Assembly (NCBI GenBank): GCA_022710975.1
Contig: JAKLGA010000005.1
Location: 1-64,000, forward strand
Source: Myxococcota bacterium
GTDB taxonomy: Bacteria; Myxococcota; B64-G9
Reading direction: 5' to 3'
Length of the DNA stretch: 64,000 nt
Shown here: positions 1 through 64,000 of the stretch, piece by piece
Layout of the letters: each line of letters starts with the position of its first letter
Numbering within the stretch: the stretch's first letter is position 1
Notes under the pieces: model-generated
What the model was told of the DNA's origin: nothing
Database searches by the model: none
The model's input: only the letters and a program-made list of their open reading frames with translations
Position numbers and translations under genes: made by a program

Positions 1-409
1 GCCCGCGCCGTCGCAGGAGTCCGGGTTGTCGCAGGCCGTGTTGGCCGGATCCCCGCAGACGAAGCCCGGGGCCTCGTGGTTCACCAGGCAGGCGCCCGCG
101 CCGTCGCAGGAGTCCGGGTTGTCGCAGGCCGTGTTGGCCGGATCCCCGCAGGCGAAGCCCGGGGCCTCGTGGTTCACCAGGCAGGCGCCCGCGCCGTCGC
201 AGGAGTCCGGGTTGTCGCAGTCCGTGTTGGCCGGATCCCCGCAGGCGAAGCCCGGGGCCTCGTGGTTCACCAGGCAGGCGCCCGCGTCATCGCAGGAGTC
301 CGGGTTGTCGCAGGCCGAGTTGGCCGGATCCCCGCAGGCGAAGCCCGGGGCCTCGTGGTTCACCAGGCAGGCGCCCGCGCCATCGCACGAGTCCGGGTTG
401 TCGCAGGCA
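1..409 (-). repeat. Tandem 93-bp coding repeats (5 copies, array continues off edge)
   Basis: Copies are anchored by TCGCANG at 11, 104, 197, 290 and 383, an exact 93-bp period equal to 31 codons. The encoded unit reads roughly CLVNHEAPGFACGDPAN then TACDNPDSCDGAGA. Copies differ at only a few bases (for example GAC/GGC near 58, GTCATC against GCCGTC near 287). Such DNA-level identity points to recent expansion or ongoing homogenisation, and copy number is likely to vary between strains or to be mis-assembled. Confidence 0.95.
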
Positions 410-2361
410 GAGTCCCCCGGGTTGCCGCAGGACGTGCCCACCGGGTCGAAGCAGCTGCCGGTGCCCTCATCGCAGCGGTTGCACTCGGTCTCCGGGCACG
501 GGTTCGTGCCGGCCAGGCACGCGCCTCCCACGCAGGTCTCGGCCCCGTCGCAGAAGTCGCCGTTGTCGCAGTCTCCGTCGCCCTGGCACTGCAGGCAGGT
601 GGAGTCCAGATCGTCGACAGCCAGATCGCAGTCGTTGTCCACGCCGTCCGCGCAGATCGCGTCACCGAACGGGCCCTCGAACACCCCGGGGTTCACCTCG
701 AAGGCCGCGTCGTCGCAGTCCGCGCCGCAGCCCAGGTTCAGCGGCCCGTACCCGTCCAGGTCCTCGTCCAGGGGCGCGCCGACGCAGCCCCCGCCCTGGC
801 AGGTGTCGCCCACGGTGCAGGCGTTCGCGTCGTCGCAGTCCAGGGTGTTGTCGGTGTTCGCGCAGCCGGCCCCCGCGTCGCAGGCGTCGTCGGTGCAGAC
901 GTTCCCGTCGTCGCAGTCCAGGACGAGCTGCACGAGGTCGCACTGGCCTGCCTGGCACACCACCTGGTTCCACCCGAGGGTGTCGCAGGTCCGCTCCCCG
1001 CACTCCTCACCCTCGTGGGCCGGGGCGTGCCCGCAGCCGGTGACGTCGTCGCAGCTGTCGTCCGTGCACAGGCTCAGGTCATCACACGCCAGGGCCTCGG
1101 TCCCGGTGCAGGCGCCGCTCTCGCAGATCGCCCGGCTCCAGCTCAGCCCCAGGCAGGCGCCCGCGCCGCAGGCGGTCCCGTCCACGACGGGCACCGGCAC
1201 GCAGGCGTCGCCCTGCTCGTCGCAGGCGCCCGTGTTGCAGGCGTCGGCCACGCCGCCGCAGTCGCGGGCCGGGCCACCGCACACGCCCGCGGCGCACACG
1301 TCCGGGAAGGTGCAGAAGAGCCCGTCCTCGCACGCGCCGCCCTCGTTGGCCGGCGGGTACTGGCAAGCGCCGCCCACGCACTCCACCCCGGTGCAGGCGT
1401 CGTTGTCGTCCGGGCAGTCCCCGATGCCCTGGCACTCGGCGCAGCCCGGGTCGGCGTCGTCGGCGAGGGTGTCGCAGTCGTTGTCCACGCCGTCGGTACA
1501 GCTCCCGGCCGTGGCCAGGTCCTCGGGCGGCGGGTTCTCGATCGTCGGGTGATCGCAGCGGTCGAAGTCGTCGTCGCACAGATCCTGCGTGCAGGCGTCG
1601 GCGTCGCTGCAGTCGGGCGGTGTCTCCACGCACACCCCGTCCACGCACGCGAGGGCGCCGGTGCAGAACAGCCCGTCGTCCGGGCAGTCCGCGACCACGA
1701 GGCACCCCTGGCAGCCGAGGTCGGCGTCGTCGGTCTGTCCGTCGCAGTCGTTGTCCAGGCCGTCCGCGCAGCTCCCGGCCGCGCCCAGCCCCTCGGACGG
1801 CGGGTCAGTGATCGGCGGGTGCGAGCACTGGTCGCTGTCCTCGTCGCACAGGTCCTGGGTGCAGGCGTCCAGATCCGCGCAGTCCGGCGGGACCTCCGCG
1901 CAAAGGCCGTCCACGCAGTCGGGCGTGCCCGTGCACCATAGGCCGTCGTCCGGGCAGTCCACCGGGGAGGCGCAGGCCACCTCCGCGGCGCGCACCTGGG
2001 CCACGTCGCGAGCCGAGTCCAGCCGACCGTCGTTCACCACCAGACCCACCAGGTAGGTGCCCGCGAGGTCCGGGGTGAGCTCGACCTGGGGCTGGCGGGC
2101 CTGGACCGGGTCGAGCCGGGCCAGGCTCCCGGCCGGCGCCGCGAGCAGGCTCCACGCATGGCCCGCGAGGACGTCCCCATCGGGGTCGAACGAGGCGCTT
2201 CCGTCGAGGACGACCGGGGTCCCTGGCAGGGTGGTCCGGTCTGGACCCGCCTGGGCCACGGGCGGCCGGTTCGGACCGGGGACATCGTCGCTGCAGGCCG
2301 CCGTTGCAAGTGCCATCCCAAGCAGGAAGCCACCGCCGCCGAGGCGCCTCGTCAGGCTCAT
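1..2361 (-). CDS. Cysteine-rich repeat lipoprotein, partial (C-terminus beyond left edge)
   Basis: This frame is open from an ATG at 2361 to the window edge: 787 codons, no stop. The ATG has an SD-like AGGGGTGA upstream. Residues 1-23 look like a lipoprotein signal peptide ending in lipobox TAAC (Cys23), so the product is probably tethered to the envelope. Residues ~32-125 resemble a PKD/REJ-type Ig-like domain (begins PPVAQAGPD, contains LDGSASFDPDGD). The rest is a chain of Cys/Asp-rich modules (CPDDG..C, DCDDGN.CT) of the sort called Myxococcus cysteine-rich repeats. A MopE-like stretch (DLDGYG...CGADCDD) lies near residue 530, and the chain ends in near-identical 31-residue repeats. It shares the PKD plus DCDD layout with the M14 peptidase at 44625. 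Surface adhesion or metal binding is inference only; no catalytic domain is visible. The long plus-strand frame at 76-1941 is its shadow. Confidence 0.88.
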   Translation of the reverse strand, partial: MSLTRRLGGGGFLLGMALATAACSDDVPGPNRPPVAQAGPDRTTLPGTPVVLDGSASFDPDGDVLAGHAWSLLAAPAGSLARLDPVQARQPQVELTPDLAGTYLVGLVVNDGRLDSARDVAQVRAAEVACASPVDCPDDGLWCTGTPDCVDGLCAEVPPDCADLDACTQDLCDEDSDQCSHPPITDPPSEGLGAAGSCADGLDNDCDGQTDDADLGCQGCLVVADCPDDGLFCTGALACVDGVCVETPPDCSDADACTQDLCDDDFDRCDHPTIENPPPEDLATAGSCTDGVDNDCDTLADDADPGCAECQGIGDCPDDNDACTGVECVGGACQYPPANEGGACEDGLFCTFPDVCAAGVCGGPARDCGGVADACNTGACDEQGDACVPVPVVDGTACGAGACLGLSWSRAICESGACTGTEALACDDLSLCTDDSCDDVTGCGHAPAHEGEECGERTCDTLGWNQVVCQAGQCDLVQLVLDCDDGNVCTDDACDAGAGCANTDNTLDCDDANACTVGDTCQGGGCVGAPLDEDLDGYGPLNLGCGADCDDAAFEVNPGVFEGPFGDAICADGVDNDCDLAVDDLDSTCLQCQGDGDCDNGDFCDGAETCVGGACLAGTNPCPETECNRCDEGTGSCFDPVGTSCGNPGDSACDNPDSCDGAGACLVNHEAPGFACGDPANSACDNPDSCDDAGACLVNHEAPGFACGDPANTDCDNPDSCDGAGACLVNHEAPGFACGDPANTACDNPDSCDGAGACLVNHEAPGFVCGDPANTACDNPDSCDGAG

Positions 2362-2427
2362 GATTTCACCCCTGCTCGCACCGGTCGGGCGACCCCGAGC
2401 TCGCTCCACCGGGTTGGAATTCACCCA

Positions 2428-2456
2428 ATAGTACCAGGATTTTCCCCGGGTGGACA
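2428..2456 (-). promoter_or_regulatory. Possible promoter of the cysteine-rich lipoprotein gene
   Basis: On the minus strand TGTCCA, a 17-nt spacer and TACTAT lie about 70 nt before the ATG at 2361. The -10 is good and the -35 poor. Prediction only. Confidence 0.35.
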
Positions 2457-2507
2457 GATCCCGGCCCCAGAACGCAGGGCGCCGTTTCGGCTTGCAGGGA
2501 CCGAGGG

Positions 2508-2537
2508 TTGCAGTCGGGCTCGGGCCGGTGGTAGCGT
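2508..2537 (+). promoter_or_regulatory. Promoter, leaderless type, for the thioesterase gene
   Basis: TTGCAG, an 18-nt spacer and TAGCGT (2532-2537). The ATG at 2547 starts only 9 nt after the -10 box and has no purine-rich SD before it (CCCTCCCCC), so transcription should begin at or next to the start codon. The same geometry recurs at several genes in this window. Confidence 0.55.
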
Positions 2538-2546
2538 CCCTCCCCC

Positions 2547-3293
2547 ATGCAGGGTAAGTTCTCCACTCGCCTGGACGTGCGCTATCAGGACACGGACTCG
2601 AACCTGCGCATGACCCCGATCGCGCTGCTGGGCGCCATGCAGGAGGCGGCCGTCCTGCACGCCGAGGCGGTCGGCCAGGGCGTCGCCTGGCACGCGGCCA
2701 GGGCGCGAGTATGGATGGTGGTGCAGACCTGGGCCCGCATCGCCCGGCTGCCCACCTGGCGCACCCAGGTGACGGTCACCACCTGGGCCACCGAGATGGG
2801 CCGGCTGCTGTCCAAGCGCGAGTTCCTGGTCGAGGACGAGGCCGGCGAACTGGTGCGGGCCAGCACCCTGTGGGCCTTCCTGGACACCCAGGCGCGCCAG
2901 GTCACGCGGGTCCCGGCCGAGGTGGCCTCGGCCTACCCGCTGGTCGCGGAGCGCCTGCTCGGCCGTGGGCTACCCCGCCCGCGGCCCTGTCCGCACCCGG
3001 AGCGGGAGCTCCCCATGCTCGCCCGCCGGCGGGACCTCGACTCCAACGGCCACGTGAACAACCTGCGCCACCTGGAGTGGATGCTGGACTGCCTGCCGGA
3101 GCTCCCCCCCGAGGCCGCGATCCGCGAGCTCAACATCCGTTACCAGCGGGAGATCCTGCCCGGCGCGCGCGCGCTCGTCCGCCTGGCCCGGCTGGCCCCG
3201 CAGCCCGGCGCGGGCCCGCGCTTCTGCCACGAGATCGCCGACGCCGTGAGCGGCGAGCGCCTGTCCACCGCCGAAACGACCTGGTCGGAGTGA
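2547..3293 (+). CDS. Acyl-ACP thioesterase family protein
   Basis: A 248-residue double-hotdog protein of the acyl-ACP thioesterase (FatA/FatB) type. These enzymes hydrolyse acyl-ACP thioesters in the cytoplasm and release free fatty acids. The N-terminal hotdog begins with the family-like RLDVRYQDTDSN. The second hotdog starts near residue 150 and carries RRDLDSNGHVNN, the Asn/His active-site strand of the family. Length fits bacterial members. No signal peptide. The ATG directly follows a -10-like TAGCGT, so the mRNA may be leaderless. The gene converges on the poly(A) polymerase gene with 5 bp between stop codons. Substrate chain length cannot be read from sequence. Confidence 0.85.
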   Translation: MQGKFSTRLDVRYQDTDSNLRMTPIALLGAMQEAAVLHAEAVGQGVAWHAARARVWMVVQTWARIARLPTWRTQVTVTTWATEMGRLLSKREFLVEDEAGELVRASTLWAFLDTQARQVTRVPAEVASAYPLVAERLLGRGLPRPRPCPHPERELPMLARRRDLDSNGHVNNLRHLEWMLDCLPELPPEAAIRELNIRYQREILPGARALVRLARLAPQPGAGPRFCHEIADAVSGERLSTAETTWSE

Positions 3294-3298
3294 GCAGC

Positions 3299-4732
3299 TC
3301 AGGCGGCCCCGCCGGGGGAGACCCCGGTCTCGACCGGCCGGGGCCGGGGGCGACGGCGACGACGGCGCCTGCGGCGCGGTGGGTCGCCGGAGGCGCCCGC
3401 GGGCGCCTCCGGGGACTCCGGCTCGGGCTCGGGCAGGTCGTCTGCCTCGGCCCCCGGGGACGGCTCCGCGGCCGCGCCCCCCTCGGGCTGCATCAGCTGG
3501 CGCAGCCGGTCGAGGGTGCGGCGGTGCCGGCCGGTGGCCCGCACGCCCAGCTCGAAGAGATCGAGGAGCTCCGGCAGCTGCAGCCGGCGGCCCAGCCCGC
3601 GCGGCATGCTCTGGCTGCGGTTGAGCAGGCACAGCCGGCGGTGGAGCACGGTGAGTTGCTGGATGCGCTCCGCCTCCCAACGCGGCAGGCGCAGCCGCTC
3701 GATGAGCGGCTTCAGCAGCGCGCGCACCACGTCCCCGACGGGCTGGCCCGGCTTGAGGCCGTAGGCGGCCGCGCCGCCGTCGGCGGCGTCCAGCACCGGG
3801 TGCAGCAGCAGGACCGACAGCAACACGGGCGAGGTCAGCCCCTCGCGCTGGCTGCGGTCGAGCGCGCGCAGGTGGGCCCACAGGCCCGCGCCTGGATCGC
3901 GCTCCTCGCCCCGTTCCAGCGCCCGCCCCAGGTAGCGGGCCACCTCGGGCAGCATGACCTCGAGCAGGCCCCCCATCCAGAGCAGGCGGAACGACTCGGC
4001 CGCGGCGCCGCCGCGCAGCATGCGCACGATCTCCTCGAGCAGCCGCGGCGGGGCCGCCAGGGACAGGGCCTGGCGGTGCCGCACCACGGCCCGCCAGGTG
4101 GCCGGATCGATCTCGAAGCCCAGCCGGGCGGCGAACTTCACCGCCCGGAGCGAGCGCACCGGGTCCTCCTGGACACGCACATCCGGATCGCCGATGAAGC
4201 GCAGCCGCCGGGCGACCAGGTCCTCGAGGCCGCCCACGTAGTCGATCAGCGCCCGCCCGACCGGATCGTAGAACAGCGCGTTGATGGTGAAGTCGCGGCG
4301 GTAGGCGTCCTCCTGCTCTGTGCCGAACACGTTGTCCGAGCGGATCAGCAGCTCTCCCTCCTGCGGTGCCTCGGCCGCCGCGCGGAAGGTGGCCGTCTCG
4401 ATGATCTTGTCCTGGAAGTGGATGTGGGCCAGGCGGAACCGGCGGCCGATCAGGCGGCAGTTGCGGAAGACCTTGCGGATCTCCTGGGGCGGAGCCGAGG
4501 TGGCCACGTCGAAGTCCTTGGGGGTCAACCGCAGCAGGAGGTCGCGCACGCAGCCTCCCACCAGGTAGGCCACGTGTCCGAAGCGCTGCAGGCGCCGGAC
4601 CACCTTGAGCGCGTCGGGATCGATCTGCGTGGGGGTGATGCAGCGGGTCGGGATGCTCACCGGCGCCGCGGTGGATGCGCAGGGCGGATGGATTGTCTCG
4701 CAGTCGGCAGGCTGCTCACGGGGCGGGACCAT
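3299..4732 (-). CDS. pcnB: Poly(A) polymerase I / tRNA nucleotidyltransferase family
   Basis: A 477-residue class II nucleotidyltransferase. The head domain shows LVGGCVRD, DFDVAT with the metal-binding aspartates, and RRDFTINALFYDP. The stretch RNCRLIGRRFRLAH is the signature that separates PcnB-type poly(A) polymerases from CCA-adding enzymes. A C-terminal run of arginines (ten in a row) followed by PRPRP resembles the basic tail of PcnB proteins and probably binds RNA. Expected role: adding 3' poly(A) tails that promote RNA decay. I chose the ATG at 4732 because the frame upstream (to 5518) is only the shadow of radC on the other strand. The gene is divergent from radC, with a strong palindrome in between. 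Confidence 0.88.
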   Translation of the reverse strand: MVPPREQPADCETIHPPCASTAAPVSIPTRCITPTQIDPDALKVVRRLQRFGHVAYLVGGCVRDLLLRLTPKDFDVATSAPPQEIRKVFRNCRLIGRRFRLAHIHFQDKIIETATFRAAAEAPQEGELLIRSDNVFGTEQEDAYRRDFTINALFYDPVGRALIDYVGGLEDLVARRLRFIGDPDVRVQEDPVRSLRAVKFAARLGFEIDPATWRAVVRHRQALSLAAPPRLLEEIVRMLRGGAAAESFRLLWMGGLLEVMLPEVARYLGRALERGEERDPGAGLWAHLRALDRSQREGLTSPVLLSVLLLHPVLDAADGGAAAYGLKPGQPVGDVVRALLKPLIERLRLPRWEAERIQQLTVLHRRLCLLNRSQSMPRGLGRRLQLPELLDLFELGVRATGRHRRTLDRLRQLMQPEGGAAAEPSPGAEADDLPEPEPESPEAPAGASGDPPRRRRRRRRRPRPRPVETGVSPGGAA

Positions 4733-4802
4733 GGGGGGAGAAGATACATGAGGCCCGCGCCCCAGGCAAGCGCCAGTCGGCGGTCGGCCCGCGGCCGGAG
4801 GG

Positions 4803-4821
4803 GTGTCCGGAATCCGGACAC
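4803..4821. promoter_or_regulatory. Perfect 9-1-9 palindrome between pcnB and radC
   Basis: GTGTCCGGAATCCGGACAC is a perfect inverted repeat with 9-bp arms around one central base. It lies 71 bp before the pcnB start and ~135 bp before radC. A related half site, GTGTCCGGGAC, occurs at 4930-4940 in the radC leader. This looks like the binding site of a dimeric regulator; there is no T-run, so a terminator is unlikely. Confidence 0.6.
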
Positions 4822-4955
4822 TCGACCGGCCGGCAGCGGATCCTGTGAGCAGGCCGAACGCATAGTTTCCGCACGGCTGGCGCCGCCCGGGTCCCTGGGC
4901 ACATGGCTTGCTAAGCGCTCTCCGGGGCGGTGTCCGGGACGGGGAGGTGGGAGCG

Positions 4956-5621
4956 GTGGCGTGGGATGAATCGCCCGCGGAGCGGCTGGCGCGCCTGGGG
5001 GAGGAGGCGCTGGCCGAGCACGAGCTGCTGGCCCTGCTGCTGGGTGGCTCGTCCGCGGACCGGGCAGGCCTCGGCCGGGCGCTCGGGGTGCTGCAGGCCG
5101 CGGGCGGACTCCAGGGCCTGGCCCGCCGCTCCATGGAGGAGGTGAGGCGTCTGCCGGGCCTGGGATCCGTCCGCGCCAGGCGCGTCAAGGCGGCCCTGGA
5201 GCTCGGCCGACGGGCGGCCCTCCCCTGTCCGCCCCGCGGACGCGTGCTCGCCTCGGCCGCCGACGTGGCGCAGTGGTTCCGGGGCCGGCTCCAGGACCGG
5301 AGCCGGGAGGGGCTGCACGCCCTGCTGCTCGACAGCAAGAACCGGCCGCTGCGCCGGCTGGTCCTGGCCGAGGGGACCTGGAACAGCTGCCCCGTGGACC
5401 CGCGCGTGGTGTTCTCGGCCTGCCTGCGCTGGGGCGCGCCCGCGGTCCTGCTGGTGCACAACCACCCCTCGGGCGATCCCAGCCCGAGCCCGGACGACGT
5501 GTCCATCACCGAGCGCATGCTGCGGGCCGGCCAGCTGCTGGGGGTGCGGGTGGTCGATCACCTGATCGTCGGGCGGGAGGGATTCACCTCGCTGGCCGAA
5601 CGCGGGCTCCTGGGACCGTGA
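4956..5621 (+). CDS. radC: RadC/YicR-family JAB-domain protein
   Basis: A 221-residue RadC family protein. Residues ~1-85 form the helix-hairpin-helix-like N-terminal region (ESPAERLARLG; LPGLGSVRARRVKAALELGRR). The C-terminal JAB1/MPN+ metalloprotease-like domain carries the zinc motif HNHPSGDPSPSPDD. Despite its name the family's role in DNA repair is unproven. I chose GTG 4956 over TTG 4908 because GGGAGGTGGG ends a few bases upstream and the protein then starts next to the conserved WDESPAERL. The gene is divergent from pcnB and is followed by the porin promoter. Confidence 0.85.
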   Translation: MAWDESPAERLARLGEEALAEHELLALLLGGSSADRAGLGRALGVLQAAGGLQGLARRSMEEVRRLPGLGSVRARRVKAALELGRRAALPCPPRGRVLASAADVAQWFRGRLQDRSREGLHALLLDSKNRPLRRLVLAEGTWNSCPVDPRVVFSACLRWGAPAVLLVHNHPSGDPSPSPDDVSITERMLRAGQLLGVRVVDHLIVGREGFTSLAERGLLGP

Positions 5622-5652
5622 GGCCTCCCTCCGGGCGGACGCCACACACCTC

Positions 5653-5682
5653 TTGACATCCCCGTCAAGGCATCGCTACTTT
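5653..5682 (+). promoter_or_regulatory. Promoter with overlapping dyad operator (porin gene)
   Basis: A perfect -35 TTGACA (5653-5658), an 18-nt spacer and TACTTT (5677-5682; CTACTT if the spacer is 17). The -35 is part of the dyad TTGACATCCCCGTCAA (5653-5668, 5-bp perfect arms). An almost identical dyad covers the -35 of acs at 7118, which suggests one repressor for both genes. Confidence 0.65.
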
Positions 5683-5731
5683 CCGGGCGACCCAGCGTAG
5701 CCATCCATCCACCCGACGAAAGGAGTGGGAC

Positions 5732-7096
5732 TTGAAGACCACGAGAACGATGTTGAGCATGGTCCTGTGCCTGGCGTTGACCGGTTGGGCGTTGCCTGTC
5801 CTGGCCCAGGACGGGGGAGACAAGGGCGACGGCTCGAGCAGCGGCTCCGGCGGCGGCGGCTTCGAGGGCTGGAAGGAGGGCGACCCGCCCAAGCCGGCCG
5901 AGGAGCCCAAGCCCGCCGAGCAGCCCAAGCCCGTCGAGGAGCCCAAGCCCGCCGAGCAGCCCAAGCCCGCCGAGGTCGGCCTGGGCGCCAACGCGCCCGG
6001 CAGCCACGAGAGCTTCATCCCCAAGGTGGATCTCCGCTACGGCTCGGTGCAGCTCATGGGCGTGTTCCAGGCCCTGATGGCGAGCAACGTGTGGATCAAC
6101 GACGACGACGCCACCGCCGGCATCCCGGACATCGACAACACCTTCACCTTCAAGCTGCAGCGGGCCCGCATCATGCTGAAGGGCCACGTGGCCAGCGAGA
6201 ACCTCGAGTACTTCTTCCAGGGCGAGGCGGTCAACACGCTCTCCTTCGCCCTGGACGCGTACCTCAACTACAAGATCAAGTTCGGCGACCAACTGCTCCA
6301 GATCCGGGCCGGCCGTTTCGTGCCCGACTTCAGCTTCATGATGCCGCGCAACACGGCGGACCTGGCCGCCATCAACTACCCGGTCTACATCGGTGGGGCG
6401 TCCGGCAACATGGGCGTCGGCGGCGTCATGGCGCTCTGGCGTCAGGTCGGCCTGCAGCTCACCTATTCGCCGGTCGCGGACCTCAGCGTGATGTTCGGCG
6501 CGTTCAACGGCCTGTTCGCCGACCCGTTCGTCGTCCGGCCGGCCGAGGCCTACATGCAGGCCTGGGACATCTCGGTGAACGGGGTGACCTACAGCAGCCT
6601 GACCGACAACAACAAGATGAAGGACTTCCTGCTGAGCGTGAACTACAAGCTCGGGAACGCCTCCATCGCCCTCTCGAACTGGTTCAGCTCGCCGCCCAAC
6701 CAGAACGGTGACGAGGACAACGACTTCATCTACATGGGCGTGCTGGGCGGCGAGTGGAACAACAACAAGTTCCACGTGGTGGGCGAGTTCGCCTGCCGGA
6801 CCATCATGTACGCCGACGACGGCCGCGACAACATCTACTCCTTCGCCCTGTGGGGGCACTTCGGCTACCGCCTCACGGACCTGCTTGAGGTGGTCGGCCG
6901 GCTGGACTGGTTCGAACCCAACATCGAGGACGACACCAACAACGACGTGCTGCGCCTGACCGCAGGCCTCCACCTGTGGCTCGAGGAAAAGCACTTCCGG
7001 GTGCTGACCAACCTCTTCTGGGACATGCCGCTGGAGAACTTCGACGACCGCGTCGTGGCCATGGGGATCCAGGTCCAGGCCGCCGCGCTTTGGTGA
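5732..7096 (+). CDS. Outer-membrane porin (phosphate-selective porin O/P-like)
   Basis: A 454-residue predicted outer-membrane beta-barrel. Residues 1-26 are a signal peptide (cleavage near VLA-QDG). Residues ~30-80 are low complexity: a Gly/Ser stretch, then PKPAE/PKPVE repeats that may span the periplasm or bind peptidoglycan. From ~90 on, alternating amphipathic strands run to a C-terminal Trp, as BAM substrates require. The pattern FKLQRARIMLKGHV...YFFQGE...LLQIRAGRFVPDFS resembles OprO/OprP-like porins. The start is TTG 5732, with AAAGGAG 7 nt upstream. The dyad over its promoter, shared with acsA just downstream, hints at uptake of an acetate-related substrate; this is inference. Confidence 0.8.
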   Translation: MKTTRTMLSMVLCLALTGWALPVLAQDGGDKGDGSSSGSGGGGFEGWKEGDPPKPAEEPKPAEQPKPVEEPKPAEQPKPAEVGLGANAPGSHESFIPKVDLRYGSVQLMGVFQALMASNVWINDDDATAGIPDIDNTFTFKLQRARIMLKGHVASENLEYFFQGEAVNTLSFALDAYLNYKIKFGDQLLQIRAGRFVPDFSFMMPRNTADLAAINYPVYIGGASGNMGVGGVMALWRQVGLQLTYSPVADLSVMFGAFNGLFADPFVVRPAEAYMQAWDISVNGVTYSSLTDNNKMKDFLLSVNYKLGNASIALSNWFSSPPNQNGDEDNDFIYMGVLGGEWNNNKFHVVGEFACRTIMYADDGRDNIYSFALWGHFGYRLTDLLEVVGRLDWFEPNIEDDTNNDVLRLTAGLHLWLEEKHFRVLTNLFWDMPLENFDDRVVAMGIQVQAAALW

Positions 7097-7117
7097 TCCG
7101 CCCCGTCCCGGTTTGAC

Positions 7118-7146
7118 TTGACAGCCCTGTCAACCTGCGTTACAAG
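7118..7146 (+). promoter_or_regulatory. acsA promoter with overlapping dyad operator
   Basis: TTGACA (7118-7123), a 17-nt spacer and TACAAG (7141-7146). The -35 lies in the dyad TTGACAGCCCTGTCAA (7118-7133) with perfect 7-bp arms and a 2-bp centre. It matches the porin operator at 5653 in 14 of 16 positions. Confidence 0.7.
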
Positions 7147-7190
7147 CCGAGGCGGATTTCCTCCGGGAAGTCCACGGATCACGGCACCAA

Positions 7191-7211
7191 AACGGTCGTG
7201 AGAACGGTCGT
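7191..7211 (+). repeat. 9-bp direct repeats in the acsA leader
   Basis: AACGGTCGT occurs at 7191-7199 and 7203-7211, a 12-bp period, inside the untranslated leader and just before the ribosome binding site AAAGGAGAGG. The outer bases AAAACG and CGTTTT are also inverted. This could be a second regulator site or an RNA element. Confidence 0.5.
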
Positions 7212-7235
7212 TTTCAACCAAAGGAGAGGTGTTCG

Positions 7236-9212
<1,977 letters not shown>

Positions 9213-9238
9213 GCCCGCGGACTGCTCGCGTGTGAGCC

Positions 9239-9268
9239 ACGGCCCCCCCTCCCGGGGGGGCCGTTTTT
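9239..9268 (+). terminator. Rho-independent terminator of acsA
   Basis: An inverted repeat ACGGCCCCCC / GGGGGGCCGT with a short loop is followed by TTTTT (9264-9268). It lies 26 nt after the acsA stop. The T-run touches the stop codon of the convergent aldehyde-dehydrogenase-like gene. Confidence 0.9.
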
Positions 9269-10773
9269 CATTTCCTCGGGAAGTTGGGCAGGTTGCGGGA
9301 CGGGTCGTAGGGCTCGGTCGCGCGCAGCAGCGCCTGCGGGAAGGAGCAGCTGTGCTGGGCCAGCACCCCGGAGGGCCGGTGGCTGCCTGCCCCGCCCAGC
9401 CCCAGGAAGGGCAGGCGTGAGGTCTGATCGGTGGTGGCCAGGTTGTGGTTCACCAGGCCGTAGGGCACGGCCTCGGCCCAGGCCTCGAAGCGGGCCGCGT
9501 CCCGGGTGAACACCGCCGCCCCGAGCGGGTAGGCGGTGGAGCCGGCCAGGCGCTGGCCCTGCTCGTCGTCGTCGAAGGGCACCAGCACCACGTCCGGCCC
9601 GAAGGACTGGCCGTCCGGGCGGAAGGAGTCGATCGGCTCGGGCCGGGTGAGCTGCCACACCGCCGGGCTCAGGTAGTGGCCGGGCCGCTTCAGCTTCAGC
9701 GGCTCGGCCCGCAGCAGCGGCCGGGCCCCGAAGCGCTCGAGCTGCTCCTGGCGATCGAGGGCCCGCGCCCGGGCGGCCTCGCTGAGCATGGGGCCCATGA
9801 ACACGTCGGCCTCGAAGGCGTAGCCCACCTTCAGCGCCCGCACCGCCTCGCCGAACGCGTCGAGGAACTCGAGTAGCACCCCGCGCTCCACCAGGATCAC
9901 CCCGGTCGAGGAGGCGCGCTGGCCGGTGGTCAGGAAGGCGCCCCGGGCGCACTCGTACACCGCCTGCCCCAGGTCGGCGTCGGACAGCACCACCGCGGTG
10001 TTGATCCCGCCGACCGCGAGCGCCACCATGCGGTTCAGCCGCCCGAGGGCCGCCTGCACCACCCGCGCGCCCGACAGGTGCGAGCCGCAGAACAGCACCG
10101 CGGCCAGGCGGGTGTCGGACACGAGCTTCAGCCCCACCTCCGCCTCGCCCTGGACCAGGTTCAGCACCCCGGCGGGCAGCTCGATCTGCTCGGCGATCTC
10201 GGCGATGGCCTGGCCCACGGCGGGCACCAGCTTCGAGGGTTTGAACACCACCGTGTTGCCGGCCAGCAGGGCCGGCAGGATCCAGCCCAGCGGCTGCTCC
10301 AGGGGGGCGGCGGCCGCGCCCAGCACCAGGGTGGCGCCGAGCGGGCGGTAGCGCCCCTCTCCGGATACGCCCCAGCGCACCTCGGAGATGCGGATGGGCT
10401 GCACGTGGCTCTGGCCCTCGCGCAGCTCCATCTCCACCCGCCCGCCGGCCTCGCTCACCTCGAGCTCGGCCTCCCACAGGGGCTTGCCAGTCTCGGCGGC
10501 CAGCAGGCGCGCCAGCGCCCCCCGGCGGTTGACCAGCTCGGCGGCGAACTTGCGCAGGAAGTCTGCCCGGATCGCGGCCGGCAGCCGGCCCCAGGCCGGA
10601 CCCGCGTCCACGGCCGCGGACACCGCCGTCTCGGCGTGCTCGGGCGCCACCGGGAAGGCGCCGATGCGGTAACCCTGGTCGCCGGGGTCACGCGAGACGA
10701 TCTTGTGCTCCGCCCCCCGGGGCCGGAACCACTGGCCCCCCAGGAAGTCTCCGAGCACCTTGACCGTCAGCAT
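9268..10773 (-). CDS. Aldehyde-dehydrogenase-like protein lacking catalytic Cys and Glu
   Basis: A 501-residue protein of the ALDH superfamily, nearest in look to succinylglutamate-semialdehyde dehydrogenase (AstD). It starts FLGGQWFRP and keeps the cofactor strand NTVVFKPSKLVP (the Lys that binds NAD ribose) and FCGSHLSG. The two catalytic positions are changed. The family GQxC nucleophile reads GQRASS (Ala287). The general-base Glu before GG (family E-x-GG) reads LAVGGINT (Ala253). Their 34-residue spacing matches active ALDHs, so this is substitution and not misalignment. Oxidation of aldehydes is therefore unlikely; an NAD(P)-binding, structural or regulatory role is possible. ATG 10773 has GGGAG upstream. 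Divergent from dtd. Confidence 0.85.
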   Translation of the reverse strand: MLTVKVLGDFLGGQWFRPRGAEHKIVSRDPGDQGYRIGAFPVAPEHAETAVSAAVDAGPAWGRLPAAIRADFLRKFAAELVNRRGALARLLAAETGKPLWEAELEVSEAGGRVEMELREGQSHVQPIRISEVRWGVSGEGRYRPLGATLVLGAAAAPLEQPLGWILPALLAGNTVVFKPSKLVPAVGQAIAEIAEQIELPAGVLNLVQGEAEVGLKLVSDTRLAAVLFCGSHLSGARVVQAALGRLNRMVALAVGGINTAVVLSDADLGQAVYECARGAFLTTGQRASSTGVILVERGVLLEFLDAFGEAVRALKVGYAFEADVFMGPMLSEAARARALDRQEQLERFGARPLLRAEPLKLKRPGHYLSPAVWQLTRPEPIDSFRPDGQSFGPDVVLVPFDDDEQGQRLAGSTAYPLGAAVFTRDAARFEAWAEAVPYGLVNHNLATTDQTSRLPFLGLGGAGSHRPSGVLAQHSCSFPQALLRATEPYDPSRNLPNFPRK

Positions 10774-10861
10774 CGCGTCTCCCGGCTTGATTCCAGACGG
10801 GGCAGATATACCATGGCGCGGGCCGATTCCCAAGGCGCCTCGTCGGCTCCGGAGGTCTGGC

Positions 10862-11344
10862 ATGCGCGCGGTCCTGCAGCGGGTATCTCGGGCGGCCGTC
10901 CACGTGGACGGCCGCGTGGTGGCGCAGATGGGCCCCGGGCTGCTCGTGCTCCTGGCCGCGGGCCAGGGCGACGGGCCCGTCCAGGCGGACTGGATGGCGG
11001 ACAAGCTCCTGCACCTGCGGGTGTTCCCCGACCAGGACGGCAAGATGAACCGCGACCTGCTGGACGTGGGCGGGGAGCTGATCGCGGTCTCCCAGTTCAC
11101 GCTGTACGGCGACTGCCGCAAGGGGCGCCGGCCGGCCTTCGTGCAGGCGCTCGAGCCCGAGGCCGCGGCCCGGCTGATCGAGGCCTTCGTAGCCCAGGTG
11201 CGCGCGGCCGGGGTGCGCTGCGGGACCGGGGTGTTCGGAGCCCACATGCAGGTGGAGCTCGTCAACGACGGTCCGGTCACCCTGCTGGTGGACAGCGCGC
11301 TGCCCCGGAGCGCGGGGGCGCAAGGCTTCTCCGGCCAGGGCTGA
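10862..11344 (+). CDS. dtd: D-aminoacyl-tRNA deacylase
   Basis: A 160-residue cytoplasmic editing enzyme that hydrolyses D-aminoacyl-tRNA (for example D-Tyr-tRNA) and so keeps D-amino acids out of translation. It starts MRAVLQRVSRAAVHVDG and has the two family active-site motifs, SQFTLYGD and NDGPVT. Length matches the family. The ATG is 6-7 nt after GGAGG. The sigma-like gene begins 46 bp downstream in the same direction and may be partly co-transcribed. Confidence 0.95.
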   Translation: MRAVLQRVSRAAVHVDGRVVAQMGPGLLVLLAAGQGDGPVQADWMADKLLHLRVFPDQDGKMNRDLLDVGGELIAVSQFTLYGDCRKGRRPAFVQALEPEAAARLIEAFVAQVRAAGVRCGTGVFGAHMQVELVNDGPVTLLVDSALPRSAGAQGFSGQG

Positions 11345-11390
11345 ACCGTTGCGCGCCGCGCGGAACGGTGCGACACTCGCGCCCGGAGCC

Positions 11391-12362
11391 ATGGTCAAGA
11401 AACCCCCGCCTGCCGAGCCTCCGGGTGGCGACCTCACCTACCGCGCGCTGGTCGAGCGCGTGGTGGCCGGGGACGAGGCCGCCTGGCGAGAGTTCGTGGA
11501 GCGCTTCAGCCGCCTGGTGTTCAGCCTGGTCTGGCGCTACGCCGACGGCGACCAGGACCAGTGCGCGGACCTGTACCTATACGTCATCGAGGGGCTGCGC
11601 CGCCCGAGCGAGGGCGGTGAGAGCTTCTATCGCCTGCGGCGCTACCTGGAGTCCATCGAGCGCTTCGGCGGCCAGGGCAAGCTGACCACCTGGCTCGGCC
11701 GGGTGACCCAGAACCTGGTCAGCGATCACTTCCGCGAGCTGGAGGGCCGGCGCACCATCCCGCGGCCCATCCAGCGCATGGATCTGCTCACCCAGCGCCT
11801 CTTCAAGCTGATGTACTGGGACAACCTGCCCGAGCGGGAGGTGCGCGCCGTGCTGGACACGGAGACCGGCGGCCTCGCGCCGGCCCGCTTCGACCGCATG
11901 CTGGCCGCCATCAACCGCGCGCTCAAGGACGTGAACCGCTGGTCGCTGTACAGCGAGGTCCTGCGCCGCGCCCCGGCCCTGCCGCTCCACCCGGTCGGCG
12001 AGAGCGAGGAGGGCGCAGTCTGCGTGCAGGTGGCCGATCCCCACCCCGCGGCCGATCCCGAGCGCGGGCTGGAGACCTCCCGGTCCAGCGAGCGAGCCCG
12101 CGCCCTGGGCAAGGCCCTGCGCGCGGCGCTGCGCGAGCTCGGCGATCAGGAGCGGCTCATGCTGCTCGGCCGCTTCAAGCACGGGCTGACCGCGCAGGAG
12201 ATCGCCCGGATGCTCGGTCGCAAGGACGAGAAACGCATCTACGTCGAGATCGACCGACTGCGGGACGGCCTGCGTCGCAGCCTGGAGGCGGCCGGATTCC
12301 GCTGGGACGAGGTGGCCGGCGGCGTGCACGTCCTGGACGGCATGCTCGACGAGGTCGCCTGA
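11391..12362 (+). CDS. Sigma-70-family factor with long inter-domain region (copy 1)
   Basis: A 323-residue protein. Residues ~18-115 look like sigma region 2 (AAWREFVERFSRLVFSLVWR; later KLTTWLGRVTQNLVSDHFRE and EGRR). Residues ~240-300 look like region 4, a helix-turn-helix (ELGDQERLMLLGRF; GLTAQEIARMLGR). Between them lie ~120 residues, far more than in ordinary ECF sigma factors. The protein at 53392-54450 is a paralog along its full length, including this middle part (both have YRLRR-LES, TTWL, EGRR--PR-I and ADP-P). The ATG has GGAG 5 nt upstream; the longer start at 11349 is less likely. The next gene has zinc-finger anti-sigma features, so the pair is a probable sigma/anti-sigma switch. 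Core binding is inferred. Confidence 0.75.
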   Translation: MVKKPPPAEPPGGDLTYRALVERVVAGDEAAWREFVERFSRLVFSLVWRYADGDQDQCADLYLYVIEGLRRPSEGGESFYRLRRYLESIERFGGQGKLTTWLGRVTQNLVSDHFRELEGRRTIPRPIQRMDLLTQRLFKLMYWDNLPEREVRAVLDTETGGLAPARFDRMLAAINRALKDVNRWSLYSEVLRRAPALPLHPVGESEEGAVCVQVADPHPAADPERGLETSRSSERARALGKALRAALRELGDQERLMLLGRFKHGLTAQEIARMLGRKDEKRIYVEIDRLRDGLRRSLEAAGFRWDEVAGGVHVLDGMLDEVA

Positions 12363-12381
12363 CGCGGCGCGGCACGAGCGG

Positions 12382-12395
12382 GTGATGGCGATCAC
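12382..12395. promoter_or_regulatory. CRP/FNR-like palindrome
   Basis: GTGATGGCGATCAC is a perfect palindrome of the GTGA-N6-TCAC form typical of CRP/FNR-family sites. It sits 20 bp after the sigma stop and 91 bp before the zinc-finger gene, next to a TTTTTT run. It may control internal transcription of the anti-sigma-like gene. Short motif, so chance occurrence is possible. Confidence 0.4.
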
Positions 12396-12485
12396 GTTTT
12401 TTCCCGGATTCCGCCAACGCGTCCGTCCCACGAAAGTGGAGGCGCTGGAAGAGTTGGCCGCAGCGGTGAACGCAGGAGTGCACGG

Positions 12486-13844
12486 ATGAGCGCTGGTTGC
12501 CCTGACCCCAGGATGCTGGAGTCCTTCGCCGCCGACAGCCTGGAGCCGGCGGAGCGCGACCGGGTGGCGGAGCACGCCCGCAGCTGCGAGGCCTGCCGGA
12601 CCGAGCTGGGTGGGCTCGCGGTGGTCCGGCTCGGGCTCACCCGGGACGCCGCGCCCACCGGGGAGCACCTCGGGGACGAGCGCCTGGCGCTGCTCGCCGA
12701 CGGCGCCCTGCCCGAGGCCGACCGGGAGCAGGCCCTGCGCCACCTGCTGGGCTGCCCGAGCTGCCTGGGCTCGCTGGTCGCCCTGCATCGGGCGCTGGCC
12801 GCGGTGGGCGAGGGCGAGCACGTCCCGCCTCCGGCCCTGCTCGCGCAGGCGGCGCACCCGGGCGCCCGCGCCACGCCCAGCCCGGAGGGCAGGCCGTGGC
12901 TGGCCTGGCTGCTCGGAGGCGGCCTGGGATGGCGCCTGGCCGCGGCGGGCGCGGCCGCCGCCGCGATCCTGGCGCTGGTGGTGCTGACCGCCGGCCCCGG
13001 GCCGTCCGCCCGGTTGCCCGGACCGGGAACGCCGGCCCTGATCGACCCCCCGGCGATGCTCCTGGGCGAGCGGGCGCCGGCGCCCGAGCCTGGCCAGGTC
13101 CCGCCCCGGGACATCCCGCCGGCGCCGGAGCCGGAGCCAGAGCCGGTGGCCCCGGGTCCTCCGAAGGCCGTGCTGGCCTGGGGAGTCCTGGCCAAGGAGG
13201 CCGCTCCGCCCGCCTGGGTGCCCCAGGCCGGCGCGACGGCCCTGACAGCAGAGCCCGGGCGCGCCTCGTTTGGCGCCACCTTCCAGCTCGGCCGCGCCGC
13301 GGCTTACCTCGAGATCCTGGAACGCTCGAGCGGGTTGATCGCCGCCCAGGCCGGGCAGCTCGGCCAGGTGCTCGGTGCCCTGGAGCCCGCGCTCCGCGCC
13401 GCGCTCGGCGGCGAGCCCGTCCAGGCGCGGCTCACGACCTTCGCCCGCGATCTGAGCGCCCGGCTGGCCGGGGCCGAGGCCGATCCGCAGACCCTGCAGG
13501 TCCGTGTCCAGGTGTTCCGCACCGCCCTCGACGAGGCCCTGGCCGCGCCGCCCGCGCGGGCCCAGGCCGCGGAGCTCGGCCGGCTGGTGCAGGAGCTCAC
13601 CGCCTCCTCCGTGGCCGAGGCGCGGCAGGTGCCTGCCCTCCTGGCCCCGGGGCCGGAGCCCCTGGCGCGCCTGCGCGCCCTGCTCACCTCCGCCGTCGGG
13701 CTGGGGACCGACGAACGCAAGGCCGCCCTGGAGGCCCTGGACGCTCTCGCCGCGGCCCGCGCGGACATCCCCACGCCCGAGCGGGCCGGGCGCATCCGAG
13801 CCGCCCTGGAGCGCCTGGACGGCAGCTTGCGCCGCGCCCGGTAG
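12486..13844 (+). CDS. Double zinc-finger (zf-HC2) membrane protein, probable anti-sigma factor
   Basis: A 452-residue protein. The cytoplasmic head has two HX3CX2C modules: H30/C34/C37 (EHARSCEAC) and H86/C90/C93 (RHLLGCPSC), the zinc-binding anti-sigma (ZAS) signature. A transmembrane segment follows at ~150-168. Then come a Pro-rich spacer (170-220) and an Ala-rich helical domain to the C-terminus, expected outside the membrane. The second module resembles the single module of the 97-residue protein at 53102. Position right after a sigma gene supports an anti-sigma role, with the outer domain as sensor; its ligand is unknown. ATG is preceded by GCAGGAG. A 123-bp gap from the sigma stop holds a CRP-like palindrome. 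Confidence 0.75.
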   Translation: MSAGCPDPRMLESFAADSLEPAERDRVAEHARSCEACRTELGGLAVVRLGLTRDAAPTGEHLGDERLALLADGALPEADREQALRHLLGCPSCLGSLVALHRALAAVGEGEHVPPPALLAQAAHPGARATPSPEGRPWLAWLLGGGLGWRLAAAGAAAAAILALVVLTAGPGPSARLPGPGTPALIDPPAMLLGERAPAPEPGQVPPRDIPPAPEPEPEPVAPGPPKAVLAWGVLAKEAAPPAWVPQAGATALTAEPGRASFGATFQLGRAAAYLEILERSSGLIAAQAGQLGQVLGALEPALRAALGGEPVQARLTTFARDLSARLAGAEADPQTLQVRVQVFRTALDEALAAPPARAQAAELGRLVQELTASSVAEARQVPALLAPGPEPLARLRALLTSAVGLGTDERKAALEALDALAAARADIPTPERAGRIRAALERLDGSLRRAR

Positions 13845-13875
13845 GCAGCCATCCGGGCCGGGCCCGCGTTTTCGG

Positions 13876-13905
13876 TTGACCCGGACCTGTCTGCCTGGCT
13901 ACGCT
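13876..13905 (+). promoter_or_regulatory. purF promoter, leaderless type
   Basis: TTGACC, an 18-nt spacer and TACGCT (13900-13905); the purF ATG at 13916 follows after 10 nt without an SD. Transcription should start at or within a few bases of the ATG. Confidence 0.6.
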
Positions 13906-13915
13906 CTGCGCTGCC

Positions 13916-15400
13916 ATGTGTGGCTTCGTCGGCATCGTCAGCACCCGGGAATGCGCAGGCGACGTGCTACTCGCCCTGCAGGCCCTCCAGCACCGGGGCC
14001 AGGACAGCGCCGGCGTGGGGATGCTCGCCCCCGGCCACTTCCCGCTGGTGAAACACCTCGGGCTGGTCTCCCAGGGCTTCTCGGCCGAGGACCTGCGCCT
14101 CCTGCCGGGCCGGGTGGGCCTCGGGCACGTGCGCTACCCCACCGTTGGCAAGGGCCTGATCGGCGACACGCAACCCTTCTTCTATCGCCAGCCGGGCGTG
14201 CTCATGGCGCACAACGGCAACTTCATGAACGTGCCGGCCATGCACGAGGAGCTGCTCGGGGACTCCATCCACCTCCTCAGCCGCTGCGACGTGGAGCCCG
14301 TGCTGTGCCTGTTCGCCCGCGAGCTGATGCGGCGGCGCCGGCGCGAGCACAGCGTGGACGACGCGCTGCAGGCCATGCGGCTGTGCTTCGAGAAGGCCCG
14401 CGGGGCCTACTCGCTGGTGGCCTGCCTGCGCCTGGAGGGCAAGGAGACGCTGCTGGCGCTGCGCGGGCCCTACGGCATCCGCCCGGCGGTGTGGGGCAGC
14501 CGCGGCGCGGACTTCGTGGTGGCCTCCGAATCGGTGGCCCTCGATCTGTTGGGCGCCCGGCGCCAGGGGGACGTGGAGCCCGGCGAGATGCTGGTGCTGC
14601 GCGCCGGCGAGGAGCCCCAGCGCCACCAGGTGTGGGACGCCCGCCCGGCGCCGTGCGTGTTCGAGTACATCTACTTCGCGCGGCCCGACTCGATCATGAA
14701 CGGTGAGAGCGTGTACACCGTGCGCCGCGCCCTGGGCGAGTACCTGGCCAAGGCCGTGCGGGCCAAGGGCATCCAGGCCGACGTGGTCATCCCCATCCCC
14801 GACACCTCGCGGCCCGCGGCTGGCGCGCTGGCCGAGGCGCTCCAGCTCCCCTACCGCGAGGGCTTCATCAAGAACCGCTACACCGGCCGCACCTTCATCA
14901 TGGCCTCCACCAGCGAGCGGCAGAACGCGCTGAAGATGAAGCTCAACCCCATCCGATCGGAGTTCGCCGGGCGGCGGGTGCTGGTGGTGGACGACAGCAT
15001 CGTGCGCGGCACGACGCTGAACCACACCATCCAGCTCATCCGCGAGCAGGGCGCCACCCAGGTGCACCTGGCCATCTACTCGCCGCCGGTCATGTACCCC
15101 TGCTACTACGGCATCGACATGTCCACCCGCGAGGAGCTGGCCGCCGCGCGCCTGCTGCCCGACCACACCCAGGGCCCGTTGAACAAGGAGCAGCTCCGGG
15201 AGCTGGAGGGCCGCTTCGCCGCCAGGCTGGGGCTCGACTCGCTCACCTACCTGCCCATCGCGGGCCTGCGCGCGGCCTTCGATCACCCCCAGTGCGCGGC
15301 CTGCTTCGACGGCGTGTATCCGCTGCCGCCGACCGACCAGGAGCGAGCCTGGATCGAGGAAGACCGGCGCGCCTGCGACCAGCGCGAGCTGCGATTCTAG
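13916..15400 (+). CDS. purF: Amidophosphoribosyltransferase
   Basis: A 494-residue enzyme of the first step of purine synthesis: PRPP plus glutamine gives phosphoribosylamine. The Ntn glutaminase domain begins MCGFVGIVS, with Cys2 as nucleophile directly after Met, so there is no propeptide. The PRPP loop is VVDDSIVRGTT (~residue 360). Four cysteines sit in the contexts of the [4Fe-4S]-binding B. subtilis enzyme: CVFEYIYFARPDS, YPCYYGID and the pair in QCAACFDG. An iron-sulfur form is therefore predicted, unusual in having no leader peptide. The start follows a -10 box by 10 nt. No other pur gene is nearby. Confidence 0.95.
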   Translation: MCGFVGIVSTRECAGDVLLALQALQHRGQDSAGVGMLAPGHFPLVKHLGLVSQGFSAEDLRLLPGRVGLGHVRYPTVGKGLIGDTQPFFYRQPGVLMAHNGNFMNVPAMHEELLGDSIHLLSRCDVEPVLCLFARELMRRRRREHSVDDALQAMRLCFEKARGAYSLVACLRLEGKETLLALRGPYGIRPAVWGSRGADFVVASESVALDLLGARRQGDVEPGEMLVLRAGEEPQRHQVWDARPAPCVFEYIYFARPDSIMNGESVYTVRRALGEYLAKAVRAKGIQADVVIPIPDTSRPAAGALAEALQLPYREGFIKNRYTGRTFIMASTSERQNALKMKLNPIRSEFAGRRVLVVDDSIVRGTTLNHTIQLIREQGATQVHLAIYSPPVMYPCYYGIDMSTREELAAARLLPDHTQGPLNKEQLRELEGRFAARLGLDSLTYLPIAGLRAAFDHPQCAACFDGVYPLPPTDQERAWIEEDRRACDQRELRF

Positions 15401-15458
15401 CCCGACCCTTGCATTCGGGGCGCACTTCGGGTTCGATGTTCCTGGAGGGAGGCGAGCC

Positions 15459-15839
15459 ATGAACAAGGACCAGATGCTCGATGGGATCATGCGCGCGGCG
15501 GGGATCAGCAAGGCCAACGTCAACCGCTTCTACGAGGGGCTGGTGGAGCTCGCCACGAAGAAGCTCCAGCAGGATGGCGAGTTCGTCCTGCCCGGCCTGG
15601 GCGTCTTGCGCGTGCGGGTGCAGAAGCCCCGCGAGGGACGCAACCCGCAGACCGGCGAGAAGATCAGGATCCCCCGCAAGAAGGTGGTGCGCTTCGGGGC
15701 CTACAAGGACCTCAAGGACACCCTGAACCCCGGCGCGGGTGACGCCCCCGAGCTCGAGGAGGACGCCGAGGAGGGCGTCGAGCCCGTGGCCGCCGCCGCC
15801 GATCCCACCGCCGTCGAAGCCAAGAAGAAGGAGAGCTGA
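15459..15839 (+). CDS. HU/IHF-family DNA-binding protein with acidic tail
   Basis: A 126-residue histone-like protein. Residues 1-90 follow the HU/IHF fold: helical MNKDQMLDGIMRAAGISKAN, then beta arms with GRNPQTGEKIRIP and KKVVRFGAYKDLKDTLN. Residues 91-126 add an acidic and Ala-rich extension (ELEEDAEEG) ending KKKES, not present in canonical HU. It should bind and bend DNA; the tail may temper binding or contact partners. ATG has a strong GGAGGGAGG SD. The 58-bp gap after purF holds only a weak TTGCAT/TTCGAT pair, so it may be expressed with purF. Confidence 0.85.
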   Translation: MNKDQMLDGIMRAAGISKANVNRFYEGLVELATKKLQQDGEFVLPGLGVLRVRVQKPREGRNPQTGEKIRIPRKKVVRFGAYKDLKDTLNPGAGDAPELEEDAEEGVEPVAAAADPTAVEAKKKES

Positions 15840-15911
15840 GAGCCCGCCGGCCCCCGCGGGCCCCGACCGGTACGACTCCCCGGCGGATGCTCGGACCTGG
15901 GCTGGGCCGGT

Positions 15912-17654
15912 CTACTCCAGCGTCAGCCCGTCGCCGCCCTCCGGCTCGCCCTTGGGTGAGGGTTTCGGATCCGGCGACGGCAGACCCTGCTTGCGCGCGC
16001 CCTTGCCGCGCAGCGCCTGCAGGTCATCGAAGGCCCGCGTCGACCTGAGGTGCGACAGCAGGTCCGCGGGCGGCTCGCCGTCCACCAGGATGGCGTACAG
16101 CGCGAAGTCCTCGACCGCCTCCAGCGGGCTCTCGGCGGCCGCCTGACGGGCGCGCTCGAGCACCTCGCGCTTGGACTCCACGCACAGCGCGCCGATCCGC
16201 TTGGCCAGCTTGCCGGCCGCGTCCTCCAGGGCCGCCTCCTCGAGCTCCGCGTCGCCCTTGGGGAAGGCCAGCGGATCGCCGGCCAGGCCGTACTTCTTCG
16301 CCGCCTTCCAGGTCTTGTCCTCGGTCGCGGCCGTGCCCTCGAATTCCTCCCCGCGCATCACCACCTGGCCGCCCTCGGCGCGGCCGGTGGCCTTCACCCG
16401 CGCGGTGGCGGTGCGGGTCACCTCGAGCACCGCGTAGCGGTGCTCGTCGTACACGGGCTCGTCCAGCATGCGCGGGGTGTTCGACAGCTTGTTGCGCAGC
16501 TCCACCTGCAGCGCCTGGAGGTCCCTGAGGCTCGTGCGCAGCACCTCCAGCTCCCGCTCGGCGGCCTTGAGCTTGCTCCGCAGGCTGTCCTCGTCGTCGT
16601 CCGGCCCGGCGTCCTCGAAGACCTTGCGGAGCTGCTCCACCACGCCCTCGGCCTCGCTGATCTTGCCCTCCAGCTCCTTGGCCTCCGCGCGCTTCTTCTC
16701 GATCTGCTCCTCCAGCTCGTGGAAGGCCGGGTTGTCCACCGGCCGGGTCCCGGACTGGTACTTCTGCTGGGCGCTGTCCTCGCGCTGCTGCTTGGAGAAG
16801 CTCAGCCCGTCCAGCTCCAGGCGCAGCGTCAGCTTGGCCGCGGCGGCGCCGCTGGCCACCGCCGCCGGGCAGTCGGCCACCTCCGCCCGCTCGAGCATGC
16901 CGACCAGGCGGGCGGTGCCGGCGACCCAGCGGGCCTTGGGCTTGCCCGGCGCCACGGCGTAGCCGAACACGGACTCCTTCCGCAACCGGCCTCGCAGCGC
17001 GGTCTCCATGTCCGCCGCCCCACCCGCCGCGTCCCCGGCCACCTGGCGGGCCTTCAGCACCGAGATGAGGGCGTTGGCCTCGAGCCCGCGCAGCTCGAAA
17101 TCCCGCGCCTCCTTCAACAGGCTGCCCGCCCAGGCCTCACGCACCTGGTCGCGGCCCTGGCTGGCCAGCGCCAGGCGCGGCAGCTCCTCCAGGAGCCGGT
17201 CGTAGATCTTCAGCGCGTCCTCCCAGCGCGACTCGGCCTGGGCCTTGCGGGCCAGCTCCATCTCCTGGCTGGCCACCTTGCGCAGATCCCCCTCGATCGA
17301 GCGGCCGTCCTCGTCGTACTCCAGCGCCTTCTTCAGCGTCTGGATGGCGCCCAAGCGATCGCCGCTCTCCACCAGCCCGCGGGCCGAGTCCTGCAGCGCC
17401 GCGGCCAGGCGCCGGCGGGTCTCGGCGATCTTCACCAGCAGCTCGGCGTTCTCCGGAGACGATCTGCGGGCCTCCTCGTACTCCGCCAGGGCCTCCTCGT
17501 GCAGGCCCGCGGCCATGAGCTGATCCCCCCGGCGGATGTTCTCGCCCCCGCCCGCGCAGGCCGCCAGGCCGAGGACGGCCAGGGCCGAGACGAACAGCCC
17601 GCCGAGCGCCAGGCCCGTGCTCCAGGAATCGACCCGCGCACTGCGCGTGTGCAT
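15912..17654 (-). CDS. Coiled-coil / TPR-like lipoprotein
   Basis: A 580-residue probable lipoprotein: signal peptide with lipobox LAAC (LGLAACAGGG). Residues ~45-230 are helical repeats of TPR character (GLHEEALAEYEEARRSSPEN). Residues ~295-400 form a charged coiled coil (HELEEQIEKKRAEAKELEGK). A mixed region follows, ending in a Pro/Gly-rich tail. I do not recognise a specific family. I chose ATG 17654 over GTG 17666 because GGAGGTGAG ends 4 nt before it. It is the last gene of the minus-strand envelope group, 63 bp after the small lipoprotein gene. Confidence 0.75.
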   Translation of the reverse strand: MHTRSARVDSWSTGLALGGLFVSALAVLGLAACAGGGENIRRGDQLMAAGLHEEALAEYEEARRSSPENAELLVKIAETRRRLAAALQDSARGLVESGDRLGAIQTLKKALEYDEDGRSIEGDLRKVASQEMELARKAQAESRWEDALKIYDRLLEELPRLALASQGRDQVREAWAGSLLKEARDFELRGLEANALISVLKARQVAGDAAGGAADMETALRGRLRKESVFGYAVAPGKPKARWVAGTARLVGMLERAEVADCPAAVASGAAAAKLTLRLELDGLSFSKQQREDSAQQKYQSGTRPVDNPAFHELEEQIEKKRAEAKELEGKISEAEGVVEQLRKVFEDAGPDDDEDSLRSKLKAAERELEVLRTSLRDLQALQVELRNKLSNTPRMLDEPVYDEHRYAVLEVTRTATARVKATGRAEGGQVVMRGEEFEGTAATEDKTWKAAKKYGLAGDPLAFPKGDAELEEAALEDAAGKLAKRIGALCVESKREVLERARQAAAESPLEAVEDFALYAILVDGEPPADLLSHLRSTRAFDDLQALRGKGARKQGLPSPDPKPSPKGEPEGGDGLTLE

Positions 17655-17717
17655 GCTCACCTCCACGATCAGCCTGCGCTCACCCAGAAAACCTATACCA
17701 GGAGCCCGATCTGCCGA

Positions 17718-18134
17718 TCAAGGCATGGCGTTCCAGGCGTTGTCCGGGAAGTCCATCCGTTGCCGCCCGAGCATGATCAGCGGCCGACCCGGCGACAGCA
17801 GGTCGCCCGTGTCGGGCAGCGGATCGGAGGCGAGCGCGTCGTCGTCCAGATCCACCATTCCGTACACGCTGTACTCACCCTCGGGCACCTGGTTCTTCTG
17901 GTAGTCGCAGCTCGGCCCGCTGAACTGGCAGCGGGCCGAGAGCAGGACCGTGTCGGCCAGGCCCCCCCCGGCGGCCACCAGCCGGACGTACCCCCAGCTC
18001 CCGCTGGCCGGGGTCGAGGTCGAGGTGAGGGTGCCGACCAGCAGGTACGTCTGCGGAGGAACGATCTCCTCCCCGCACGCGCCCAGGGCGAGCCCGAGCG
18101 CCAGGATCCGCCAGAACCAACCGAGCCTGAACAT
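17718..18134 (-). CDS. Small lipoprotein, unknown function
   Basis: A 138-residue protein with a lipoprotein signal (LALGLALGACGEE, lipobox LGAC). The mature part contains beta-rich stretches (YLLVGTLTSTST; WGYVRLVAAGG) and one cysteine pair (CQFSGPSC). ATG 18134 follows GGAGGTGGGC. It lies 11 bp after the barrel gene and 63 bp before the coiled-coil lipoprotein gene, so the four genes at 15912-21998 probably form one transcript. No family recognised. Confidence 0.7.
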   Translation of the reverse strand: MFRLGWFWRILALGLALGACGEEIVPPQTYLLVGTLTSTSTPASGSWGYVRLVAAGGGLADTVLLSARCQFSGPSCDYQKNQVPEGEYSVYGMVDLDDDALASDPLPDTGDLLSPGRPLIMLGRQRMDFPDNAWNAMP

Positions 18135-18145
18135 GCCCACCTCCG

Positions 18146-18676
18146 TCAGTAGAACCGGTAGCCGAGCAGCAGGACCGCCTCCAGGAACCCGCCGCGATCG
18201 TCCCGCACCACCATGCCGCCGCCCAGCCTGGCGGCGATCATGAACTCCTGCCCGAGATCGTGCAGCACCTCCAGGGCGGCGGCGAACATGCCGCGAGTAT
18301 CCACCGGGGAGGGCGTGAGCTGCAGCCACACGCCGCCCCGCGCGTCGAGCGCCAGCTCCAGCACGCAGGTGCGCAGCACCAGCCACCGCAGCCCGGCCTG
18401 GAGGCTGAGATCCGGCTCGCCCAGCGCGCCCACGTCCACGCTCACGGCCCCGCTGAGCGGGCCGTAGAGCAGGAACCGCCCCTCCAGCCCGAAGATCGCC
18501 TGGCTGGTGTCCTCCCCGCCGAAGAAGTAGCGCAAGCCCATCTCGAGCGACAGCCGCCCGGCCCAGTCGTCCCGGCCGCAGGGCACGACCTCGAGCTCGC
18601 TGGCGCGCGCGGGCGCCGATCCGCCCAGCAAGGCGAGCCACAGCAGGGCCGCCGGAAGGGTGCGTGGGACCGCCAA
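18146..18676 (-). CDS. Small outer-membrane beta-barrel protein, putative
   Basis: A 176-residue protein with an N-terminal signal peptide (ends near ARA-SEL) and alternating amphipathic strands (LSLEMGLRYFFGGED; FLEAVLLLGYRFY). The last residues YRFY end in an aromatic, as for BAM-inserted barrels, and the size fits an 8-stranded barrel. The start is TTG 18676, with GGAGGT 8 nt upstream. It begins 31 bp after the methyltransferase/coiled-coil gene. Function unknown. Confidence 0.65.
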   Translation of the reverse strand: MAVPRTLPAALLWLALLGGSAPARASELEVVPCGRDDWAGRLSLEMGLRYFFGGEDTSQAIFGLEGRFLLYGPLSGAVSVDVGALGEPDLSLQAGLRWLVLRTCVLELALDARGGVWLQLTPSPVDTRGMFAAALEVLHDLGQEFMIAARLGGGMVVRDDRGGFLEAVLLLGYRFY

Positions 18677-18707
18677 GCTGGGGACCTCCGCGGCGCGCCG
18701 CCGGCGC

Positions 18708-21700
18708 TCAGGGTTGACCGGTCAGGCGCTTGAGCTGCTGCTCGAGCTGACCGTGGCGTTCCCGGGAGGCCGCCAGCTCGCGCTCCAGGAGCCGCACATG
18801 CTGCTCGCGCTCGGCCACGTCCTGCAGCAGGCTGGAGCGCTCGGTCAGGAACGCCCGCTGCTGCTCCTCGAGCGGCGCGAGCTCGGCCAGGCGTCCGCGG
18901 GCGGAGACCACCTCGGCCTCCAGCGCCTCGATCCGGGCGGCGGCCCCAGCGGCGGCGGTGGAGACCCGGCCGAGCTCGGCCTCCAGCCCCTGGACCCGCT
19001 GGAACCAGGCCTGCTGGGCCAGCTCCAGCTCGCCCCGCCTGCGCTCGAGCAGCACCCCGCGCTCCTCGGCCTCGCGCCAGCGCGACTCGTACTCCTGCCC
19101 GGACTCCTCGGCCGCGGCCAGCTCACGCTCCAGCCGGGCGACCCGGGTGTCGGCCTCGAGCTGGGCGCGCTGGCGCAGCCCGACCTCCCGCTCGGCCTGC
19201 TGGCGGGCGGGGGCCACCTCGGCCCAGGCCTGCGCCGCCTCGGCCTCCAGGTGAGCCGCGCGCTCCTCGAGCCGCTTGCGCTGCGCGTCCAGATCCCCCA
19301 GGCGCTCGGCCAGCACCCCCAGCTGCTCATCCCGCCTGCGGAGCTGGTCGCCCAGCCCGGCCAGCTCGCGCCGGGTACCCTCCTCGACCTCGGCCACCTG
19401 CTTCTGCAGGGCGGCCAGGCGCCCCTGCAGGATGCGCTCGCGCTCGGCCGAGAGCTCCAGGGCCTCCTTCATCCCGGCCTCGCGCTCGAGGGCGGCGGCC
19501 TCGCGCAAAGCGACGGCCTCGGCCCGAGCGCGGTCCGCGACGGCCAGCCGCTCCGCCAGCACGCGCACCTCGGCCTGCAGCGCGGCCCGGCCGCGCTCGG
19601 CGTCGTCCAGCCGCGCGTTCAGGGTCCGCGCCTCCTCGCCCAGCTCCGCCACCCGAGCCCGCTCGGCCGACGCGGCCGCGGCCTGCGCCCGCGCCTCCGC
19701 CAGGAGCTGCTCGCCCTGCTGCCGCGCCGTCTCCAGGGCGGCGGCCCGCGCGGCCGCCTCGGCGGCCAGTCGCTCGCCGGCCTCACGGGCCTCGCGCGCG
19801 GCCGCCTCCAGCGCCTTCACCTGCAGGCTGGCCGCCTCGGCCTCGGCCTGACGCGCGCGCCCCGCCTCGAACTCCCGCTGGGCCCGCTCCAGCTCGGCCT
19901 GCGCCCGCTCCTGGCCCTCGCGCTGCCTGGCGAACTCCTCCTCCAGCCCGGACAGGCGTCCGCGCAGGGCGTCGCGCTCCTGGCGGGCGCGCGCCAGCTC
20001 GAGCTCGCGCTCGCGGACGGTCTCGGCCTCCGCCAGGCGCAGGTGGCCGAGCTCGGTCTCCAGAGCCGTGCGGGTCTGCTCCTGCTCCAGGGCTGCGCCC
20101 CGCAGCAGCTCCACGGCCGCGGCCAGGTCCTCCTCCTGGCGCCGGGCCGCGTACAGCTCGCGGGTGAGCTCCTCGACCTTGGCCTGCAGCTCGCGGCGCT
20201 CCTCGTCCTCGCGCCGGGTCCGGGATTGCAGCCCCTCCGCCAGCCGGGAGTCCTCCCGGGCCCGCGCCTGCCCGTCCTCGAGGCGGTTGACCAGCTCCAC
20301 CAGATCGGACTCGAGCTCGTGCACCCGCGCGGCTTGCTCCGCCAGCCGGCGCTCGAGCTCGACGCGGCGCTCGGCCTCGGCGGTCAGGCGCTGGCGAAGC
20401 TGCAGCAGCCCCTGCTCCTGCTCCTCCCGGGCCCTGCGCAGCGCCTCCCGCTCGTCGAGGACCTCCTGCGCGCGGGCGGCCAGCGCCTGCCGCTCGAGCT
20501 GCTCGCGCTCCAGCGCGGCCGCCAGGCGCCCGAGCTCGGCCTCTCGCCGGGCCAGCTCCAGCCCGTGCTCGCCGCTCTCGGCCCTCAGGGCCTCCACCTG
20601 GCCGGCGCGGGCGTCCAGCTCGGCGGCCAGCCCGTCGCGCTCGCCGACCAGCGCGGCCAGCGTCTGCCGGGCCGCGTGGATCTCCGCGCGCAACCCTCCG
20701 ACCTCGGCTTGCAGCGCGTCCCTCGAGGCCAGGGTGGCCTGCAGCTCGGCGCGCGCTGACTGCAGCCCGGCCGTGGCCTGCGTGGCGGCCTGCTGGAGGG
20801 CCGCGCGCTCGACGCGCGCCGCGGCCAGGGCGACCTCGCGCTCGCGGCGCAGGCGCTCAGCCTCCACGGCGGCCCGCTCGGCCTCCAGCGCCCGGCGCTC
20901 GAGCGCATCGGCGGCGCGCTGACGCCTGAGCTGCTCCTCGCCCAGCCGCTCCAGCTCGGCGCGGGCCGCCTCCAGCCAGGTGGTCTTCTCCACCAGCTCG
21001 TCCGCCCGGCGGCGGGCCAGCCCGCGCTGCTCGTCGGCTTGCCGCAGGGCCTCGGTCAGGGCCGCGGTCTGGGCATCCGCACGCTGGGCCAGGGCCTGCG
21101 CCTCGCCCAGGGCCGCCCGGGCGCGCTCGGCCTCGGAGCGCAGCTCCTCGAGCTGGCTCTCGCGCTCGGCCAGCAGCTGCTCGGCGGCCGCCAGGCGTGC
21201 CTCGACCTCCGGGGCGGGAGCGACGTCGGGGAGTTCCGGGGGCGCGGGCTCGGGGAGCTCCGGGGGCGCGGGCTCGCCGGGCCGTGCCTGACCGGCCACC
21301 GCCACCAGCTCCGCGACCACCTGGCCGTAGGGCAGCTGCACCAGCGACTGCCACTCGAGCACGGCGGGCTCCCGGCTGCACAGGATCAGGTAGTAGGCCA
21401 CGTCCTCGCCGCCCTCCGGCAGCAGGACCGTGTCCATCTCCAGCGGGAGATCCTGGGCCTCGGCCCCCATCCAGCCCAGCGAGAACCCGAGGAAGGGCGT
21501 CTGCGCCAGGATGCTGACGCTGGGAAAGCGCTCCTGGAGCCGGGCCACGAAGCGCTCGTAGGTCATGGGGGGCGCCGCCTGATGGAGGCCCGCCAGGCGG
21601 CCCACGGGCGTGTGGACCGGGTTGGCCAGGCAGGTGATCAGGAAGCCTCCAGGCCGCAGCACGCGCTCGATCTCCAGGAGCAGGCCGGCGTCCAGGCGCT

Positions 21701-21998
21701 CGCCCAGCTCGAAGGCCGAGACCACGTCGAAGGCGGCCGAGGGGGCGTCGATCCGTCGCCCGTCGAAGGCCCGGAAGGACAGGCCCGGGCGCAGGCCCGC
21801 GCGCTGGGCGGCCTGCAGCTCCGGACCCTCGCGCTCCATGCCCTGCACGCTGGCGGCGCCACGGGAGAGCAGGAAGGAGGCCCCGATCCCATCGGCGCAG
21901 CCGAGCTCCAGCACCCGCTTGCCCTTGAGCAGCGGCTCGAGGAAGGAATACCGGGGCAGGATCTCGCCCCAGGCCCTGGCTGCCGTGTAGTACCGCAT
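18708..21998 (-). CDS. SAM-dependent methyltransferase fused to a very long coiled coil
   Basis: 1096 residues. Residues ~1-215 are a class I methyltransferase: SAM motif I VLELGCADG (29-37), acidic loop MEREG, motif IV-like AFDVVSAFELGE, and VLRPGGFL as in UbiE/UbiG-like and glycan-associated methyltransferases. After a Pro-rich hinge (PAPPELPEPAPPELPD, ~245) residues ~265-1090 are almost unbroken heptads rich in Ala, Glu, Arg and Leu, near 800 residues of predicted coiled coil. No signal peptide, so cytosolic. The substrate is unknown; the coiled coil may act as a scaffold that places the methyltransferase, as in polar or motility proteins (inference). ATG is preceded by GGGAGGAGCG. First gene of an envelope operon. 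Confidence 0.8.
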   Translation of the reverse strand: MRYYTAARAWGEILPRYSFLEPLLKGKRVLELGCADGIGASFLLSRGAASVQGMEREGPELQAAQRAGLRPGLSFRAFDGRRIDAPSAAFDVVSAFELGERLDAGLLLEIERVLRPGGFLITCLANPVHTPVGRLAGLHQAAPPMTYERFVARLQERFPSVSILAQTPFLGFSLGWMGAEAQDLPLEMDTVLLPEGGEDVAYYLILCSREPAVLEWQSLVQLPYGQVVAELVAVAGQARPGEPAPPELPEPAPPELPDVAPAPEVEARLAAAEQLLAERESQLEELRSEAERARAALGEAQALAQRADAQTAALTEALRQADEQRGLARRRADELVEKTTWLEAARAELERLGEEQLRRQRAADALERRALEAERAAVEAERLRREREVALAAARVERAALQQAATQATAGLQSARAELQATLASRDALQAEVGGLRAEIHAARQTLAALVGERDGLAAELDARAGQVEALRAESGEHGLELARREAELGRLAAALEREQLERQALAARAQEVLDEREALRRAREEQEQGLLQLRQRLTAEAERRVELERRLAEQAARVHELESDLVELVNRLEDGQARAREDSRLAEGLQSRTRREDEERRELQAKVEELTRELYAARRQEEDLAAAVELLRGAALEQEQTRTALETELGHLRLAEAETVRERELELARARQERDALRGRLSGLEEEFARQREGQERAQAELERAQREFEAGRARQAEAEAASLQVKALEAAAREAREAGERLAAEAAARAAALETARQQGEQLLAEARAQAAAASAERARVAELGEEARTLNARLDDAERGRAALQAEVRVLAERLAVADRARAEAVALREAAALEREAGMKEALELSAERERILQGRLAALQKQVAEVEEGTRRELAGLGDQLRRRDEQLGVLAERLGDLDAQRKRLEERAAHLEAEAAQAWAEVAPARQQAEREVGLRQRAQLEADTRVARLERELAAAEESGQEYESRWREAEERGVLLERRRGELELAQQAWFQRVQGLEAELGRVSTAAAGAAARIEALEAEVVSARGRLAELAPLEEQQRAFLTERSSLLQDVAEREQHVRLLERELAASRERHGQLEQQLKRLTGQP

Positions 21999-22133
21999 TG
22001 GCTCGCTCCTCCCGCCCTTCGCGCGGAGGGCGCCATTGTACCAGCAGGGCGCGGTGACGGCCAGAAACGCTCGCCTGAATACCTGCCCCCGAGGCTCCGT
22101 CGGTAGGCCAGACGGGCGTTCCCCTCCCGAGGG

Positions 22134-22162
22134 TTGACAGGCCCGGACCAGCTACCTATAGT
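22134..22162 (+). promoter_or_regulatory. Strong sigma-70-type promoter
   Basis: A perfect -35 TTGACA (22134-22139), a 17-nt spacer and TATAGT (22157-22162). It is the best consensus promoter in the window. It drives the secreted coiled-coil gene at 22222, with a leader of about 50 nt. Confidence 0.8.
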
Positions 22163-22221
22163 TGCCGCGCAGCACCAAGTTGCGTCGAGGCGGAAACCAT
22201 CTCCACGGAGGAGGAAAATCC

Positions 22222-23061
22222 ATGCGTCGCTTGATCGTATCCCTGTGCATGCTGTCCCTGGTCGGCCTGCCCGGCCTGGCGCGCGCCCAGTCCCTCCGCC
22301 AGAAGTGCGAGGCCAAGCAGACCGAGCTCGACGGCCTGCGCACCCAGATCAACCAGATGGACACGGACCTGACCGCCAAGGCCACCAAGATCGAGAAGGT
22401 GAAGAAGCGGCTGCAGATGCTCGAGGCCGAGCGGGCCCGGGTGCTCAACGAGCGCCAGGCGGCGGCCAACCGCCTCAAGTCCGAAGAGGCCATGCGGGTG
22501 AAGATGTGCAAGCCGCTGGAGCGCTGCGGCCAGATGGAGACCCGGGTGGCCGAGCTGCAGAAGCGCATCAACCCGCTGTACGAGCAGCTCCGCACCATCC
22601 GCGACGAGATCCGCCGCGAGCTGGGCCAGATCGGCGGGCTCAACAACGACATCAGCCGCATCCAGAACCAGTACCAGCAGCTCAAGTGCGAGGACCTGGT
22701 GCCCGGCCAGACCGCCCAGACCACCATCGACCAGTGCCACAACCTGTTCAGCGAGTGGAACGCGGCCGCCGCGCGCATCAACCAGATGGAGGGCAACATC
22801 CGCGCCCTGCGCACCCGCTACCAGGGCGTGATCAAGCAGGTGCAGGCGCTCAACCGGGAGATCGCCAGTCTGCGGGACGCGATGCGCCGTGACTGCTCGG
22901 ACAGCCAGCACTTCGCCACCCTGGAGGCCATGGACAAGGAAGGCGCGGAGTACGTGAACATGGGCAGCGAGCTGGACGACGCGGACAAGAAGGTCAAGCA
23001 GATGAAGCTGCTCAAGATCGCCCCGGGAAAGCAGAAGCCGCGCCTGAAGAAGGCGCCCTGA
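22222..23061 (+). CDS. Secreted coiled-coil protein, unknown function
   Basis: A 279-residue protein with a signal peptide (cleavage near ARA-QSL). The mature part is nearly all coiled coil (LDGLRTQINQMDTDLTAK) and contains six or so cysteines (for example VKMCKPLERCGQ), allowing disulfides in the periplasm. The C-terminus is basic (KQKPRLKKAP). ATG lies after GGAGGAGG. A near-consensus promoter 60 bp upstream predicts high constitutive expression. It is divergent from the methyltransferase/coiled-coil gene, and the two may serve one envelope structure. No family recognised. Confidence 0.75.
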   Translation: MRRLIVSLCMLSLVGLPGLARAQSLRQKCEAKQTELDGLRTQINQMDTDLTAKATKIEKVKKRLQMLEAERARVLNERQAAANRLKSEEAMRVKMCKPLERCGQMETRVAELQKRINPLYEQLRTIRDEIRRELGQIGGLNNDISRIQNQYQQLKCEDLVPGQTAQTTIDQCHNLFSEWNAAAARINQMEGNIRALRTRYQGVIKQVQALNREIASLRDAMRRDCSDSQHFATLEAMDKEGAEYVNMGSELDDADKKVKQMKLLKIAPGKQKPRLKKAP

Positions 23062-23130
23062 CCTGCCCTGACCGCGACCCGCACCGCCGCCCTCTTTTTC
23101 CCCAGGCTCGAATCTGCTAGGCTCCCCGGC

Positions 23131-24816
23131 GTGGAACGCCCCAAGAGCCGCTGCCTGGCCTGCGCCGCGCCGGTGCCGTTCCAGCCGGGCGCGGGCAGCC
23201 GCCTGTGCCCCTTCTGTGGCACGATCAACCTGGTGCGAGAGCAGGAGCTCGCGGCCCTGCCCGTGGAGCTCAAGATCGACGAGGCCTTCCGCCTGTTCCA
23301 GGCGGGACAGCCTCGCCTGGCCCTCGATCACCTGGACGCGCTGACCGGCGCGGCCGGCGACAACCTGCGCCTGCAGCTCTACCGGGCCAGCGTGCTGCTC
23401 GACCTCGGCCAGGTGGAGGACGCCATCTACGCCCTGGTGGACCTCACCGGCGTGGACGCCCCCAGCCCCCTGCGCGCGGACGTGCAGGCCAAGCTGGCCG
23501 AGGCCTTGCTGCTAGGCAACCGGACCGAGGAGGCCCTGCTGGCCGCCGAGCGCGCCAACGAATTGCTCGAGAAACACCCGACCGCGGCCTACCACCGGGC
23601 CATGGCCCTGGTGCGCCTCGATCGCCTGGACGAAGCCCAGCGCCTGGTGGTGGAGACCCAGACCCGCCTGGATCAGCCCTGGAAGATCACCTTCCCGCCC
23701 CAGGGCTTCCTGTTCCCCCTGCTGCTGGCCAAGATCCACGAGCAGCGCGGAGAGGCCGCCCAGGAGGTCCAGGTGCTCGAGGGGCTGCTGCTCAAGGACA
23801 CGGCCTGCCCGCTGCACGCGGTCGCCACCGCCAGCCGCATGCTGGGTACGGCCTACATGAGCGCGGGCGGGGAGCGCCGCGCCGCCGTGAGCCTGCTGCA
23901 GCAGGCGGCCCAGGTGGATCCCGACAACCGCTTCCGGGTGCTCGACGCCCTGCGCGCGGCCATCGAGAAGTTGGGCGAGACGGCGGACGCCGAGCTGGAT
24001 GCCTTCCGCGCCGCGCGGGAGGATCTGCTGGCCGAGGTGCGCGAGGCGGTGCTGGCCGTCCTGCCCAAGGCCGGCCTCGCGCCCGAGCAGATCCGGCCGG
24101 AGATGGAGCTCGTGCGGCTGGACAGCGAGCCCGATCCGCGCACCGACCTCCTGGAGGCGGCCGCCGAGCGCATGAAGCTGACGCGCTACGATCGCGGCAC
24201 GCTCTACCCGCTGCACACCCTGGAGGACTTCCGGCGCTGGGTCGCTTCCTGGCGCCTGCGCGACCGCATCCAGATCATCCGTTACACGCAGGCCGAGATG
24301 GAGCGGCTGGGGCGCCTGCGCTCGACCCGGGAGCTGGCCGCTGTCCGGCCGAACGGCGGGGCCCACGCGTCCGGCGCGCAGGTCCTGCCCCCGCGGCCCC
24401 GGCGCGCCTGGCGCGGCTGGCTGCTCGTCGGGTTGAGCCTCGGTCTGTTGCTGGGCGCGCTGTTCACCATCCTGGCCGGGGAGCGCTACCTGGACACCTG
24501 GGAGGGTACGCTGGTCAAGGTGGAGTGCCTGGGCGGGGCAGATCAGCCGCCCTGCATGCTGCACGTGGCCGCCGGCGATCAGGGCCGCCGCCGCTTCCGC
24601 GCCCGGGAGGCCGGCTCCGGGCTCTCGCAGCTGCTGGCCCGCTGGCTCGACGGCCGGGTGCGCGCGGACGGCACCATCGAGTACCCGCTGACCTTCCCCT
24701 GGGGAAACCTGTCGGCCGAGCACTACCGAGGCTGCGCGGGCCTGTCCATCGTCAAGCGGCGCTTCACCCTGGCCCCGCTGTGCCAGCCCCGGCCCGCGCC
24801 CCGGCCCTCACCCTGA
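23131..24816 (+). CDS. Zinc-ribbon / TPR-like membrane protein
   Basis: A 561-residue protein. Residues 8-29 hold a zinc-ribbon pair (CLAC...CPFCG). Residues ~50-290 are helical TPR-like repeats (FRLFQAGQPRLALDHLDAL; AAYHRAMALVRLDRLDEAQR). After a helical region, a transmembrane segment at ~428-448 (GWLLVGLSLGLLLGALFTIL) precedes a ~110-residue C-terminal domain with three cysteines, probably outside the membrane. The start is GTG 23131, 7 nt after TAGGCT, with no SD, so it may be another leaderless gene. No known family is evident; a cytosolic adaptor linked to an external domain is inference. Confidence 0.7.
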   Translation: MERPKSRCLACAAPVPFQPGAGSRLCPFCGTINLVREQELAALPVELKIDEAFRLFQAGQPRLALDHLDALTGAAGDNLRLQLYRASVLLDLGQVEDAIYALVDLTGVDAPSPLRADVQAKLAEALLLGNRTEEALLAAERANELLEKHPTAAYHRAMALVRLDRLDEAQRLVVETQTRLDQPWKITFPPQGFLFPLLLAKIHEQRGEAAQEVQVLEGLLLKDTACPLHAVATASRMLGTAYMSAGGERRAAVSLLQQAAQVDPDNRFRVLDALRAAIEKLGETADAELDAFRAAREDLLAEVREAVLAVLPKAGLAPEQIRPEMELVRLDSEPDPRTDLLEAAAERMKLTRYDRGTLYPLHTLEDFRRWVASWRLRDRIQIIRYTQAEMERLGRLRSTRELAAVRPNGGAHASGAQVLPPRPRRAWRGWLLVGLSLGLLLGALFTILAGERYLDTWEGTLVKVECLGGADQPPCMLHVAAGDQGRRRFRAREAGSGLSQLLARWLDGRVRADGTIEYPLTFPWGNLSAEHYRGCAGLSIVKRRFTLAPLCQPRPAPRPSP

Positions 24817-24837
24817 GCCCGCGCCCTGGGCGACGGC

Positions 24838-25899
24838 TCAGGGGGCCGGGAGCAGGCCCTGGGAGCGCAGCGCCCAGCCGATGAGGCGGTAAAGCAGGCG
24901 GGCGCCCACGTTCCCGTCCCAGTCGTCGCCGGCCCGCGGGGCCACCTCGCACAGGTCGAAGCCCACCAGGCGGCGACCGCTCTGCACCAGGCCCGAGACG
25001 AGCGCCAGGGCCTCGTGGAAGCCCAAGCCGCCGGGCACCGGGGTCCCCGTGCCCGGGCACAGGCCGGGCTCCAGGCCGTCGATGTCGAAGGACAGGTACA
25101 CGCGCTCCGGCAGGTCGGCCACGATGCGCTCGACCTGGCGCGACCAGGGCTCGCCCTGCATGCGCCGCGCGGCCAGGTCGGTGTCCAGGTGCATGCAGAC
25201 GCGCTGCGGCTGGGCGCGGGCGAAGGCGAGCTCCTCCTGGCCGAGATCGCGCACCCCGACCTGGACGAGCCGCGCGATGCCCGGCGCCCGCGCGCACACG
25301 TTGCGCATGATGGACGCGTGGCTGAAGGCGAACCCCTCGAAGGCCTGGCGCAGATCGGCGTGGGCGTCCACGTGCAGCAGGCCCAGCCCCGGGTAGCGCT
25401 CCGCGTAGGCCTCGATGGCCCCCAGGGGCACCGAGTGCTCGCCGCCCACCACCACCGGCATGCGGCCCTCGGCGAGCAACCGGTGGGCGAGCTCGCCCAC
25501 CCAGGCCCTCACCGCCTCGCAGGCCCCGTCCACCTCGCGCGCCTGCGCGGCCAGGTGTTCGGCCTCCGGCGAGCCGGGCGCCGCCGCCTCCACCCCTCCC
25601 GCCGCGATGACCGGCTCGGCGGCCCGCCGCGCCGCCAGGCTCCAGGCGCGGACCTCCGCCGGCTCGGGCAGCATGGCGATGCCCGCCGTGTAGGGGCAGC
25701 CCAGCTCGGGCAGGAAGAGCTCGACCTGGCGCGAGGCCGCCAGGATCGCCGCCGGGCCCTCGGCCGTGCCCGCCCGGTAGGAGGTGGTGGCGTCGAAGGG
25801 CACGGGGATCAGCACCACGCGCGCCTCCGCCGGCAGGGTAGGCAGGCCGAACACACCCGAGCCGGGTCGGGCGGCCGCGTCGGGATCGAAGTGCGCCAT
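24838..25899 (-). CDS. speB: Agmatinase / arginase (ureohydrolase) family protein
   Basis: A 353-residue binuclear manganese ureohydrolase. The metal ligands are all present: GGEHS (His), LLHVDAHADLR (Asp-His-Asp) and SFDIDGLEPG (Asp-Asp). The N-terminal VVLIPVPFDATTSYRAGTAEGP is typical of agmatinases, which convert agmatine to putrescine and urea. It is longer than E. coli SpeB by ~45 residues, with an insertion around 85-130. Substrate (agmatine, guanidinobutyrate or other) is uncertain. It starts 16 bp after the unknown gene 25916-26614, which is therefore probably in the same operon. Confidence 0.85.
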   Translation of the reverse strand: MAHFDPDAAARPGSGVFGLPTLPAEARVVLIPVPFDATTSYRAGTAEGPAAILAASRQVELFLPELGCPYTAGIAMLPEPAEVRAWSLAARRAAEPVIAAGGVEAAAPGSPEAEHLAAQAREVDGACEAVRAWVGELAHRLLAEGRMPVVVGGEHSVPLGAIEAYAERYPGLGLLHVDAHADLRQAFEGFAFSHASIMRNVCARAPGIARLVQVGVRDLGQEELAFARAQPQRVCMHLDTDLAARRMQGEPWSRQVERIVADLPERVYLSFDIDGLEPGLCPGTGTPVPGGLGFHEALALVSGLVQSGRRLVGFDLCEVAPRAGDDWDGNVGARLLYRLIGWALRSQGLLPAP

Positions 25900-25915
25900 G
25901 GGCCGTGGGCCTCCT

Positions 25916-26614
25916 TCAGTGCAGGGTGGGTCCGGGTCCGTCCGGATCGGCCTCGGCCTCGAGCTCGGCCTCGAGCTCCTCCCGGCGCTGCCGGGCGAGC
26001 TCCACCTCGCGGCGCGAGCGCTCCACCTCGTCGTCGGTGGCGTGGCTGGGCGGGGCGAAGACCCGCTGCGGCTCGAAGTCGGGCGCGCGGGTGGCCTCGA
26101 AGGTCAGGCCCGGGCGAAGGCCGGGGAAGCGCCGGAAGAACTCCAGGCAGCGCTGCAGGCTGCGCTCGGCGAACTGGACGAGCTCCTCCTCGAGCGGCAC
26201 CCAGCCCTGCACGATCGCCTGGCGGAGCCGGAGGTACTCGTGGATCAGGGCCTCGGGGTGACCCTCGGCGCCGAGCTCCTCCTCCAGTCCATCCACCTCC
26301 AGCACGGCCTCCTCGGCGGCCGTGCGGTCCTCGATCACCTTGTCCCGCTCGCGGGTGAGGCTGCGCCACAGGCGCATCGACCAGCGGCCATCGGCCGCCC
26401 GGTGCAGCTGCCAGACGTCGGCCAGCTCGCGGCTGCCGCGGAACTGCGAGTGCCTGAGCATCATGTGCTCGAAGGAGATGTCGAACACCTCCTGCTCGAG
26501 GGTGCGCTCGAAGGGAGGCGCGTGGCTGGGGTACACGATGTCCTCCATGGTCTCCTTCTGGCGCAGGTACGTGTCCCAGATCGATTCGGGTGGCATGGCT
26601 GCCAGTCTACCCAT
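25916..26614 (-). CDS. Conserved-looking protein of unknown function, upstream of speB
   Basis: About 232 residues, cytosolic, helical and charged. It contains ERTLEQEVFDISFEHMMLRH near the N-terminus and a long Glu/Arg coiled stretch at the C-terminus (VERSRREVELARQRREELEA). I do not recognise the family. The start is uncertain: ATG 26614 has AGAGGGG upstream, ATG 26596 and TTG 26632 are alternatives. It overlaps no other gene and runs straight into speB with a 16-bp gap, so a role linked to that enzyme is possible. Confidence 0.6.
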   Translation of the reverse strand: MGRLAAMPPESIWDTYLRQKETMEDIVYPSHAPPFERTLEQEVFDISFEHMMLRHSQFRGSRELADVWQLHRAADGRWSMRLWRSLTRERDKVIEDRTAAEEAVLEVDGLEEELGAEGHPEALIHEYLRLRQAIVQGWVPLEEELVQFAERSLQRCLEFFRRFPGLRPGLTFEATRAPDFEPQRVFAPPSHATDDEVERSRREVELARQRREELEAELEAEADPDGPGPTLH

Positions 26615-26688
26615 CCCGGCCCCTCTGGCCAAGCGTTGACCTCGACCCCCTTCCCGGGCAAGCTGGGCGGGTCCAGGCGGAGGGAGCC

Positions 26689-27282
26689 ATGCACATCGGT
26701 CCGCTGCTCGCAGGGGGGCGCCTGCCCCCGGGTCACGACCTGCCCACCGACCGGCGTTTCATGTACGCCGCCACCCTGGCCATGCTCTTCGGGGGGCTGG
26801 CCGCCTTCGTCTACGGGGTGCAGGGCTGGGCAGCCACCTACGAGGTGCGCGGCTGGCCAGCCACCGAGGGCGAGGTGCAGGAGGCGTGGCGCGAGGTCGA
26901 GCGGCGCGGCGACCACCACATCACCAAGCTGTACGTCACCTACACCTACCGCGTGGCCGGTCGGGAGCACCGCGGCCAGCGCGTCGACGCCGCCTCCGAG
27001 TTCGTCGCCCAACCCGGGGGGGCGGCGTACCACGTGGTCTCCGACAGCGAGGCCGACGAGCTGCTGGCCCGCTACCGCGAGGGACGCACGGTGCGCGTGT
27101 ACTACGACCCCGAGGACCCGCAGCGCAGCCTGTTGACCAAGGGCCTGGGATACTGGCACGACATCGCCATGTGGGCGGGGCTGCCGCTGGCGGCGCTGGG
27201 CTTCTTCCTGGTGCGCTGGCTCAGGCGCACGGAGCCCGAGGACGAGGAGCCTCCCGGTCAGGGCAGCCTGAACGCCAGCTGA
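26689..27282 (+). CDS. DUF3592-type two-helix membrane protein
   Basis: A 197-residue protein with transmembrane segments at ~28-47 and ~163-182. Between them is an extracytoplasmic DUF3592-like domain (GWPATEGEVQEAW; YVTYTYRVAGREHRG; VRVYYDPEDPQRSLL). The family's function is unknown. ATG 26689 lies after GGCGGAGGGAG. The protein at 43913 has a similar layout. Tail-to-tail with lpxC (15 bp). Confidence 0.75.
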   Translation: MHIGPLLAGGRLPPGHDLPTDRRFMYAATLAMLFGGLAAFVYGVQGWAATYEVRGWPATEGEVQEAWREVERRGDHHITKLYVTYTYRVAGREHRGQRVDAASEFVAQPGGAAYHVVSDSEADELLARYREGRTVRVYYDPEDPQRSLLTKGLGYWHDIAMWAGLPLAALGFFLVRWLRRTEPEDEEPPGQGSLNAS

Positions 27283-27297
27283 TTCGCGCCCGGGCGC

Positions 27298-28245
27298 TCA
27301 GGCGCTCTGGAGATTCGGGATGGCCAGGCCCTCGAGGACCGCCGCGGCCTCGCCCGGACGGGCGAAGGACACCCGCTCCAGGCAGCCGTCCTCGCCTGCG
27401 AGGCGCTCCACCAGGGCGTGGTGCAGGCGATGACCGGCCCGGCTGGCGTTCACCCGCCCGAGCAGCGGGGCGCCCAGCAGCGCGAGATCGCCCAGCAGGT
27501 CGAGGGTCTTGTGGCGCACGAACTCGTCCGGGAAGCGCAGCCCCCCGGGGTTGAGCACGGAGAAGTCGTCCAGCACGAGCGCGTTGTCCAGCGAGCCGCC
27601 CAGCGCCAGCCCGGCCGCGTTCAGCCGCTCCACGTCGCGCAGGAAGCCGAAGGTGCGGGCCGGCGCCAGGCTGCGGCGGAACGCCTCGGGCTGGTTGACG
27701 AACACGCAGCGCTGGCGGTGGATCAGCGGGTGGTCGTACTCCACCGCGCAGTCGAGGCTCAGCTCGCGGGCCGGGCGCGCCTCGAGCCAGCGATCGCCGG
27801 CCTGCGCCCGCACCAGGCGGGTCAGGCGCAGGTACACCCGCGGCTCGGGCTGGACCCGCAGGCCGATCCGCTCGACGAGCTCCACCCAGGGCCGGGCGCT
27901 CCCGTCCAGCATGGGCAGCTCCTCGGCGTCCAGCACCACCCGCACGTTGTCCGCGCCCAGGCCGGCCAGGGCGGCCAGCAAGTGCTCCACGGTGGATACG
28001 CGCACGCCCCCTTCGGCCAGGGCCGTGCACTGGCAGGACTCGGTCAGGTTCTCTGGCCTGGCACGCACCTCGGGCTGGCCCGGAAGGTCGAGGCGTTCGA
28101 ACACCACGCCCGTCGAGACGGCCGCGGGCCCCAGGCGCACCCGGCACGGACGACCGGTGTGCAGCCCGACGCCGGCCAGGGAAACCCAGCGCGCGAGCGT
28201 TGTCTGGTGCAGGGGGAGTATCGGCCTTGTTGTGTGTGCGCTCAT
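27298..28245 (-). CDS. lpxC: UDP-3-O-acyl-N-acetylglucosamine deacetylase
   Basis: A 315-residue zinc amidase, the committed step of lipid A synthesis. Zinc ligands and catalytic residues are visible: STVEHLLAAL (His88), HKTLDLLGDL (His and Asp) and the C-terminal GHRLHHAL. The N-terminus has the substrate-loop pattern GVGLHTG. Length is typical. I chose ATG 28245; GTG 28260 is possible. It shows that the cell makes LPS. It has its own promoter with two operator-like palindromes and follows the ruv-associated operon in the same direction. Confidence 0.95.
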   Translation of the reverse strand: MSAHTTRPILPLHQTTLARWVSLAGVGLHTGRPCRVRLGPAAVSTGVVFERLDLPGQPEVRARPENLTESCQCTALAEGGVRVSTVEHLLAALAGLGADNVRVVLDAEELPMLDGSARPWVELVERIGLRVQPEPRVYLRLTRLVRAQAGDRWLEARPARELSLDCAVEYDHPLIHRQRCVFVNQPEAFRRSLAPARTFGFLRDVERLNAAGLALGGSLDNALVLDDFSVLNPGGLRFPDEFVRHKTLDLLGDLALLGAPLLGRVNASRAGHRLHHALVERLAGEDGCLERVSFARPGEAAAVLEGLAIPNLQSA

Positions 28246-28268
28246 GTTCCCCGCGTTCACAGCAAATC

Positions 28269-28315
28269 ACATGCCATGTGGGCGGGATTCTGAACCTCCC
28301 GACATGCCGTGTCAA
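28269..28315 (-). promoter_or_regulatory. lpxC promoter with two matching palindromes
   Basis: On the minus strand TTGACA (28315-28310), a 17-nt spacer and CAGAAT (28292-28287). Two copies of ACATGCCRTGT lie at 28302-28312 (overlapping the -35) and 28269-28279 (just past the expected start of transcription), 33 bp apart, about three helical turns. This is a classic arrangement for a repressor pair. Confidence 0.65.
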
Positions 28316-28382
28316 GTCGAGAGGTTGCAGGCAGACCCCTCGCCGCGCCCCGGGGGCTCCACGGGCGACCGCGACATTTGGA

Positions 28383-29984
28383 TCAGGTGGCGGGCACGTC
28401 CGTGCGCTCGAGCCGCTGCAACCTGGCGCGGACGTCCCGGAAACCATAGTCCACGGCGAGCAGGTCCTGGAAGATTCTCCGGGCCAGCTCCAGATCGGCC
28501 GGAACGCCCGTGCCCGACAGGAAGCAGGCGTAGCGGTAGTGGGGCTCCAGGGTCTCGCGACCCACGCTCTGGCCGGCCAGCAAGCGCTCGTACGTGCGCC
28601 GGGCCATGCCGGTGTCACCCAGGCGCTCGAAGGTCTGGGCCAGGAGCGCCTGGGCCTCCCGGAAGCCCGGCGCGTCCGGCGTCACCCGCTGCAGCGCAGC
28701 CACCGCGCGGGCGGGCTGTTCGAGCCCGAGCCACAGGGCGCCGGCCTCCAGGCACCGCCCGGCCCGCTCGGCCACCCTGGCGGCCGCCTCCTTCTGGCCG
28801 GCCAGCAGGTACTGCTCGTGGGCGCCATCCAGGTCGGCCGCCGCCTCGAGGGCCGTGCCAGCCTCCAGGTGTCGCCCGGCGCGCGCCAGCAGCTGGGCCG
28901 CCTCACCCATGTTGCCGGCGGCGCGATGGGCCGCCACCGCGGCGTCCAGATCACCGGCGGCCAGCAGCCTGGCCGCGGCCTGATCGTGCCGGCCGGCGGC
29001 CGAGAGCGCCGCCGCCCAGGTCGCCTCGGGCACGCTCTGGCCCTTGCGCTTCGCCGCCTCGAGCAGCGCGAGCCGACGCTCGGGCTCCGGGCACAGGCCG
29101 GCCGCCCGCAGGAGATCGCCCGCCTTCTCCCAGGCCGCCGCGGCCCGGGCCGCCTGGCCCAGCTTCTCCAGCCGTCGCGCGGCCTCACCCCACTGGCCGG
29201 CGGCCAGCAAGAGCTCGGCCGACTCGAGCTGCCGGCCCGCCCGCTGCAGCGCGGCCGCCCCCTCCAGCATCATGTCCATCTCGTCCTGGGTGAACCCGGC
29301 GTGGCCAGCGCCCACCAGCTTGACCAGGGCCTCGGCCGCCGCCAGCGGCTCGCCCGCCTGGCGGAACAGCTCGGCCGCCCGGGTGTGCAGGCCCGCGCGG
29401 TCCAGCATGCCGGCCGCTTCCACCGTCCGGCCGGCCTCCAGCAGCAGCTCGGCCGCGTCCGGGCCCCGGCCGGCCTGCACGAGCTGGGCGACGGCCTGAT
29501 CGATCTGCCCCGCTTTGACCAGCATGCGCACGCTGCTGGCCTCGTCCCTGGCCTGGCGGTAGAGCTCTGCGGCCTGGCCGTACTGCCCGCTGCGCTCGGC
29601 CACCTCGGCCGCCTGGGCGTGAGCGCCGGCGGCCACGAAGGTCTCGATGGCCCGCGCGTGCTCCCCGGCCAGCGCGAAGGCCTGCGCGGCCAGCATCAGC
29701 TCGCCCTGGGCCAGCATGCGCTCGGCCGTCTGCAGCCCGCTCTTGCGCTCATCCAGCACGTCCCCGCCGAACCAGCCGTTGCGAGGGCGGAGGCGCCGCA
29801 GCAGCCACCACAAGCAGAGCAGCGCGAGCAGCAGCGCCAGGCCGACCAGGGCCCAGTCCAGGCGGTAGCGCTCCCAGATCGGGCGGATGGACTGGAACCA
29901 CTCCGCGTGCAGCATGGCGCGGTACCAGCCCATCTCGTGGAGCCAGGCCAGCGGCTCCCAGGCCAGGAAGATCACGGTCGGCAT
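28383..29984 (-). CDS. TPR-rich membrane-anchored protein
   Basis: A 533-residue protein. Residues 1-42 are aromatic-rich, then one transmembrane segment (43-62). The rest is a long superhelix of degenerate TPR-like repeats (AAGAHAQAAEVAERSGQYGQ; LYRQARDEASSVRMLVKAG), some fifteen in all. It probably acts as a protein-binding scaffold on one face of the membrane. Its start overlaps the end of the preceding gene by 13 bp, so the two are translated together. Last gene of the yebC-ruvCAB transcript by spacing. Partner unknown. Confidence 0.75.
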   Translation of the reverse strand: MPTVIFLAWEPLAWLHEMGWYRAMLHAEWFQSIRPIWERYRLDWALVGLALLLALLCLWWLLRRLRPRNGWFGGDVLDERKSGLQTAERMLAQGELMLAAQAFALAGEHARAIETFVAAGAHAQAAEVAERSGQYGQAAELYRQARDEASSVRMLVKAGQIDQAVAQLVQAGRGPDAAELLLEAGRTVEAAGMLDRAGLHTRAAELFRQAGEPLAAAEALVKLVGAGHAGFTQDEMDMMLEGAAALQRAGRQLESAELLLAAGQWGEAARRLEKLGQAARAAAAWEKAGDLLRAAGLCPEPERRLALLEAAKRKGQSVPEATWAAALSAAGRHDQAAARLLAAGDLDAAVAAHRAAGNMGEAAQLLARAGRHLEAGTALEAAADLDGAHEQYLLAGQKEAAARVAERAGRCLEAGALWLGLEQPARAVAALQRVTPDAPGFREAQALLAQTFERLGDTGMARRTYERLLAGQSVGRETLEPHYRYACFLSGTGVPADLELARRIFQDLLAVDYGFRDVRARLQRLERTDVPAT

Positions 29985-31501
29985 GCGCGCGCCCCAGCCT
30001 CTCCGCCCTGTCCGGGCTGCTCGGCCCCGCCGAGCCAGTCCTGCAGCCCGCGCCGGTAGGCCTCCAGCTCGGGCGGCGAGCCCTCGAGCTCGGCCCGCCG
30101 GCAGACGTTGTCGAAGGTCTCGGACAGGAAGTTCCGGAAGCGGGTCGCGTCCTCGAGGAAGCGCACCTTCCGGGGCCCGTGGACGGGCCCGCGCTGCCGG
30201 CCGTCGGCCAGGATGGCGTGAAAGCGCTCGAAGGGACCACCGTCGCCGTAGCGCAGGAAGTTGAACGAGGTCTCCAGGAAGTAGTCGCTGTAACGCTCCA
30301 GGAAGCGCGGCACCTCGAGCGGCCCGGCGTCTGCCCGGTCGAACGCGCGCTCGACCAGGGCCCGGAAGGTCCACAGGTCGGCCCGCAGCCGGCGTGACTG
30401 CTGCTCCAGGGCGGCGGCCTGGTCGAACAGGCGCTCGCCGTCCACCCGGCCCAGGTACACCGCGGCCAGGCGCACCACCGCGCCCTTGAGGAACACCTCC
30501 AGCATCTCGCGTCCCGACTCGAGGGTGCGCTCCTGATCACCCTTGAGCCGCGAGCTGCGCAGATCCAGCAGCACTCCCTGGCCGCCCAGCACGCGCAGCA
30601 GCTCGGCCTTGAGCTCCTCGGCCACCTGCCGGGCGACGGCCGCCAGGGCCACGCCGGTCGACTCCTGCCTGCCCGCCAGCACGCGCAGGAAGCCGGCCAG
30701 GGTGCTGGCCTCGGAGTGGAACAGGTGCAGCAGGATCAAGGAGCGCCGGAGCATGCGGGCCGTCCCGGCGCGCGGCACGTAGCGCAGGTAGTGCAGCAGG
30801 CGGAAGAGGGCCAGGAAGACGCGGTAGGCCGTGCGCCGCTCGGCCGGGGCGCCGATGGCGCGCAGCGCGTCCAGGATCTCGACCGAGCGGATGCGGTCGT
30901 ACTCGGGGCGGAACTCGAGGATGAGCAGCGGGTTGAAGAACCGGTTGAAGGCGATCTCGCGGGTGACCACCTGCCCCAGGTGGTAGAAGAGGTGGTAGGT
31001 GACCGGCTCGCGCTTCAGCAGGTGGTCGGTCACCTTCTTCAGATCCCGGAAGCAGCGGTTGAGCAGGAAAAGGCTCTCCTCGGGCCGGCGCTGGTCGAGG
31101 GTGCGCCGGAGCAGCTGCAGCCGGAGGTAGTCGGGCGCGAGCTGGTTCTCGATGAAGGCCTGGAACTCCAGGCTGCTGGCCAGCCCGCGGTCGAGCAGCA
31201 GCTGGGACAGGGCCACGCCACGCTCCAGGGCGGCCGCGAGCGTCCGCAGTTCGTCGGAGAAGTCGCGCCCGATGGCCGCGTCCCGGTTGTCCAGGAACTG
31301 GTTGTGCAGGTTGAAGAAGCAGCCGATGGCCCGCAGGTACATCTCCAGCTCGAAGAGGGTCTCCTCCTTGCGGTTGAGATCCAGCCGCCGGAACCACACC
31401 TCCCGATCGAGCTGCAGGTGCTCGCGCAAGCACTCGCTGTCCTTGGCCAGCTCGAAGAAGAAGTCCCGCAAGAAGAAGGGGTGCTCGAGGTCGCCCGGCA
31501 T
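29972..31501 (-). CDS. Large helical protein of unknown function, ruv operon
   Basis: A 509-residue protein, predicted all-helical and cytosolic, with no signal peptide or membrane segment. It is aromatic-rich (LFYHLGQVVTREIAFNRFFN; YSDYFLETSFNFLRYGD) and has a disordered Gly/Glu tail. I see no known catalytic motif. It starts 17 bp after ruvB and overlaps the next gene, so it is tied by position to RuvABC and the TPR protein. ATG 31501 lies after GGTGGAGG. A family search would be the first test. Confidence 0.7.
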   Translation of the reverse strand: MPGDLEHPFFLRDFFFELAKDSECLREHLQLDREVWFRRLDLNRKEETLFELEMYLRAIGCFFNLHNQFLDNRDAAIGRDFSDELRTLAAALERGVALSQLLLDRGLASSLEFQAFIENQLAPDYLRLQLLRRTLDQRRPEESLFLLNRCFRDLKKVTDHLLKREPVTYHLFYHLGQVVTREIAFNRFFNPLLILEFRPEYDRIRSVEILDALRAIGAPAERRTAYRVFLALFRLLHYLRYVPRAGTARMLRRSLILLHLFHSEASTLAGFLRVLAGRQESTGVALAAVARQVAEELKAELLRVLGGQGVLLDLRSSRLKGDQERTLESGREMLEVFLKGAVVRLAAVYLGRVDGERLFDQAAALEQQSRRLRADLWTFRALVERAFDRADAGPLEVPRFLERYSDYFLETSFNFLRYGDGGPFERFHAILADGRQRGPVHGPRKVRFLEDATRFRNFLSETFDNVCRRAELEGSPPELEAYRRGLQDWLGGAEQPGQGGEAGARACRP

Positions 31502-31518
31502 CTCCCCGCCTCCACCGC

Positions 31519-32553
31519 TCAGAGCAGGCCGCCCTGTCGACCCGAGGGCTTGAGGCCCAGGTGGGCGTAGGCCCGCGGAGTCGCCACCCGGCCCCGCGGC
31601 GTGCGCTGGAGCAGCCCCTCCTGCAGCAGGAAGGGCTCGTACACGTCCTCCACCGTCTCGCCGTCCTCGGACAGGCTGGCGGCGATGGTCTCCAGCCCCA
31701 CCGGTCCGCCGTCGAACTTCTCGATGATGGCCCGCAGGATGCGGTGGTCCATGCGGTCCAGGCCCAGGCCATCCACCTCCAGGCGATCGAGCGCCTGGCG
31801 CGCGAGCTCCAGGCCGACCCGCCCGTCACCCAGCACCTGGGCGAAGTCGCGCAGGCGCCGCAGCAGGCGGTTGGCCACCCGCGGGGTGCCCCGCGAGCGC
31901 CGGGCGATCTCCACGGCCGCCTCGGGCTCCAGGGCCACGCCCAGGATGCGGGCCGAGCGCTCCAGGATCTGCCCCAGCTCCTCGGGCGGGTAGAACTCGA
32001 GCCGGCAGGTGACGCCGAACCGATCCCGCAGGGGCGAGGACAGCAGCGCCGTGCGGGTGGTCGCGCCCACCAGGGTGAACCGCGGCAGCCTGAGCTGGAG
32101 GTTGCGCGCGGCCGGGCCCTCGCCGACCACGTAGTCGAAGGTGAAGTCCTCCATGGCCGGGTACAGGTTCTCCTCGACGATGGCGGGCAGCCGGTGGATC
32201 TCGTCGATGAACAGGACGTCGCGATCCTTGAGGTTGGTCAGGATGCCGGCCAGGTCGCCCTTGCGCTCCACGGCCGGGCCCGAGGTGGTCACCACCTCGA
32301 CCCCGAGCTCGCGGGCGATGACATAGGCCAGCGTGGTCTTGCCCAGCCCGGGTGGGCCGCAGAACAGCACGTGGTCGAGGGCCTCGCCGCGCTGGCGGGC
32401 CGCCTCCACGAACACCTTGAGGTTGTCGGTCACCTTGTGCTGGCCGACGTACTCCTCGAAGCAGCGTGGCCGGAGCGAGTGCTCGGCCTGCGCGTCCTCG
32501 ATGGTCGCCTGGGCGTCCACCGCCCGCCGCGGACGGTCGCGTCGTTCGCTCAC
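31519..32553 (-). CDS. ruvB: Holliday junction branch-migration ATPase RuvB
   Basis: A 344-residue AAA+ motor that drives branch migration of Holliday junctions with RuvA. Walker [10 protein letters not shown], Walker B FIDEIHRL, sensor [18 protein letters not shown], and the C-terminal winged helix ending [16 protein letters not shown]. The GTG start at 32553 overlaps the ruvA stop (GTGA) and has AGGAGCGGAGC upstream. The longer frame to 32640 lies in ruvA. Confidence 0.97.
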
Positions 32554-33158
32554 GCTCCGCTCCTGAGCAGCCGCAGGGCCTCGGGCACCAGCGCGTCGAG
32601 GCCGGCGCCCTCGGCCGCGCGCTTCCGCAGGCTGGCCCACACCGCCTCGATCTCGGCCGGCTTGAAGCCCAGGTGCTGCAGGGCCGAGCGCAGATCCTCG
32701 AGCCCGGCGACCGGCCCGCCCGCGCCCCCCGACTCACCGGCCGGGGCCTGGGCCAGCGGCAGCAGCCGCTCCTTGAGCTCCAGGACCATGCGCTCGGCGC
32801 GCTTCTTGCCCACCCCGGGGACCAGGCACAGACGCGCCAGGTCCTCTCCGCACACGGCCCGCGCCAGCTCGCGCGGCTCGATGCCCGACAGCAGCCCGAT
32901 GGCCGCCTTGGGGCCGACCCCGTTCATGCTGATGAGCGCCTCGAAGGCGGCCTGCTCGTCGGCGTCGCGGAAGCCGTAGAGCTGGATGGCGTCCTCGCGC
33001 ACGTGGGTGTGGATCTCGAGCGTCACCTGCTCGCCGGCCGGGGGCAGGGCCTCCAGCGTGCCGCGGGAGACCTGCACCAAGTAGCCGACCCCGTGCACGT
33101 CCACCACGACCGAGTCGGCCGCCTTGCGCAGCAGCTTCCCTTGCAGGCGCGCGATCAC
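32550..33158 (-). CDS. ruvA: Holliday junction DNA-binding protein RuvA
   Basis: A 202-residue tetrameric junction-binding protein. It has the N-terminal OB fold ([23 protein letters not shown]), paired helix-hairpin-helix motifs ([26 protein letters not shown]), and a C-terminal UBA-like domain that contacts RuvB ([16 protein letters not shown]). GTG 33158 overlaps the ruvC stop (GTGA), so translation is coupled. The linker before the last domain is Gly/Ala-rich, as usual. Confidence 0.96.
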
Positions 33159-33640
33159 TCGCCCCTCGCCTTCCCCGCCCCGCGCCAGCGCAGGTGGCAC
33201 AGCGCGATGGCCACGGCGTCCGAGGCGTCAGGCGCGGCGGGCGCCTCGCCCAGGCACAGCTCCAGCACGCGCCGGACCGACTCCTTGTCCGCGGCACCGT
33301 GGCCGGTCACCGTCTGCTTGATGCGGCTGGGGGCGTACTCGTGCACCGGCAGCCCGGCCCGGCCGGCCGCGGCCAGCGCCACCCCGCGGGCCTGGCCCAG
33401 CACCAGGGCGCTCCTCGCGTTGCGGGCGTGGAAGACCTCTTCCATGGCCACCTCGGCCGGCCTGAACTCCTGCAGCACCTGCTCCAGCCCGGCCAGGATG
33501 CGCGCCAGGCGCGCGGGCATCTCGCCACGGCCAGCCTGGATCACCCCGGCCCCGACCAGGGTCGGCTCACGTCCGCCGTCCTCGTCCAGCACGCCGAAGC
33601 CTGTGCGCGTGGAACCTGGATCGATGCCCAGCACGCGCAC
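33155..33640 (-). CDS. ruvC: Holliday junction resolvase RuvC
   Basis: A 161-residue RNase-H-fold endonuclease that cuts Holliday junctions. The acidic active site is visible: VLGIDPGSTRTG (first Asp), VAMEEVF (Glu), and the C-terminal DASDAVAIAL (final Asp pair). GTG 33640 gives the normal start RVLGIDPGS and has GGGAGG 8 nt upstream. GTG 33661, which overlaps the yebC stop, would add seven residues. Confidence 0.95.
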   Translation of the reverse strand: MRVLGIDPGSTRTGFGVLDEDGGREPTLVGAGVIQAGRGEMPARLARILAGLEQVLQEFRPAEVAMEEVFHARNARSALVLGQARGVALAAAGRAGLPVHEYAPSRIKQTVTGHGAADKESVRRVLELCLGEAPAAPDASDAVAIALCHLRWRGAGKARGE

Positions 33641-33657
33641 GGTCACGGCCTCCCGGC

Positions 33658-34404
33658 TCACGCCTCGGCCGGCAGGGAAGACTCGTCGATGTCGAAGTTG
33701 GCGTAGACGTTCTGCACGTCGTCGTGATCCTCGAGGGCCTCGGCCAGGCGCAGGACCTGATCGGCCTCCTTGCCGGCCACGGCCACGGTGTTCTGCGGCA
33801 CCCGCTCCACCTTGGCCGACTGGATCGCGATGCCGGCCTTCTCCAGGGCCTCCCGCACGGCGAGCAGGGCGCTGGGGGGGGTGACCACGTTCCACATGTC
33901 GCCGTCGTCGCGGATGTCGTCGGCGCCGATCTCGAGGGCCAGCTCCATCAGGCGCTCCTCGGTGGCCGCGGGCTTCTCGATCAGGATCGAACCCTTGGTC
34001 TGGAACATCCAGCCCACGCAGCCCACCTCGCCCATGTTGCCCGCGTGCTTGGAGAAGATCTTGCGGATCTCGGACGAGGTGCGGTTGCGGTTGTCGGTGA
34101 TCACGTCCACCATGACGGCCACGCCGCCGGCGCCGTAGCCCTCGAAGGTCAGCTCCTCGTAGCTCACGCCCTCCAGCTCGCCCGTGCCCTTCTTGATGGC
34201 CCGCTCGATGTTGTTGGCGGGCATGTTGCTGGCCTTGGCGTCGATGATCGCGCTGCGCAGGCGCGGGTTGAACTCAGGACTTCCCCCTCCAGCGCGGGCG
34301 GCGATGGTGATCTCCTTGATGAGCTTGGTGAAGATGCGCCCGCGCTTGGCATCCGCGGCGCCCTTCTTGTGCTTGATGGTACTCCATTTCGAGTGGCCTG
34401 ACAT
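33658..34404 (-). CDS. yebC: YebC/TACO1-family transcription or translation regulator
   Basis: A 248-residue protein with the family start [18 protein letters not shown] and later [20 protein letters not shown]. YebC proteins act in transcription control and, more recently, in relieving ribosome stalling. The gene commonly precedes ruvC, and here it heads yebC-ruvC-ruvA-ruvB. ATG has GAGGAGGT upstream. A promoter with an overlapping palindrome lies 65-105 bp upstream. Confidence 0.96.
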
Positions 34405-34468
34405 GGGACCTCCTCGGGCTGCCGCGGGTGCGCCTGTCGGGACCCACGTGCGGCCGTCTGAAGGGGAC

Positions 34469-34507
34469 GGCCTACCATATCCCCAACCCCGTTTCAAGCT
34501 ACTTGAA
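34469..34507 (-). promoter_or_regulatory. yebC-ruv promoter with palindrome over the -35
   Basis: On the minus strand TTGAAA (34497-34492), a 17-nt spacer and TAGGCC (34474-34469). The -35 lies in TTCAAGCTACTTGAA (34493-34507), a palindrome with perfect 6-bp arms. An SOS-type repressor site is conceivable before ruv genes, but the sequence matches no LexA box I know. Confidence 0.5.
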
Positions 34508-34530
34508 GCCCAGCCGGGGCCCGGCCCGCG

Positions 34531-34560
34531 TTGACAAGCCGGAAGGCCGGGCGGTAGCGT
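34531..34560 (+). promoter_or_regulatory. Promoter, leaderless type, for the MshEN gene
   Basis: A perfect TTGACA (34531-34536), an 18-nt spacer and TAGCGT (34555-34560); the ATG at 34567 follows after 6 nt. This is the clearest leaderless case in the window. Confidence 0.7.
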
Positions 34561-34566
34561 GGGCCC

Positions 34567-35916
34567 ATGCCGACGCTCGGCGAGCTGCTCATCGAAGGTA
34601 GGGTGTGCACGCGCCAGCAGGTCGAGGACGCGCTCCGAAACCAGGTCATCCTCGGGGGGATGCTGGGCACGAACCTCATGGAGCTCGGCTACCTGGACGA
34701 GCCGACCCTCGCCAAGTACCTGTCCAGACAGCTCAATCTCCCCTGCATGTACGGCGACGACATCCAGCCGGACCCGCTGGCGCTGGTGCTCATGCCGCCC
34801 GACGCGGTGGAGCGCCTGAACATGATCCCGTTCCTGCTCGAGGGCAAGCGGCTGCAGATGCTGTGCGTGGCGCCGAACGACCTGCGGGCGCTGGACGAGG
34901 CGGAATTCATCACCGGCCTGCGCCCGGACCCGATCGTGGTGCCCGAGCTGCGCTTCTGGCAGCTGCTGCGGAAGCTCTACGGCGTGGACCGGCACCTGCG
35001 CTACGTGGCGTTGAACACCTCCGACTTCATGGCCGGCATGCTGTCCGACCGGTCGGAGCCCGCGGCCCGCGCGAAGCCAGCCGGAGCCGAGCTCATCGAC
35101 CAGGCCGAGTTCGACAAGCTGTACCAGCGCCGGGACGGGTTTCCCGTCAGCCGGCCACCGGAGCCCGAGCCGGCTCCGTCGCCCGGCCAGGCGTCCACGC
35201 CTGCCCCGGCGGCGGACCTGCCCATGCTCGAGGCGTCCGACCTCGAGCTGTTCGAGGAGCCGCCGGCGCCCGCCGAGCCCGGCCCGCCCGGCGGCATCGA
35301 GCGCCGCGTGTGGCTGGCGCTCGACGGGCCGGCGGGCCGGCGGGCCGACGACGCGCGCCTGGCCGAGCGCGCCGCCGCGCCGCCCTCCATGCCGCCCGAG
35401 CCGGTCGAGGTGGACGAGCCGCTCGACCTGGGCACGGCCAGCGCGCGGCTGGCCGAGGCCCCCCACCGCCAGGCCATCGCCACGGCGGTGCTGGGACTCG
35501 CGCGCAGTAGCTTCAAGCGCGCCATGCTGCTGACCGTCCACCGCGACATGGCCATCGGCTGGGAGGCCCGCGGGCTGGGCCCGGATGCGCCCGCCTTCCG
35601 CAACCTGGTGATGCCGCTCACCGTCAGGTCGGTCTTCCAGCTCGTGGTCGAGAGCCGCTCCCACTACCTGGGGGCGCTCACCAGGACGCCCTGCAACGTC
35701 CAGTTCCTGAGGGCCACCGGCAAGCAGGTGCCGCTGTCCGCCTGCGTGCTGCCGATCAGCGTGCGCGGCCGGGTGGTCAACCTGTTCTATGGCGACAACG
35801 GGCACAAGGCCCACTGCCCGCACGACATCGGCGAGCTGCTCATCCTGGCCCAGCGCATCGGACCGGCCTACGAGGAGCTCTTCCATCGCTGCCGCCCCGT
35901 GGTGCTGGGCGGCTAG
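34567..35916 (+). CDS. MshEN (GspE/PilB N-terminal) domain protein without ATPase
   Basis: A 449-residue cytosolic protein. Residues 1-150 match the N-terminal domain of GspE/PilB-type ATPases ([40 protein letters not shown]), called MshEN, some versions of which bind c-di-GMP. The Walker ATPase domain is missing. Instead a Pro-rich linker (~195-300) leads to a C-terminal domain of ~150 residues that looks GAF-like ([34 protein letters not shown]). A PilZ gene follows 9 bp downstream, so both may belong to c-di-GMP or type IV pilus/secretion control. Confidence 0.75.
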
Positions 35917-35925
35917 GAGGATCGC

Positions 35926-36222
35926 ATGGTCGAACGTCGTCGCTTCAAGCGCCTGCCGGCGGGGGCCGAGGTGACCATCCGGCCCGCGCGGGCCAGGCGC
36001 TCGGCCCGGGCCACCAGCACGAACCTCTCGGGCGGCGGCATCCTGTTCTCGAGCGACCAACCCCTGGAGGTGGGGGCCGTGGTGGACATCGTGGTGGAGC
36101 CGGGCAACCACCCGGGCTTCGCCCGCTCCTTCGAGCCGCTCCAGGCGCGCATCCGCATCGTGCGGATCAAGGGCGACGAGCCGCCGTACGAGGTGGCCGG
36201 GGAGTTCCTGGAGATGAAGTAG
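35926..36222 (+). CDS. PilZ-domain protein
   Basis: A 98-residue single-domain PilZ protein. The c-di-GMP motifs are visible: an Arg-rich RRRFKR at residues 4-9 and N-x-SxxG in [10 protein letters not shown]. It should be a small cytosolic c-di-GMP receptor. ATG follows AGGAGG, 9 bp after the MshEN gene, so the two are co-expressed. A GGDEF cyclase gene lies at 48912. A hairpin-rich element follows at once. Confidence 0.88.
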
Positions 36223-36223
36223 G

Positions 36224-36298
36224 GGACGGGGCTTGGATTCAAGCCCAGCTTCGCTGGGTAGAAATCTCTTCGCCCCGAGGACGGGGCTTGAGATTTCA
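36224..36298. repeat. Compound palindromic element between convergent genes (REP-like or bidirectional terminator)
   Basis: Three nested hairpins fill the gap. The first pairs GGGCTTG with CAAGCCC. The second pairs CCCAGC with GCTGGG around TTC. The third pairs GAAATCTC (36261-36268) with GAGATTTC (36290-36297) around an inner GCCCCG/CGGGGC stem. The string GGACGGGGCTTG occurs at both ends as a direct repeat. No long T-run. It ends at the stop of the MBL gene, so it may serve both genes. Confidence 0.6.
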
Positions 36299-37180
36299 AT
36301 CGATCTTGAGCTCCATGCCCTCGCGCGCGCCGAAGACCTGGACCTTGCCGCCCAGCCGCTGGGCGCGGGCCCGGCAGGCCTCGATCTTCTCGCGCACCTT
36401 GTCGTCGGACTGCAGCGGATCGTGGTGGGTGATGGCGAGCTGCTCCACCCCGGCCTGGATCGCCAGATCCACGCAGGTGGTGGCCCGCGGGTGGCCCCAG
36501 GTGCGCTTGTTGGCGTACTCCGCGTCGGTGTACTGCCCGTCGGCGATGAGCAGCCTGGCGCCCTGGCAGAACTCCACGTAGCGGCGCGGCGCGTGGCGCA
36601 GGAGGTCCGGGTCGGCGGCCACCTCGGCGGCGTTCTCCAGCTCCAGGTCGAGCTCGTTGTCGGTGGCGTACACCACCTTGCGCCCGTCCTTCTCGAACGA
36701 GTAGCCGTAGCTCGGGCCGTGATGGAGCTGGGCGATGGCGCGCACCTCGACGCCTGCGATGCGCTTGCCGGCCTGGCCCAGGTCGTCGGGCGCCACCCGG
36801 GCCCCCAGATCGCCGAAGGCAACCGGGAAGTAGTCCGACTCCATCTGGCCCGACAGCAGCTTGTGGAACTTGGTGTCCCCCGGGGAGGTGCCGTAGATGA
36901 TGAGCGAGCTGTCCTTCAGGAAGGCCGGGACGAAGAAGGGGAAGCCCTGGATGTGATCCCAGTGGGCGTGGCTGAAGAACATGTGCGCCACGACGGGGCT
37001 CTTCCCCCGCCTGAGGAGATCGAGCCCCAGCTCCCGGAGCCCCGAGCCCCCGTCGCACACGAACAGGGCGTCGTCCACCCGCAGCTCGATGCAGGGCGTG
37101 TTGCCGCCGAACACCTGGGTGAGCGAGCCGGGCGTGGGGATGGATCCCCGGGTCCCCCAGAACTTGACGAAGAAGTTCAT
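36296..37180 (-). CDS. Metallo-beta-lactamase-fold hydrolase
   Basis: A 294-residue cytosolic MBL-fold protein. It starts with the family pattern [15 protein letters not shown] and GGNTPCIEL, has the metal motif [14 protein letters not shown], ligand His in [11 protein letters not shown], and a distal HHDP. This subgroup (PhnP/RNase-Z-like, often next to signalling domains) cleaves phosphodiesters or unknown esters. ATG 37180 overlaps the FHA gene stop (ATGA), so the two are translationally coupled. The coupling to a phospho-peptide-binding domain suggests signalling. Last gene of the thiL-headed run. Confidence 0.85.
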
Positions 37181-37617
37181 CGCTGGCCCTCGTGGTAGAC
37201 GAACACCGCGTTGCCGAGTTGCAGCGTGTCCCCCTCGTGCAGCGAGGCCGAGTGGATGCGCACACCATTCAGCAGCACGCCGTTGCGGCTCTCGAGATCC
37301 TGGATCTGGTGGGAGGTGCCCGCCCGACCGATGCGCATGTGCCGGCGCGACACCTCGGTGGAGTCCACCTGGATGTCCGCCTCGGCGCCCCGCCCGACCA
37401 CCATCTCCACCCGCTCGAGCATGTAGACGCACGGGGCCCCGGGGCCCTCCAGCATCTCCAGGAAAGCCGGGCGCCGCTCGCGCTCCCGGAACAGGACTCC
37501 GACGTTCGACTCGCAGGTGGGCAGATCCTCGGTGAACTCGTCCTCGTGGGTGGGGTCGGTGATGTCCTCTTCCAGGCCCTTCGCCGGTCCCTCGCCAGTT
37601 CGGCTCTTCTTCGCCAT
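37177..37617 (-). CDS. FHA-domain protein
   Basis: About 146 residues. An acidic N-terminal region (EEDITDPTHEDEFTEDLPT) precedes a forkhead-associated domain with the phosphothreonine-binding pattern VVGRGAEADIQVDS, SRRHMRI and LESRNGVLLNGVRI. FHA domains recruit proteins phosphorylated by Ser/Thr kinases; a Thr in the acidic stretch could be a kinase target. The start is uncertain: ATG 37617 (after GGGGAAGGGC), ATG 37629 or GTG 37701. Its stop overlaps the MBL gene start by 4 bp. Confidence 0.8.
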   Translation of the reverse strand: MAKKSRTGEGPAKGLEEDITDPTHEDEFTEDLPTCESNVGVLFRERERRPAFLEMLEGPGAPCVYMLERVEMVVGRGAEADIQVDSTEVSRRHMRIGRAGTSHQIQDLESRNGVLLNGVRIHSASLHEGDTLQLGNAVFVYHEGQR

Positions 37618-37675
37618 GCCCTTCCCCATGGGGTCGCCTGCCCCGCGCACGCCACCGGCCAGCGCGCGCCGATTG

Positions 37676-38185
37676 TCACCCTGCCCCGCCGGCCGCGTCA
37701 AGCCCGGGCGCGACGCGACGCCGCCCGCGGGCGAGGAGGCCGTCCAGGCTGAGGCGGCCGCCGCCCGCGGCCAGGACGTAGAGCGCGCCCAGGAGCCACA
37801 GCGCGTCGCGCAGCATGGTGCCCGCGCTGATCTCGTCGCCCGCCTCGGCCGAGGCGAAGCAGCCGCAGGAGAGCTGCAGGTCCTTGGCCAGCGCCTGCCC
37901 CAGCGCAGCCATGAACATGATCATCATGCCGGTCACCGCGAGGGCGCTGGCGCGCGTCCACAGCCCGGCGATGAGCGTCAGGCCCACCACCGCCTCCACC
38001 CAGGGCAGGCAGATCGCCAGCAGGTTCACCAGCGACAGCGGCAGGATGTCGTAGGTGGCGATGCTCAATCCGAAAGCGTGCGGATCCGCGATCTTGTACA
38101 CCGCGGCCCACAGGAACACCGCGCCCAGGTACACCCGCAGCGGCAACGCCAGGGCCACCAGCCAGGTGCGCACGCGGGCATTCAC
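37676..38185 (-). CDS. MauE/DoxX-family redox-associated membrane protein
   Basis: A 169-residue protein with four transmembrane helices (LVALALPLRVYLGAVFLWAA; LVNLLAICLPWVEAVVGLTL) and the MauE/DoxX hallmark of a Cys pair after helix 3 (LSCGCFAS). The family is linked to thiol-disulfide handling or quinone-coupled redox in the membrane. GTG 38185 overlaps the stop of the rhodanese-like gene (GTGA). The pairing of MauE/DoxX with rhodanese-like proteins suggests a joint redox or sulfur role. The C-terminus is basic (ARGRRRVAPG). Confidence 0.82.
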   Translation of the reverse strand: MNARVRTWLVALALPLRVYLGAVFLWAAVYKIADPHAFGLSIATYDILPLSLVNLLAICLPWVEAVVGLTLIAGLWTRASALAVTGMMIMFMAALGQALAKDLQLSCGCFASAEAGDEISAGTMLRDALWLLGALYVLAAGGGRLSLDGLLARGRRRVAPGLDAAGGAG

Positions 38186-38700
38186 GGGACCACCTCCTTG
38201 TCCGGCCCCGGCTGCGGCGCCCCCTCCACGGGCCGGCCCGCCTGTCGCCAGGCCGGGAACCCTCCCTTCAGGTAGCGCACCCCCTGGAGACCGGCCTCGG
38301 CCAGCTCGCCCGCCAGCAGACGGCCCGAGTCGATCTCGGTGTCGCCCACCACCAGCACCCGTCCAGGTCCGCGTGCCCTGAGCTCGGCCACCACCCCCGG
38401 ATCCACCGGGTCCAGCAGGTCGAAGGGCACCGGGAGCGCGCCGACCGGGCGGCCCGCGGCGGCCTCCTTGGCCGGGCGGGCGTCCACCACGACCAGCCCG
38501 CCCAGGTCCGCCTCCAGCGCCTCCGGCGTGACCGCCTGGGCCTCCTTGGTCAGCAGGGGGCAGTCCTTGTAGATGGCGTAGGGCTCCTCGGCCACCAGCG
38601 GCAGTCCGCCCGGGCGGAGCGCGTTGACCGCGAGCCCCAGGGCCGCGGCGCCCCCGCTCAAGAGCACGGACTGGAGCAACACGATCACCGCTCTGCGCAC
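38182..38700 (-). CDS. Membrane-anchored rhodanese-like protein lacking the catalytic Cys
   Basis: A 172-residue protein with an N-terminal hydrophobic anchor (VIVLLQSVLLSGGAAALGL). A rhodanese fold follows: VVVDARPAKEAAAGRPVGA at 70-88, then LKGGFPAWRQAG at 144-155. The loop that should carry the sulfur-accepting Cys (C-x-x-G-x-R) reads VVGDTEIDSGR (117-127) with no Cys, so sulfurtransferase activity is not expected. The only mature Cys is in YKDCPLL near residue 47. GTG 38700 has GGGAGGAGC upstream. It sits 21 bp after the GH31 gene and overlaps the MauE/DoxX gene. Confidence 0.8.
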   Translation of the reverse strand: MRRAVIVLLQSVLLSGGAAALGLAVNALRPGGLPLVAEEPYAIYKDCPLLTKEAQAVTPEALEADLGGLVVVDARPAKEAAAGRPVGALPVPFDLLDPVDPGVVAELRARGPGRVLVVGDTEIDSGRLLAGELAEAGLQGVRYLKGGFPAWRQAGRPVEGAPQPGPDKEVVP

Positions 38701-38721
38701 GCTCGCTCCTCCCGGAAGGCC

Positions 38722-41256
38722 TCACTCGGCCAGGTAGAGATCCCAGCGCACCCGCCGGGCGGACTCGGCCCGCAGGCCGAGCCCGCCCGCCTCGAGCGGG
38801 CCGGCGCCGGCGGCCAGGCTGACGCGCACCCGGCGGAGCCCCGCCTCGAGCTCGTCCACCCGGTAGCAGCCCTCGCAGCCCGCCAGCTCCGCCTCGCTGG
38901 CCACCGGCGTGAGCCCGGCCGGCGCCGAGAAGCCGCCGTCCCAGCGCGCCTCCAGCCTCTCGCCGTCCCCCAGCTCGAAGGCGGCCGGCGGCTCGCCGGC
39001 GCGCAGCAGCCCGACCACGTCGTAGACGTGGGCCACGTCCGCCGGGCCCACCACCTCCGGGTGGTCCTCCTCGGCCAGGGTGTCGATGCTCGGGTCCAGG
39101 AGCGGCACCAGCCAGCCAGCCCGCAGGAGCAGCGGCAGGCGCTCGAGCGGTGCGTCGAGCACGACCTCGGCGCCCCCCGGCAGCAGAAGCCCGGTCGCCC
39201 AGTCGAGGTACAGCCCCTCCGGGAGCTGGACGCGCTTGGTGCGCGCGCCGCGGGCCACCACCGGGGCCACCAGCAGCGCCGGTCCCAGGTAGTAGGCGTC
39301 GTCCACGCCGCGCAGCTCGGGGTGCTCGGGGTGCTCGAGGAACATGTGCCGGATGAGCGGCGCCCCGCTCGCGTGCGCCTCCCGGGCCAGGCCGTACAGG
39401 TAGGGGAACAGGCGCGTGTGCAGCCGGGCGTAGGTGCGCCAGGCCGCCTGGGCCAGCGGGTCGTCGAAGATGTTGGCCTTGCGGCCCTGGTCCTGGGCCG
39501 CCACGCAGGCGTCCTGGTCCTGCATGTTGGGGGTCATCGCCCCGTGCTGGATCCAGCGTACCAGCAGCTCCTCGTCGGCCGCGGCGAACCCGTCGGCCAC
39601 GCAGTGGAAGCCGTTGATGTCGCCCCCCCAAAAGGGCACCCCGGACAGGCCCGAGTTGATCCCGGCCCGCACCATGCTGGGCAGACCGTCGGACGACTCG
39701 AACGAGGCGGCCGGATCGCCCGACCATGTCATGGGCGAGAAGGCCGCGTCCCCGGTGTAGCCCGAGCGCACGAAGGCGAGCCACTCGCCCTTGAGCGGGC
39801 CCGCCTCCATGTGCTCGAAGGCCGCGCGGTGGTAGAGCACCGGGAACAAGTTGTGAAGCTCCTCGCCGGTCTTGCCGTCGTGGGCCAGGACGTCCCAGCG
39901 CACGTACTCGCCGAAGTCGTACATCCAGCCCGAGTAGCCCACGTCCACGGCCCAGTCGAGCATGGCCTGGTACCAGGCCGTGGCGGCGGCCGAGGTGAAG
40001 TCCACGGTCAGCACCGTCAGCATGGTCCCGCTGACCATCCAGGCCTCGGACGGCTTGCCCTCGGCGTCCACCAGGAAGTGGCCCGCGGCCAGCCCCTCCT
40101 GGACCAGCGGCCGGAGCGGGCTGTCCTCGTTCGTCGCCAGGTAGGGGTTGTAGTAGGCGCACACCCGGTAGCCGAGCTCCCGGGCGAAGCGGGTCCAGGC
40201 CCGCAGCTCGTCCTCCCGGCCCACGTGCGAGCCCTTGGGCAGGAAGTGCACGGCGTCGTCCACGCCGGTCAGCGCGAGATCCAGCGCCCGCATGGCCTCG
40301 AGCTCGTGCAGCTCACCCTGGCGGTCGCCGCGGCCGACGCGCCGGCGGGGCCCGAAGGCCCACCTGGGCGGCAGCATGGGCCGGCCCGTGCGGGCGGTGA
40401 AGGCGTCCAGCACCTGGTACGGCCAGGGGCGCGGATCGCCCTCGCGCGGCAGGTACAGCTCGAAGGCCAGCCGCGGGCCCAGGTGCCAGACCCGCCAGGC
40501 GTCCGGGCGGGCGCTGGCCAGCTCGAAGCGGTTGTACCAGGTCGAGTCCAGCCAGAAGCCATAGCCGGCGGTGGAGACGAAGAAGGGCACCGGGAAGTAG
40601 GTCATGCCCTCGCCGTTCGGGTACGGGTTCTCCGGCCCGGGCGCGCCGCCCTCGTCACCGCCGATGCCGCCCTCCTCGGCCCAGCTGTAGAGCTCCAGGC
40701 CGCGCTGGTCGGTGCGGTTGAAGCGCTCGCCGAAGCCCAGGAAGCCCTCCTCGGCCCGGCTCTCGAAGGCCGCGGCCCAGGCCCGCGGCTGGCGGCCGTC
40801 CTTGTCCGCCTCCACGCGCACGGCGCCCGGCCGCAGCTCGAAGGACACCCGCACCTGCCGGCTCGGATCCAGGGGCTGCTCCACGGGCCCGAGCACGAGC
40901 CGCAGGCGCGTCCGGCCCTCGGCGACCCCGACCACCTCGAACGCATCGCGCCACGGGTCGAGCTCCGGGGTCACCTTGAAGTAGCCCGGCGAGATCACGT
41001 TCTCCCAGCGGGTCTCTCCCGAGGTCCAGGCCAGCGCGGCCTGGCCGTCCCCGGCCCCCGCGGGCAGGCTGCACAGCCGCTCCTGGCCGCCCGCGTCCAG
41101 CACGCAGTAGGTGAAGGGGGCGCGCTGGATCACGACGGCCACGTCCTCGCCCTCGAGGCGCAGGACGTCCGGGAGGCCGGCCTCGCCGCAGCCGAGCGCC
41201 AGGAGCCCGAGCAGCCCGAACGTCCAGCGCGTGAGGCGCACCAGCCTGCGCTGCAT
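38722..41256 (-). CDS. GH31-family glycosidase lipoprotein (sulfoquinovosidase/alpha-glucosidase type)
   Basis: An 844-residue glycoside hydrolase of family 31. Signal with lipobox LALGC puts it in the envelope. The N-terminal beta domain contains GFLGFGERFNRTDQRG. The catalytic barrel shows WMYDFGEY near residue 445 (nucleophile Asp) and MTWSGDPAASFESSDGLPS near 511 (acid/base Asp). DFGE and WSGD are the forms seen in the YihQ (sulfoquinovosidase) side of GH31, but the sulfonate-binding residues cannot be settled by eye. C-terminal beta domains complete the fold. ATG 41256 follows GGAGGGTGG. It begins 32 bp after thiL and may be co-transcribed. Role: cleaving alpha-glycosides at the cell surface. 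Confidence 0.85.
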   Translation of the reverse strand: MQRRLVRLTRWTFGLLGLLALGCGEAGLPDVLRLEGEDVAVVIQRAPFTYCVLDAGGQERLCSLPAGAGDGQAALAWTSGETRWENVISPGYFKVTPELDPWRDAFEVVGVAEGRTRLRLVLGPVEQPLDPSRQVRVSFELRPGAVRVEADKDGRQPRAWAAAFESRAEEGFLGFGERFNRTDQRGLELYSWAEEGGIGGDEGGAPGPENPYPNGEGMTYFPVPFFVSTAGYGFWLDSTWYNRFELASARPDAWRVWHLGPRLAFELYLPREGDPRPWPYQVLDAFTARTGRPMLPPRWAFGPRRRVGRGDRQGELHELEAMRALDLALTGVDDAVHFLPKGSHVGREDELRAWTRFARELGYRVCAYYNPYLATNEDSPLRPLVQEGLAAGHFLVDAEGKPSEAWMVSGTMLTVLTVDFTSAAATAWYQAMLDWAVDVGYSGWMYDFGEYVRWDVLAHDGKTGEELHNLFPVLYHRAAFEHMEAGPLKGEWLAFVRSGYTGDAAFSPMTWSGDPAASFESSDGLPSMVRAGINSGLSGVPFWGGDINGFHCVADGFAAADEELLVRWIQHGAMTPNMQDQDACVAAQDQGRKANIFDDPLAQAAWRTYARLHTRLFPYLYGLAREAHASGAPLIRHMFLEHPEHPELRGVDDAYYLGPALLVAPVVARGARTKRVQLPEGLYLDWATGLLLPGGAEVVLDAPLERLPLLLRAGWLVPLLDPSIDTLAEEDHPEVVGPADVAHVYDVVGLLRAGEPPAAFELGDGERLEARWDGGFSAPAGLTPVASEAELAGCEGCYRVDELEAGLRRVRVSLAAGAGPLEAGGLGLRAESARRVRWDLYLAE

Positions 41257-41288
41257 GGCCACCCTCCTGCCTCGCGGCAGGCCCGCGC

Positions 41289-42311
41289 TCAGCGCGCGCC
41301 GCGCGGGCCGAAGTGATCGAACCCCTGGTCGGCCGGGGCGGACACCTGGCCGTCCCGGCGCACCCGCACCCCGCGGCCAGCCCCCAGCCTGCCCAGCTCC
41401 GCGGCCTCCAGCCCGAGCCCGCGGCACACGCGCTCCGCCTCGGCCGCCAGGCCTCCCGGCACGCAGAAGAGCAGCCGGTAGTCCTCGCCCCCCGAGAGCG
41501 CCCAGTCCCGGGCGTCCAGGCCCTCCAGCGCGGCCAACCGCCGGGCTGCGGCCGACAGCGGCAGGCCGTCGGCGTCCAGCTCGGCCCCCAGGCCGGAGCG
41601 CTCGCAGATGTGCCCCAGGTCCTGCACCAGCCCGTCGGACACGTCGATCATCGCGTGGGCCAGCCTGCGCCTGGCGAGCTCGCGGCCGAGCGCGAGCTGG
41701 GGCTCAGGGCGCCGGTGGGCCAGGAGCAGCGCTGCGCGGTCCTCGGGCGCGAGCCCGGCCCCGCCCCCGCGCAGCAGGTGCAGCCCGGCCGCGCTGTCCC
41801 CGAGCGGGCCGGTCGCGAGCACCCGATCTCCGGGCTGACCGCCCGAGCGCAGCACCACCTCGTCGGCCGGGGCGCGGCCGAGGACGGTCAGGCACACGAC
41901 CGCGCCGCCCGGGGCGGAGACCGTGTCCCCGCCGACGAGCTCCAGGCCGTACGCGCGCGCGCAGCCGACCAGCCCGTCGCGGAGGCCCTCCACCCAGGCC
42001 ACCTCGAGCCCGGGCGGCAGACCGAGCGCCAGCAGCGCGGCCACGGCCTCGCCGCCCATGGCGGCCACGTCGCTCAGGTTGACCGCCATGGACTTGTGCC
42101 CGAGGTCCTCGGCCGAGAGCCAGGCCGCCTCGAAGTGCACCCGCTCGAGCAGCAGGTCGGTGGTGAGCAGCACCCGCTCGAGCCCGCCGAGGTCCAGCAC
42201 CGCGCAGTCGTCGCCGATGCCCACCCGGGTGGCCGGGTGGCGGGCCTGGGCGGCCCGCTCGAACAGGGCCACCAGGCCGAACTCGCCCAGGCTGGACAGC
42301 GGTGGGGACAT
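41289..42311 (-). CDS. thiL: Thiamine-monophosphate kinase
   Basis: A 340-residue ATP-dependent kinase that makes thiamine diphosphate from the monophosphate. It starts SLGEFGLVALFERAA, has GIGDDCAVLD (Mg/ATP aspartates), TTDLLLERVHF, GHKSMAVNLSDVAAMGG, LVGGDTVSAPGG and IDVSDGL. Length is typical. The ATG lies 9 nt after TAGCCT without SD, so it may be leaderless. Divergent from the sigma-54 activator gene. First gene of the minus-strand run 42311-36296. Confidence 0.94.
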   Translation of the reverse strand: MSPPLSSLGEFGLVALFERAAQARHPATRVGIGDDCAVLDLGGLERVLLTTDLLLERVHFEAAWLSAEDLGHKSMAVNLSDVAAMGGEAVAALLALGLPPGLEVAWVEGLRDGLVGCARAYGLELVGGDTVSAPGGAVVCLTVLGRAPADEVVLRSGGQPGDRVLATGPLGDSAAGLHLLRGGGAGLAPEDRAALLLAHRRPEPQLALGRELARRRLAHAMIDVSDGLVQDLGHICERSGLGAELDADGLPLSAAARRLAALEGLDARDWALSGGEDYRLLFCVPGGLAAEAERVCRGLGLEAAELGRLGAGRGVRVRRDGQVSAPADQGFDHFGPRGAR

Positions 42312-42320
42312 GCTGGCGTC

Positions 42321-42349
42321 AGGCTACCCGAGAGCGGCCGCGGGTTCAA
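42321..42349 (-). promoter_or_regulatory. thiL promoter, leaderless type
   Basis: On the minus strand TTGAAC (42349-42344), a 17-nt spacer and TAGCCT (42326-42321). The ATG at 42311 follows after 9 nt. Confidence 0.55.
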
Positions 42350-42368
42350 ACGCGGGTCCAGCCACGCC

Positions 42369-42398
42369 TTGTGCGGACCCGCGCCGGGGCGGTAGCAT
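42369..42398 (+). promoter_or_regulatory. Promoter of the sigma-54 activator gene, leaderless type
   Basis: TTGTGC, an 18-nt spacer and TAGCAT (42393-42398), then 6 nt to the ATG at 42405. Back to back with the thiL promoter. Confidence 0.5.
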
Positions 42399-42404
42399 GG
42401 CGCC

Positions 42405-43877
42405 ATGCCCGAGCGAGATCGCCCCTCCGTGCTCCACTCCGTGGCCGATCTGGTGGGCCGGCCGGTCACCAAGGACCAGCTGCTGAAGGCCATGGTGGAT
42501 CGCGTCAAGGCCGACCTGCAGGCCGAGCGCGGCACGCTGTACCTGATCGACGCAGAGACCGGCGACCTCGTCAGCCGGGTGGCCCACCTGCCCGAGCTGA
42601 AGGAGATCCGCCTGGGGCCGGGCAAGGGCGTGGCCGGCTACGTGGCCCAGACCGGCGAGAGCGTGCGCCTGCCGGACGCCCACCAGGACGCCCGCTTCTT
42701 CCGCGGCATCGACGAGCGCACCGGGTTCGTGACCCGCTCCATGCTGGCCGTGCCGGTGCGCGACCGGACCGGGGCCATCCGCGGCGTGCTGCAGATGCTC
42801 AACCGGCGGTCGGGCGAGTTCACCGCCGAGGACGAGGCGCGCAGCCTCGAGCTGGCGGCCCAGGTGGCCGAGGCGCTGGAGCTGACCTCGCTGCGGGCCG
42901 CGGCCGGACAGGCGCCGGGCGTGTTCCTGGACGGGCCCTTCAACCACATCATCGGCGAGAGCCCGGCCATGCAGGCGCTGTACGAGCGCATGCTGGCCGC
43001 GGCCAGCACGGAAGCCACGGTGCTGCTGCGCGGTGAGAGCGGCACGGGCAAGACCCTGATCGCCCGCGCCATCCACGACAACTCGGAGCGCCACGCGGGG
43101 CCCCTGGTGCACGTGGACTGCGTGGCGCTGCCGGCCGGGCTGATCGAGAGCGAGCTGTTCGGCCACGAGCGCGGCGCCTTCACCGGCGCAGACCAACGCG
43201 TGCCGGGCAAGTTCGAGCGGGCCGAGGGCGGCACGCTCTTCCTCGACGAGATCGGCGACCTGCCGCTGCAGCTCCAGGGCAAGCTCCTGCGCTTCCTGCA
43301 GGACCACACCTTCGAGCGGCTGGGCGGCCGCGGCGCGCTGGAGGCGGACGTGCGCATCATCTCGGCCACCCACGCCGATCTCGAGGCGGCGGTCGAGTCG
43401 GGCGCCTACCGGCGGGATCTCTACTATCGCCTGCGGGTGGTGGAGCTGACGGTGCCGCCGCTGCGGGAGCGGGGGCCGCGGGACATCGAGCTCCTGGCCG
43501 AGCACTTCCTGGGGGTGTACGCCCGCCGCCACCGCCGTTCCGCCCGGGCCCTGGGGCCGGCGGCGCTCAGGCGCCTGCAGGCGCAGCCCTGGCCGGGCAA
43601 CGTGCGGGAGCTCGAGCACTGCATCGAGAGCGCGGTGGTGCTGTGCCGCGAGGACATCCTGGACGCCCGCCACCTGTCCCTGCCGGCGGGCGCGCCGGGC
43701 CCTGTGCCCGTGGCGGACGACATCGAGGCAGGCTACCCGGTCGGGACCCCGCTCGGGCAGGTGGAGATCGATCACATTCGCCGCACGCTGGAGGCCTGCA
43801 AGGGCAACCGCTCCGAGGCCGCCAAGCTCCTGGGCATCGGCCGCAACACCCTGGCCCGCAAGCTCAGAGACGAGTAG
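42405..43877 (+). CDS. Sigma-54-dependent transcriptional activator (GAF-AAA+-Fis)
   Basis: A 490-residue enhancer-binding protein. Residues ~1-165 are a GAF sensor ([40 protein letters not shown]). The AAA+ domain has Walker [14 protein letters not shown], the sigma-54 loop GAFTGA intact, and Walker [14 protein letters not shown]. The C-terminus is a Fis-type helix-turn-helix ([20 protein letters not shown]). No receiver domain, so it is controlled by a ligand or by partner contact and not by phospho-transfer to Asp. Its targets are unknown; a sigma-54 promoter exists in this window at 59551. No SD; leaderless start likely. Confidence 0.95.
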
Positions 43878-43912
43878 TCCTCAGCCCTCCGCGCCTCCTC
43901 CCGGTGGCCCGA

Positions 43913-44464
43913 TCAGAGCCACTCGTCCTTCAAGACCGAGCGCCTGGGGTTGCGCGGATCCACCAGCACCGCGACCTCGGCGCCGTGGCGGGCGGCGTAC
44001 TTGCTCCAGAGCTCTGGCGGGCCGAGGTGCTCGCCGGTGTGGGGCTGCCCCTCGAGGCGGAAGGCGTACCGCACCGAGGTCCACTTCACGGTCCTCAGGC
44101 CCAGCACCGGCACCGGTGGGACCATGACCTCCGCGACGGTGGCGGTCACCTCCACGGCGCGACGGAAGAAGCTCCGCTGGGAGGCGAGGCGCAGGGGCAG
44201 CGCGGCGACCCCGAGCAGGCTGACGATCGCCAGCGCCGCCTGCGTGCCCGGGGGCAACTCGGAGCGTGGCGCGGGCTGGCCGCCCAGCGCCTGGATCGTC
44301 TCGGCGAGGCGCAGGGCCTCCGCCGGCGGGGCCGGACGGAGGGCTGCCCAGGCCTGGGCCGCGAGCAGGCCCACGCCCAGGACCCACCAGACCACGAGCA
44401 GGTTCCGGTACCGGTCGCGCGCGATCAGCCGCCCCAGCGAGGGCATGGACCGAGTCGCAGTCAT
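43913..44464 (-). CDS. DUF3592-like membrane protein
   Basis: A 183-residue protein with transmembrane segments at ~20-42 and ~75-92. The C-terminal extracytoplasmic domain is DUF3592-like (VKWTSVRYAFRLEGQPHTGE; VAVLVDPRNPRRSVLKDEWL). It resembles the protein at 26689. ATG 44464 with GGGGCGAG upstream; ATG 44479 possible. Convergent with the sigma-54 activator gene (35 bp). Function unknown. Confidence 0.65.
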   Translation of the reverse strand: MTATRSMPSLGRLIARDRYRNLLVVWWVLGVGLLAAQAWAALRPAPPAEALRLAETIQALGGQPAPRSELPPGTQAALAIVSLLGVAALPLRLASQRSFFRRAVEVTATVAEVMVPPVPVLGLRTVKWTSVRYAFRLEGQPHTGEHLGPPELWSKYAARHGAEVAVLVDPRNPRRSVLKDEWL

Positions 44465-44624
44465 GCTCGCCCCACACATCGCACGCACGTGAGCGCGGGT
44501 CAACCGCCCGCCGACCCGGCCGTCGTTGCCCGAAAAACGCCCCCGCGGGTTGGAGTTGCGGCCCTGGGATCGCGATCGACTCCGGTGTAGTATCGACCGT
44601 CGCCCGCTTCCACGGAGGACACGC

Positions 44625-47600
44625 ATGCGCCTCGAACGCTCGACCCTGCTCTCGATGCTGGTCACCTTCTCCCTCGGTCTGGGCGCCTGCTCCGAGAGCG
44701 CGCCCACCGGCGACCTCGCGGCGGTCCGCGCCGGGCTCGACGCCCCGCGCAGCCTGGTGCGGCTGTATGGCGAGAACCCGCTCAAGCTCCGCGCGCTGGC
44801 CGAGGCCCAGGGGCTGGACGTGACCGGCTCGAGCGTGAAGCAGGGTTTCGTCGAGGTGGTGGCGCGCCCCGACGAGCTGGCCGCCTTCCAGCGCGCCCAC
44901 GCGGCGCGCATCACCCGCACGAAGGTCGAGCCCGCCCGAGGCTCCAAGGCGCTGAGCGACTACCACGACCCGGCCGAGGTCGAGGCCTACCTGGCCCAGG
45001 TCGAGGCCGACCACCCCGCCATCGCCCAGCGCCGGCTGCTGACCGACGCGCTGCCCGAGGGCCACCCGATCTGGGCGCTCAAGATCTCGGACCAGGTCGC
45101 CCAGGACGAGGACGAGCCGACCTTCCTGATGGACGGCGGCATCCACGCCCGCGAGGTGATGCCGGTCGAGGTGATGGTGGACGCCATCGACCAGCTCACC
45201 ACGGGCTACGGCAGCGATCCGCAGATCACCCGCTGGGTGGATGGGCTGGAGATCTGGATCGTGCCCACCATCAACCCGGACGGCGCGGCCTACATGCACG
45301 CGAGCGATGACTGGTGGCGCAAGAACCGCAGCCACGCCTGCGGCGCGGACGTGGGCGTGGACCTCAACCGCAACTTCGCCTGGACCTGGCGGGCCTGCGA
45401 AGGTTCTGCCATGGAGTGCTGGGACGACACCTACCACGGGTCCTCGGCTGCCTCCGAGGTGGAGACCCAGGCGCTGCAGGCGCTGATGGCCGAGCTGCGG
45501 CCGCTCTACTACATCAACTACCACTCCTACGGCGAGCTGATCCTGTGGCCCACGGGCTGCGGGCAGGCCGACGAGGACGCGCTGCTCCGCGGCATCGGGC
45601 AGGAGCTGAACCAGCTCGTGCCCACCGACAGCGGCCAGGTGGGCCAGTGGACCATCGGCACCCCACCCGAGGTGCTTTACACGGCCCCCGGCGGCGCGGA
45701 CGACCACGCCTACGGCGCCCACGGCAGCATGGGCTTCGTGTTCGAGCTGAACCAGGACGGCTTCCAGCCCGACTTCGCCACCTGGCGGAACATCACCGTC
45801 CAGCGCCAGCGCCTGGGCTGGGGGCACCTGCTGGACCGCAGCCTGGACGGCCCCTCGCTGCAGGGGCACGTGTTCGACGCCGCCAGCCTGGCCCCGGTCC
45901 AGGCCACCTGGATGTTCGCCAACCACCCCTTCGGCTCGGGCCAGCTGCCGCTCGAGACCGACGCCCAGGGGCGCTTCGGCCGGGTGGTGCTCCCGGACAG
46001 CGAGCACGTGGTGGTGTTCACCGCGTCCGGCTACCTGCCGGCGGCCCACGTGGTGCAGGTGGAGCAGGGACCGGTCTACCTCGAGGTGCCGCTGACGGCG
46101 GGCGTGAACCACCCGCCGGTGGCCCAGGCGACCGGGCCCGGCGCCGCGGACGAGGGCACCACGGTGGCCCTGGACGCCTCCGGCTCGAGCGACCCGGACG
46201 GCAACACGCTGGTGTTCACCTGGACCCAGACCGCCGGGCCCACCGCGCGCCTGCGCGAGGCCTTCTCGGCCCGGCCCTCGTTCTTCGCCCCGTCCGTCGA
46301 CGCCGACACGTCGCTGACCTTCGAGGTGGTGGCCTCCGACGGCGAGCTCTCGAGCGCCCCCGTCGAGGTCAGCCTGACGGTGCGCGACCGCTGGAACGAG
46401 ACGACCATCTTCCCCTCGGACGACACCCCCATCGACATCCCGGACTACGATCCGATCGGCGTCACCAGCGTGATCCACGTGGCCGAAGATCGGCCCGTGC
46501 TGCGCGCCGTGGCCCACGTGGAGATCACCCACACCTGGATCGGCGACCTGTGGATCGGCCTCAGCTCGCCCGCCGGCACCCAGGTGGTGCTGCATGACCA
46601 CACCGGCGGCGACACCGACAATCTGCACGCCGACTTCGAGCTGCCCGAGGTGGCTGGCGAGCTGTCGGGCGGCGACTGGACCCTCACCATGATCGACGCA
46701 GGCCCGAGCGATCTGGGCGTGCTGGTGAGCTGGGAGCTCCACCTGGACCTCGTGGGCGAGGCCACCTGCAACGGGGACGAGGACTGCGTGCTGGATCACG
46801 CCACGGCCACCTGCCAGGACGGACTGTGCGTGCTGACCGGCTGCGACGAACCCTGGGCCGACTGCGACGGCAGCGCCTACAACGGCTGCGAGGTGGACAC
46901 CTCGAGCGACACCGCCAACTGCGGCGGCTGCGCCCAGCCCTGCGCCCTCGCGCACGCCACCTCGGCCTGCGCCCAGGGCGCCTGCGCCGTCACCGCCTGC
47001 GACGCGACCTACGCCGACTGTGACCTGGACCCGGTCAACGGCTGCGAGGTCAGCACCCTGACCGACCTCGCGCACTGCGGCGGCTGCGCCCAGCCCTGCG
47101 CCCTCGCGCACGCCACCCCGGTCTGCGCCCAGGGCGCCTGCGCCATCGCCGCCTGCGACGCGGACCAGGCCGACTGCGATCTGGATCCGGCCTCCGGCTG
47201 CGAGGTCAGCACCCTGACCGACCCTACGCACTGCGGCGGCTGCGATCAGCCCTGCGCCCTCGCCCACGCCACCCCGGTCTGCGCCCAGGGCGCCTGCGCC
47301 GTGGCCACCTGCGAGGCGGACTTCGGCGACTGCGACCAGCTCCCGGCCACCGGCTGCGAGGTGGACACGTCGAGCGACGCCGCCAACTGCGGCGGCTGCG
47401 ATCAGCCCTGCGCCCTCGCCCACGCCACCCCGGCCTGCGCCCAGGGCACCTGCGCCATCGCCGCCTGCGACGAGGATCAGGCCGACTGCGATCTGGATCC
47501 GGCCTCCGGCTGCGAGGTCAGCACCCTGACCGACCCTGCGAACTGCGGCGGCTGCGATCAGCCCTGCGCCCTCGCCCACGCCACCCCGGCCTGCGCCCAG

Positions 47601-48338
47601 GGCGCCTGCGCCGTGGCCGCCTGCGAGGCGGGCTTCGGCGACTGCGACCAGCTCCCGGTCAACGGCTGCGAGGTGGACACGTCGAGCGACGACGCCCACT
47701 GCGGCGGTTGCGACCAGCCCTGCACCCTCGCCCACGCCACCCCGGCCTGCGCCCAGGGTGCCTGCGCCGTGGCCGCCTGCGAGGCGGGCTTCGGCGACTG
47801 CGACCAGCTCCCGGCCAACGGCTGCGAAGTGGACACGTCGAGCGACGCCGCCCACTGTGGCGGTTGCGACCAGCCCTGCGCCCTCGCCCACGCCACCCCG
47901 GCCTGCGCCCAGGGCGCCTGCGCCGTGGCCGCCTGCGAGGCGGGCTTCGGCGACTGCGACCAGCTCCCGGCCAACGGCTGCGAGATCGACACGCGGGCCG
48001 ACCTGGCCCACTGCGGCCAGTGCGGCCACGCCTGCGCCCAGGGCGACAGCTGCCAGGCGACCGAGTGCGTGCCCTGCCCGGACCTCGACCAGGACGGCCA
48101 CCAGGACGCGGTCTGCGGCGGGGACGACTGCGACGACAGCCGGCCCGGCGTGAACCCGGGCGCGCCCGAGGACTGCTCCCGGACCCTGGACGAGGACTGC
48201 GACGGGCTGACCGACGAGGACTGCGGTGACACCGGCGGCGGCGGCTGCGGGTGCGGCGCGACCGGACAGGACGCGGCGCCCGGGCTCGCGCTGCTCCTGG
48301 GGCTGGCCGCCTGCTGGCGGCGGAGGAGGCCGCGGTGA
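44625..48338 (+). CDS. Mosaic M14 zinc carboxypeptidase with P domain, Cys-rich repeats and MYXO-CTERM-like tail
   Basis: 1237 residues. A signal with lipobox LGAC comes first. Residues ~105-430 are an M14 carboxypeptidase with every key residue: GGIHAREVMP (zinc His/Glu, ~171), DLNRNF (~245), NYHSYGE (third His, ~300) and GFVFEL (catalytic Glu, ~371). Next come a carboxypeptidase-regulatory-like domain (~430-490), a PKD/REJ-like domain (~493-587) and a proprotein-convertase P domain (~588-712). Seven 52-residue Cys-rich repeats plus a partial one follow (753-1150), then a MopE-type motif (DLDQDGHQDAVCGGDDCDD). The end GGGGCGCGATGQ, a hydrophobic stretch and RRRRPR is MYXO-CTERM-like. It should trim peptides at the cell surface. 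ATG has CGGAGGAC upstream. The last bases overlap the HAD gene. Confidence 0.92.
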   Translation: MRLERSTLLSMLVTFSLGLGACSESAPTGDLAAVRAGLDAPRSLVRLYGENPLKLRALAEAQGLDVTGSSVKQGFVEVVARPDELAAFQRAHAARITRTKVEPARGSKALSDYHDPAEVEAYLAQVEADHPAIAQRRLLTDALPEGHPIWALKISDQVAQDEDEPTFLMDGGIHAREVMPVEVMVDAIDQLTTGYGSDPQITRWVDGLEIWIVPTINPDGAAYMHASDDWWRKNRSHACGADVGVDLNRNFAWTWRACEGSAMECWDDTYHGSSAASEVETQALQALMAELRPLYYINYHSYGELILWPTGCGQADEDALLRGIGQELNQLVPTDSGQVGQWTIGTPPEVLYTAPGGADDHAYGAHGSMGFVFELNQDGFQPDFATWRNITVQRQRLGWGHLLDRSLDGPSLQGHVFDAASLAPVQATWMFANHPFGSGQLPLETDAQGRFGRVVLPDSEHVVVFTASGYLPAAHVVQVEQGPVYLEVPLTAGVNHPPVAQATGPGAADEGTTVALDASGSSDPDGNTLVFTWTQTAGPTARLREAFSARPSFFAPSVDADTSLTFEVVASDGELSSAPVEVSLTVRDRWNETTIFPSDDTPIDIPDYDPIGVTSVIHVAEDRPVLRAVAHVEITHTWIGDLWIGLSSPAGTQVVLHDHTGGDTDNLHADFELPEVAGELSGGDWTLTMIDAGPSDLGVLVSWELHLDLVGEATCNGDEDCVLDHATATCQDGLCVLTGCDEPWADCDGSAYNGCEVDTSSDTANCGGCAQPCALAHATSACAQGACAVTACDATYADCDLDPVNGCEVSTLTDLAHCGGCAQPCALAHATPVCAQGACAIAACDADQADCDLDPASGCEVSTLTDPTHCGGCDQPCALAHATPVCAQGACAVATCEADFGDCDQLPATGCEVDTSSDAANCGGCDQPCALAHATPACAQGTCAIAACDEDQADCDLDPASGCEVSTLTDPANCGGCDQPCALAHATPACAQGACAVAACEAGFGDCDQLPVNGCEVDTSSDDAHCGGCDQPCTLAHATPACAQGACAVAACEAGFGDCDQLPANGCEVDTSSDAAHCGGCDQPCALAHATPACAQGACAVAACEAGFGDCDQLPANGCEIDTRADLAHCGQCGHACAQGDSCQATECVPCPDLDQDGHQDAVCGGDDCDDSRPGVNPGAPEDCSRTLDEDCDGLTDEDCGDTGGGGCGCGATGQDAAPGLALLLGLAACWRRRRPR
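46884..48000 (+). repeat. Tandem 156-bp coding repeats in the M14 gene
   Basis: Units start at GGCTGCGAG at 46884, 47040, 47196, 47352, 47508, 47664 and 47820 (exact 156-bp period, 52 codons); an eighth, diverging copy starts at 47976. Each encodes GCEV, then NCGGC/HCGGC, PCALAHAT, CAQGAC and a final DCD segment. Two subtypes mix (STLTD with DLDP, DTSSD with DQLP). The copies at 47664 and 47820 are almost identical in DNA, showing recent duplication. Confidence 0.95.
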
Positions 48339-48805
48339 TCGAGCTCGACGTACCCGGCTGGGGCGCGCGCAAGTTCGAGCACCTGGTGCTCGACTTCAAC
48401 GGCACCCTGGCGGAGGACGGCAAGCTGGTCGAGGGGGTGGAGGACCGCCTGCCGCTGCTGTGCCTGCGGCTCCGGCTGCACATCTGCACGGCCGACACCT
48501 TCGGCACGGCCGCCGCCGAGACGCGGCGCTTCGACGCGGCCCTCAAGCTGCTGAAGCCCACCGTCCAGGACGAGCAGAAGGCCGAGCTGGTGCGCCACCT
48601 CGGACCGCTGAAGACCGTGGCCATCGGCAACGGGCGCAACGACGTGCTCATGCTGCGGGAGGCGGCGCTCGGCATCGCCGTCCTGGGGCGGGAGGGTATG
48701 AGCCCGGACCTGGTGGAGTCGGCCGACGTGGTGTGCCTGGACGTGGTCGACGCGCTCGACCTGCTGCTCCAGCCCAAGCGCCTGGTGGCCACCCTGCGGA
48801 AGTGA
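48335..48805 (+). CDS. HAD-family soluble P-type-ATPase-like phosphatase
   Basis: A 156-residue protein of the HAD superfamily. Motif I is LVLDFNGTLAEDGK (Asp20 nucleophile; the usual second Asp is Asn22, as in the soluble P-type-ATPase-like group). Motif II is in CTADTFGTA. Motif III/IV is AIGNGRNDVLMLREA. It resembles the P-domain of P-type ATPases without any membrane part; substrate unknown. The GTG start overlaps the stop of the M14 gene (GTGA) and GGAGGAGG lies upstream within that gene, so translation is coupled to a secreted protein's gene, an odd partner for a cytosolic phosphatase. Confidence 0.85.
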   Translation: MIELDVPGWGARKFEHLVLDFNGTLAEDGKLVEGVEDRLPLLCLRLRLHICTADTFGTAAAETRRFDAALKLLKPTVQDEQKAELVRHLGPLKTVAIGNGRNDVLMLREAALGIAVLGREGMSPDLVESADVVCLDVVDALDLLLQPKRLVATLRK

Positions 48806-48823
48806 GCCGGGCACTTAGAGATC

Positions 48824-48853
48824 TGGACAACTGCGCGCCGCCGAGGGTATACC
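48824..48853 (+). promoter_or_regulatory. Promoter of the GGDEF gene
   Basis: TGGACA, an 18-nt spacer and TATACC (48848-48853). Expected start of transcription near 48860, just before an in-frame ATG at 48864. Confidence 0.55.
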
Positions 48854-48911
48854 TTGGCATCGGATGGCCCGGGCCGCCAATCGGCGCCGTGGCCCCAGAT
48901 CGGGAGCACCC

Positions 48912-50108
48912 ATGACGGGACCAAGCACCGAGCAGCTCCTCAAGGAGCTCGGGTTGCAGCTCACGGTGACCCGCGCCATGCTCGGCACCCTCGAGCTCGA
49001 CCAGATCCTCTTCATCATCCTGTCCGGGATCACCCACGGCGACGGCCTGGGCTTCAACCGGGCCTTCCTGTTCCTGGCCGACGAGGAGGGCCGGGAGCTG
49101 CGGGCCTCCACCGCGGTCGGTCCGGCGGACGAGGCCGAGGCCCACCGCATCTGGGAGGCCATGAAGGCGCAGGCCCTCGACCTCCACAGCCTGCTCGGGC
49201 GCTACGAGGCCACCGCCCGCGAGCCCCAGACCCGCCTGCTGACCCAGAAGATCTCCGGCTGCGTGGTGCCGCTCACCGCCCAGCCGCCGCCCCTGGGGGA
49301 CAACGAGCAGGACGTGCCAGTCCAGGCGCTCATCGCCCGCTGCGCCGCCACGCGCGCCCCCTTCCACTCGAGCTCTCTGCGCGCCATGTACCCGCCGCTC
49401 GACGACACCGGCGGGGAACCCCTGGAGTTCGACCACCTGGCGGTGGTGCCGCTGCTGCTCAACGACACCGTGCTGGGGGTCATCCTGGCGGACAACGTCT
49501 TCACCGACCGGGTGGTGGACACCCAGGACATGCGCGCCCTGAACATGCTGGCCAACCTGGCCGCCATCAGCATCGAGAAGGCCCGCCTCCACGCGCGCCT
49601 CAAGGAAATGGCGGCCCTCGACGGGCTGACCGGGGTGTTCAACCGCCGGCACTACGAGATGCGCCTGGACCAGGAGATCGGCCGGGCCAAGCGCAACGGG
49701 CGCGGCATGTCGCTGCTCATGCTGGACGTCGATCACTTCAAGCAGTGCAACGACAGCCACGGCCACGAGTGCGGCGACAAGGTGCTCAAGGACCTGGCCG
49801 GCCTGCTCCGCCAGCGGGTGCGCGCCGAGGACCTGGTGGCCCGCTACGGCGGCGAGGAGTTCGTGGTGCTGCTGACCGGCGGCGCCTCCGCCGACGAGGC
49901 CAGCAAGGTCGCCGAGAAGCTGCGCGCCGAGGTGGCCGGGGCCGGCCTGGGCGGCCGGCCGAAGGGCGAGATCACCGTGAGCATCGGCGTCGCCTGCCTG
50001 CCGTCCGAGCAGCTCGAGCACGCCGCCCTGTTCAACCGGGCTGACCAGGCCCTGTACCAGGCCAAGCAGCAAGGGCGCAACCGCGTGGTCATGGCGCCCA
50101 ACCCGTAG
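48912..50108 (+). CDS. GAF-GGDEF diguanylate cyclase
   Basis: A 398-residue cytosolic protein. Residues ~15-215 form a GAF-like sensor (LDQILFIILSGITHGDGLGF; AVVPLLLNDTVLGVILADN). The C-terminal GGDEF domain has the active signature ARYGGEEFVVLL, and an RAED motif five residues before GGEEF, the product-inhibition I-site. It should make c-di-GMP and be feedback-inhibited. The PilZ protein at 35926 is a possible receptor. ATG 48912 has GGGAG upstream; the in-frame ATG 48864 fits the leaderless pattern and would add 16 basic residues. Confidence 0.92.
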   Translation: MTGPSTEQLLKELGLQLTVTRAMLGTLELDQILFIILSGITHGDGLGFNRAFLFLADEEGRELRASTAVGPADEAEAHRIWEAMKAQALDLHSLLGRYEATAREPQTRLLTQKISGCVVPLTAQPPPLGDNEQDVPVQALIARCAATRAPFHSSSLRAMYPPLDDTGGEPLEFDHLAVVPLLLNDTVLGVILADNVFTDRVVDTQDMRALNMLANLAAISIEKARLHARLKEMAALDGLTGVFNRRHYEMRLDQEIGRAKRNGRGMSLLMLDVDHFKQCNDSHGHECGDKVLKDLAGLLRQRVRAEDLVARYGGEEFVVLLTGGASADEASKVAEKLRAEVAGAGLGGRPKGEITVSIGVACLPSEQLEHAALFNRADQALYQAKQQGRNRVVMAPNP

Positions 50109-50165
50109 TCACCCCAGCCGGAGGCCAGCTTGTCCACATTTCGAACCCTCGGAGGAGGGTCCAGC

Positions 50166-51236
50166 ATGGGCCCCCGGCCGAGCCTGCCCGCCTGGGCGGG
50201 CGTACTCCTGGGCGCCCTGCTCGGCGGTGGACTGGGGTTCTACCTCGGCCGCGCGACCGCCCCGCAAGAGCCCGCCCCCCCGGCGGCCCCGGGACCCGCA
50301 CCCACCGCCCCCCCCGAGGCGGTCCAGGGGGCGGCGCAACCCGCCGGAGACGTGCCCGTGGCGCTGGCGCCCGGGCAGCCGTCCGCGCTGCCGCCCGCGG
50401 CTGTCCCGGCAGCTCCTGCGGCGGGGGCGCTGCGCAAGCTGGCGGTCACGCTCGACAGCTCCCTGTACCAGAGCCTGGCAGGTGAGCTCCCCGGGCGCGA
50501 GGCCGACATCCTGTCCGCGCACATCGGGCGACAGCTCATCTGGTGGCTGGACGCACGCCGGGACGTCCTGCGGGGCGACCGCCTGGAGGTGGCCTGGGAG
50601 CCGGTGCCCGGCCCGGGCGAGATCCGCGTCCGGGCGCTGCGCTTCCAGAGCCTGAAGCAGGGCAAGACCTACGAGGCCTACTTCTTCCAGGCCCCGGGCG
50701 CGGCCTACGGGCGCTACTACGACCCCGACGGGGTCGAGGTCGAGCAGCGCCTGGTCCCGAGCCCGCTCGAGGAATACGAACAGATCACCGAGGTGATGAA
50801 CCTGGGCGGCCGACGGCATCGCGGGGTGGACTTCAAGTGCGACGCGGGCAGCGCGGTCCGGGCGCCCGAGGACGTGGTCGTCAGCCGGGTGAACTGGCGC
50901 ACGCGCGGCAATGGCAACTGCCTGGAGCTGGTCTACCCGCGCACGGGCGTGACCGCCACCTTCCTGCACCTGGACAAGGTCCTGCCCGAGGCGCGCCCGG
51001 GCAAGCGCCTGCCGGCCGGCAGCCAGGTGGCCCTGTCGGGCAACACCGGCCGCTCGACCGCACCCCACCTGCACTACGAGCTGCACGACCGGTCCGGCCG
51101 GCTGCTGAACCCCTTCGATTACCACCAGACCACGCACAAGAAGCTGGAGGGGGCCGAGTTGGAGGCCTTCCGCGGGGTCCGGGCCGAGCTCGAGCGGAGT
51201 CTTCAGGGCCTGGCCGCAGGCGGCGCCAGCCGGTGA
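50166..51236 (+). CDS. M23 (LytM-type) peptidase, membrane anchored
   Basis: A 356-residue protein. One N-terminal transmembrane segment (WAGVLLGALLGGGLGFYLG), then a Pro/Ala-rich spacer and a middle region (KTYEAYFFQAPGAAYGRYYD) typical of LytM/NlpD-like peptidases. The M23 domain has zinc ligands in RRHRGVDFKCDAG and HLHYELHDRSGR. It should cut peptide cross-links of peptidoglycan. ATG 50166 follows GGAGGAGGG, favoured over TTG 50130. It starts 57 bp after the GGDEF gene. Its last 34 bp overlap the convergent TPR gene. Confidence 0.9.
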   Translation: MGPRPSLPAWAGVLLGALLGGGLGFYLGRATAPQEPAPPAAPGPAPTAPPEAVQGAAQPAGDVPVALAPGQPSALPPAAVPAAPAAGALRKLAVTLDSSLYQSLAGELPGREADILSAHIGRQLIWWLDARRDVLRGDRLEVAWEPVPGPGEIRVRALRFQSLKQGKTYEAYFFQAPGAAYGRYYDPDGVEVEQRLVPSPLEEYEQITEVMNLGGRRHRGVDFKCDAGSAVRAPEDVVVSRVNWRTRGNGNCLELVYPRTGVTATFLHLDKVLPEARPGKRLPAGSQVALSGNTGRSTAPHLHYELHDRSGRLLNPFDYHQTTHKKLEGAELEAFRGVRAELERSLQGLAAGGASR

Positions 51237-53047
51237 ATGCGCTCCACGGCCCGCCGGGCCCAGGCCGCGGACGGGTGGCAGCGAACGAAGCGCTCGTACG
51301 CCACGATGGCCTCGCTCCAGTCGCCGCGCCGCTCGTGGATCATGGCCCGCATCAGCCACACCCCGGCCAGCTCCTCGGAGGCTGACGGCAGCGCGCGGAG
51401 CTGCCGGCCCAGGGGCAGCACGCCCTGGCCATCGACGTCTTGATCCAGGGCGGTCTCCAGGTGCTCGGACATGCGCTCCAGATCGCCCGCCAGGCCAAGG
51501 CAGAAGGCGGTCTGGAAGCGGGCCGGGAGCTGATCCGGGAAGCGGTCCACCATCCCCCGTCCAGTGGCCGAGCAGCCGGCGAAGTCCCCGAGCAGGAGCT
51601 GCTGCTCCAGCAGGGCGCGGTGGTTGTCCACGTCGTCCGGCTCGAGCGCGAGGGCACGCTGGAAGGCCACCAGCGCGCCGGGCCCCTCGTCCGCGCGCCG
51701 CAGGGCGAAGCCCAGGGCGTAATGGATCGCGGCCGTGCCCGGGCTCAGGCGCTCGGCCTCCCGCAGGGCGATGACCGCCTCCTCGATCTCGCCCTGCTGG
51801 AGCAGCGCCTCACCCAGGGCGAAGTGCACGTCCGCCTGCCGTCGGCCGAGGCTCAGCGCCCGCCGCAGGTGGGGGACGGCAGCGGCCGGGCGCTCGATCA
51901 TCAGCAGCCGGAGCCCCTGCGCGAAGTGGGCGTCCGCGCTGTCCGGCTGCCCGGTGAAGGCCGCCTCCAGCACCTCCTCGGCCCGCTCGCTGCGGCCGGT
52001 CATCAGCAAGCTGGTGACCAGGAAGTGGTGGATGCGGACGTCGCCTCCGGCCACGGGCAGCGCGCGCTCCAGGCGACGCACCGACTCCTCGTGCATGCCC
52101 ACCTGCTGGCAGGCCAGGCCCAGGGCCAGATCGAGGGCCGGCCCCGGCCCGCCCACGTCCTCGGCGCGGTGGAGGGCCACCGCGGCCAGCACGGCATCGC
52201 CAGCCCGCAGGCGCGACACGCCCTCGTACAGGTAGCCGTCCGCCAGGCTGGGCAGTCGCTGGGTCGCGGCCCGGAAGGCCTCGGCGGCCGGTCCTGCCTC
52301 GTCCAGGTCGAGCAGCGCCAGCCCGCGGTTGAAGTGCGCGGCCGCCAGCTCCGGGTCCACCCGCGAGGCCCGGGAGTACTCCTCCACGGCCTCCCGCATC
52401 CGCCCGGCGTTGCGCAGAGCGTTGCCCAGGTTGTTGGCGGCCACCGCGGCGTAGCCCGGCTCGCGGGTCAGTGCGCCGAACTCCTCCTGGGCCTGGGACA
52501 CCACGCCCAGCTCGGCCAGCACGTTGCCGAGCCCGTTGTGCACGCCGGGGGCGTCGGGGAAGTCCGCTGCGGCCCACGAATACACCCGCATGGCGCCGAG
52601 CAGGTCCCCGTCCAGGAACAAGCTGTCGGCCAGACCCAGCCGCAAGTCGGCGTTGTCCTCGCCCTCCCTGGCCTGCCGCCTGAGCTCCTCGGCCACTCGC
52701 CCGAACTCCCCGCGTTGCAGGCGCTCGCACAGGGGCTCCGAGCCCGTGCAGCCCGCAGGCGCCAGCACGGTCACCGAGGCCACCCGCGCCCCGTGTGCGC
52801 GGCGAACCTCCAGCCAGCCGTCACCGGAGCGCACCACCTCGGCCGGGGGCAGCTTGGCCAGGGCAGCGCTCGGTCCGGGCAGGCTGAGCAGGCCCTCGCT
52901 CTCGTCGGCCTGGACCCCCATGTCCGAGAACAGGCTGCCGGCGGCTGCCAGCAGCACCAGGCAGACGCCCAGGCGCCACCACCCCGAGCCCCGGGCCCTG
53001 GATTGGCGGCCCGACTTCGTGCGATCGGCGCGCTCCATGGGCTCCAT
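51203..53047 (-). CDS. TPR membrane protein, sigma module 2
   Basis: A 614-residue protein. A basic N-terminus and a transmembrane or signal-anchor segment (24-41) precede ~60 residues of non-repeat sequence. A long array of TPRs follows (HNGLGNVLAELGVVSQAQEE; HFNRGLALLDLDEAGPAAEA), about twelve to fourteen, probably outside the cytoplasm. It lies 54 bp after the zinc-finger gene, so it belongs to the sigma/zinc-finger transcript and may be the sensor that copy 1 carries as a fused domain. ATG 53047 has GAGGAGTC upstream. Tail overlaps the M23 gene. Confidence 0.82.
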   Translation of the reverse strand: MEPMERADRTKSGRQSRARGSGWWRLGVCLVLLAAAGSLFSDMGVQADESEGLLSLPGPSAALAKLPPAEVVRSGDGWLEVRRAHGARVASVTVLAPAGCTGSEPLCERLQRGEFGRVAEELRRQAREGEDNADLRLGLADSLFLDGDLLGAMRVYSWAAADFPDAPGVHNGLGNVLAELGVVSQAQEEFGALTREPGYAAVAANNLGNALRNAGRMREAVEEYSRASRVDPELAAAHFNRGLALLDLDEAGPAAEAFRAATQRLPSLADGYLYEGVSRLRAGDAVLAAVALHRAEDVGGPGPALDLALGLACQQVGMHEESVRRLERALPVAGGDVRIHHFLVTSLLMTGRSERAEEVLEAAFTGQPDSADAHFAQGLRLLMIERPAAAVPHLRRALSLGRRQADVHFALGEALLQQGEIEEAVIALREAERLSPGTAAIHYALGFALRRADEGPGALVAFQRALALEPDDVDNHRALLEQQLLLGDFAGCSATGRGMVDRFPDQLPARFQTAFCLGLAGDLERMSEHLETALDQDVDGQGVLPLGRQLRALPSASEELAGVWLMRAMIHERRGDWSEAIVAYERFVRCHPSAAWARRAVERIHRLAPPAARP

Positions 53048-53101
53048 GACTCCTCGACCTCCGAGGAATCAGGACGGACGGCGGGGCGGAATCTTGAAGC
53101 G

Positions 53102-53395
53102 CTACTTGCGCTCGTTCGGGGCGGCGCGGGTATCGGCAGGCACCGGGCGGGCAGGCACCTCGGCGGCGACGGGGCGCACGCCCGGGTGGCCTAGCGCGAC
53201 CGCCTGGGCCAGCAGCTCCGCCGAGGGACGCAGAGCGTCTTGACGCGCCGCATCCTGCAACGCCTCGGAGAGCCGCTGGATCTCGCCCGCGCAACGCGGG
53301 CACCCGGCCAGGTGGGATCGCCCCTGGGCGGCCCGCGCCTGCGGCAGGCGGCCATCGAACAGGGCAGCCAGCTCCTCGGCTGACAAGCAGGTCAC
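53102..53395 (-). CDS. Small zinc-finger (zf-HC2) anti-sigma-like protein
   Basis: A 97-residue cytosolic protein with one HX3CX2C module (H28, C32, C35 in SHLAGCPRC). The stretch EELAALFDGRLPQA aligns with ERLALLADGALPEA in the second module of the protein at 12486. No membrane segment. The GTG start overlaps the sigma stop (GTGA), tying its synthesis to the sigma factor at a fixed ratio. A cytosolic anti-sigma is the best guess; a zinc-dependent redox switch is possible. Confidence 0.78.
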   Translation of the reverse strand: MTCLSAEELAALFDGRLPQARAAQGRSHLAGCPRCAGEIQRLSEALQDAARQDALRPSAELLAQAVALGHPGVRPVAAEVPARPVPADTRAAPNERK

Positions 53396-54450
53396 GCGTC
53401 ACCTCCCTCCGATTCGCTCCCCGGGCCGCCCGAGCCATCGCGCCCGACGTTCCCATCCAGACGGCCGCCGCCGCCGGATCTGGAACCCGGGCCCTCGCGC
53501 GGCTCGGCGCAGGCCCCGAGATCGGCCAGCGCCGCCTCCAGCGCCTCCGCGCCGAGCCCACGGCGGCCTAGCCAGGTGCGCAGCCTGCGCCGGGCCCTGG
53601 CCATCTCGTCATACACCCGCTGCCGGGTTCGGAATCCCATCACCCGCCGCACCTGGTCACCGTCCAGGCCGCGGAACACGAGCAGTTGCACCACCTGGCG
53701 GGTGGCGGCCGGCAGGCTGGCGAGCCCCTCGGCCAGCAACGACCGCAGGCGCTCGGCCTCGGCGTGCTCCTCCGCCCGCAACAGCCTGGCATCCGGGCGA
53801 TGGACCGGATCGGGATCGGCGAGTTGCAGGTGGGGGCCGTCCGGCCCGCCCAGCGGCGCGTCCAGGGACACGGCCGGCAACCGGCGCAGGAGGTCCTGGT
53901 AGATCGTCCACAGGTCGCGGGCACGGAGCGCGCCGTAGACCGCGGCCACGGCCGCCTCGAACTCCGCCGGGCCGAGCCCGGGCCGGTGCGTGTGTAGCTG
54001 GCCCCAGGCCTCGGCCTCCGTGAGCCCCTGCCAGAACAGGGCGCGGAAGACCTCCTGCCCGAGCGGAGCCAGGCCCTCGATCTCGCGGGGCAGGTGGCGG
54101 CGGCCCTCGCGCTCGCGGAACCAGTCGCGGAACAGGTTCTTGGCGACCAGGGCCAGCCAGGTGGTGAACCTGCTGCGGGTCCCGAGCTGCTCGCGGGATT
54201 CGAGGAAACGGCGCAGGCGATAGCAGCCTCGGCCCTCGGCGTCCGGCCGCCGGAGCCCCTCGAGCGCGACCAGGCACAGCTCCTCGGCCAGATCCTGATC
54301 ACCCCGCGCGTAGCGCCAGGCGAGCGCGTGCAGGAAGCCCAGGTGGCTCTCGACGAAGCGCTGCCAGGCCGCTGGGTTCCCGGCCACCACCTGGCGCACG
54401 AGCGCCAGCGGCTCCGGCCGGTGCGGGGAGTGGGGTCGCGCGCGGGGCAC
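53392..54450 (-). CDS. Sigma-70-family factor with long inter-domain region (copy 2)
   Basis: A 352-residue paralog of the protein at 11391. Region 2-like: AAWQRFVESHLGFLHALAWR, then FTTWLALVAKNLFRDWFRE and EGRR. Region 4-like: LPAATRQVVQLLVFRGLDGDQ with VMGFRTRQRVYDEM. The ~120-residue middle and the two ends of the middle are conserved between copies, which argues that this insert is functional. An extra Gly/Ser-rich tail of ~50 residues is specific to this copy. The start is GTG 54450, no strong SD, 24 bp after the cyclophilin gene. Overlaps the zinc-finger gene by 4 bp. Confidence 0.75.
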   Translation of the reverse strand: MPRARPHSPHRPEPLALVRQVVAGNPAAWQRFVESHLGFLHALAWRYARGDQDLAEELCLVALEGLRRPDAEGRGCYRLRRFLESREQLGTRSRFTTWLALVAKNLFRDWFREREGRRHLPREIEGLAPLGQEVFRALFWQGLTEAEAWGQLHTHRPGLGPAEFEAAVAAVYGALRARDLWTIYQDLLRRLPAVSLDAPLGGPDGPHLQLADPDPVHRPDARLLRAEEHAEAERLRSLLAEGLASLPAATRQVVQLLVFRGLDGDQVRRVMGFRTRQRVYDEMARARRRLRTWLGRRGLGAEALEAALADLGACAEPREGPGSRSGGGGRLDGNVGRDGSGGPGSESEGGDA

Positions 54451-54474
54451 GGCGAGGGCGTCGCCCGGCCCGGC

Positions 54475-55062
54475 TCACTTCTTGAGCTGGATGGACTCGA
54501 TGACCACGGTGTCGACCGGGCAGTCCCCGGGGAACGGCCCCTTGCGGCCGGTCTTCTGGGCGGCGATCTTGTCGACCACCTCCATGCCCTTGGTGACCTT
54601 GCCGAAGACGGCGTAGCCGAAGTCGCGCGCGCCGTTGTCCAGGAAGGCGTTGTCCTTCAGGTTGATGAAGAACTGGGCGGTGGCCGAGTCCACCACCGCG
54701 GTGCGCGCCATGGCCAGCGTGCCCCGGGTGTTCTTCAGCCCGTTGTTCGCCTCGTTCTTGATGGGCGCGCGGGTCTCCTTCTGGTTCAGCTCCTTGTCGA
54801 AGCCGCCGCCCTGGATCATGAAGTTGGGGATGACGCGGTGGAAGACGGTCTGCGAGTAGAAGCCGGCCTCCACGTACTTCAGGAAGTTCTCCACGCTGAT
54901 GGGTGCCTTGTCGCGGAACAGCTCCACCTCGATGGCGCCCAGGTTGGTCTTGATCTCCACCACCGGGTTGGCGGCCCAGGCCGTGCCGAGGCCCAGCCCC
55001 AGGATGGCCGCAACCGCGACCACGGACACCAGCCCACCGCAGCTCGTCCTCGCTATGCGCAT
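54475..55062 (-). CDS. ppiA: Periplasmic cyclophilin-type peptidyl-prolyl isomerase
   Basis: A 195-residue cyclophilin with a signal peptide (cleavage near AWA-ANP), so the isomerase acts in the periplasm on proline bonds of folding proteins. Core motifs: [17 protein letters not shown] (catalytic Arg and Phe), [20 protein letters not shown] and [23 protein letters not shown] 55062 has GGAGGAGG upstream. It begins 112 bp after the S1 gene and precedes the sigma module by 24 bp, which links envelope folding with that regulator. Confidence 0.93.
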
Positions 55063-55174
55063 GACCCGCCTCCTCCCCCGGCCGGCCTGCCTGGCCGCCG
55101 GATGCTCGCGCGCCCGCCTGTCCCGCCCGCCAGGCATGGGACGCGGCCCGGGCCCGCTGGATTCAGCCCGCTCC

Positions 55175-56680
55175 TCAGGAGCGCGGCAACTTCTGTTTGA
55201 GCAGGTCGCCCAGGGTGCCGAACTTGGCGTCCCCGTCGTGCCCCATGTAGTCCTCGAAGTCGGCGCGCTCCTCCTGGTCCAGGGCCGCCTTGCGGCTCAG
55301 CCGGATGCGCCGGCCGTTCTCCGTGATCTCCAGCACCTTCACCTTGATCTTGCTGCCCTCGGGGAAGTCCTTGCGGTTGTCGGACCCCTTGGTCGTGCCC
55401 AGCTCCACGTTGGGCACCAACCCCTTGCGGCCCGGGCCCAGGCGAACGAACACACCGAAGGGCGCGTGGCTGTCCACCACGCCCTCGATCACCGCGCCCA
55501 GCACGGGTACGTCCCCGAACTCACCCTCGGCCGGGATGCGGGCCAGCGCGATGCGGTGCTTCTCGAGATCCACCGAGAGCACCTCCACCGTCACCTCCTG
55601 GCCCTCCTTGAGCAGATCCTTGGGGTGCTGCACGCGCTCGGGCGCGTTCATGTTGGACACGTGGATCAGCCCGTCCAGGCCCGGCGCCAGCTCGACGAAG
55701 GCGCCGAAGGGCTGCAGACGCACCACCTTGGCCTTGAGCCGGGTACCCTGCGGGAAGCCACGCAGGGCGTCTTCCCAGGGGTCGGCCTCCAGGCGCTTCA
55801 GGCTCAGGCTGATGCGGTCCTTGGCGCGGTCGAAGGACACCACCTGCACGTGGACTTCTTCGCCGATGCTGAGCACGTCGCTGACCTTGCCCACCCGGCT
55901 GTGAGACAGCTCCGAGATGGGCAGCAGGCCCTCGAGCCCGCCCAGGTCGATGAAGGCGCCGAAGTCGCGGATGTTGACCACGGTCCCGCTGACCACGTCG
56001 CCTTCCTTGATGGTCTTGCGCAGATCCTCGGCCTGCCGCTCGGCCTCGGCCGCCAGCAGGGCCTTGCGGGACACCACCACGTCCACCCGCCGCCCCTCCA
56101 GCTCGTGCTTGGTGATCAGGAAGGAGTAGCGCTGGCCGAGGTGCACGTCAGGGTTATCGCAGAAGCGCAGCTCGATCTGGCTGATCGGGCAGAAGGCCCG
56201 CACCCCGGCGATCTCCACCACGAAGCCGCCCTTGTTGCGCTCGACCACCCGGCCCTCGACCGGCATCCGGTTGCGGGCCGCGTCCGCCAGGGCCTCGCGA
56301 TCACGCACGCCCTTGGCCAGCTTGCGGCTGAGCACCACACCGCCCGAGGTGGACACCACGCACGCCTCGAGGGTGTCGCCCGGCTCTGGCAGTTTCTCGC
56401 CCTCTCCGCGGAACTCCTCGAGCGAGATGACGCCCTCGCTCTTGCCGCCCAGGTCGACGAAGATGAACTCCTTGCCGACGGAGACCACCTGGCCCTTGAC
56501 CATCTCGCCGCGAGAGGAGTCCTTCGCCTCGAAGTCCTGCTCCATGGCCTTGAGGAATTCGTCGCGCTCCGCCGCGTCGTCACCGACCGGCTTGGTCTTG
56601 GTCACGCTCGGCCGGGGCGCCGGGCTCGGTTCGGTCGCCGGGATGCTCTCGGGGGCCTTCTCCACTCGTTCCTCGCTCAT
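55175..56680 (-). CDS. S1-domain RNA-binding protein, ribosomal protein S1-like
   Basis: A 501-residue protein with an acidic/Pro-rich N-terminus and five S1 (OB-fold) repeats at about 55-120, 135-205, 225-293, 310-378 and 395-470. Examples are [20 protein letters not shown] and [20 protein letters not shown]. Ribosomal S1 has four to six such domains, so this is either S1 itself or one of the S1-like proteins seen beside it in this group. ATG 56680 lies 10 nt after AGGAGGA. A small GC hairpin overlaps its stop codon. Confidence 0.85.
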
Positions 56681-56841
56681 GGCACACTTCCTCCTACTCG
56701 GGTCCCGCCTTCTACCATGGGCGCGGGACCCCTGCAAGGGCCTGGAATCGCCGGGAACCCAGCGAGGGGGTAGGCTGTCGAGCCGCCGGCCCTTGCCAAC
56801 GGGACGGGAAGCATTAGCATTGGATTGGAGGTTCGAGGCAA

Positions 56842-57651
56842 GTGAACTGGTCGTTCAAGATCGCGACGCTGTTCGGGATTCCCATCCGGCTGCACTGGAG
56901 CCTGCTGGCCTTCCTGGGGCTGGTGGCCCTCTGGGGCGGCGGGCTCGCGGGGCTCCTGCTCACCGGCGCCGTGTTCTTCTCGGTGGTGCTGCATGAGCTG
57001 GGGCATGCCCTGGTGGCCCGGCGGAAGGGCATGCCCATCGCGGACATCTCGCTCTACCCGTTCGGGGGCATGGCCCGCCTGCTGGGGGTGCCGCGGACCA
57101 CCGGAGACGAGATCCTGGTGGCGGCGGCCGGCCCGGCGGTCAGCCTGCTGCTGGCGCTCGCCTTCGCCGGACTCGCCGCGCTCAGCCAGGTGGAGGTGCT
57201 GCGCCGACTGGCCGAGGTGAACGGGATGCTGGCCGTGTTCAACCTGCTGCCGGCCCTGCCCATGGACGGCGGGCGCATCCTGCGCGCCTGGCTGGCCCGC
57301 CGCCGAGGGTTCTACCGGGCCACCCGCCTGGCCGCCCGGGTGGCGCGCGTGCTGGCGATCGGCCTGGGGGTGGCGGGGCTGTTCCTGTCACCCTGGTTGG
57401 TGGCCCTGGCCTTCCTGATCTTCCTGATGACCGGCGCCGAGGAGCACGCGGCCGAGGTGCGCCGCTTCCTGGGCGACCCCGGCTACCAGGACGTGCCCTC
57501 GGCCACCTGGCCGCCCTGGGTGGGTGGGCAGACCATCGAGGGGAGCTGGTCCGCCACGGCCCCGTCCGAGCCCGCGACGCCGGGCGCGACGCGCCACGTG
57601 TACCGCGACTCCCAGGGACGCACGGTGGTCGTGGAGATCCGCCGCCCGTGA
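56842..57651 (+). CDS. Site-2 protease family (M50) membrane metalloprotease
   Basis: A 269-residue integral membrane protease. HELGH (51-55) gives two zinc His and the Glu; NLLPALPMDGGR (134-145) gives the Asp ligand. Four to five hydrophobic segments fit the SpoIVFB/Rip-like group, and no PDZ or CBS domain is present. The C-terminal ~50 residues are soluble (RHVYRDSQGRTVVVEIRRP). It may cut a membrane-bound anti-sigma factor; the single-pass zinc-finger protein at 12486 is a candidate substrate (inference). GTG 56842 after GGAGG; TTGCCA/TAGCAT may be the promoter. Convergent with the next gene. Confidence 0.92.
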   Translation: MNWSFKIATLFGIPIRLHWSLLAFLGLVALWGGGLAGLLLTGAVFFSVVLHELGHALVARRKGMPIADISLYPFGGMARLLGVPRTTGDEILVAAAGPAVSLLLALAFAGLAALSQVEVLRRLAEVNGMLAVFNLLPALPMDGGRILRAWLARRRGFYRATRLAARVARVLAIGLGVAGLFLSPWLVALAFLIFLMTGAEEHAAEVRRFLGDPGYQDVPSATWPPWVGGQTIEGSWSATAPSEPATPGATRHVYRDSQGRTVVVEIRRP

Positions 57652-57658
57652 GGCGGCC

Positions 57659-59368
57659 TCAGGGCAAACCGAACTCCTCGGCGAAGGCCTGCACACCCAG
57701 CGCGCTCCCGGTGGCCTCGGTCAGCAGCGTCCCCCAGGGCTGGCTGGCGCCCGGGGCCACGAGCCGTGCCACCAGGAGCCGCCAGGCGTCCGGCCGCGAG
57801 CTCCAGTCGGCCCCGCCACCCTCCCGCCGCAGCCAGGCCCCGAGCTGGCTGGCGACCAGCTCGGCCAGCACGTAGTCCTGGTACCCGGCCGGCGAGCTCA
57901 GCAGGTGGGTGAGCGCCGCCCAGTCCGGCGCGTCCCGGCCCGCGGGTCCGCCCTCCATCAGGTAGCGGGAGCGCAGCTCGCGCCAGCGCGCGTCCAGATC
58001 CTGCTCCGGATCGCGGTACAGCTCGGCCTCGAAGGCCGCCACCAGCAGCCCGAAGCGCACCCGCACCAGCGCCTCGCGCCGGGCCCGCCGGCCGAGCTCG
58101 GGCCCGAGCCGCTCGAGCTCGGCCGGGCCCAGCCCGGCCACGCGGGCCAGCCAGGCCGGCTGGTGCACCAGGCGCGCGAAGAGCACCGCCAGCCCCTCGG
58201 ACAGCGCGGGGTGAGCCGGCGTGCGCAGCCCCCAGGGCAGGGCGGGATCGAGGTTGCGGTGGAAGAGGAGGTGCCCGAGCTCGTGCAGCAGGGCGGAGGT
58301 CCACACCTCGCCCGGGCGCACGCTGGCCAGCAGGCGCACGTCCCCGGCCCGGTCCAGGTCGAGGCACAGGGCGCCGAAGCGCTTGCCCGGCCGCTCCTCC
58401 AGATCGGCCCGCGCGAGCCCCGGCTCGGCCGGCGCGCCCAGCCCCTCCAGCGTGGAGGTGAGCAGGCGCCGCGGGTCGAGCCGCGCGAGCCACGGCTCGA
58501 GCCCCGCGCGACCGGCCCGCGGGGCGTGGGCGAAGAAGGGATCCTCGAGGTGCCAGGGCTGGAGGCGGGCCTCGGGCAACCCGTGGCGCTGGGCCAGCTC
58601 GGCCCGCATGCCGGCGCGCTCCTCGGCGAAGGCGGAGGCCGTGCGCCGCTCCAGCTCCGAGAACAGGGCCTCCAGCGCCTCGGACGGCTGCTCCGAGAGC
58701 ACCAGGCGCATGCGGCGGTGATCCGGGAAGCCGGCCGCGCGGGCCGCTTCGTTCCGCAGGCGCGCCAGCGCCCGCAGCTCCTCGGCCAGGACCGGCCCCC
58801 GCGCGAGCAGCCCCTCCCAGGCCTCCCGCCGGCGGAGCTCGTCGCGATCGGACTGCAGCACCGCGTACAGCTCGTTCTCCGGGACGGGCTCACCGTCCAG
58901 CGTGTAGCGCAGGCGCTGCAGGCGCGCCTCGGCCTCGGCCGCGCGGCCGACCAGCGCCTGGATCGTCTGCCAGGGCGCCTGGTGCTCGCGGAGCTCGGCC
59001 AGGTGCAGGCTCAGCCGCCGCCTGAGCACAGGTGAGGCGGCGCGGCCCGAGGTCAGGGCCTCGCTCCAGCGCCCGTACAGCGCGGGGTCGGCGAACAGCC
59101 GACGCACCTCGAGCTCGAGCTCCGCCAGGCGGGGGGCGGGCGCGATCGCCTGGCCGGTGAGCGCGTCCCAGGCGGCCAGGTTGAGGGCGCGGGCCCGCGG
59201 CGCCAGGCGCAGGTCGAAGGCGTCCAGCTCGCTGCAAAGCGCGGCCTCGGGATCGGGCGCGGGCGGAGGCGCGGAGGGTGGCCCGGGCGAGCGGGTCGCG
59301 GGCGCGCCCGGCGCGCAGGCGGTGAGCCACAGTCCGAATCCCAGCCATGCGAAGGAGGCTCTTCCCAC
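57659..59368 (-). CDS. HELGH metallopeptidase lipoprotein (M2/M3-like gluzincin)
   Basis: A 569-residue probable lipoprotein with lipobox LTAC shortly after the start. The mostly helical body carries LLHELGHLLFHRN (zinc His pair and catalytic Glu) and, ~25 residues on, ALSEGLAVLF, whose Glu is the likely third ligand. The fold pattern recalls peptidyl-dipeptidase A (M2) and oligopeptidases of M3, but I cannot decide between them. It should digest short peptides in the envelope. The start is GTG 59368, 6 nt after TACACT, without SD, so it is a leaderless candidate. Confidence 0.8.
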   Translation of the reverse strand: MGRASFAWLGFGLWLTACAPGAPATRSPGPPSAPPPAPDPEAALCSELDAFDLRLAPRARALNLAAWDALTGQAIAPAPRLAELELEVRRLFADPALYGRWSEALTSGRAASPVLRRRLSLHLAELREHQAPWQTIQALVGRAAEAEARLQRLRYTLDGEPVPENELYAVLQSDRDELRRREAWEGLLARGPVLAEELRALARLRNEAARAAGFPDHRRMRLVLSEQPSEALEALFSELERRTASAFAEERAGMRAELAQRHGLPEARLQPWHLEDPFFAHAPRAGRAGLEPWLARLDPRRLLTSTLEGLGAPAEPGLARADLEERPGKRFGALCLDLDRAGDVRLLASVRPGEVWTSALLHELGHLLFHRNLDPALPWGLRTPAHPALSEGLAVLFARLVHQPAWLARVAGLGPAELERLGPELGRRARREALVRVRFGLLVAAFEAELYRDPEQDLDARWRELRSRYLMEGGPAGRDAPDWAALTHLLSSPAGYQDYVLAELVASQLGAWLRREGGGADWSSRPDAWRLLVARLVAPGASQPWGTLLTEATGSALGVQAFAEEFGLP

Positions 59369-59374
59369 GCAGGG

Positions 59375-59403
59375 AGTGTACCGGGCGGGGCCCGAGGGCT
59401 CAA
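59375..59403 (-). promoter_or_regulatory. Promoter of the HELGH peptidase gene, leaderless type
   Basis: On the minus strand TTGAGC (59403-59398), a 17-nt spacer and TACACT (59380-59375), then 6 nt to GTG 59368. Confidence 0.5.
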
Positions 59404-59435
59404 GAAAGCAGGTGCGCTCCGGGCCGCCGAGAGGG

Positions 59436-59452
59436 CATTCCATCCTGGAATG
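59436..59452. promoter_or_regulatory. Palindrome upstream of the sigma-54 promoter (candidate activator site)
   Basis: CATTCCATCCTGGAATG has perfect 7-bp arms around TCC. It lies ~100 bp before the -24 element at 59551, the usual distance for an enhancer-binding protein. An AT-rich stretch (59488-59525) that could be bent by an IHF-type protein lies between. Confidence 0.5.
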
Positions 59453-59550
59453 ACCTGCCCCAGGACGGGTCACCCCCCGAGCCGCCTGCCCTGGGAACTC
59501 ATTTTCACCATCGATTTCAAAAGGCTACATCGCCCGAACGAGAGAGGATC

Positions 59551-59566
59551 TGGCACGTCGGTTGCA
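59551..59566 (+). promoter_or_regulatory. Sigma-54 (RpoN) promoter
   Basis: TGGCACGTCGGTTGCA matches the -24/-12 consensus TGGCAC-N5-TTGCW at every position. Transcription would start near 59577, 32 bp before the ATG at 59609. Confidence 0.8.
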
Positions 59567-59608
59567 TTTTTCCCGGCCGGCGGGAGAACCTCGGCTCAGG
59601 AGGACGAC

Positions 59609-60049
59609 ATGCGCACCCTCTCTCTCCACGTGCTGACGGCGGCCCTGGCCCTGGCGCTGACCGGATCGGGCTGCATGTTCGAGGACGACAGGCACGACTG
59701 CTACGGCGACGGCTGCGGCAGCCTGCCCGGCGACATCGGCTTCTACTGGGAGTTCGCCCTGCCCGGCGGCGGCAGCACCGACAACTGCATGCTGGTGGAC
59801 GTGGCCAGGATGGACGTGCGGGTGTACGACGCCTTCGGCGACCAGCTCGAGTTCGAGGTCCGCGACCGGCCGTGCAGCGATCAGGGCGCGATCCTGACCG
59901 ACTTCTGGCCCGGCGACTACGTGCTGGAGCTCGGCGCCACCTGCCGCCTCGGCGGGGTGGGCTACACCGGCTGGTTCGACCTCGGGGTGTTCGAGGGCCC
60001 CAACGAGTTCGGCACCCTGGTGCTGGATTCCTCCGGCGGCTGCCTGTAA
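59609..60049 (+). CDS. Small lipoprotein under sigma-54 control, unknown function
   Basis: A 146-residue lipoprotein: signal ending LTGSGC. The mature part is acidic and aromatic (IGFYWEFALPGGGSTDN; TDFWPGDYVLELG) with several cysteines, and looks like a small beta-sandwich. No family recognised. ATG 59609 follows CAGGAGG. The RpoN promoter 43-58 bp upstream means that expression needs an activator, so it is conditionally made. Tail-to-tail with rocD (12 bp). Confidence 0.75.
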   Translation: MRTLSLHVLTAALALALTGSGCMFEDDRHDCYGDGCGSLPGDIGFYWEFALPGGGSTDNCMLVDVARMDVRVYDAFGDQLEFEVRDRPCSDQGAILTDFWPGDYVLELGATCRLGGVGYTGWFDLGVFEGPNEFGTLVLDSSGGCL

Positions 60050-60061
60050 GCGGGGCCCGGG

Positions 60062-61261
60062 TCAGCCCAGGGTCGCCTGGATGTGCTCGAAGGCGAGGTC
60101 GAGATCGGCCTCGCCGATCACCAGCGGGGGCGCCAGGCGGATGATGTGCTGGTGGGTCTCCTTGCACAGCATCCCGCGCACCATGAGCTGCTCGCAGTAG
60201 GGGCGGGCCGGACCGGCGGACTTCTTCAGCACCATGGCCAGCAGCAACCCCCGGCCGCGCACCGACTCGATCTTCTTCCCGCACAGCCCCGCCAGGCGCT
60301 CCTTGAACCGGCCACCCAGCTCGGCCGCGCGCGCGGCCAGCTTCTCCTCCACCAGCACCCGCAGGGCGGCCCGGGCCACGGCGCAGCCGATCGGGCAACC
60401 GCCGAAGGTACTGCCGTGGTCCCCGGGCTTGAAGACCCCCATCTGCTCCTCGGAGGCCAGCACCGCGCTGACCGGGAGCACGCCGCCGGAGATGGCCTTG
60501 CCCAGCACCAGCACGTCGGGCCGGATGCCCTCGTGCTCGAAGCAGAACATCTTGCCCGTCCGGCCCAGGCCGGTCTGGATCTCGTCCGCGATGAACAGGG
60601 CCCGGTGCTTGTCGCACAGCGCCCGGGCCTTCTTGAGGTAGCCCTCGGGCGGCACGACCACCCCGGCCTCGCCCTGGATCGGCTCGACCAGGAAGGCCAC
60701 GGTGTTCTTGGTGAAGGCCTTCTCGAGCGCAGCCCCGTCGCCGTAGGGCACCACCTTGAAGCCCGGGGTGAAGGGCCCGAAGCCGTCCCGGTACTGCTCG
60801 TCGGTCGAGAAGCTCACGATGCTGATGGTGCGCCCGTGAAAGTTCTCGCCGCAGCAGATGATCTCCGCCTGGCCGTCGGGCACGCCCTTGACCTTGTAGC
60901 CCCACTTGCGGGCCAGCTTGAGGGCGGTCTCCACCGCCTCTGCGCCGGTGTTCATGGGCAGGGCCTTGGGGAAGCCGGCCAGCGCGCACAGCTCCTTGAG
61001 GAACGGCCCGAGCTGGTCGTTGTGGAATGCGCGCGAGGTGAGCGTCACCCGCCCGGCCTGCTCCACCAGGGCCTGGATGATCTTGGGGTGGCGGTGACCC
61101 TGGTTGACCGCGGAGTAGGCGCTGAGGAAGTCGAGATACTTCTTGCCCTCGCAGTCCCAGACGTAGGCGCCCTCGGCCCGTGAGATGACCACCGGCAGGG
61201 GGTGGTAGTTGTGCGCGCTGTACTTCTCGGTGATCTCGATGATCTCTCTGGAATTGGCCAT
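60062..61261 (-). CDS. rocD: Ornithine aminotransferase
   Basis: A 399-residue PLP enzyme that converts ornithine and 2-oxoglutarate to glutamate semialdehyde and glutamate. It starts [20 protein letters not shown] as in ornithine aminotransferases. [19 protein letters not shown] binds PLP phosphate, [16 protein letters not shown] holds the Asp, and VLGKAISGG holds the Schiff-base Lys. It fits arginine/ornithine use together with the agmatinase-family gene, though the two are far apart. ATG 61261 follows CGGAGGCG. An 85-bp gap separates it from the upstream gene. Confidence 0.93.
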
Positions 61262-61346
61262 GTTTCGCCTCCGTGGGAGTTCCTGGCCACGGAAGCTACC
61301 CCCGCGTGAGGCGCAAGGCAAGGGCGGAGCGGCCTCGCAGGGGTCC

Positions 61347-61955
61347 CTACTTGGCGGTGAAGTCGAAGGACTTGGCCACCTCGCCCTGGGCGCTGGCCGG
61401 GATCTTGAGCTCGCCCACCACCTCCTCGATGACGAGCTGCCCGCCGTCGGTCTTGCCGTAGCCGACCAGGATGGTGAACACGTCGGCCCCGGCCCCGACG
61501 GCCTTGCCGGCCGGGCGCTTGCCCAGGAAGCTGACCGTGTTCGCCCCGGCCTGCAGGTGCTCGTTCAGCTCGATGATGGTCTGCGGGATGGAGTCATCGA
61601 AGGTGCGCACGAAGCGCGAGTTCACCATGAGCTGCACCTCGTAGCCCGACAGGTTGGTCCGCGGTGCGTCGGTGATCACGAAGTACTGGCGCCCCAGGTT
61701 GGACTTGCTCACCGCCGGGGCCGGGGCCACCGCCGCCGGTGCGGCCTCCCCGCCCACCTCGCGCACCTTGTACTCGGGCGCCGAGATGTGCACGTTGCCG
61801 GCCTTGTCGAGCGTCACCGTGGCCTTCTCGATGCGCTGGTCGGACAGGCCGGTGATCTTGACCCCGTTCAGGAAGATCTCCACCGCCAGGGCGGTGCCGC
61901 CCCACAACAGCACGGGTAGGCACAGGACCAGGGCGCGAGCGCGCGTCGTCTTCAT
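61347..61955 (-). CDS. Secreted protein of unknown function, downstream of the Hsp70 gene
   Basis: A 202-residue protein with a signal peptide (cleavage near ALA-VEI). The mature part opens with [20 protein letters not shown] and continues as a beta-rich domain after an Ala/Pro linker (~75-88). No cysteine-rich or catalytic motif is visible. ATG 61955 lies after GGAGGGAG. It starts 73 bp after the Hsp70-like gene and may share its transcript with that gene and rocD. No family recognised. Confidence 0.72.
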
Positions 61956-62028
61956 GTCCACTCCCTCCTCGGAAAGTCACTCCGCAGTTGGACGGGCCCC
62001 AGGGCCCTCCACATTCAGACGCGAGGGG

Positions 62029-64000
62029 TCACTCCGCCGGCTTGCCGGACAACCCAGGCTGGGCCTCGGGCTCCCCGGCGGGCCCACCGGGGCCGGGGCC
62101 AACGCCGTTCTGGGCAGGCGCACCACCCGAGGCGTCGCCCGGGACCCGCGCTCCACCGGAGGTGTCACTTGGTACCCGCGCTCCCTCGGCCGAGTCGGTG
62201 GGCAAACGCGTGCCCAGGATGGACGAGGCCGGGGCGTGCACCTCGGAGTCGGGGATGCGCAGGCGCTGGCGGATCTCCACCTCGCTGGCCCCGGCCTCCA
62301 TGCGCGTCTCGAGCGGCCGGCCGTGGGTGCGGTCCTGGGTGGTCACCTTGAGCACGCACTCCTGATCCAGGGAGAAGGTCAGCTCGAGCTGCACGGCGCC
62401 CTTGGGCGCCGGTGGGATGCCCTGGATGACCACCGTGCCGAGGTACTCGTTCTGCAGCACCCGCTGGCTCTCGCCCTGGAAGATGAACAGCTCCAGGCGA
62501 GTCTGCCCCTCGCGGAAGGTCGACATGGTGTAGGTGCGGGTCGCGGGCAGGCCCGTGCCGCCCTGCAGCATGACCAGGAAGCCTCCGCCGGGCAGGCCCA
62601 GGCCGATGCTCATCGGCAGCACGTCGATCAGCACCACGCTGTCGATGCGGTCGAGGGAGTCGGCCAGCAGCGCCGCGCCGAGCGCCACCGCCTCTTCGGG
62701 ATCCACCTCGACGGTGGGCTCCTTGGCGAAGGTCTCGCGGATGCGGCGCCACACCAGCGGCATGCGGCTCTGCCCGCCCACCAGCAGGATGCTGTCGAGG
62801 TCGGTGGGCGCGAGCCCGGCCCGGCGCAGCACCTCCTGGGACACCAGGACGGTGCGCTCGACAAGCGTCCCCACCAGCTCCTCGAGCTGCCCGCGGGTGA
62901 CCTTGAGCTCGAGGTCCTTGGGGGTGTTCTTGACCGCGGCGAAGAACGGCAGCCGCACGTAGGTCTCGGTCTTCTCGCTGAGCGCGCACTTGGCCGCCTC
63001 GGCCGCGTCCCGCAGCCGCTGCATGGCCGAGCGGTCCAGCTTGGGCACGCCGCCGACCTGCTCGCAGAAGGCCTGCAGCAGGTGATCCACGAGCTGGTTG
63101 TCGAAGTCCACGCCGCCTAGGAAGGTGTCGCCGCCGGTGGCCACCACCTGGTAGACGTTATCCGTCAGCTCCAGGATGGACACGTCGAAGGTCCCGCCGC
63201 CGAGGTCGTACACCATCACCCGCTGGTCCAGGCCGCGGTTGAAGCCGAAGGCCAGCGCGGCGGCGGTCGGCTCGTTGACGATGCGCTCCACGCTCAGGCC
63301 GGCCAGCATGCCCGCTTCCCGTACGGCCTGGCGCTGGTTCTCGTTGTAGTAGGCCGGCACGGTGATCACCGCCCGGCTGACCTCCTCGCCCAGCAGCTCC
63401 CGGCAGATGTCGCGCATCTCGCTCAGGATGAAGGCCGAGATCTGCTGCAGGCTGAAGGTGCGCCCCTGGATCTGCACCGCCGCCTCGTGCTGCGGTCCCT
63501 CGACGATCTTGTAGTGGAACCGGTCGCGCAGCTCGCGCACCGCGGGCGAGTCGAACGGGCGGCCCACCAGGCGCTTGGAGCCGTAGACCGTGTTCGTCGG
63601 GTTGAGCTCGAGCTGCGCCTTGGCCGGGTGTCCGACCAGGAGCTGAGCCTTGCTGTCGTAGGCCACGATGGAGGGGATGGTGCGGTAGCCCTTGCGGGAG
63701 GGGATGACCTGCGGCCGGCCATCCACCAGCACGATCGCGGCGCACGAGGTCGAGGTGCCGAGATCGATGCCGATCACCCGCGACGAGGCGCCGCCCCGGG
63801 CCGGGCCGGCCTGGTGCGCGGCCGTGGGGGCGGGCTTGCCCTGCCCCGCGCCGCCGTCGAAGCCGTCGAGCGCGATGTCCACCTCCACGCCCCCGGCCGG
63901 CTTCTTGTCGAAGGTCACCGCGCCCAGCGAGGCGTCCACCTCGATGGTGGGCTTCGCCTCCTCCCGCGGCGCCTCCACCTCCACGTCCAGCCCCGCGAGA
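62029..64000 (-). CDS. Hsp70-family protein without C-terminal lid, partial (N-terminus beyond right edge)
   Basis: The frame stays open to the right edge, so the start lies outside the window; the visible part is 656 residues. After at least 75 residues of acidic, Pro/Gly-rich extension comes the Hsp70 ATPase domain: VIGIDLGTSTSCAAIVLVDG, YDLGGGTFDVSILEL and ILLVGGQSRMPLVWR. The substrate-binding beta domain follows (MSIGLGLPGGGFLVMLQGG onward). Where DnaK has its ~130-residue helical lid, this protein has a short disordered tail with a repeated GARVP-x-D pattern ending LSGKPAE. A lidless Hsp70 with an N-terminal extension is probably a specialised chaperone or regulator, not the housekeeping DnaK. 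No DnaJ or GrpE gene is in view. Confidence 0.88.
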   Translation of the reverse strand, partial: LAGLDVEVEAPREEAKPTIEVDASLGAVTFDKKPAGGVEVDIALDGFDGGAGQGKPAPTAAHQAGPARGGASSRVIGIDLGTSTSCAAIVLVDGRPQVIPSRKGYRTIPSIVAYDSKAQLLVGHPAKAQLELNPTNTVYGSKRLVGRPFDSPAVRELRDRFHYKIVEGPQHEAAVQIQGRTFSLQQISAFILSEMRDICRELLGEEVSRAVITVPAYYNENQRQAVREAGMLAGLSVERIVNEPTAAALAFGFNRGLDQRVMVYDLGGGTFDVSILELTDNVYQVVATGGDTFLGGVDFDNQLVDHLLQAFCEQVGGVPKLDRSAMQRLRDAAEAAKCALSEKTETYVRLPFFAAVKNTPKDLELKVTRGQLEELVGTLVERTVLVSQEVLRRAGLAPTDLDSILLVGGQSRMPLVWRRIRETFAKEPTVEVDPEEAVALGAALLADSLDRIDSVVLIDVLPMSIGLGLPGGGFLVMLQGGTGLPATRTYTMSTFREGQTRLELFIFQGESQRVLQNEYLGTVVIQGIPPAPKGAVQLELTFSLDQECVLKVTTQDRTHGRPLETRMEAGASEVEIRQRLRIPDSEVHAPASSILGTRLPTDSAEGARVPSDTSGGARVPGDASGGAPAQNGVGPGPGGPAGEPEAQPGLSGKPAE

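Follow-up and report, generated by a model that had tools for sequence, protein, structure and literature searches.

A putative ECF-like sigma factor with a region-4-like domain between regions 2 and 4, and its candidate double-zinc membrane anti-sigma partner, in a Myxococcota bacterium

Two complete open reading frames lie next to each other on the forward strand of the window (the whole stretch of 64,000 nucleotides that was analysed), at 11391-12362 (323 aa) and 12486-13844 (452 aa). The product of the first, sigma factor A (sigma A), matched the TIGR02937 sigma70-ECF model (1.4e-15) and, above the cut-off, Pfam Sigma70_r2. Its region 2 (residues 15-121; 11433..11753, +) is followed by an insert (residues 119-184; 11745..11942, +), by a linker in which the alignment revealed the conserved pattern SLYSEVLRRAPALPLHP...VQVADP...PE (residues 185-235; 11943..12095, +), and by region 4 (residues 236-304; 12096..12302, +), where the Pfam r4_2 match (6e-5) fell just below the cut-off. 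The linker, whose pLDDT was low, resembles a finger and may play that role. The whole-chain model, with a pTM of 0.39, does not define the arrangement of the domains. The preliminary description had named the lack of any sigma-fold match in structure prediction as a refutation, and both terminal domains of the predicted structure gave such a match: residues 15-121 fitted region 2 of sigmaE in 4lup (Z 10.1, rmsd 2.7, 89 aligned), and residues 234-304 fitted 2h27_D, region 4 of sigmaE with -35 DNA (Z 8.5, rmsd 1.7, 69 aligned). The statement that regions 2 and 4 stand far apart was also confirmed. When the same boundaries were applied, the spacing was 115 residues in sigma A and 114 in its paralogue, sigma B, versus 24-50 residues in 22 canonical ECFs from the source genome and its relatives.

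The second open reading frame (12486..13844, +) encodes anti-sigma candidate A, which matched Pfam zf-HC2 (1.1e-7) in two stretches. The first HX3CX2C module (HARSCEAC; 12498..12605, +) was recognized in the translation and the alignment, and the second (HLLGCPSC; 12678..12764, +) contains the best Pfam stretch, 65-93. A transmembrane helix follows (residues 151-169; 12936..12992, +), with a mean hydropathy of 2.37 and the same position in relatives. The remaining C-terminal part (12993..13841, +), for which Pfam gave no match, is a presumed periplasmic sensor, as judged from the topology, and is 20-29% identical to its relatives. The motif xLGR occurs twice in this part (12993-13841) and similar motifs are found in relatives, hinting at an internal repeat. 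In the proposed survey of the gene neighbourhood, the gene after sigma A encoded a double-HX3CX2C protein (about 430-500 residues) in 8/8 genomes; those examined have one transmembrane helix and then a long C-terminal part. We are highly confident that sigma A and the product of 12486-13844 form a sigma/anti-sigma pair, although the sigma activity and its inhibition are themselves inferred.

Sigma factor B (352 aa; 53392..54450, -) matched TIGR02937 at 2.5e-15 and is 40% identical to sigma A over 278 residues, the insert lying within the aligned span. The earlier claim that the intervening segment is conserved in a full-length paralogue at 53392 is therefore correct, and the segment is kept in nine genomes. 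Alignment to sigma A places the region-4-like insert of sigma B at 53908..54105 (-) and its region 4 at 53551..53757 (-). The next gene encodes anti-sigma candidate B (97 aa; 53102..53395, -), a soluble protein with no transmembrane helix and a single zinc finger (zf-HC2 2e-4, just under the cut-off) that is kept in relatives. The third gene of the cluster (51203..53047, -) encodes a TPR protein with many TPR matches and an N-terminal transmembrane or signal segment. The order of sigma B, a soluble one-module protein of about 95-103 residues and a TPR protein was also found in relatives. The partner described earlier, with two zinc modules, a transmembrane helix and a long C-terminal part, thus belongs to sigma A, and the description does not extend to sigma B, which is accompanied by the 97-aa soluble single-zinc-finger protein and the TPR protein.

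Full-length homologues, generally one of each paralogue, were present in 9/9 genomes of the same family, and elsewhere in the phylum the search of 146 relatives returned only partial, ECF-level matches. A phylum-wide profile search found homologues in 9 of 195 genomes. The named homologue records came from metagenome-assembled genomes of Deltaproteobacteria and Myxococcales and from one Gemmatimonadetes genome. Starting from the Gemmatimonadetes protein, homologues were reached in 32 of 249 Gemmatimonadota genomes. They fall into three sets, of which G1 and G2 carry the insert and N does not. A G2 query matched 16 of the 249 genomes, and the second Gemmatimonadota insert subfamily gave no match at 1e-8 in 193 Myxococcota genomes. 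In the plasmid collection sigma A had no match, and the Gemmatimonadota type had one, on a plasmid of Gemmatirosa kalamazoonensis. The cultured strain Gemmatirosa kalamazoonensis KBS708 carries a homologue at L154:5001-5750. An alignment of 16 proteins contained 29 invariant columns, including G119, R120, P124, Y187 and P195 in the insert and linker. With identical boundaries, the spacing was 112-116 residues in the sigma A group (A), 108-114 in the sigma B group (B), 86-92 in G1, 87-93 in G2 and 41-52 in N. In a tree of regions 2 and 4, whose outgroup consisted of Myxococcota ECFs only and which leaves the depth of the clade uncertain, A, B, G1, G2 and N were joined with a support of 97/100, apart from the sampled canonical ECFs. 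In the same tree A was grouped with B (95/100) and N was placed beside G2 (82/95). Since N lies beside G2 inside the clade, either the common ancestor already had the insert and N lost it, or the insert arose more than once.

Among the Gemmatimonadota, the partners of G1 proteins had two zinc modules in 4 cases and one in 8, and those of the insertless N proteins a single module in 10/10. For the five G2 genes, the search covered 1.5 kb of downstream sequence and detected no zinc module. All the double-module partners found (12/12) accompany insert-bearing sigma factors, and none of the 10 partners of insertless relatives is double (0/10); since the sequences are related, these counts do not amount to a statistical test. 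In one Gemmatimonadetes relative a large protein, TPR-CHAT-like by eye, follows the sigma and anti-sigma genes (L068:2193-5414). At three loci of insertless members of the clade (L109, L110 and L113), a second, canonical-looking ECF sigma gene is adjacent on the opposite strand.

The preliminary description did not contain the observation that the insert itself is a region-4-like domain. Three methods bear on its nature. Pfam Sigma70_r4_2 was matched by 15 of 34 family inserts scanned singly (best 2.4e-4), and Sigma70_r3 by none of the 34. In hhalign comparisons, the insert profile aligned with the family's own sigma4 at E 2.6e-5 (prob 75) and with canonical ECF sigma4 at E 9.7e-4, a value that all 60 column shuffles failed to reach (lowest 0.0095). 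The match spans the first half of region 4, comprising region 4.1 and helix 1 of the helix-turn-helix, and the best hit among sequences of solved structures was region 4 of BldN (E 0.004). Modelled alone, the insert had a pLDDT of 78 (about 90 in its core) and a pTM of 0.64, and the first five rows of the structural comparison were sigma4 domains (Z 5.7-6.6), the fit to 8jzt reaching Z 6.6 and rmsd 2.3 over 57 residues. The structural matches are modest, with Z values below 7 and Foldseek E values above 1, and the helix-turn-helix is a common fold; therefore, the case for region 4 rests on the agreement of Pfam, profile comparison and fold prediction. On this agreement, the insert is very likely a degenerate helix-turn-helix domain derived from region 4.

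The same data bear on the possibility that the insert represents sigma region 3 in diverged form and that these proteins are small group 3 factors with a sigma2-sigma3-sigma4 plan. The insert sits where region 3 would be, a motif like the region 3.2 finger (xLxxP ... ADP ... P) comes after it, and the best Foldseek match of the whole sigma A chain was a group 3 factor with region 3, S. aureus sigB (8x6g). However, the insert modelled alone lands on region 4 of whole sigma chains, in the case of 8x6g at 193-256. Moreover, besides the 0/34 result with Pfam Sigma70_r3, the alignment with sigma3 from 11 relatives gave E 0.16, inside the shuffle range, against 9.7e-4 for region 4. A region 3 identity is thus unsupported by Pfam, hhalign and fold comparison, and we regard it as improbable. 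Even less probable is that the proteins are ordinary ECF factors with an unusually long but structurally neutral linker. The presence of regions 2 and 4, the anti-sigma neighbour and the TIGR02937 match are all typical of such factors, and the insertless relatives with linkers of 41-52 residues branch inside the clade. However, both the sequence and the length of the insert have been conserved between paralogues and between phyla, and the prediction gives it a folded core with the pLDDT of about 90 stated above.

The segment of the insert corresponding to the recognition helix had a mean net charge between -1.6 and +0.2, depending on the group, while that of the true region 4 ranged from +1.2 to +5.2. 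The inserts of all four subfamilies have lost the net positive charge that the true region 4 keeps, a contrast that favours protein binding as the role of the insert. From this net charge, a crude proxy for DNA binding, it appears that the insert no longer reads DNA. It is somewhat more plausible as a protein-docking than as a DNA-reading domain.

In the DNA between sigma A and anti-sigma A, at 12382-12427 (+), a palindrome resembling CRP/FNR sites, GTGATGGCGATCAC, is followed by a T-run and TCCGTC, which gives a promoter-like element of the form GTGA-N6-TCAC, T-rich run, TCCGTC. The site upstream of TCCGTC is one which we take to be CRP/FNR-like; CGTC is typical of ECF -10 elements and is contained in TCCGTC. 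The layout is conserved in 5/8 genomes, with the last half-site imperfect in one of them, and TCCGT is present in this gap in 8/8. The pattern TCACNTTTTT-N14-24-CCGTC has a single match in the 7.1-Mb genome, at this gap, and one match each, at the same gap, in the relatives G006 and G007. An additional match in the relative G005, close to a similar layout, falls within another gene region and appears to be a chance match. Neither an RNA fold (fold z 0.47) nor a terminator or sigma-70 promoter pattern was found in the gap. The element could be the promoter of the anti-sigma gene and might be read by sigma A itself. Such an unusual conserved element in front of the anti-sigma A gene, together with the descent of the insert from a DNA-binding domain, could point to the insert as a further domain that reads DNA, in contact with the spacer or with an additional element of a three-part promoter. 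This is unlikely in our estimation, as the net positive charge is gone from the recognition-helix segment of the insert in all four subfamilies, and the gap element looks like a palindrome of CRP/FNR type, with no such element seen in front of sigma B.

ECF sigma factors are defined as having only regions 2 and 4, joined by a linker of under 50 residues (PMC8103513). Sigma A has both regions and an adjacent gene for an anti-sigma candidate, as ECFs do, but the spacing of 108-116 residues in 16 Myxococcota members and the extra domain depart from the short linker and the two-domain plan. Therefore, by the published definition, the insert-bearing proteins are described here as ECF-like rather than ECF. 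The idea of a distinct sigma class, advanced in the preliminary description, gains support from this departure from the under-50 linker (PMC8103513) and from the separation of the clade from the sampled ECFs (97/100).

ECF (group IV) factors with zinc class I partners, such as SigR-RsrA, SigL-RslA and SigW-RsiW, share with the present pair regions 2 and 4, an adjacent zf-HC2 membrane anti-sigma candidate and the presumed signal-dependent release. Anti-sigma candidate A corresponds to ZAS or class I proteins in its HX3CX2C zf-HC2-type modules and in its place directly downstream of the sigma gene. Unlike in those pairs, a region-4-like domain lies between regions 2 and 4, with the spacing of 108-116 versus under 50 residues, and partner A has two zinc modules. 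Group 3 factors (SigB, FliA, RpoH) also have three helical domains in a row and a finger-like motif before region 4, but here the middle domain matches region 4, and no region 3 domain, which characterizes group 3, was detected between regions 2 and 4 of the insert-bearing proteins. SigI of Bacilli and Clostridia is likewise a sigma-70-family factor with a non-canonical domain plan; there another domain replaces region 4 (PMC10575876), whereas the present proteins retain region 4 and have an additional, degenerate one. In ECF41, ECF42 and ECF238 an extra domain is proposed to regulate the sigma factor as well, but their extensions are N- or C-terminal (PMC8999054) rather than placed between regions 2 and 4. 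The literature searched contained no account of a tandem or duplicated region 4 or of double-zinc anti-sigma factors, which is not proof of absence. As far as anatomy shows, the working mode resembles that of ECF/ZAS pairs, by a conventional sigma/anti-sigma mechanism; what appears to be new is the tandem region-4 architecture, and the branch appears to be a small, undescribed one of a very well-studied family.

Sequence and predicted structure show the domain plan and its conservation, as well as the conserved association of sigma A with a membrane protein of zf-HC2 type. The explanation that we consider reasonably probable as a whole is that of an alternative sigma factor with an extra, degenerate region-4-like domain, held at the membrane by the product of the next gene. 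Sigma A would be an alternative member of the sigma-70 family, in which region 2 recognizes and melts the -10 element and the degenerate domain stands between region 2 and the finger-like linker, which leads to the true region 4 for -35 recognition. The product of 12486-13844 would keep sigma A inactive at the inner membrane by means of its two cytoplasmic zinc-finger modules, until a signal acting on the periplasmic part presumably frees it. The insert would probably offer the second anti-sigma module, or RNA polymerase, a surface to dock on. In the class I anti-sigma domain, helices 1-3 bind sigma4 and helix 4 binds sigma2 (PMC7406223). A natural, though hypothetical, arrangement would have the second module face the second region-4-like domain. 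That each region-4-like domain has specifically one zinc module is nonetheless a tentative proposal which we rate as rather doubtful; sigma B and most Gemmatimonadota relatives combine the insert with one zinc module, and thus a double-module partner is not obligatory. Equally speculative, and in our judgement more probably wrong than right, is a double-lock sequestration throughout the clade, with tandem region-4-like domains and an ancestral tandem-zinc anti-sigma factor, one module per domain. The counts of 12/12 and 0/10 given above speak for it so far.

If the proposed explanation is right, these proteins illustrate a route by which a sigma factor duplicates its -35-reading domain and turns one copy to another use, and they are a natural case in which to test the number of contacts required for an anti-sigma factor to retain its sigma factor. 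An ECF classification built on the two-domain, short-linker definition would leave them uncatalogued.

Several observations concern the surroundings of the sigma B cluster. No RNA family reached the gathering threshold in the window or at the sigma B loci. In four genera (L053 near 4963, +; L054 near 5180, -; L056 near 5002, +; L029 near 2601, -), a conserved element around TGTGCG...GTGGTGGCAGGTGCGT precedes sigma B by some 70-150 bases; it had no Rfam match and was not found in the source genome. One relative has a REP-associated-transposase-like gene with HHVMHRG and MPNHYHLL motifs (L064:9271-10260) directly behind its sigma B cluster, and this gene could be related to the conserved element. 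In several genera the neighbours of the cluster are two convergent genes, one for a putative GAF/GGDEF-like protein and the other for a transmembrane protein (L065:6255-8588, -; L066:10178-11386, -; L067:9151-11510, -).
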